DNA of 29,365 bases from positions 1 through 29,365 of the IMG/VR virus record IMGVR_UViG_3300025872_000225, one strand, 5' to 3'. The first letter of the stretch is position 1, and every line of letters begins with the position of its first letter. Shown in pieces: positions 1-29,365 of this stretch. This stretch comes from a virus. The position numbers and the translations under genes are program-made. The notes beneath the pieces are model-generated. The model had not been told where the DNA came from. It worked only from the letters and a program-made list of their open reading frames with translations, and did not search any database.

Positions 1-27
1 TATTTTAAAAAGCGCTTCTTTGTTCAT
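1..27 (-). CDS. 5' end of an unidentified gene (partial)
   Basis: An ATG at 27-25 opens a reading frame that stays open to the window edge and reads MNKEALFKI. It lies 8 bases after the stop of the adhesin gene. The sequence GGTGA (minus strand, bases 35-31) precedes the start by 3 bases and matches the 3' part of a Shine-Dalgarno site, which supports a real start. Nine codons are too few to identify the product. By position it belongs to the same late transcript as the tail genes. Confidence 0.55.
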
Positions 28-35
28 ATATCACC

Positions 36-1214
36 TTAAGTTGGAGTGTTTGGCCCGATTATTTGCGGAGAAGAAAGAGGAAACGGAGAAACAAAATAAC
101 TTGTGCCTTTTATTGCTGTACCACTGGCTCCACCTGCACCAAAACTAGCGTTCGTACGTGGTACATTATTAAAAGGAAAAGTTGGGCTTGGAGAACCTGG
201 ATTAGGACTTGCAATTGAAGGAGCAGCTCCCGAAGTTCCATTAGTTCCCGCATTACCAACAGCTCCTCCAGCTCCTCCAGCTCCTCCAACTGCAGTTACT
301 CCAAAAGGATAATCACTTATTGCAGTAGTACTAAAAGGAGCTCCTCCGGCCCCGTATGAAGAAGATGGAGCAGGTGAACCTACAGCACCATCTCCTTTTT
401 CATTTACAAAGCTGGGATCTGGAGGAGCAGCAGTCGCAGTGGCTGCTCCTCCAGATCCTGCTGGTGCTGGCGAATAAGCACTGCCGGCGCCGCCGCCACC
501 ACCACTACCTCCACGCACAGCACCAGCAACATAGCCTCCAATATTACCTGGTATGCCAGGTAATTGCGCAACACTGCCGCCGCCTCCACCGCCTCCACCC
601 CCACCAGATTTAATAGAACCAGTTGGAGGAACAGTAACATTCACTGGGTATCCTAACACTAAAGCATTTCCTCCTCTACCTCCTTGAGCTCCATTACTGG
701 CGGATTGATTGAAAGATACAGCAGGTTTGCCTGGAGGAATAGGTGCAATATAATATGTCGATGAAGCATCTCCTCCAGCTCCTCCGGTTCCTCCTTTTCC
801 TACAATAGAACCGGCTAGTGTTAAATTGATAACACTAGCCGGTGGAAAAGATTTACTTGGATTTGTTGAAGGTGCAGGAGCTATCCTTAATGCGTATCCA
901 GGGCTACCTGCCACAGTAGAATAAACTTCTATTCCTGGATTTATAGTTATAGAGGCTTCAATATCGTCTGTTCCATTCCATGCTGTTGGTGCAGGCATAG
1001 ACATAATATCATTCATTAAGTCATAATCGCTAGCCGGAGAAGAAAAAGTTTTATTAAAAATATAAGCATTAGTATGCACTTGTCTCCAATTAGCCCCATC
1101 ATAAACCCATGAATATTTGACTAGTCGCCAAGCAGTAGACCCAGAATCATATACGTATACTTTTTTTATAGGTCTCCAAGCCGCGCCATCATATATATGA
1201 GTTTTATTTGCCAT
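36..1214 (-). CDS. Glycine-rich tail-tip adhesin, candidate receptor-binding protein
   Basis: A 392-residue protein last in the fibre cluster. Residues 5-46 hold three short repeats of the form YDG..WR.VK..V, seen at 8-14, 22-30 and 38-44, which look like an attachment region. Residues about 85-135 are a non-repetitive beta-like segment. From about 135 to 365 the chain is dominated by glycine with alanine and proline: GKGGTGGAGG at 139-148, ten consecutive glycines at 204-213, GGSGGGGGAG at 235-244 and GGAGGAGGA at 310-318. Glycine-rich stretches of this kind recall the T2/S16-type gp38 adhesins, whose polyglycine helices pack into a sandwich; homology is not proven. There are no cysteines, signal peptide or membrane segment. 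It starts 6 bases after the oxygenase stop. Its role as host-recognition adhesin is inferred from composition and position. Confidence 0.6.
   Translation of the reverse strand: MANKTHIYDGAAWRPIKKVYVYDSGSTAWRLVKYSWVYDGANWRQVHTNAYIFNKTFSSPASDYDLMNDIMSMPAPTAWNGTDDIEASITINPGIEVYSTVAGSPGYALRIAPAPSTNPSKSFPPASVINLTLAGSIVGKGGTGGAGGDASSTYYIAPIPPGKPAVSFNQSASNGAQGGRGGNALVLGYPVNVTVPPTGSIKSGGGGGGGGGGSVAQLPGIPGNIGGYVAGAVRGGSGGGGGAGSAYSPAPAGSGGAATATAAPPDPSFVNEKGDGAVGSPAPSSSYGAGGAPFSTTAISDYPFGVTAVGGAGGAGGAVGNAGTNGTSGAAPSIASPNPGSPSPTFPFNNVPRTNASFGAGGASGTAIKGTSYFVSPFPLSSPQIIGPNTPT
543..564. repeat. 9-bp inverted repeat with 4-base loop inside the adhesin gene
   Basis: ATTACCTGG (543-551) and CCAGGTAAT (556-564) are perfect reverse complements separated by four bases. 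The RNA could form a compact hairpin within the codons for LPGIPGN. A 9-bp repeat of this kind can occur by chance in a window this size. It is listed because a much stronger inverted repeat lies in the same gene. Confidence 0.5.
810..843. repeat. Perfect 14-bp inverted repeat, 6-base loop, inside the adhesin gene
   Basis: Left arm ACCGGCTAGTGTTA (810-823) and right arm TAACACTAGCCGGT (830-843) are exact reverse complements around AATTGA. In the coding strand it spans the codons for PASVINLTLAG, at the boundary between the N-terminal part and the glycine-rich part of the adhesin. No U-run follows on the transcript strand, so it is not a standard intrinsic terminator. It could be an RNA hairpin or a recombination or modular-exchange point; these functions are inference. 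Confidence 0.85.
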
Positions 1215-1220
1215 ATGTAT

Positions 1221-2366
1221 TTACTTAAAATAAGGTCCTAACAACCAACAAACGACTGAGTGTCTAATTCCAGAAATAATATCTTCCACGCCATGCAAAA
1301 CAAAAGAAGGAAATACTATAATTGTACCTTTGCTTTGTTGTGGATATATTTTTTGATCTCCTACTTGTAAAAACAACTTACCTCCTTCAAAATCATCATT
1401 CAAAAAAGCTAATACAGTTAACTTTCTACAATCGTTATGAGGAGATCCTAAAAATGTATCAATATGAGATTTATATCTTCCTTCTTTTTCATATTTTAAA
1501 TATTCCACTTGATAACAATTATTTATATCAAATCTCCAAGCTTGCTGATTAGCTACAAAACCAGAACCAATCATATGTACACCTATCCCTTTATGAATAG
1601 GAAGCATAGTTTTTTCTACATTACGAATATTCAAGTTTAAATCACCATTATCATGACCTCCAATCAATCCTTTCTCTAAATTATAATTGGAGTACTTTCC
1701 TATAACTGAATTACAAAAATCTTCACTTAGTACATTTTCAAAAAACCAATAATTTATTGGTTCAAAATCTTGTTGTTTTTTATGTATTTTTTTAGTTTCT
1801 GCTGGTGTTCCAAGCCGATCTCTTCTATCGTACTTTTCATCTTTATATGGTCCATTAGCGTCTACATAATGAAAGAATACTTGGCATTGCCATTCTCCTT
1901 CAAACGGTTCTCTCCAATGATATATCTCTGTTCCTTTATAAAGAACGGCGTCTCCTATATCTAACAACAAAGGATTACTATTATCTATTTCATTTTTTAA
2001 ATTAAAATAAATTGGCCATGTCTTATCACTTATTCCTAAAGTAACAGTGGCACTTATTTCACATGCTGGTCTATCGGAGTGTATCTCTAATTCTTCTCCT
2101 TTTCTATAAATTCTAGCATAACTATAAGTAGGAATAAGAGTTTTACCAGAAACATCAGAAAATATTTCTATCAATTGCTCCATCATATTGTCAAAAAACG
2201 CATCTCCATAGATTGCGTCAGACACAGGACACTGTTCATCTTTTGTAGTTTTAGACTCATTATATAGCTTAAAAAGACGATCACATGCTTCTTTACACTG
2301 TTCATTTGATAGAACTTCTTTAAGCATTACATATTTTTTTTCATTAAAATCATCAACAATATTCAT
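1221..2366 (-). CDS. Tandem two-domain 2-oxoglutarate/Fe(II)-dependent oxygenase (prolyl-hydroxylase-like)
   Basis: A 381-residue protein with two non-haem iron oxygenase domains in one chain. Domain 1 (about 1-170) has HxD at H96-S97-D98 and a distal iron-ligand candidate H150 in YHWREPF, followed by QVFFHY; the usual 2-oxoglutarate-binding Arg/Lys after the distal His is not obvious, although R152 is close. Domain 2 (about 200-381) has the full set: H301-I-D303, FEGGKLFL at 326-333, distal H358 in VLHGV, and R368 in GIRHS. This matches the HxD...H...R plan of prolyl 4-hydroxylase/PKHD-type enzymes. Such enzymes couple 2-oxoglutarate decarboxylation to hydroxylation of a substrate. A good Shine-Dalgarno (GAGGAAA) precedes the ATG, and the gene lies 14 bases after the 738-residue fibre gene. 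The substrate is unknown; a tail fibre or the Pro-rich adhesin is a reasonable guess. Confidence 0.85.
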   Translation of the reverse strand: MNIVDDFNEKKYVMLKEVLSNEQCKEACDRLFKLYNESKTTKDEQCPVSDAIYGDAFFDNMMEQLIEIFSDVSGKTLIPTYSYARIYRKGEELEIHSDRPACEISATVTLGISDKTWPIYFNLKNEIDNSNPLLLDIGDAVLYKGTEIYHWREPFEGEWQCQVFFHYVDANGPYKDEKYDRRDRLGTPAETKKIHKKQQDFEPINYWFFENVLSEDFCNSVIGKYSNYNLEKGLIGGHDNGDLNLNIRNVEKTMLPIHKGIGVHMIGSGFVANQQAWRFDINNCYQVEYLKYEKEGRYKSHIDTFLGSPHNDCRKLTVLAFLNDDFEGGKLFLQVGDQKIYPQQSKGTIIVFPSFVLHGVEDIISGIRHSVVCWLLGPYFK

Positions 2367-2380
2367 ATTATTTCCTCATA

Positions 2381-4597
2381 TCAATATATGTATACAATAT
2401 CTCCATTTTGAGGACTTGCATTTACATCTTGTGGACCATTAGGTGTAGAACTATTAGCAACAAGAGTTCTTTTCCCCTGTGCATTCGTGTTGCCTGTTAT
2501 AGATGAAGTTGATTCTATTTGTAAAGTAGTATTAACTGAGATAATGGTGTTATTTACGCGCATTCTCTCAACACCGTTAGTAGTAATACCAAGAGTATCT
2601 GCTGCTGGTCTATATATGCCTAAATTGGTATCATTATTCCACGAATAACCAGGAACAGTTACTGAATCACTTTCATTAGTTCTTATAGCTTCAGGAATTA
2701 TCTGCGTGTTGATTGAAGAATTGCCAACCGAAATAGAGTTGTTAGTAACACTAAACCCATTAGTTGTAGCACTTATTGAACCTATAGCTATGCTTGCAGC
2801 AGTGTTAACTGTAATGCTACCACTGAAATTACCCGTGTTAGCATTTAAGGCCCATCTCTGAGTTGAACTTCCTAACGCAGTACCTACAGTATTAGACAAT
2901 GGATATACACCAGCTCCTGCAGCTGTAGATCTAATAAGCACACCATTTGTTGGTCCTATTTCAACATTTGAGGTGGTATTTCCGATAGTGATTGCCGTGT
3001 TAGTAACAGTCACACCATTTGCAACAGCTACTCCGCCGCCTACAGTGACTGTTCCAGTCACAGCTGCTGTGTTGGATAAAGTTACAGCTCCAGTTACTGC
3101 TAACGTATTAGATAGAGTAGTAGCACCAGTAACACTTAATGTATTAGATAGTATAGCTGCTCCAATAATATTTGCAGCACCATCTACCTTTAGTTTTGTA
3201 TCAGGTGTTGTTGTGCCTATTCCTACACGTGAGTTAATTGCATCTATGTACAATCCATTGAAGCTTACGTTACCAGACACGTAATGTGTGTTGGCGCTTG
3301 TAATCATCACATTACCAGAAGAAACTGTAAACCCATTAGATGCTGTTAATAATCCTCTAACACCTAAAGTACTTAAAGCATTAGCTGCACCGCCTATACC
3401 AAAAGTACTTAAAGCATTAGCGGCTCCAGTAATCCCTAAAGTACTTAAAGCATTAGCTCCACCAGTGATCCCTAAAGTACTTAGAACATTAGCTGCACCA
3501 GTAACGTTTAAAGTACCACCAATATTAGCAAATCCAGTATGCGTAATACCTACTGAATTGACTGTAATAAAGCCACTAATGTTGAGAGTCGTAGAAGTTA
3601 AATTAGCAGTGTTTCCTATAGATAAAAGATTTGCATTTAATATGGTATTAGATACGCTGTTAATGATGCGTATTTGACTAGGTGAAATACTAGAATTTAT
3701 AGAACTATTACCAGTTGCAATCGATGTATTAGTAAGTGTAGTACCGTTAGTGGTTGCAACACCTCCACCAACGTTTAAATTAGCTGAAGCATTGGTCGTG
3801 CCTGTAACTGTCAAACCGGCGGCTGCTGTTAGTAGCCCATTAACACCAAAAGTACTTAAAGCATTAGCGGCTCCAGTAATCCCTAAAGTACTTAGGGCAT
3901 TAGCTCCACCAGTGATTCCTAAAGTACTTAAAGCATTAGCGGCTCCAGTGATTCCTAAAGTACTTAAAGCATTAGCGGCTCCAGTAATTCCTAAAGTACT
4001 TAAAGCATTAGCTGCACCAGCTACGCGTAAAGTACCACCAACATTAGCGCTACCTGCTACGTTTGCAAATCCAGTATGAGTGATACCAACTGTGTTTACG
4101 ACTGCAGCCGTTCCAACGTTAGCTGATGTAGTTACGTAAAGAGTTGCAGTGTTTGTTTGATTTACTACATTAAGAGCTTGAAGATTAGCTAACGTGCTAT
4201 TGACTGTAACTGAACCAATAGTTAATGTAGTGGAAAGATTTAAACTGTTGCCATTCATAACCCAACGGTTAGTAGAGTTACCAAATGCCAAAGTATTTCC
4301 TATTGGTGTTAAAGATGTATATACTACAACATTATTAAAAAACCCATCAAATCTATTTGTAGTATTACCTAAATCTAAACCGTTTACACCAGCTAAAATA
4401 TCTCCTGTGTAACTCTGTCCAGCAACAATTTGTGTTGCACCAGTTACTAATAAATCGCCATTAATTAATACTAACTCACCATCAACGGTTAAGTTTGCTC
4501 GCGATGAAGTGTTTCCAATAAAAACTTGTTCAGAAAATTGTGCGTTACCACCCGTAACTAATAGACCATTCTCTGTTTTAAATCTAGTGTTAGCCAT
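2381..4597 (-). CDS. Repetitive tail-fibre protein
   Basis: A 738-residue low-complexity protein rich in Thr, Asn, Ala, Ser, Val and Gly, with no cysteine or membrane segment. It begins MANTRFKTENGLLVTGGNAQF, a common start for marine phage fibre proteins. The middle has two blocks built from a 12-residue unit GITGAANALSTL, five and four copies, each preceded by a VGITHTGFAN segment, so a larger piece has been duplicated. An NSRVGIGTTTP motif follows, as is common in trimeric phage fibres, then more TLSNTLAVTGA-type strands. Near the C-terminus GYSWNNDTNLGIYRP and NGVERMRV are also typical fibre motifs. The chain ends QNGDIVYIY without an S74 intramolecular chaperone. Presumed trimeric beta-fibre of the baseplate rim. 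It follows the 403-residue fibre gene by 9 bases, with TAGGAAC as ribosome-binding site. Confidence 0.75.
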   Translation of the reverse strand: MANTRFKTENGLLVTGGNAQFSEQVFIGNTSSRANLTVDGELVLINGDLLVTGATQIVAGQSYTGDILAGVNGLDLGNTTNRFDGFFNNVVVYTSLTPIGNTLAFGNSTNRWVMNGNSLNLSTTLTIGSVTVNSTLANLQALNVVNQTNTATLYVTTSANVGTAAVVNTVGITHTGFANVAGSANVGGTLRVAGAANALSTLGITGAANALSTLGITGAANALSTLGITGGANALSTLGITGAANALSTFGVNGLLTAAAGLTVTGTTNASANLNVGGGVATTNGTTLTNTSIATGNSSINSSISPSQIRIINSVSNTILNANLLSIGNTANLTSTTLNISGFITVNSVGITHTGFANIGGTLNVTGAANVLSTLGITGGANALSTLGITGAANALSTFGIGGAANALSTLGVRGLLTASNGFTVSSGNVMITSANTHYVSGNVSFNGLYIDAINSRVGIGTTTPDTKLKVDGAANIIGAAILSNTLSVTGATTLSNTLAVTGAVTLSNTAAVTGTVTVGGGVAVANGVTVTNTAITIGNTTSNVEIGPTNGVLIRSTAAGAGVYPLSNTVGTALGSSTQRWALNANTGNFSGSITVNTAASIAIGSISATTNGFSVTNNSISVGNSSINTQIIPEAIRTNESDSVTVPGYSWNNDTNLGIYRPAADTLGITTNGVERMRVNNTIISVNTTLQIESTSSITGNTNAQGKRTLVANSSTPNGPQDVNASPQNGDIVYIY
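3366..3509. repeat. 36-bp tandem repeat block A (4 units)
   Basis: Units start with AAAGTACTTA on the plus strand at 3366, 3402, 3438 and 3474, exactly 36 bases apart, and a decayed fifth starts at 3510. Each unit encodes 12 residues of the ALSTLGITGAAN type in the minus-strand fibre gene. The unit length is a multiple of three, so gain or loss of units keeps the frame. Confidence 0.95.
3849..4028. repeat. 36-bp tandem repeat block B (5 units)
   Basis: Units start with AAAGTACTTA at 3849, 3885, 3921, 3957 and 3993, and a decayed sixth at 4029. They are near-identical to each other and to block A. On the same side, both blocks are flanked by AAAGTACCACCAA and then a stretch encoding VGITHTGFAN, so the two blocks come from one larger in-gene duplication. 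Confidence 0.95.
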
Positions 4598-4606
4598 ATG
4601 TTCCTA

Positions 4607-5818
4607 CTAAGCTTTGATTAAGGTGGCGACTATCTTTGATGCTGAAGTTATTGAATTTTGTTTAAACTTTAATTGAACATCCGACCCGCTTATAGCAACA
4701 CTAAAATCACCAGGATCAGCAGTTATAGGAGAAACAACAGTTGCATACACAGTTATGTATGGATCAGTGCTATCATGTGCTAATACCATTTCGGCAGCTA
4801 AAGTATTACCACTCAATGTTTTTATTTGAGCAGTAATTTTTGCTGTAGAATACACTGTCTTATCAAATGTAAACACGGTTAAAGGATTAGTTATATCTGA
4901 TCCTAAGTTACTATTTGCAAATGATGTTAATATGAATGCACTTGCATTTATTGTGTTTGAAAATGTAGCAGTGCCTGTAACAGCTAGAGTGTTTGCAAAC
5001 GTAACGTTGCCAGTTACAAGTAATGTATTACCAAAAGTCACATTGCTTGTAATATTAGCATTTCCATTTACATTTAAATTAGCACTAGGAGTAGTAGTAC
5101 CTATTCCTACACGATTATTAACCGAGTCAACAAAAAGTGTAGAAGTGTCAAATGCAACATTTCCTCCAATAGTATGAACTGTTCCAGTAACATCTAGATT
5201 AGCAGTGATTTGAGTTAGATTTCCACTAAGTACTACATTTGATGTTGTTCCATTTCCTCTAACATTAATTAATGTTATACTGCTATTTGCTTTAATACTA
5301 GTGTTACCAGTAAATATTGAAATACTATTTACACTAGTATTAGTTGTTCTTACGAATATGTCTGTTCCATTGACGATGGTGTTTGTTACTGAAGAGTTGC
5401 CCAAAACATTTATAGCAACTACTGAAGTGTTTCCTTTGACCGAAGTGTTGCCCGTAAGAGTTATGATTTGGCCATTTACTTGTGTATTAGCGTTATCAAT
5501 CCAAACGTTTGCTTGGCAATTAGCAAAGGAAGCATTTGAGGTAGAGTTACCACCAATAAATGTATTTGATGTGATCGTTAGTAACGCTGAAGCGCCTACG
5601 TTTCCACCGCGTAGTTCATTTGTAGCGACTAGAGTATTAGCACCAAAACTACCTAGAAGTTGTGCTTTTCTAGGCTCAGCAATAGTCCCTGTGTTTGCAG
5701 TTGCAACATTTGCCGTTATTATTTCTGTTGATAAAGCAAGCAAAAGATCATTAGTTTTATTAACCCATAATTCAAAAGTATCGGCTGATACATCTATTTG
5801 TGTTACAGTTCTCGACAT
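4607..5818 (-). CDS. Tail-fibre-like virion protein
   Basis: A 403-residue protein. Residues about 1-50 (MSRTVTQIDVSADTFELWVN, then LLLALSTEIITANV) form a short N-terminal region typical of marine T4-like virion proteins. About 60-290 is Asn/Thr/Ser/Val-rich with short strands of the form TGNTSVKGNTS, and NNRVGIGTTTPSANLNVNGN, the same fibre motif as in the 738-residue protein. About 300-403 is non-repetitive (FTFDKTVYSTAKITAQIK and later FSVAISGSDVQLKFKQNS), probably a C-terminal beta-sandwich. The ATG overlaps the stop of the 70-residue gene by one base, suggesting translational coupling. Presumed baseplate or fibre component; exact position in the virion unknown. Confidence 0.65.
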   Translation of the reverse strand: MSRTVTQIDVSADTFELWVNKTNDLLLALSTEIITANVATANTGTIAEPRKAQLLGSFGANTLVATNELRGGNVGASALLTITSNTFIGGNSTSNASFANCQANVWIDNANTQVNGQIITLTGNTSVKGNTSVVAINVLGNSSVTNTIVNGTDIFVRTTNTSVNSISIFTGNTSIKANSSITLINVRGNGTTSNVVLSGNLTQITANLDVTGTVHTIGGNVAFDTSTLFVDSVNNRVGIGTTTPSANLNVNGNANITSNVTFGNTLLVTGNVTFANTLAVTGTATFSNTINASAFILTSFANSNLGSDITNPLTVFTFDKTVYSTAKITAQIKTLSGNTLAAEMVLAHDSTDPYITVYATVVSPITADPGDFSVAISGSDVQLKFKQNSITSASKIVATLIKA

Positions 5819-6030
5819 TATTTGCTACCGTTAACTAGTTGAATTATGAGTTGTTTTAGATCAGTAAATTCATTTTTTAAAGCATCTATTTGCTGTTGGA
5901 CAGTTTGTATTTGTCTAGATTGTTTTCGTTTTTCTAAAACATGATGATATTCAGATATATTGGTATTTATAATAGCTTTAGTATTCATATCACGAACAAG
6001 ACCAGTTTTTTCAGTTTTAACAAATGACAT
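5818..6030 (-). CDS. Small coiled-coil virion-associated protein
   Basis: A 70-residue protein. Residues 1-28 are polar; residues about 29-67 (from HHVLEKRKQSRQIQTVQQQI to the LKQLIIQLV region) show spaced Leu/Ile/Val consistent with a coiled coil. The gene overlaps both neighbours by one base, which argues that it is real despite its size. The location between a large structural gene and a fibre gene suggests a linker or assembly factor. I do not recognise a named family. Confidence 0.7.
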   Translation of the reverse strand: MSFVKTEKTGLVRDMNTKAIINTNISEYHHVLEKRKQSRQIQTVQQQIDALKNEFTDLKQLIIQLVNGSK

Positions 6031-9000
6031 TATGCCGAAACTCCTATTGCTCTAATATCATTAACTCTAGGAACTATATAAGAACTATTAGATAGCAACA
6101 CGATCTTTACTGCAAATGTATCATACGTTGTAAATTCATTTAAACTCGTACTATAATATGTTGCAACGTTATCGTTTTGTATGTCATTAAACACCATGTA
6201 TGGCTTATCAGCTTTTCCTATTTTTAAAGTTGCTGCTTCTAAGCTTACGTTAGCAAAAGCTTTATTAATTTCAAAAGAAGTTGAGACTGGTGTATTTGCT
6301 ACTACAGCAACACCATACGTAGTATTTGGAAATAGTTCATCATAAAGAACTATTACATCGCCGTTAGCTAGTTCCGTGTTAAATGTTGTTCCTACACCTG
6401 TTACAGTAGTGTTTCCAGCAGCAGAATACACGAACGCATCTCCAGTGATCGTCGTTGTGTAATCAGGCCATCCTTTGAAACCATAAGTCAATTCGATGTA
6501 ATCTTTTTTATTTGCTTTTGAACTAAATAATCTTCCACCAAATGTAGCATCGGTTATTTCAAGTTCAGTCCAAGTCTTATCATCAAATGCATCTTCATCT
6601 TTTGAATTATGTACTTTTGCGTATAATTTTATATCTGTGCCAGGTGGTCTATATGCAGTTATTATAACTCGAATATCTTCTGCAAACCTATCCTTATCGA
6701 AAGTAATTTTTTTGGTAATATGTCGAGCAGTTGCATTACCAAAGTTAGTATGTTCATCGGTTGCATCATTATTAATTTCATTATTAAACGCAAAGATAGA
6801 AGTCAATTCTTCATGTAATTCTGGTGAATCATACTTATTATCTGCGGATAGTGTAAACTTAATTAATGAACTCTTACCTTCAGACGTACTTCTTACAAGT
6901 TTTTCACGATTCAAAACTTCTAAAGACTTGGACATAACTATGCCATCAAATGTGGTGATGTCAGTTGACTGCCCAGAAACTACAGGAGTAAAATTGCTGT
7001 CTGATAAATCAAAAGTATTCGCTGTAGTATCTAAATAAGCAAAATTGATATTCGTATTTGTTACTGTGCCACCTTTCAAATTAAAATCAAGATTTGGTAT
7101 GAAGTTATTGATTGGGAAAGACGTTACATTAACTATATCTGCTTTAGATCCATAAAATTCAGCAACAATTTGACCACCAATACTTACGTTTATACTAGCG
7201 CCGGTGCCAGATCCACCTGCAACTCTGTTCTGAGTATAAATCGTTGATGTTGGGGTGGTTGTAAATCCATGTCCGGTATTAACAATGTTTATTGACGCGA
7301 TAGTGCCATTAGCAAAAGTTGTGATGTCTGCTCTACCATTTCTTCTAGAATTTGCACCAGAAAATACAATGTAATCAGTATTTTGATAACCAGTTCCACC
7401 ACTAAAAGTTATATAATTCACAGCGTTTGATACGAAATACTTATCTTCATCTGCATTAGATTCAATAAGAACTAACGTGTCTGGATTACTGAAAGCAGTT
7501 TCCATCTTAGCTGCAACAGGAACTTTATATCTTGCATTTAAAGAAGTAAATGTGCAAGGCGCATCTAAAATCAATAGCGTATTATTTACTACTCGTTGAA
7601 CTGTACGCACACATGTATTGGCTACGTACCCAAGAACGTCAGAAGCAATGTCATCTGTAATGACTATTACAGAACCAAAATCTAAATCACGTGTAAAATT
7701 GGTTCCGTCTCCATACACAATCAAGCTTGATGGAAATCTTCTTAAACCAGTAATCGCTACTAATTTTTCATCTTCGGGATACAAACCACGCGTCCCAAGA
7801 GCAGGAAGATTTATAGTTAATGTTCCTGGCTTATAGTAAAACACATTTGCTGCAGAATTGCCAAAATCTTGATAAATGTATTGGCGAGTGCCAAAAGCTT
7901 CAAAGATATTGACATATCCAAACATCTTGCTATATGAATTTTCAATCTGTAAAAATTCGTAATCATCATTGACTAGCTCTATGCTAGCTTTTTGTAAATT
8001 TCCATTTGCATCTGTAAATTCTAATGCTAAAATATCAAATTTTAAATCAGTTGCTGGAATAGCCTTCAACACATCATCTTGCGTTTTAGGATCATTGTCT
8101 ATTTCTAAATAGTTTGATGCTCTAAACAACTTGCCAAAATTATATGCGCTGTCACATATAGATTCAGAATCTATAAGTTTTCTTCCTTGTGTTGCTGTCC
8201 ATAGTGAATATTGAGGATCTTCAAAATTAATAACGATTGCATACGATTTGCCAGTTTTCAATGGCATCGGTGATCTAAAAAGAAATTGAGTAAAATCTAT
8301 AGCATTTAATGAAGCATTAATTTCATCATAATTTCTTCTTACAATAGATTCTTTTAAAGCTCTTCGTAAGTTTGGAATATCATTTTCAACTTCACATATG
8401 AATATATAAACACCAGGATTGACGATACCTGATTGATTATTTTTTGGATGCGGCTTAGACTTAAAGTATAAATTTACACCAGTCAATGACACGAATTGAC
8501 TGCCGTCTAATTGAGCTGGATCTAAATAAAACGTTTGTGCGTAATCGAAATATAATGAAACTTCAGATAAAGGTGTTTGTCCGCCAGTTCCAAATTCTTT
8601 TCGTGTTCGAAGAACACCTAAATCACGTGAAGTCGTTACTGTATTAGAAGATAATGTTGTCTGTGTAACAGTATTTGCTGGAACTTCTGGCTTAGTAGTG
8701 TCCCAACCAACCGGAGGATCTGGTGGACCTAAAGGAACAGGATTTATTGGGTTAGGATCTACAAAGTTAGATTCTCGTAAATGAACGTTCATAGATGTAA
8801 TTGTTGGTGCAGAAGGAACTGCCACAGCTGCAAATTTTATGTATACGACTGGAGGTTTCTGATAAGTTAATCCTAATTGATTAAACACGTATTGCGTTGC
8901 GCCCGCTGCACTGCCGACGCCATATGCATTACCAAATCTATTGAAATTTCCTGTAAAGAAAAGTTTTCCTTCAGTTGTTTCCCAAACACCGCAAACTAAA

Positions 9001-9584
9001 TTTTTAGTACCTTTATCGAAAAGTTGATATATGCTTTTTAATGAATATCTTTTTCCTTGTGCGCCACTAACGGTATTAAAATAGGTGAGCGAATATACTT
9101 GCCCTGAAATGTTAAATTCATACTCAGTAAATGTGAATTGTACATTAGTAGTCGATAACTCTAAATCAAACTTAGTTCTCAGTAAGTCTAAGCTTACTGT
9201 AGTACCACCGCCACTTGATGTAGTAACGCTTCCTTTTCCACCATCTCTAATCCAAACACTTCCATCAAATTCAAAATTGATTGTACCAGAATTACTTGAC
9301 TTTAAAGGAAGATTAGCTTGAGTAATATAAATTCCGTTATTAACTAAACCAGACGCTTGTAAATCTATATTTGTCGGAAGTTCAATATTCTTAACTCGCT
9401 TTAAAGTTTTAGAATAGCTGTTATCATCAGTAGGTCTTTGAACTGCACAATGATTTGACACTACAGATTCACATATAACATCATAATACGTATTTGCTTT
9501 TAAGCCAGTAGCGCTAAAAGTAAAAACTCTTTGAAAATCTGTTACTGTAGTTTTTACACCACCAAAATTAGTTTCGAATGACAT
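6030..9584 (-). CDS. Large virion structural protein (1184 residues)
   Basis: Beta-rich protein without membrane segments. The N-terminal part (about 1-270) is followed by a proline-rich linker (about 272-305, including PLGPPDPPVGWD). Next comes a domain with AQTFYLDPAQLDGSQFVS, ESIVRRNYDEINAS, and a stretch combining MPLKTGKSYAIVI with PQYSLWTATQG; these features recur in large baseplate-region proteins of marine T4-like phages. A central GSGY-type repeat region (about 720-820) resembles the modules in gp7 and gp8. The C-terminal third carries HITKKITFDKDRFAEDIRV and ends PRVNDIRAIGVSA. It follows the 1644-residue gene by 15 bases with AGGA about 8 bases before the ATG. Presumed baseplate-periphery or fibre-attachment component; there is no direct counterpart in T4 that I can name. 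Confidence 0.7.
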   Translation of the reverse strand: MSFETNFGGVKTTVTDFQRVFTFSATGLKANTYYDVICESVVSNHCAVQRPTDDNSYSKTLKRVKNIELPTNIDLQASGLVNNGIYITQANLPLKSSNSGTINFEFDGSVWIRDGGKGSVTTSSGGGTTVSLDLLRTKFDLELSTTNVQFTFTEYEFNISGQVYSLTYFNTVSGAQGKRYSLKSIYQLFDKGTKNLVCGVWETTEGKLFFTGNFNRFGNAYGVGSAAGATQYVFNQLGLTYQKPPVVYIKFAAVAVPSAPTITSMNVHLRESNFVDPNPINPVPLGPPDPPVGWDTTKPEVPANTVTQTTLSSNTVTTSRDLGVLRTRKEFGTGGQTPLSEVSLYFDYAQTFYLDPAQLDGSQFVSLTGVNLYFKSKPHPKNNQSGIVNPGVYIFICEVENDIPNLRRALKESIVRRNYDEINASLNAIDFTQFLFRSPMPLKTGKSYAIVINFEDPQYSLWTATQGRKLIDSESICDSAYNFGKLFRASNYLEIDNDPKTQDDVLKAIPATDLKFDILALEFTDANGNLQKASIELVNDDYEFLQIENSYSKMFGYVNIFEAFGTRQYIYQDFGNSAANVFYYKPGTLTINLPALGTRGLYPEDEKLVAITGLRRFPSSLIVYGDGTNFTRDLDFGSVIVITDDIASDVLGYVANTCVRTVQRVVNNTLLILDAPCTFTSLNARYKVPVAAKMETAFSNPDTLVLIESNADEDKYFVSNAVNYITFSGGTGYQNTDYIVFSGANSRRNGRADITTFANGTIASINIVNTGHGFTTTPTSTIYTQNRVAGGSGTGASINVSIGGQIVAEFYGSKADIVNVTSFPINNFIPNLDFNLKGGTVTNTNINFAYLDTTANTFDLSDSNFTPVVSGQSTDITTFDGIVMSKSLEVLNREKLVRSTSEGKSSLIKFTLSADNKYDSPELHEELTSIFAFNNEINNDATDEHTNFGNATARHITKKITFDKDRFAEDIRVIITAYRPPGTDIKLYAKVHNSKDEDAFDDKTWTELEITDATFGGRLFSSKANKKDYIELTYGFKGWPDYTTTITGDAFVYSAAGNTTVTGVGTTFNTELANGDVIVLYDELFPNTTYGVAVVANTPVSTSFEINKAFANVSLEAATLKIGKADKPYMVFNDIQNDNVATYYSTSLNEFTTYDTFAVKIVLLSNSSYIVPRVNDIRAIGVSA

Positions 9585-9599
9585 TGCGCAATTCCTATT

Positions 9600-12500
9600 T
9601 TAAGAATTAATATCGTCTTGAATAAATGAAAGTAAATCAATAGTCGGCGAATTGATTTGCCCTGGTAAATTAAATAATTGATCCATTTGCATTAATGCAC
9701 TTGGTTTAGGATTGAATAGAGATTTAGTTATACTTGTTGTTGTTTCTTCTACGGTAGTTTGAACTATTACTTCTTCTTTCGTTGTAGTATTAGTTGTCTT
9801 ATCGACTTTATATATGGTCTGTGATCTGGGCTCATATCTCGTCGTATCTTCAGTAACAGTTATCTCATCTTCATAGTTTTCTATGACTGTAGTTTGAGTG
9901 GACGTTGGATATGTAACATACAAATCGATATCTCCTCCAGCAGATTCATTTGTAACTCTAAATTGAGTTTCATTAGAAGCTGCATAAGTGTGAGATCCTG
10001 AAGAATATGGTTGTCCTGAGCCGCCGTCGTTGTATACTTGTTGCCACGATCCAGAAAGATAACGCTGTAGATTAATGCTTCCTGCAGCTTTTTGACCACC
10101 TCTCCTTGTTGTTATCGTTCCTCCTAATTTACTTGCTGTAAATGTCATAAGCACTGCGTCCTCAGCTGGCTTTTGTGTTATTCTTGGACCATATGAACCT
10201 AAAGCACCGGCTACATCTTTTACAACATTTCTTTGTTTAATAACTTTCTTTTTAACTTGTTTCTTTTCACCAACGAGTTCTTGATATTCTTGTTCTTGAG
10301 TCTTTAGTTCCCATTCTTCTACTGTGATTTCATTGATATTGGTAGTAGTTTTAGTTATTTCTGTTCCAGTAGTCGTGAACGTTGTTTCTGTTGTTGCTAT
10401 TTGAATAGTCGTGGCTTCAGTTGCTTGCTTTTGTCCTATGAGAGTGATCTCTCTGCTAGGAAGCATGATTTTTTTACCACGAATACATCTTGCTGTTTCT
10501 GGATCATTAAAATTAAAGCTATATTCTAATTTGTATTGTTTTTTCTTTGGATTTAATTCAAATCCAAATATTTGAGCATAATAGCCAGGATCTCTTACTT
10601 CAGCAAAATTAGAAGTCGTAAAATTATCAACAAAGAAACCAAACTTAAATCTATTAGTTGTTGTATCTACTGAACTAGTTAATTGCAAGTTGTTAACAGA
10701 ATCTTCAGTAAAGCTCAAAGAAGTATAGTATTCAAGATCTGCTATTCGTCTTTCAAGAGAAGCTATATCTTGCATTGTGTAAGGCTTACTTTGGATGGTT
10801 GGAAGACCATCTGGAGTAATTGGAGTAGAGATAGTATGATCTATTTGTCTCTTTTTAATTCCATTAACATTAACAGTTTTTTTATCTAAATACTCAATAG
10901 TAGATTTAGATAATGCTTTAGGCAAAGAAGGATAAGGAGGTATTATTAAGTGATTTAACAACAGTCCTTCTTTTGGCAATTTTGGTGCTTGTGGTTTTTC
11001 TGCTGGTGTTCCTGCTACTACTTTGATAGCAGTATTACTTAAAACAATAACAGAATCAATTCTTGGTAAATATTTTTGAACAGTTATATCACACACCGAA
11101 TCTGGCACTGGAAATTTCTTATCTACTACCACATTAAATCTAGTAGATGGAGTTGGCTCAAGCGGATTTATCGGTGCTCCGTTTACAGTCGTTGAAATTG
11201 CTACGGTATTTGATGAATAAGGTCTAAAATCTAATGAATCTCTTAAGTCAAAATATTCACCATTATCATGTAATAATTCTGGAATTTCTAAAGTATGTAT
11301 TCCAGCTGTATTCAAACTTAAAGGAGTAGTGTCATTTATTGGATAAGATGATACAGTTTTCAATCCATTATCGGATACGGTCATCATGTCAAATCGTGCT
11401 AAAAGTAACTTATTAGAAGGAACTGTATACGCTGCATTTTTATACAAGAATCCAACATCATAATAATCTTTTCTTTGATTATGATCAATATAATAATTTT
11501 GAGTTACGTCTATATCTGTGTTTGAAACGGAAAGAAGATATTGAGTGGTGTCAGAAGGTGTTGCAGTAATATCTATTGCAGATCCGCCAGATGTTAATGA
11601 TAATTTAACACCTATAGCATTAGCAGAAACTACATAATAAGATTGATTATTAGTCAATCCTCCAATTGCAGCGTTTCCTGTAGCTGTTCTGTAAACAACA
11701 ACATCACCATCAGATAGAAAATCATTAGTAAAATTGATAAACTCTGTTGTTCCATTTACAATTGTTGTATTGCCGTTGAACTGAGTGGTTCTTCCTTCAT
11801 ATACGACTTTCAATCTAAAAATATCAGGATGTCCTAAACACCATGGACCTGTCGATCCTCCAAGATTAGTTGTAGGATCTATTTTAACAAAAACATCTCT
11901 TCTTATAGTTTTAGGTATGCTTTGTGTTGACTTTCTAACATTATATGAAAGAGCAACTGGTACAGACGTGCTTAAAGTGTTGCCAATGCTAATATTTAAT
12001 GTTGTATTAGATTGAACGTTTGCTGTTCTACGATCATCTGAGAATCCAAGAGGAATAGGAGTGTATCTTGGAAAGAATAGTACAGCGTTTGCTGCTCCTA
12101 AATTATTAGCAAATGGAGTATCTACGGTAAGATGGGTTGCATTTGTTATCTTGACGATTCTTTTAATTTCAAAATCACCACCAGAGTTAGCAACTCGTAT
12201 ATAGTCACCAGTTCTAAATGATGTTCTAAAGTTGGTAGAGACACCAATCAAATTAGCTACTGTGTCTCCACCAGCAGTAACAGTAACACCACCAGCTGCG
12301 TTTACGGTTGCAACTGTATTTGCTAACGGAACAAGAGTAAGTGATCTTTTTTCTGCTTGAGTAAGAAGACTTGTATAATCAAAATATTCGCCAGGATTTT
12401 GTGCAACTGAAACTGAAATTCTTCCATTAGTTCCAAGAGTCAAGTTATCTGTAGTAGTTCTATAAGTATAAGATATCGAATTTACTGAACTTAACGACTG

Positions 12501-14534
12501 CAATCCACTTGGGAAAATTAAAGAACTATTTTTTGCGCTGTATACTACCGCTTTACCATCATCTAAGACTATGTCTGCTACACCATTATTATCACCAGTA
12601 CCATCATAAAAGATACTTCTTACATCTTTAAAATTTTTACCCGTATTCATTCTAATATCAAAAAGATATATTATGTAAACTGTGTCAGATCCGCCATGTA
12701 TACCTTCACTTATTTGCATAGAGCGTATCTTTGCAGTTCCTATTTCAGCCCCGGCTGCAGATGGTACTGGAAATTGACTTGAAGATTGCGCATTTGTAGA
12801 TGAAGAAAGATATGTTTTTGCTGCATTTCTTAATGATATTGAATCACCTACAGCAAAATTAAAGAACCCAGCAACTTCTTTAACGCGTATAAAATTACCG
12901 TAACTGATAGCAAGAGAAGTGTCTCTCGTAATAGTAGAAACAGATTTAGCTGCATCAACTAAAGTAGATGCTAGTGTTTGAACTCTGTATCCATCGATGT
13001 ATGCAGTGCCAGGATCAGCTTTGGTTCTAAATACTAATGAATTTTGTGCAATATCATCTATGTCTTCTGTAGAAATTAAAAACTGATCTAATACATAATT
13101 ACCACTTTGCTCAAAAGTTCTTTGAGCAAGTTCTTTAGCTATAGAATTAAATTGAGTTGTTTTTCTTTGTCTAGCAGGTTTACCAAGTGAATATTCTATC
13201 AAAGGTAAAAATAAATTGTTAGCATCTGATTGATCTTTTGTTATGCTAACTAATTTAGGAGTAAGTTTTAAGCGGTCTGCACCAGGAGCCCTTTCATTTA
13301 AAGAACCACTAGCGTTATCCAGTAGGTTTTGATCTTGTCTAAACGTAATGACTTCTTCAATCGTATCAAATCCTACAACATTGTTCGTCTGTGCGTTGTA
13401 CTTGTCTACTACTATGAATTGATCATTTACACGAACAAAATGACCTTTTTGATATATTATGCCTTCAGAAACAGCTATACCAGTCCCAAAACCTAACGCA
13501 GTTGTAGAATCATTTACTGTTACATTGCAAAGATAATTTTTTGAAGAAATTCTTAATGCATCTATGACTGAATTTGCAGTAGGGCTGGTGTTTGGCGTAG
13601 AATATGCTACTGTTAGCCATGGTTCTACATAATAACCCGTACCTCCATTCAATATAGCTACGCTCTTTATTCCGCCAGTAGAATCTGTTACTATTGTGCC
13701 AAACGCGTCTTTTCCTATATTTCTTGTTAATACTGCAGTTATCTGTGATTGCGAAGAAGTAATTTCATAGTTTTCAGCAAATAACCAAGATGCAGCGTTT
13801 GCAAGTCTTAGGTTAGAAGCTAGAGGTCTAATTTTTAAAATTAAAGTTTCTACATTAGCCGTAGTATTTACTTCTCGTATTTCAGCTTGTGCGCCAGTAA
13901 CCGATTGTGTAATTATTTCACCAACGGTAAACGTGCATGCTTGTCCTGAAGCATTTACAAAATCATCTCCACCTATGGTATTAGAAACTTCTATAGCGCT
14001 TACGATGATTAGGTTATCAGTATTACTAAACCCTGTTGACTTAACTTCAACATCGGCTTCTGATACAACTAAAGATGGATTGTAAATTGTAACAACTTCA
14101 CCTGCTGAAAATGCTGTTGCATTCGATGAAGAGCCTGATGATACATATTTTAAATGTAAAGTATTTAATTCTGGTGCTGTTGCTTCAAACCCAGATGAAG
14201 TTTCTACAATTTGAGCAACTAAGTTATTAGCGTTTTTAGCAAAAAAGCCTTTAAATGACGAAACACTAACGGGCGCGCCATCTGTTTGCGTATCATTTAT
14301 TTTTGCATACGGTAAATTGGAGTGAAACGTGAAGTTGCACCCATCAATTATCGTTCCTCTCTTATAAACGTTATCGCCGAATCTTTCAATCTGATTCTGT
14401 AGAATCGTTTGTAATTGATTTAACTCACGTACTTGTACTGCTACTGATGGCTTGAAAAGAATTCTATGATAATTATCTTTTTCTTTATAATCATCAAAGT
14501 AAGGAGCCCTTGTTAGGTCAGTTTGAATCGGCAT
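9600..14534 (-). CDS. Very large virion structural protein, DUF4815-type N-terminus (1644 residues)
   Basis: The N-terminus (PYFDDYKEKDNYHRILFKP, then AVQVRELNQLQTILQNQIER) is the signature of DUF4815-type proteins in marine T4-like phages. About residues 924-1007 hold one copy of the module also found in gp7 and gp8 (GGLTNNQSYYVV at its core). About 1240-1400 contains YTMQDIASLERRIADLEYYT, then RFKFGFFVDNF. Thr-rich, beta-prone segments (ATTETTFTTTGTEITKTTT and a second near the C-terminus) flank a Gly/Ser-rich domain with RYLSGSWQQVYNDGGSGQ. It ends at SLFNPKPSALMQMDQLFNLP plus about 20 residues. It follows gp8 by 4 bases, with GGAG 12 bases upstream of the ATG. By position it could take the role of T4 gp9/gp10 in linking wedge and fibres; that is inference. 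Confidence 0.75.
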   Translation of the reverse strand: MPIQTDLTRAPYFDDYKEKDNYHRILFKPSVAVQVRELNQLQTILQNQIERFGDNVYKRGTIIDGCNFTFHSNLPYAKINDTQTDGAPVSVSSFKGFFAKNANNLVAQIVETSSGFEATAPELNTLHLKYVSSGSSSNATAFSAGEVVTIYNPSLVVSEADVEVKSTGFSNTDNLIIVSAIEVSNTIGGDDFVNASGQACTFTVGEIITQSVTGAQAEIREVNTTANVETLILKIRPLASNLRLANAASWLFAENYEITSSQSQITAVLTRNIGKDAFGTIVTDSTGGIKSVAILNGGTGYYVEPWLTVAYSTPNTSPTANSVIDALRISSKNYLCNVTVNDSTTALGFGTGIAVSEGIIYQKGHFVRVNDQFIVVDKYNAQTNNVVGFDTIEEVITFRQDQNLLDNASGSLNERAPGADRLKLTPKLVSITKDQSDANNLFLPLIEYSLGKPARQRKTTQFNSIAKELAQRTFEQSGNYVLDQFLISTEDIDDIAQNSLVFRTKADPGTAYIDGYRVQTLASTLVDAAKSVSTITRDTSLAISYGNFIRVKEVAGFFNFAVGDSISLRNAAKTYLSSSTNAQSSSQFPVPSAAGAEIGTAKIRSMQISEGIHGGSDTVYIIYLFDIRMNTGKNFKDVRSIFYDGTGDNNGVADIVLDDGKAVVYSAKNSSLIFPSGLQSLSSVNSISYTYRTTTDNLTLGTNGRISVSVAQNPGEYFDYTSLLTQAEKRSLTLVPLANTVATVNAAGGVTVTAGGDTVANLIGVSTNFRTSFRTGDYIRVANSGGDFEIKRIVKITNATHLTVDTPFANNLGAANAVLFFPRYTPIPLGFSDDRRTANVQSNTTLNISIGNTLSTSVPVALSYNVRKSTQSIPKTIRRDVFVKIDPTTNLGGSTGPWCLGHPDIFRLKVVYEGRTTQFNGNTTIVNGTTEFINFTNDFLSDGDVVVYRTATGNAAIGGLTNNQSYYVVSANAIGVKLSLTSGGSAIDITATPSDTTQYLLSVSNTDIDVTQNYYIDHNQRKDYYDVGFLYKNAAYTVPSNKLLLARFDMMTVSDNGLKTVSSYPINDTTPLSLNTAGIHTLEIPELLHDNGEYFDLRDSLDFRPYSSNTVAISTTVNGAPINPLEPTPSTRFNVVVDKKFPVPDSVCDITVQKYLPRIDSVIVLSNTAIKVVAGTPAEKPQAPKLPKEGLLLNHLIIPPYPSLPKALSKSTIEYLDKKTVNVNGIKKRQIDHTISTPITPDGLPTIQSKPYTMQDIASLERRIADLEYYTSLSFTEDSVNNLQLTSSVDTTTNRFKFGFFVDNFTTSNFAEVRDPGYYAQIFGFELNPKKKQYKLEYSFNFNDPETARCIRGKKIMLPSREITLIGQKQATEATTIQIATTETTFTTTGTEITKTTTNINEITVEEWELKTQEQEYQELVGEKKQVKKKVIKQRNVVKDVAGALGSYGPRITQKPAEDAVLMTFTASKLGGTITTRRGGQKAAGSINLQRYLSGSWQQVYNDGGSGQPYSSGSHTYAASNETQFRVTNESAGGDIDLYVTYPTSTQTTVIENYEDEITVTEDTTRYEPRSQTIYKVDKTTNTTTKEEVIVQTTVEETTTSITKSLFNPKPSALMQMDQLFNLPGQINSPTIDLLSFIQDDINS

Positions 14535-14538
14535 TTAA

Positions 14539-17500
14539 CTAAAACTCCAGAATTAGCTTGATAGTTTCTGATTGTGTATTTGATCTAGAAATTGGTTCTA
14601 TATTTTCTATATATATGATGTCACCCGAACCTCTTACAAAATCACCTTCATATTTATACGTGGATCCGCTGTCTAGAACTACTGTAGTTCCTGAATCTTC
14701 ACCTACTACGGTATTTCCTGCATAAAATAGTCCAGTTGCTCTAACCACTTTAAACGCAGTAGAGTTAGCTGAATGAATATATGCTATAGCTGAGTTGTTT
14801 ATACCACTTCTAACTATTTCATCTTCCTGGAAATTTTGTGGACTTCCAGAACTTACAAAATATGTGAATAGTTGGTCCACGTTCGTTCCAGTTTTTACCA
14901 TATCATTGTAAGATACTTGTAACACATTTGCTGAAGCACGCGAGGATATGCCAATGATATCATTTGACGTGACAAACAAACCAGTAGCGTTAGTTACTTG
15001 CACATAATCAGCGCCTCTTTCTTTTATGTTTCCTTTTGCATTTATTTTAGCAACAGAGATAGCAGCAGCAGTATTAGTAAACGATGGAAATTCAGTAACA
15101 GATAACCAAGTTGAATTTGAAACTTCATCTACTGTAAGGATCTGTGATTCGGACGTAGTTTCTACGTATATTTTATCACCAGCTGATATGGAACTATCAA
15201 AAGTGGTACGGTTATCGCTGAGTATAAGATTAAGATTAGAAGATTGTGTTGTTGTAAAAAATAAATTTGAACTATCGGCTACTTGTATTTCAATAGAAGC
15301 AGGAGTAGATAGTGTTACGATTTCAGTTGTATTTCCAATCGTCGGTGCATATATTAGATTAGCTACTAAAGTCGGTGATGCTTTAACGTTCAACGTTAAG
15401 TCAGCAAACTGGCCAATAGAAGGATTACCATTAGCGTTGTAGACACGTAATGTAGTTGTCTTTGCAACTTTTGCAACAAGATTAGCGTTTGTTCCATTGG
15501 CAGTTCCACCAATGCTATTTGCAACTTCTACTCCAGGCGCACATTCATAATTTTCTCCGCCGTTTAATACAAATGCACGAACAATACCCCCAGTAGAATT
15601 AGTTAGAAGAATAGCATTTGCGCCAGTACCCCCGCCGCCGCAAAAATCTATTGTGTCTGCATTAGAATAACCAGAACCACCTGAAATAATTTCAATCTCA
15701 GACACATACCATGGAATGATTCCTCGGCCTCTATTTGTTAACTGAGTAGAAACAATAGTTCCAGTCACAGTGGTTTCAAGGTTTGCTCTAGCCGCACTTC
15801 CTCCCGGTGAAGAAATTAATATGTAATCAGTGTTACTGTAACCAGTTCCTCCATCGGAGATTCCAATTGAACTTACAACATTTGTATTAAAATATCGTAC
15901 ATCTCCACCTGTTGAATTAACAACATACATGTTTAAAGACGATGTATTGACGAATCCGTACCCACTAACGTTCAATGTTACACCAGTCATGCCTCCAGTT
16001 GCATTTGTTATAGCATTTCCTATTGCGTTGATATTTCCATTAGTTACATATACAACATCTGTGTTGACTGCAAATCCATCATAAACACTATTTGCTACTA
16101 CTATATCTTGAATAATGACACCGTTTAGATAACGCGTGTTTCCTCCAGAAGAATTAGCAACTAAAATTTTCAAATTAGCTGTAGTGAATCCTTTTCCTGA
16201 GTCAGTAAGGTTTGTGGTATACGCTGGAGTGGCTTGGTATTCAAGAATAGCGTCTGAAGAAACTGAACCAGTCATCCACAGTTTTCCTAAACTATGGTTT
16301 AAGTATACTGCCGTAGGTCCTGTCTCTACTCTTTCAAAATTAAGATTTGCATAAGAAGACGTTACTATAGATTGAACGTTCCAAGCTTCTGTAAGATTAA
16401 AAGAATATAGTATCGATCGTCCTGATTCAACGATATATATAACATCACCGCTGCTGTTCAATGAAACGCTCTGATACGCTGGATTAGCAGGTCCTCCAGA
16501 TATATTTGGATTTACGTTTGCATTGTACGTTGCGGTTGATATGCTCCAAGGAGTAGATAGATCATATTGCTGTATTCTATCTGCAGTCGTTCCTACAAGA
16601 TAAGCGCGAGTGCCGTCTGGTTTGAACCATAATCCAGTAGGAGCTGTTTCTCTAGCAAACGTAGTTACGTTTGCAACATAAGACATAGTTTGAACATTCC
16701 AGGCTTGTGATAATGAGAATTGTAAGATACCGTTAGCTGCACCAGTCGTATTTGCTGTAGGAACATATATTGAAGTACCATTCGCGGTTATGTATAAATC
16801 ATTTGGATTAGTATGAAAAAGAGCACCGGTAGCAGTATTACCTGCGTGCGTAGAAGTTGTAACGTCCCATGCAGTGCTTAAATCATATTGTTGAATTTTT
16901 CTACCTGCTACACCTGATCCAATAATAAAAAATCTAGTTCCATCTGGTTTAAAAAATATTCCAGTAGGTATTGGTTCTTGTGTTTGTAAAAACCTACTTC
17001 TACCAGTGTAATACATATTAAATATGTTTGAAATTTGACCATTCGCTATTACGTTGGCAGTTCCATTTGCTGTTCCACCATAAAATATAATCTGATCATT
17101 ATTTGCAAAATTTTCAGCAACACCTTCTAACTCTACTCTAAAAGCACCACTAGAACCAGCTGTGTCTAAAATAGATACAGTTGGTTCTTGAGTGTAACCA
17201 AACCCTGAATTTGCTAATACTGCAAAATTCAACAATCCGCCTGCTGTATTAACAAAAAATGCTGTAGCGCCATAGCCACCATCACTACTTGTGATGACAA
17301 GAGAATTTGCTAAGACTGGTATTAAGTTTGCACCTATTCCATTTGCTTGGGCATTGATCGAGATCGTAGTAACGCTTCTTAAATATTGTGAAGTGTCTTG
17401 AGTTGTTGCTGTTATATTAATAGCAGCACCGTTTAAAGTATTCGCTAATTTTATGCCTGTACTGTTTGCTCCTACTATGTAGTATACTTGATTATTAGTT

Positions 17501-20214
17501 AAGCCGCCTATAGTAGGTTGACTAGGAGCAGAAAAATATTGAACCGCTTGGCCATTTGCTAATGGGCCGGGAGTAATTGTAATAAAATCGTCAGCTGAAC
17601 TTACGTTTGAAGTATTTCCAGCAAAAACAATAAGGTTTGCATAACCAGTTCCATTAGCAACCATTGTGACTGAGATGATTTTACCTGTACTATCATTAGA
17701 AAAAGTAGCGTTTGCACCAGAGCCAGAACCACTAAATACTAATATATTATTTGCAGTGGAGTTATAACCAATTCCACCATTTTCTATATCAACTCGTAAT
17801 ACTTTAGTAGAATCATAACCACTTCCTGTAGCCGTAACAATTATATTTTTTATCCTGTATGAAGGAGCACTGTTACTTATAGTCGCAGAACTGACTATTT
17901 TGCTATCAAATCTTCTTACAAATCCTCCGGTAGAGTTTGATACAAAATAATTAAGATTTGTATTTCCGATATTGAATCCAAAATTATTTCCAGCATTCAC
18001 ATTTGCAAAATTTAAAGACCCGTCTACATTTGTAGCTATATTCGCTACAGCATTTCCGTTAACACTAGACGGACTAACTATCGTCATTATGTCTGAATTT
18101 GAATATAAACTTATATCTCCATTAGCGTTTTTAATTACACTAATAACTTTAGCGCCGTTTGAATAGCCGCCAGATGCATTTGCAATCTTAACACTTAATC
18201 CGTTTGCTTGAAGTACGGGTGTTATGACGGCCGATACTGTTGGAGAACCATAGGGTGTAACAGTTGGTGCTGAAGTGTAACCAATTCCTCTATTCGTAAG
18301 AGATATGCTAACAATGTTGCCAGTAGCATTGTTGACGAATGTTGCAACTGCGCCTGTTCCACCACCACCTGTAAACGCTATTTGGTTGTTTACAGTGGAG
18401 TTATACCCCCGACCAGCATTAACAATTGTTAAATAAGCAATTTCATTACTAGCAAACCCCTTACCGCTATTGGTAATGGTGATGTTTGATATTCCACCAG
18501 TTGCATTAGTAGACAATATAGCTATAGCATTAACGATAGCTGACGTACTAGATATTTGAATAATATCATTATTATTATAAGATAATCCGTTTGCGGATGC
18601 GCTTAATCCAGTAATAATTTTAGAATTAAAGTGTCTTACGTTTCCGCCTGTAGCATTTGCAGATGTTATCACCGCGGAAGATGTATCGCTTATTCCATAT
18701 CCTGCAGAAGATAATGGAAGGCTTGATAGATAGCCAGTAGAATTAGAAACTACAGTCGCTGTAGCGTTTATCACCACATTAGATACTGTTACTATATCTG
18801 TATTTGAAAACGTAATATTTCCCGAAGAAACTACTTGAATAGCAGTCAAGGTGCCGATACTAAAAATGTTTTTGCTACTGGAATCTACACCTACAGTGCC
18901 ATTAATTTTATTTAATTTTGCTTGTATTAGTTCTTCACCATCAGAAAAACCAACACCAGACAAAGAGTCATACGTCAATTTTACATCGTTGAATTTTGGA
19001 TCTTTTAATAATCCTACTGTTCTAAAATCATTGTCTGTTGATATTTCACCATTTTCACTATTAGAAAACTTAACGCTTATTCCCATGTTAGTTGCAAATA
19101 ATTCAGATTCTGCATCGTAACCATGGCCCCCTTTAGGTGAATAAATGACTCTCAGTTCTGCTTGATTAATTGAATTAGATAACTTAGCAACTGGATTAGC
19201 GTAAGCATTTGCTGTTGCAAGAAAATAATCTTTTCCTTTATTTAAAATTTCAATCTTATAAATGGTATTTGCAGCTGTAGCATTGATTAAAGCTCTTGCT
19301 TCTGCGTTTATAGTTTGGCGGCCATCACCTGTAATAATTACTTCAGGAGAAATTTCAAAATTGCTTGTTGTTGGAGTCACTAAAAATGGTTCATCTATAG
19401 TAACAACATAATATCCTGAAACTTGATCGTATGATACTATTTTTCTATATTGGCCAATTCCATCTCCAGACACAATCTTCAAGATACAACCTTCATAGAA
19501 ATCAGTGTTAGATGCTGCGTTTGCAGAAGTAATCCTGTACTGAATTGCCGAACCATTGTATCTTACATCTGAAGCAGTGAATGATCCTTCTAAGTGATTA
19601 TTATAATCTTTTCCACCAGACACAATCTTTATTACGTCTATCTCACCGCTTATTGCATTTGCTGATACGTTTGCATCTGGAATGACGGGTATATAATCTA
19701 TTGTTGAAAATTTATTGAAAGTAGTCTGATCTATTTGATACATGTATTTCCAGATGTATCCATCAGCCGTTTCATAATAAACATCGTCAGCAGACGTTGC
19801 ACTAAATATTGGTTGGCTCGTTGATGCTATTCCTTCTTTATTATATAAACATTTAAAGACGTAATAAGTACCACCTTCTTTTGAAACTACAAAGAAAGCT
19901 TTGTCTTTTAAATTTTTATCTAGACTATCATACATATCATAGACAGTGCCAGTTGTCCAATCATACCTAGATACTAATGGCTTAACATCATTTGAAGTGA
20001 CTTTTTTGGCAAGAATCATTTCATCATAGACACGAGTTGTCAACGACTCGATGTCAGTATTGGGTGTATCGATAGTGTTGTCACCCAAAAGATATTGAGT
20101 AGGCTTTCCTGCAAAAACGTAATATATTGTATTTGCTGGTTCAGTAATTGACTCTATAAATTGGCGAATATGGTGAAGCTTAAATTCTGGTGTTACTATT
20201 TTATTACTAGCCAT
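14539..20214 (-). CDS. 8: Giant baseplate wedge protein gp8 with large internal insertion
   Basis: An 1891-residue protein; T4 gp8 is 334. Residues about 1-190 match the gp8 N-terminal half: NTIYYVFAGKPTQ, VSRYDWTTGTVYD, YYVFKCLYN, and ADGYIWKYMYQI followed by DYIPV. The last 30 residues (GSGDIIYIENIEPISRSNTQ to LILEF) match the T4 gp8 C-terminus. Between them lie beta modules with NATGG and GxGY motifs (about 455-1065 and 1340-1560), one copy of the gp7-type shared module (about 869-954), and a propeller-like domain of five repeats (about 1065-1340; FKPDGTRFFIIG and IQQYDLSTAWDV). The frame is open throughout, so this is one intact gene. It follows gp7 by 12 bases with AAAGAGAA as ribosome-binding site. 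gp8 joins wedge proteins in the baseplate; the insertion probably projects outward. Confidence 0.85.
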   Translation of the reverse strand: MASNKIVTPEFKLHHIRQFIESITEPANTIYYVFAGKPTQYLLGDNTIDTPNTDIESLTTRVYDEMILAKKVTSNDVKPLVSRYDWTTGTVYDMYDSLDKNLKDKAFFVVSKEGGTYYVFKCLYNKEGIASTSQPIFSATSADDVYYETADGYIWKYMYQIDQTTFNKFSTIDYIPVIPDANVSANAISGEIDVIKIVSGGKDYNNHLEGSFTASDVRYNGSAIQYRITSANAASNTDFYEGCILKIVSGDGIGQYRKIVSYDQVSGYYVVTIDEPFLVTPTTSNFEISPEVIITGDGRQTINAEARALINATAANTIYKIEILNKGKDYFLATANAYANPVAKLSNSINQAELRVIYSPKGGHGYDAESELFATNMGISVKFSNSENGEISTDNDFRTVGLLKDPKFNDVKLTYDSLSGVGFSDGEELIQAKLNKINGTVGVDSSSKNIFSIGTLTAIQVVSSGNITFSNTDIVTVSNVVINATATVVSNSTGYLSSLPLSSAGYGISDTSSAVITSANATGGNVRHFNSKIITGLSASANGLSYNNNDIIQISSTSAIVNAIAILSTNATGGISNITITNSGKGFASNEIAYLTIVNAGRGYNSTVNNQIAFTGGGGTGAVATFVNNATGNIVSISLTNRGIGYTSAPTVTPYGSPTVSAVITPVLQANGLSVKIANASGGYSNGAKVISVIKNANGDISLYSNSDIMTIVSPSSVNGNAVANIATNVDGSLNFANVNAGNNFGFNIGNTNLNYFVSNSTGGFVRRFDSKIVSSATISNSAPSYRIKNIIVTATGSGYDSTKVLRVDIENGGIGYNSTANNILVFSGSGSGANATFSNDSTGKIISVTMVANGTGYANLIVFAGNTSNVSSADDFITITPGPLANGQAVQYFSAPSQPTIGGLTNNQVYYIVGANSTGIKLANTLNGAAINITATTQDTSQYLRSVTTISINAQANGIGANLIPVLANSLVITSSDGGYGATAFFVNTAGGLLNFAVLANSGFGYTQEPTVSILDTAGSSGAFRVELEGVAENFANNDQIIFYGGTANGTANVIANGQISNIFNMYYTGRSRFLQTQEPIPTGIFFKPDGTRFFIIGSGVAGRKIQQYDLSTAWDVTTSTHAGNTATGALFHTNPNDLYITANGTSIYVPTANTTGAANGILQFSLSQAWNVQTMSYVANVTTFARETAPTGLWFKPDGTRAYLVGTTADRIQQYDLSTPWSISTATYNANVNPNISGGPANPAYQSVSLNSSGDVIYIVESGRSILYSFNLTEAWNVQSIVTSSYANLNFERVETGPTAVYLNHSLGKLWMTGSVSSDAILEYQATPAYTTNLTDSGKGFTTANLKILVANSSGGNTRYLNGVIIQDIVVANSVYDGFAVNTDVVYVTNGNINAIGNAITNATGGMTGVTLNVSGYGFVNTSSLNMYVVNSTGGDVRYFNTNVVSSIGISDGGTGYSNTDYILISSPGGSAARANLETTVTGTIVSTQLTNRGRGIIPWYVSEIEIISGGSGYSNADTIDFCGGGGTGANAILLTNSTGGIVRAFVLNGGENYECAPGVEVANSIGGTANGTNANLVAKVAKTTTLRVYNANGNPSIGQFADLTLNVKASPTLVANLIYAPTIGNTTEIVTLSTPASIEIQVADSSNLFFTTTQSSNLNLILSDNRTTFDSSISAGDKIYVETTSESQILTVDEVSNSTWLSVTEFPSFTNTAAAISVAKINAKGNIKERGADYVQVTNATGLFVTSNDIIGISSRASANVLQVSYNDMVKTGTNVDQLFTYFVSSGSPQNFQEDEIVRSGINNSAIAYIHSANSTAFKVVRATGLFYAGNTVVGEDSGTTVVLDSGSTYKYEGDFVRGSGDIIYIENIEPISRSNTQSETIKLILEF

Positions 20215-20226
20215 TTCGTTCTCTTT

Positions 20227-23200
20227 TTAGATCGTGTTATGTATTCCATGGCCAACTTCATTTGGCAATGGACTTACTAAATTAATAATGTTTCCATCTG
20301 AACCAGACAGTTTGAATCCGGTACTATTAGCAAATCTTATCGTATATGTCTCATTATTAGATAAATTAGTCATTACTGTATTTCCTGTATCTACGCTATA
20401 AACAACTAATTCGTTATTAGCATAAGCATGATTCAACCGTATAAAGTTTTCAATGACATCAACATTACTAGTAGGATTAAAAGTAGTTCTTATTTCTATT
20501 TTTTTAGATACATTAATTGTAGCTTCATTTTTACTTTCAATCTCTATTGCTGGGAACATCCTAGTTCCAGCAACATGCAATACCTTTTTCAGCATGTTTG
20601 AATAACGTTCAAACGGAACTCTGCTGATTATTTGGTAAGAATAGTCTTGATAAAAATCACTATCGTGTAAGTATTTATCTCTACTTAGAAAACCTTTTGT
20701 ATTTTGGTAAAAACCACTGCCAATACCTTGTTTAATATTAGAGCCTTTGGCTAATCCTATAGTTGCATCTGGATCATCTTCATTTTGAAAAGACATTACG
20801 TCAGCTGTTTCATAAGCAAAACCAGAATCTAACACCTTTAGAGTTTTAACTACACCGTTAGCAGTTATTACGTTTGCTTCTACGACGCTGTTCAATCCAG
20901 AAAAAGTTTCATCATTTTGAGAATTTATAAGTCTAGTAACATATTGAGAAGTTTCTCCCTTTAAGTAAACTTCAGCATTTGGATCGGGTTCATTGATAAA
21001 AGTCAATCGTTTTACTTTAATCGTATTAGTATCTACAATCTCTTGCAATAACCCAAATTTTTCATAATTTCCATTTTCAATATATTGAATAGAAAGAGAA
21101 GGGGTTGCTGTTAAAACAATTTTAGATCCATTTTCTGTTAAACTTAAAGCAAATGCTGATGAATTTGCTTCTACTACATAGTAACTAAAATTATTAGCTA
21201 ATCCACCAATAACGCTGCTTCCCGTATTCGTACTGTAAACAACTGGTTGATTATTTATGTATGGATGATCATGCATAAATATGAATGATGATGCTACGTT
21301 TGCTGATGAGCCATCAAACGCTTTTCTATTAGAAATTAAGATGTTTTCGTTTTTCGTCATTCTTGAAGTGTCGCCATCGATGACCATTATTTGATCATAT
21401 TTTCTACTCCCAGCGACTACTGGTTCAATGATTGTCACGAAAGGATCTAACGTATAATCTACTCCTGGGTTTACCGTCGATAATGCACTAATAGTTCCCA
21501 TAGTAAACAACTCTTTAGTTAGAATTGTGTCTATAGAATAGTTAGTCAAATTGCCAGAAGGTTTACCTGGAAACCCATATGAATTAGAACCTGATAAAGC
21601 ACTGTTGGAGCTACCATTTAAGACTATGCTGAGATATGGCGCACCATAAATATTATACCCTCCCATAAAATCGGTGTTCAACGTAATAGTCTCTTCATCA
21701 TCAAGACTAGAGATGCGCAAATCGGCCAAAGAACCTTCTCCAGCTATGTCTATAGACGCATCAGTATATGCTGCAAATGAATGCCCATTTTCATTTAGTC
21801 CAGGAGATATTGGAATAGTAATTCCATTAGCATAGGCTATTGTTATACCTGATGTGTTTGCGACTCCAACGTAGTACGTTATATTGTTGCTTAGCAGATC
21901 TATTTTTGTTTTTCCGCTTCCAACCCTATACACCAGTATTTGACCATTTGTAAATGGATGATTGTTTAATGTAATGAAGTGGTTGGTAGCGTTTACATCA
22001 TTGCTAGCATTAAAAGATACGAGGTTTGAGCCGACACTGTATACGTATAGTTTATTATCGTAATCAAATGGAGAACCAAGTGTAGAATTACCAGAAAAAT
22101 TGTTACCTGATGATACTATTGCAGTAAAGGAATGACCGTTTTCTGTTACACCCTTTGATAAAGAAATCACTTCACCTGATGGGCTGTTTGATAGCTGTAC
22201 TCCTCTTGTATTTGCTAATCTTGCATAATATACTGATCCAGACACTAAACCAGTTAGAGGTGTGTTTCCTGTATTAGAGCTATACCTAATAGCTTGAGCG
22301 TTAATAAATCCACTATTTGGAATATTAATAAAATCTAAATCAATATCAACATCTGTATTAGCATTAAAATACACAGGGTTTGCTGTATTGACTATTTTAA
22401 CGATTGGTGATTCTATATAACCACTTCCACCATTTAAAATATTAATACCAGAAACGCTGCTATTTGCATAAGTAACTACTAAACCAACTGCTCCTGATCC
22501 AGTCTCAGATTCAAATGTAACTAGTTCACCATTTGAATATCCTTGGCCAATATTATCAATGCTTACTGAAATTACAGAAGTTTCTGATGGATTATAGATT
22601 CCAATTGTCGTGGAATAGAATGAAAGATTAGAATTAGACCCAGAAGCTCTGCCAAATATTCTCTGAGAAGATACGAAAGTTCCAGCAGTATTAGTAACAT
22701 AGATTAAATTTTTTCCACCTTCTTGTCTAATTAGGTCTACGGTAGCAGTAACCCATTCTCCTATAGATGAATTTTGTTGATAGATTTGTTCACCTTTAAT
22801 TGGTAAAAGACCTCCTTCAACATCGTCTATTATTAGAGTGTTGTTACTAGAGACACCCATTATATTTGCAGTAGATGTCTTATCCGTCTTTAATGTAAGG
22901 TTAGCAGAAGACGTATTTGAACTATTGTAAAGAGTATTGTTAATTGGAGGAAGATTACCAGACAATATAGACAAATACATATTGCCTGTACCGGTAGATG
23001 AATTAGATGAAATTTCAATTATCTTTGATATGCTAGTAACATTACTGCTTTCATACGAAAATATTAAATCGTTCGCAGATAATGTTCCTACAAGTGTATT
23101 GAACTCTACATATGCTTTTGGCTGAACTAACGTACTAAACAGTTTAAAGGGAGTGTTAGCGCTGCCAGTAGACGCTATAACATTATTAACTAGTAATGAT

Positions 23201-24075
23201 TTTTCTGAGATTATGATTTTTGGTGATGTGGTGTATCCCCACCCACCATCTAATAGAGTGAATTCTACTTGACCAGTAGAATTGGCAGTAGAAGTAACTA
23301 ATGCTTTGCCATTAAACCCGGTATTTGAAATCAAATTTACTATATCACCAACTACATAATCAGAAGCTCCAGCTATGACTTGAAGTTGACTGAGAGATCC
23401 AATTAATTTTGGAGCCTGTCTTGGGTCTATAGTACCAGAATGTACTATAGTTTCTCCAAATTCAAAATTACCACGTACATTAGTTATAAAAAAAACATGA
23501 ATATCTTTTGATATTTTAACTTCATTTCCTTCAGCATCAACCTGATTATTGATTTTTTTCTTAATAGCGTAGTTTTCTATGAAAGCTGTTGCGCCACTTC
23601 TTATACCTGTAACTTGTTTTCCTTCAAATTCTGTATTGAATCGTGTATTAGTAACTTCTAAATACTCAGGTATTTTCCATGTATTATCAGACAGTTTAAA
23701 TACATCATCACCTGGATAATAGACTTTAGCTGGCTGAGCATAAACTAGTTTAAAGAATAAATCTACTGATCTTTCTGTTCCTTTAGAACGATAAAAATCT
23801 AATGCATTTTTTGCTAATAATCTTTTATTCGTAGCTACATCGAATTGTATATTTTTTAATGTTTCTTCTTTAAAATATACAATGAAATCTTCAACGGTTT
23901 GATCTATGTCTCTATATTCGAGTAATCTACGTGAATGATACAATACGTTGTTAGATTGCTCGAGCCATTCATAATAAGATTTTATTAATGTTATGAATTG
24001 AGGGCCTTCTTCTCTATAGAAAGCAGGAAATTGCGATTCTACTAAAGGAGATATAAAAGAAGTTATGTCTTTCAC
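20227..24075 (-). CDS. 7: Baseplate wedge protein gp7 (GTG start)
   Basis: A 1282-residue protein (T4 gp7 is 1032). The N-terminus (KDITSFISPLVESQFPAFYR, EEGPQFITLIKSYYEWLEQS, KNALDFYRSKGTERSVDLFF) is the conserved gp7 start of marine T4-like phages. The first codon is GTG at 24075-24073; no ATG is available between it and the gp6 stop, and the conserved sequence begins at once, so the GTG is convincing. GAGAG lies about 9 bases upstream. Residues after about 200 are beta-rich. Four copies of an 80-residue module (about 569-654, 691-772, 922-999 and 1201-1282) share NGQ..VY, NN..YYV..AN and ENGHSF motifs; the last forms the C-terminus. gp7 clamps the gp6 and gp53/gp25 parts of the wedge. Confidence 0.85.
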   Translation of the reverse strand: MKDITSFISPLVESQFPAFYREEGPQFITLIKSYYEWLEQSNNVLYHSRRLLEYRDIDQTVEDFIVYFKEETLKNIQFDVATNKRLLAKNALDFYRSKGTERSVDLFFKLVYAQPAKVYYPGDDVFKLSDNTWKIPEYLEVTNTRFNTEFEGKQVTGIRSGATAFIENYAIKKKINNQVDAEGNEVKISKDIHVFFITNVRGNFEFGETIVHSGTIDPRQAPKLIGSLSQLQVIAGASDYVVGDIVNLISNTGFNGKALVTSTANSTGQVEFTLLDGGWGYTTSPKIIISEKSLLVNNVIASTGSANTPFKLFSTLVQPKAYVEFNTLVGTLSANDLIFSYESSNVTSISKIIEISSNSSTGTGNMYLSILSGNLPPINNTLYNSSNTSSANLTLKTDKTSTANIMGVSSNNTLIIDDVEGGLLPIKGEQIYQQNSSIGEWVTATVDLIRQEGGKNLIYVTNTAGTFVSSQRIFGRASGSNSNLSFYSTTIGIYNPSETSVISVSIDNIGQGYSNGELVTFESETGSGAVGLVVTYANSSVSGINILNGGSGYIESPIVKIVNTANPVYFNANTDVDIDLDFINIPNSGFINAQAIRYSSNTGNTPLTGLVSGSVYYARLANTRGVQLSNSPSGEVISLSKGVTENGHSFTAIVSSGNNFSGNSTLGSPFDYDNKLYVYSVGSNLVSFNASNDVNATNHFITLNNHPFTNGQILVYRVGSGKTKIDLLSNNITYYVGVANTSGITIAYANGITIPISPGLNENGHSFAAYTDASIDIAGEGSLADLRISSLDDEETITLNTDFMGGYNIYGAPYLSIVLNGSSNSALSGSNSYGFPGKPSGNLTNYSIDTILTKELFTMGTISALSTVNPGVDYTLDPFVTIIEPVVAGSRKYDQIMVIDGDTSRMTKNENILISNRKAFDGSSANVASSFIFMHDHPYINNQPVVYSTNTGSSVIGGLANNFSYYVVEANSSAFALSLTENGSKIVLTATPSLSIQYIENGNYEKFGLLQEIVDTNTIKVKRLTFINEPDPNAEVYLKGETSQYVTRLINSQNDETFSGLNSVVEANVITANGVVKTLKVLDSGFAYETADVMSFQNEDDPDATIGLAKGSNIKQGIGSGFYQNTKGFLSRDKYLHDSDFYQDYSYQIISRVPFERYSNMLKKVLHVAGTRMFPAIEIESKNEATINVSKKIEIRTTFNPTSNVDVIENFIRLNHAYANNELVVYSVDTGNTVMTNLSNNETYTIRFANSTGFKLSGSDGNIINLVSPLPNEVGHGIHNTI

Positions 24076-24081
24076 TTGAAA

Positions 24082-25920
24082 TTACTCTCTTTCAGGAACA
24101 ACAGTTATTCTAATGTCTTGATCTCTAATAGATAGAATCGTTCTTAATTCTGATAAAATATCTTTAGACTTTGTTCTAGCATATATTTTTACGAATTCTC
24201 CGGTGAAAGAATCAATTTTTAATTTGTTTATTATGATTCTTCCACTTTCATAATCTACACTTCCTATGTCAGAAACTTCAGTGTGTTCAACACCAGAATC
24301 TGCTTTAAGTTTCAACGTTCCTAAACCATCATCTTCTAAAATTACTACTTTCCCATTTGATAAAAAAGGAGAAGAACTAACCGCGCTTAGATAATTCGCT
24401 GGGTGCGTTTTCTGCAAGTCTGCAAAATCATCTTCTAAAGCTTGTTGAAAGTCTATACTATAATTTGTTTCTATGCCCAATTGCGGAGTTAACGTTCTTA
24501 TAGCTCTAACTATAGTGTCATTACTGATGATACTTCTATCTGTGCTATCAATAGAAGTTACTAAATTGCTATACCTAAACTTAACATTAAAGTCATCAAT
24601 GTTATCTGTATTGAACGTTCTTATAGTGTTAAGCACTAAATCTTTGATTGATTCTTCACTTAAAGCAGTCAAGTTGATGTTATATCTAACAATAGTTTCA
24701 ACATCTAAATACATAAAATCTGGGTCAATAAAGATCGGATCTATAGATAAAGAAGCTCTAGGTTTTATAAAATTATAATATTGTTCTTTTCTAATATCAG
24801 GAACTCCATCTACATTGTTTAAATCTACAGCAATATAAACTTTACCAAATTGCGGTGGATCTAGTTCTTCACCACCAAAAACAGATACTGCATTAATTTC
24901 TGGAAAATTAATTTTTAAGAGATTTTCATAATCTTCAGCAGTTACTGCTCTTTCTTGAGTAGTAAAGTATCTAGGAGCATTGAATTTGATCGATTCTAAA
25001 GATTCATTTACAGATCCTTGAGAAGCAGCATATAGCGTATTAACCGATACATTTGAAAACGTTCCTATGGCACCGTCTGCACGAAATACTGAACACCCAT
25101 TGGGCAATTCTCCCTTTGTTGCTCGATACTCACACACAATGACTGCGTTATCCGCAGGCTTTCTACCAATTACTCCATCTCCGAAAAGTATCTCGTACTT
25201 TTCTCCCTCACACCCTTGAACGAAATAAATGTTTGAATTAGCTCCTTTTCCAAACAATGATGTAGCTCTAAGATAGGTATATACATCTGCACCATTGTTT
25301 TCGAGAACTATAACACTTAATGAATCTGTATCTATCGTAGGATTAGACATTATAAATCTTTGAATAGGATTAGAATAATTTACGTTAAACGTATCAGTTA
25401 CATATTGTCCTTCATAAATCGTTATTTCGCCTGTGGTGTAATCGTAGCGTGTGCTAGAAGAACTAACAGGTGTGCTCTTTAAAGACGTCGTTAAGATCGT
25501 TTTGTCAGTAGAAAAAGTGAATGTATTGGATCCAACCCTAGAAGTAAATGTTGTTCCTTTAGGAATTGTTATAAACGTAACTGGAGCAGTATCTTCATTA
25601 GAAGTAACGGTAGAGATTGTAATTTCTACATTTGCGCGAGATGACTTAAATGATCTAGGAACATAATTTAATTCTTTAGCCCTTGATATTACACTTTCTC
25701 TAAGTTGAGCGCTATCTAAAAACATCTCATTTCCTATCATGTTTAAGTAGAATGCATTCAAATATGTATTATATGATAGTACATCGAGCAACACGTTCAT
25801 GTTGCTACCTTCAAAATCATAGTCTTTAAATGAAGATTGTGCTTTAAGATAATCTTTAAAATTATCTTTTAAAGTATTGAAATCTAAATTTACTAAATTT
25901 ATGTTAGTTGTGTTGGCCAT
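24082..25920 (-). CDS. 6: Baseplate wedge protein gp6 (baseplate J-like)
   Basis: A 612-residue protein; T4 gp6 is 660. The N-terminus carries the gp6/gpJ signature: FNTLKDNFKDYLKAQSSFKD, YDFEGSNMNVLLDVLSYNTY, NMIGNEMFLDSAQLRESVIS and RAKELNYVPRS. The middle has GEKYEILFGDGVIGRKP, FTTQERAVTAEDYENLLKIN and FPEINAVSVFGGEELDPPQF, typical of baseplate J-like proteins. In the virion, gp6 dimers form the inner ring that joins wedges around the hub. The ATG overlaps the gp25 stop by one base. Confidence 0.93.
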   Translation of the reverse strand: MANTTNINLVNLDFNTLKDNFKDYLKAQSSFKDYDFEGSNMNVLLDVLSYNTYLNAFYLNMIGNEMFLDSAQLRESVISRAKELNYVPRSFKSSRANVEITISTVTSNEDTAPVTFITIPKGTTFTSRVGSNTFTFSTDKTILTTSLKSTPVSSSSTRYDYTTGEITIYEGQYVTDTFNVNYSNPIQRFIMSNPTIDTDSLSVIVLENNGADVYTYLRATSLFGKGANSNIYFVQGCEGEKYEILFGDGVIGRKPADNAVIVCEYRATKGELPNGCSVFRADGAIGTFSNVSVNTLYAASQGSVNESLESIKFNAPRYFTTQERAVTAEDYENLLKINFPEINAVSVFGGEELDPPQFGKVYIAVDLNNVDGVPDIRKEQYYNFIKPRASLSIDPIFIDPDFMYLDVETIVRYNINLTALSEESIKDLVLNTIRTFNTDNIDDFNVKFRYSNLVTSIDSTDRSIISNDTIVRAIRTLTPQLGIETNYSIDFQQALEDDFADLQKTHPANYLSAVSSSPFLSNGKVVILEDDGLGTLKLKADSGVEHTEVSDIGSVDYESGRIIINKLKIDSFTGEFVKIYARTKSKDILSELRTILSIRDQDIRITVVPERE

Positions 25921-26351
25921 TATCTTACTCTGTAAAGAGGTATATTGATAGTAGTTACATCTTCAATAGACGTTATATAGAAAGAAACAGTTATCATATA
26001 TGCATTGTTGTCTGGATACGCGCTTGCAACTACGTCTATTAATTTAGCTCTAGGCTCATAGTTTTCTATAGTCTCTCTTACTTGACTTGCTATACCAACT
26101 TCTGTTTGAGGACTCATAGGCTCAAATAGAAGCTTTTGAATATTAGAACCTATATCTGGTTGAAATAGTCTTTCATATTTATTTGTGAATAATAAATTTT
26201 TTATTGAACTTATAACTGCTTCTTCGTTTTTATTTGTGATAACTTGTCCATTATCTGGATGAACATTTAAATTAGTTAAGAAATCAGAATAAAGATTATC
26301 TTGCTTAGGTCTTTGAGCAGTGTATCTATCCGCTACTTTTGGTAGTGCCAT
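25920..26351 (-). CDS. 25: Baseplate wedge protein gp25 (GPW/gp25 family)
   Basis: A 143-residue protein (T4 gp25 is 132). It shows the family core: NEEAVISSIKNLLFTNKYER, LFQPDIGSNIQKLLFEP, and the conserved EPR motif at residues 99-101 in NYEPRAKL. gp25 sits at the inner wedge and initiates sheath attachment. The 29-base gap upstream is the widest in the window and overlaps a late-promoter-like sequence; the gp6 gene follows with a one-base overlap. Confidence 0.93.
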   Translation of the reverse strand: MALPKVADRYTAQRPKQDNLYSDFLTNLNVHPDNGQVITNKNEEAVISSIKNLLFTNKYERLFQPDIGSNIQKLLFEPMSPQTEVGIASQVRETIENYEPRAKLIDVVASAYPDNNAYMITVSFYITSIEDVTTINIPLYRVR

Positions 26352-26377
26352 ATGATTTTACTTATGTTTATTATGTC

Positions 26378-26385
26378 TATTTATC
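26378..26385 (-). promoter_or_regulatory. Candidate T4-type late promoter GATAAATA upstream of gp25
   Basis: The minus-strand sequence GATAAATA overlaps the PAAR gene stop codon (GGA TAA) and matches the NATAAATA late motif described for T4-like phages (T4 consensus TATAAATA). It lies 26 bases before the gp25 start, which would give a short leader. The octamer is not rare in AT-rich DNA; its place in the only sizeable gap is what favours it. Confidence 0.45.
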
Positions 26386-26674
26386 CGCCTACAAACACAT
26401 TACCACTTCCACTCGAAGAAGCAGGAGCACAGTGTGCTCCTCCTAATGGAGGGCATAAAGAATCAGGAGCAGCAGAATTTCCTACTATAACTACCATTTT
26501 TCCATTTACAAAAACTTGATTGCAGGCTGCGCTTAGCGCTCCTGCGCCATGGCTGTTTGGATCTGCATCAACTGAAACTAATAGTTTATTTGCAAAAACA
26601 GTTCCTTGACCGCTTACAATTGTCGATGCGCCACATGTCCTTGAATCACTGTGTCTATGAATTGGAATAGCCAT
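26381..26674 (-). CDS. PAAR-type spike tip protein (gp5.4-like)
   Basis: A 97-residue protein with PAAR-family character: small, rich in Gly, Ala, Ser and Val. His/Cys candidates for metal binding are H6, H8, C14, H42, C51, C74, H81 and C82. The start PIHRHSDSRTCGA and the later GNVFVGG are typical of PAAR proteins. PAAR proteins bind one zinc ion and cap the beta-helical spike with a sharp cone. It begins with a one-base overlap on the spike gene stop, as expected for a co-made tip. Confidence 0.85.
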   Translation of the reverse strand: MAIPIHRHSDSRTCGASTIVSGQGTVFANKLLVSVDADPNSHGAGALSAACNQVFVNGKMVVIVGNSAAPDSLCPPLGGAHCAPASSSGSGNVFVGG

Positions 26675-27435
26675 TACGGATTCAAATCTATTTTTGAACC
26701 AATCAAAGTCATTGGACCACCAGATTGTATCTTACATGTCCCACCTATTTGCAGTTCAAAATTCTTATCAACTTCCATCTTTACATTTCCTACCACATGA
26801 ACATGAACGTTACCTTGTACATGAATCTCATCGTTTTGAGCGTGGATTACGAAATTATTTCCCGTAACCTTGGTTACAGTTCTACCATCGGCACTGATCT
26901 CTACATACGTCCCTGATTTGTGATATATCTGAATGCGCTCTGCATTTGGTGTATCATCTAGTTCAATCACGTGACCTGAGAGAGTCCTAGTCACTTTATT
27001 GTTAGGATATATCGCAGCATACGTTGAAGGAGGCTCAGGCCCTAGAAGAGGTCTGGTTTGCCACTGGTTGACTTCCCTAGCTAATGGTGATACGTCATGT
27101 AACTTAGGATCATTATCTTTTATAGCTGGCATAGTTCCTAATAAAACAGGAGCTTTTGCAGAAGGACCATCTGCAAAAAATCCATAAACAAAACTTCCTA
27201 CTAGAATTCCTGTTGGGGATACTCCTACTTCTCCAAACTCCGGCTGTTGATAGCTAGCGCTTGTTATAGGAAGAAGAGGAGCAGCCCATGGAAGATCTTC
27301 ATCTTGGAAACTATCATGGAATCCCTTGATCCTTATCTGCACTTGCCCAAGCATGTCTGGATCCATTAAATTTACGACTTCAGCAAAGAACCAGCAAAAT
27401 GGTATATCGCCTACGAATCTATTACTATTCATCAT
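26674..27435 (-). CDS. 5: Tail spike protein, gp5-like without lysozyme domain
   Basis: A 253-residue protein. Residues about 10-110 form the OB-fold of gp5/VgrG-type spikes: MDPDMLGQVQIRIKGFH, DLPWAAPLLPITSAS and a GSFVYGFFADGP stretch before VLLGTMP. Residues about 145-185 match the segment after the T4 lysozyme domain: GHVIELDDTPNAERIQIYHK and YVEISADGRTV. The end (IHVQGNVHVHVVGN to KIDLNP) is the short-strand repeat of the trimeric beta-helix needle. T4 gp5 has a lysozyme domain between the first two parts; here only a linker of about 30 residues is present. The gene starts ATGATG; the ribosome-binding site AAGGAG is 3 bases from the first ATG and 6 from the second (27432), so the second may be the real start. 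Confidence 0.88.
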   Translation of the reverse strand: MMNSNRFVGDIPFCWFFAEVVNLMDPDMLGQVQIRIKGFHDSFQDEDLPWAAPLLPITSASYQQPEFGEVGVSPTGILVGSFVYGFFADGPSAKAPVLLGTMPAIKDNDPKLHDVSPLAREVNQWQTRPLLGPEPPSTYAAIYPNNKVTRTLSGHVIELDDTPNAERIQIYHKSGTYVEISADGRTVTKVTGNNFVIHAQNDEIHVQGNVHVHVVGNVKMEVDKNFELQIGGTCKIQSGGPMTLIGSKIDLNP

Positions 27436-28724
27436 TAGCTCCTTGTGCTTTCACCATATGCACCTTTGATCAACTCCATTGAATTCATATACCTATGTTT
27501 CGCTTGAAGCTTATGAAACATATGACGTATCGATGATATCAAGTATTCTCCTGACACTAGAGTTGAAACATTGTTTAACTTATTACCTTTTGGTTTTGTT
27601 TGACCATCAATCGCTGGTACTTGACACTGTATTCGATACCCTGCGGACAATACACTATCACCCCAAGTCATTATTCTTAATATATTCTGAGTCAGCAATT
27701 CCACAAACGCTTTATTGAAACCAATCTTGTCTATTAAAAAATCATCTGGATTTTTAGACGTGTTGATGTAAAAATTAGTCACAGCTGGCGATTTACCATA
27801 CTCATTTTTAAAATTAGAAGTATTCAAGTCAGATGTTTTTCCTGGAAACTTAAAGTTAGATACTTCCTTTATTAAATCAAAAGTTTTTGTTTGATAAGAT
27901 CTTGTTCTTAGATCCAAACTTGTAGTTACGTTTTTCAATGCACCTTCTTGAACCATCTTAGCAGTTGACTGTTGAGTTATGTGGTTGTATGCTAATATGT
28001 TTCTAAAGTTGATATTTTTTACATTAGTTTTCGAATCTGTATCAAAGAAAAATTCTGCATCTGGAATTTTACCTTCTTTTCTTTCAAACAAATACTCTAT
28101 TGGTGTAAACATGAATCCATTTTTATTTTCAAAAAAAGAATAAGTTGAAGATTTATATTTAACTGATACAGCTCTTCTTCTTAAATAATCTATGCTTTGA
28201 AAAGGTTTCATTTGTATCAAGTCTAAGCTTTGAACACCCTTTGTTCCAGAAGGTTCTAACACCACTGATTTGCTTGTTCCAATTACGCTTGTCATGATGT
28301 ATTTTATGTACTCATCAATTTTTTTCTCTCTCATAGCTGTAGTGAACAATTGTTTAGAATTATCTAATATTTCTTTTGAACAAAGAACTAATTGATACTT
28401 AGCGTATTGAGCATTTGGATCGGGTGCTACGTTCTTTACTTCGGTGATCAAAAGATCAAATGTTCTACTCGGCAAATCAGGATGATTTTTAAACTTCAAT
28501 ATGATCTTACACTTGTCAGCTAGTATTGGATATGTTTCTCTGAGATTGATACTATCAGTTATTTGAATTATACCACTTATGATAGGGCTTTTGATAGATT
28601 CATGTATATCAATGGTTTCAAATTGTTCAAATAAACTATAGGGAGATTTATTTCCTGTTATATCGACTAAATCAAATCTCTCAATTATTACGTCACCCGG
28701 TTCAAAACTCTTTTTAGATGTCAT
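27435..28724 (-). CDS. Baseplate hub protein, gp27-like
   Basis: A 429-residue protein placed directly upstream of the gp5-like spike gene, where hub proteins of the gp27/gpD kind are found. The N-terminal half has strands such as SLFEQFETIDIHESIKSPII, SGIIQITDSINLRETYPILA and RTFDLLITEVKNV, consistent with a tail-tube-like fold. It continues with IDYLRRRAV and YSFFENKNGFMFTPIEYL, a pattern typical of hub proteins. The C-terminus (SGEYLISSIRHMF, then MNSMELIKGAYG) also fits hub proteins of marine T4-like phages. The ATG overlaps the stop of the gp53-like gene by four bases (ATGA). It would form the trimeric platform that holds the spike. Name given by position and pattern rather than direct T4 similarity. 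Confidence 0.7.
   Translation of the reverse strand: MTSKKSFEPGDVIIERFDLVDITGNKSPYSLFEQFETIDIHESIKSPIISGIIQITDSINLRETYPILADKCKIILKFKNHPDLPSRTFDLLITEVKNVAPDPNAQYAKYQLVLCSKEILDNSKQLFTTAMREKKIDEYIKYIMTSVIGTSKSVVLEPSGTKGVQSLDLIQMKPFQSIDYLRRRAVSVKYKSSTYSFFENKNGFMFTPIEYLFERKEGKIPDAEFFFDTDSKTNVKNINFRNILAYNHITQQSTAKMVQEGALKNVTTSLDLRTRSYQTKTFDLIKEVSNFKFPGKTSDLNTSNFKNEYGKSPAVTNFYINTSKNPDDFLIDKIGFNKAFVELLTQNILRIMTWGDSVLSAGYRIQCQVPAIDGQTKPKGNKLNNVSTLVSGEYLISSIRHMFHKLQAKHRYMNSMELIKGAYGESTRS
27439..27444 (-). promoter_or_regulatory. Shine-Dalgarno AAGGAG deciding the spike gene start
   Basis: AAGGAG on the minus strand lies inside the end of the gp27-like gene, followed by CTAATGATG. Spacing is 3 bases to the ATG at 27435 and 6 bases to the ATG at 27432. 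The second spacing is closer to the usual range, so translation may begin one codon later. Confidence 0.6.
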
Positions 28725-29365
28725 GAAAACGACTCTTTAAGCGATGAATACACATCTTGAACATAACGCTTATCAAGTATATTAATGTTTTTCTTTAATT
28801 GATTGAGTTCTGTCTCATAATCAAATGCAGTGACTGGAGAAAAGTATACTTCTTCATTTGAAGACATACTTCCTGTAGTTCCACCGAATGCGTTAAAAAC
28901 AATGTTGGCAGATGTAAGTTGAGCGTTAGCTAAAGATTGATCGCCTGTCACATATCCTGAATCATAGGGATTTCCATTGATGTCTATGAATCCAGAAACA
29001 TGTTGAATTGTGATCAATGAAGAGTTGCTGAATGTGATGAATCCAGATGAATCGTCTTGAGTGATCTTCTCTCCAACTATAAATTGCGTATTTCCTACTA
29101 AGTTAATTTCAAAATTTATGATCTTATTAGTTGAAATAACAGTGTTTTCTTTAATTCTTTCATAACCTAAGATTCTATTATCGAAAGTAACTGTAGCTGC
29201 CCAATATTTCTTAGATTGGTTAGGTAATGACATATATGCATTTTGATCTAGTATAGAATCATCTTGATCATAATTATTTCTATAAAATACAATTTGCTGG
29301 TATGCGTTTCTTAATGACCCATATTTTTTAGTTAAAAAATTATCAAAATTTTCTTGCGTTAAAGC
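28721..29365 (-). CDS. 53: Baseplate wedge protein, probably gp53 (5' end outside window)
   Basis: The frame is open from the window edge to a TGA at 28723-28721, so at least 215 codons (214 residues plus the stop) are present and the true start is outside. An internal ATG at 29233 is in frame, but the 44 residues before it (ALTQENFDNFLTKKYGSLRN onward) continue the protein and make that ATG unlikely as the start. These residues resemble the part of gp53 where a sequence like 'SQEAAYQASIQKYKN' occurs in T4. The middle has GEKITQDDSSGFITF, an element also seen in other proteins of this window. The end ILDKRYVQDVYSSLKESF is helical. gp53 links wedges around the hub. The assignment rests on position beside hub genes and weak pattern similarity. 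Confidence 0.55.
   Translation of the reverse strand, partial: ALTQENFDNFLTKKYGSLRNAYQQIVFYRNNYDQDDSILDQNAYMSLPNQSKKYWAATVTFDNRILGYERIKENTVISTNKIINFEINLVGNTQFIVGEKITQDDSSGFITFSNSSLITIQHVSGFIDINGNPYDSGYVTGDQSLANAQLTSANIVFNAFGGTTGSMSSNEEVYFSPVTAFDYETELNQLKKNINILDKRYVQDVYSSLKESFS

Follow-up and report, generated by a model that had tools for sequence, protein, structure and literature searches.

A predicted five-bladed beta-propeller within the gp8 baseplate wedge protein of a T4-like phage: a candidate exchangeable binding module

Background

Beta-propellers are already known from the adhesion devices of phages, namely from Gp45 of Staphylococcus phage phi11, gp131C of PhiKZ and P2 of PRD1, and extra domains are known from tail sheaths. 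The host range of T4-like phages is usually credited to their tail fibres. In the receptor-binding protein (RBP) Gp45 of phi11, a five-bladed platform is closed by an N-terminal strand, and its cavity has been proposed to accommodate GlcNAc (PMC4901313). The wedge protein gp8 of T4 has a mass of 38.0 kDa; together with gp7 it lies in the periphery of the baseplate, with 12 copies of gp8, two per wedge (PMC3004832).

A preliminary description of a virus fragment of 29,365 bases (the window, meaning the whole stretch of DNA that was analysed) reported repeats resembling propeller blades within a homologue of gp8. Here I examine this insert, its site in related gp8 proteins and its occurrence in other tail proteins. 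Sequences compared with the window are given by their L numbers.

Results

The window is the baseplate region of a T4-like phage, with all major genes on the minus strand in the order hub-region gene, gp5-OB, PAAR, gp25, gp6, a gp7-like wedge protein, gp8, a DUF4815 protein and then fibre-like genes. The assignment of the insert-bearing protein to gp8 is borne out: PF09215 matches its C-terminus (E 1e-7), phrog_438 (baseplate wedge subunit) matches residues 5-563 (E 2e-85), and the gene occupies the wedge-operon place after gp6 and gp7. The peripheral position with two copies per wedge, known for T4 gp8 (PMC3004832), is assumed for it. A long block of GxG[YF] beta-repeats fills the middle of the protein, and the propeller is set in the midst of this block, at about aa 1061-1336.

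14539..20214, minus strand: gp8-type baseplate wedge protein with insert, 1,891 aa (PF09215, phrog_438, gene order)
18865..20214, minus strand: gp8 N-terminal core, aa 1-450, conserved (L004 90%, L003 84% identity)
17035..18864, minus strand: first GxG[YF] beta-repeat block, aa 451-1060, an expansion that short gp8 proteins such as that of L006 lack
15415..16206, minus strand: second GxG[YF] repeat block, aa 1337-1600, immediately after the cassette
14539..14673, minus strand: gp8 C-terminal core strands, aa 1848-1891 and stop (PF09215 positions 294-337)

The first repeat block also holds a second small module (window 17320-17574, gp8 aa 881-965; GGLTNNQVYYIVGANSTGIKLA...). Neither L003 nor L004 has this module; copies related to it are found in the DUF4815 protein, at 51% identity, and the gp7-like protein has four of them. 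Elsewhere in the window, a fibre-like protein (2381-4597, minus strand) carries near-identical tandem peptides (ANALSTLGITGA...) and GIGTTTP motifs, and a 2OG-Fe(II) oxygenase domain (PF13640, E 8e-13) lies among the fibre genes at 1221-2366 (minus strand).

The repeat motifs quoted in the preliminary description are all present, in frame, in the open reading frame 14539-20214 (minus strand), and the position given there for the domain, 16195-17015, was right to within about 20 bases.

16207..17034, minus strand: predicted five-bladed beta-propeller cassette, aa 1061-1336 (repeats, HMM, AlphaFold2, SGL E 5e-7)
16990..17016, minus strand: N-terminal closing strand, aa 1067-1075, completing blade 5 (model strand order)
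16837..16968, minus strand: blade 1, aa 1083-1126 (model strands, HMM)
16666..16800, minus strand: blade 2, aa 1139-1183 (model strands, HMM)
16513..16641, minus strand: blade 3, aa 1192-1234 (model strands, HMM)
16339..16476, minus strand: blade 4, aa 1247-1292 (model strands, HMM)
16231..16317, minus strand: blade 5, aa 1300-1328, three strands, the fourth being the N-terminal strand (HMM below significance)

With the window's own blade left out of its construction, a blade HMM detects four complete blades in gp8 (i-E 2e-17, 8e-8, 4e-20 and 5e-4; 1e-48 for the whole protein), and not one of 1,000 versions of the segment with shuffled residues obtains a score. Blade 5 falls below significance with the HMM (i-E 33), yet it is confident in the AlphaFold2 model. 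Modelled alone, the module reaches a pTM of 0.87 and a mean pLDDT of 86; modelled with its flanks, from an alignment of the window and its contig relatives, it has a pLDDT of about 90 throughout, against less than 50 in the flanks. The predicted order comprises 20 strands, which form four full four-stranded blades and a fifth made of the last three strands together with the N-terminal MYYTGRSRF, ring closure being read from this strand order. The propeller reading of the preliminary description is confirmed on this prediction, with aa ~1061-1336 modelled as a closed five-bladed beta-propeller. As blade 5 is completed by the N-terminal strand, the two ends of the chain come together where the module is inserted.

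That five blades make up the closed unit is supported independently by homologues, whose blades come in multiples of this number. Exactly 5, 10 or 15 blades are detected in 73 of 101 non-redundant clusters (5 in 47, 10 in 20, 15 in 6), and many of the remaining clusters have 4 or 9, as expected if one weak blade is missed; blade spacing is mostly 51-52 aa. Isolated phages also carry runs of five blades, ICBM2 one and CRP-9 three. The family is abundant, a single scan of IMG/VR giving at least 583 stretches, and runs of five are also seen in two Bacteroidota genome contigs (L136 and L137; a Flavobacteriales MAG and Marivirga).

The module is a divergent propeller of the YVTN/SGL/lactonase type, as is indicated by the Pfam family SGL (PF08450), which scores 30.1 bits against a cut-off of 26.3 (E 5e-7), and by a profile search of solved structures, a comparison with propeller families that the preliminary description had proposed. 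The best match there is the YVTN surface-layer protein 1l0q (E 2.9e-15), with lactonase-type propellers ranking behind it (1ri6, E 3e-4). Foldseek also matches the module to propellers, and 6-phosphogluconolactonases are similar to it both by profile and by fold.

The insert is not a constant part of gp8. At the corresponding site in eight proteins, a five-bladed propeller is found in three, no insert in four, and an unrelated propeller, an array of RCC1 repeats, in one, so that the comparison of gp8 proteins with and without the insert suggested by the preliminary description yields both kinds.

Window, L004, L146: five-bladed module at the gp8 site
L003, L057, L058, L142: empty gp8 site
L148:3016-5139, plus strand: RCC1-repeat array in gp8, 708 residues (PF00415, at least 12 stretches, E 7e-115)

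The gp8 of L003, 84% identical in the N-terminal core, reads through the site without the module (...GNATANATYFLQSVDVTDSGGGF...). The array in L148, identified as an RCC1-type propeller by its PF00415 repeats, occupies the same alignment position as the five-bladed module (columns 1095-1103) and is in frame with both ends of gp8. In a tree of the gp8 backbone, with the cassettes left out, the empty L003 falls with full support between L146 and the pair of window and L004, and the site was therefore gained or lost more than once. Being five-bladed, empty or filled with an unrelated RCC1 array, this one site behaves as a variable cassette port. The cassettes themselves have diverged strongly, as those of window and L004 are 42% identical overall against 90% for the gp8 core, and in the strands the window is 46% identical to L004 and 45% to the far more distant L146; cassette divergence does not track the gp8 backbone. 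Scanning with the part of gp8 that precedes the cassette returned only two weak, irrelevant loci.

A further sequence, L002, is identical to the window over 8,128 bases save for 36 mismatches, all within 15742-16245 of the window (504 bases). This stretch spans the last part of the propeller as well as the repeat that follows it, and may be a local recombination tract or strain variation.

The same module also occurs outside gp8. In one contig it lies between the domains of a tail-sheath protein, and as a scan with this module retrieved that contig alone, the sheath case is a single one.

L001:1256-4090, plus strand: tail-sheath protein with five-bladed module (phrog_23, E 1e-113; PF04984, PF17482)

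In S-SKS1-like cyanophages (L059-L066), the giant wedge protein gp7 (phrog_2885) contains the module; the gp7 proteins of P-SSM2, S-SRM01 and other phages align on either side of the module, not through it. A structure search of viral proteins also returns a 'baseplate wedge subunit' of an uncultured phage. In S-SKS1 itself (L032, HQ633071.1, 2413-14799), the giant gp7 gene is split across several open reading frames and partly unannotated, which accounts for the absence of the propeller from public annotation; its IMG/VR relatives have gp7 in one frame (L059, 4,136 codons).

Loops were classed by the predicted strands, with the B-C and D-A loops forming the top face and the A-B and C-D loops the bottom face. 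The B-C/D-A face is the classical ligand-binding face of propellers. Between window and L004, 14 of 72 positions (19%) are identical in the top loops and 35 of 55 (64%) in the bottom loops (p 5e-7). The same contrast holds between window and L146 and is repeated in five pairs of cyanophage gp7 (L065/L066, 43% vs 100%, p 4e-13), although part of it may reflect structural constraint, as the structural turns KPDGT and STAWD lie on the conserved face.

As synonymous sites are saturated between window and L004 (pS ~0.7), no evidence of positive selection is taken from dN/dS in this pair, and pN/pS was obtained from the gp7 cassettes instead. Pooled over four gp7 pairs, the top loops have a pN/pS of 1.26, the strands 0.54 and the bottom loops 0.23, compared with 0.35-0.42 in the flanking gp7. 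The excess of replacements in the top loops over the flanks is significant (p 7e-9), with the value of 1.26 itself not significantly above 1 (p 0.26). Synonymous divergence of the cassette is below that of the flanks in every pair, and furthest below it in L065/L066 (pS 0.09 vs 0.53, p 4e-20). The cassette has thus been exchanged between gp7 backbones, with the loop changes following afterwards.

Discussion

On balance I think it probable that the propeller is a swappable, outward-facing accessory binding module, probably for a ligand on the host surface, with variation among hosts driving both the diversification of the loops and the swapping of cassettes. The predicted propeller is self-contained and is inserted in a loop between the beta-repeats of gp8, and because its first and last strands are adjacent in one blade, the host protein could gain or lose it and stay otherwise intact. 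Joined to gp8 by this one blade, it would project from the rim of the baseplate, and given the peripheral position and 12 copies of gp8 in T4, a ring of propellers may be displayed around the rim. At landing, the cassette would touch a variable structure of the host surface, a glycan or an envelope protein for example. Exposure on the virion and a part in adsorption are presumed here, and the proposed ligand binding gains weight from the restriction of hypervariability to one face and from the exchangeable nature of the site. In an experiment in which cyanophage S-PM2d coevolved with its host, gp8 mutated early (PMC9910659), which fits contact with the host.

Alternatively, the propeller could stiffen the rim or contact a neighbour in wedge, fibre or sheath, and its variable face would then co-evolve with a partner in the virion rather than with the host. 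The module does occur in gp7 and in the tail sheath, which are not classical adhesins, and for extra sheath domains a role in stability or adsorption has been proposed (PMC9230969). However, close relatives do entirely without the module, and the gp7 cassette moves among divergent backbones. With an unrelated RCC1 propeller at the same site, a specific contact with another virion protein would hardly be tolerable, and I regard a structural or decoration role as rather unlikely.

It is very improbable that the blades have merely spread through easy recombination, without adaptive function. Their abundance, with the 583 or more stretches mentioned above, and the repeat-built nature of phage gp8 and gp7 would suit such a spread; yet copy number is kept to multiples of five, the fold is intact, and purifying selection acts on the bottom loops (pN/pS 0.23) and the strands (0.54).

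I give just as little credence to an enzyme, that is, a lactonase, gluconolactonase or glycan-modifying propeller working on the host surface. The match to SGL (PF08450, E 5e-7) and the likeness to 6-phosphogluconolactonases in profile and fold point in this direction. But in the family alignment no unique conserved catalytic or metal residue was found; the invariant and near-invariant columns are all at positions of the FKPDGT..G..Y.L..AW..T repeat, so that no family-wide catalytic site is visible. Moreover, the module has five blades, whereas Pfam names the lactonase family PF10282 seven-bladed.

That a diversity-generating retroelement writes the variable loops can practically be dismissed: some loop codons do vary at positions 1-2 while keeping the third base (columns 43, 75, 137 and 156), but others change the third base too and many sites involve no A, and no reverse transcriptase gene (RVT_1) was found in the complete S-SKS1 genome or in nine other records, the window itself being a fragment, while control genomes were positive.

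Returning to the exchangeable binding module, the gp8 site might, more tentatively, be a 'propeller port' in this clade of T4-like phages, a fixed loop between beta-repeats at which unrelated propellers (the five-bladed YVTN-like one and the RCC1 array) are gained, lost and swapped, each of them serving host recognition through a ligand face that changes rapidly. If so, gp7 and gp8 would be determinants of host range beside the tail fibres, and the exchangeable wedge propellers would point to a second adhesion layer in environmental T4-like phages, at the rim of the baseplate. S-SKS1, a phage isolated on a laboratory strain of Synechococcus (host WH7803), is a testable candidate with its propeller-bearing gp7. 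The open-licence literature yielded no description of a propeller within a T4-type wedge protein, of a module that gp8, gp7 and the sheath have in common, or of a site at which unrelated propellers alternate.

With the YVTN/SGL/lactonase propellers (1l0q, YbhE, YncE, SMP-30) the module shares significant profile similarity and the same blade topology. These propellers have six or seven blades and several of them are enzymes, whereas the phage unit has five blades and is without a conserved catalytic residue. Among marine phages, repeat proteins from the tail region of ICBM2, CRP-9, CRP-13 and CRP-738 belong to the same blade family and also show runs of five, but are annotated as hypothetical and are not inserts in a recognised baseplate core protein. 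The Ig-like and other extra domains of tail sheaths are likewise additions outside a conserved core, with adsorption or stability proposed for them, but they are of a different fold (PMC9230969). PhiKZ gp131C, at the baseplate periphery, and the head of PRD1 P2, a distorted five-bladed propeller, are also propellers on attachment structures of phages; in contrast to the module, gp131C is seven-bladed, and neither protein is a T4-type wedge (PMC4901313). The phi11 Gp45, to which no sequence relation was seen, has the same five four-stranded blades, with an N-terminal strand completing blade 5, and likewise belongs to a baseplate (PMC4901313). There, however, the propeller is the platform of a dedicated trimeric RBP, while that of the window is a removable insert in the core of a wedge protein.
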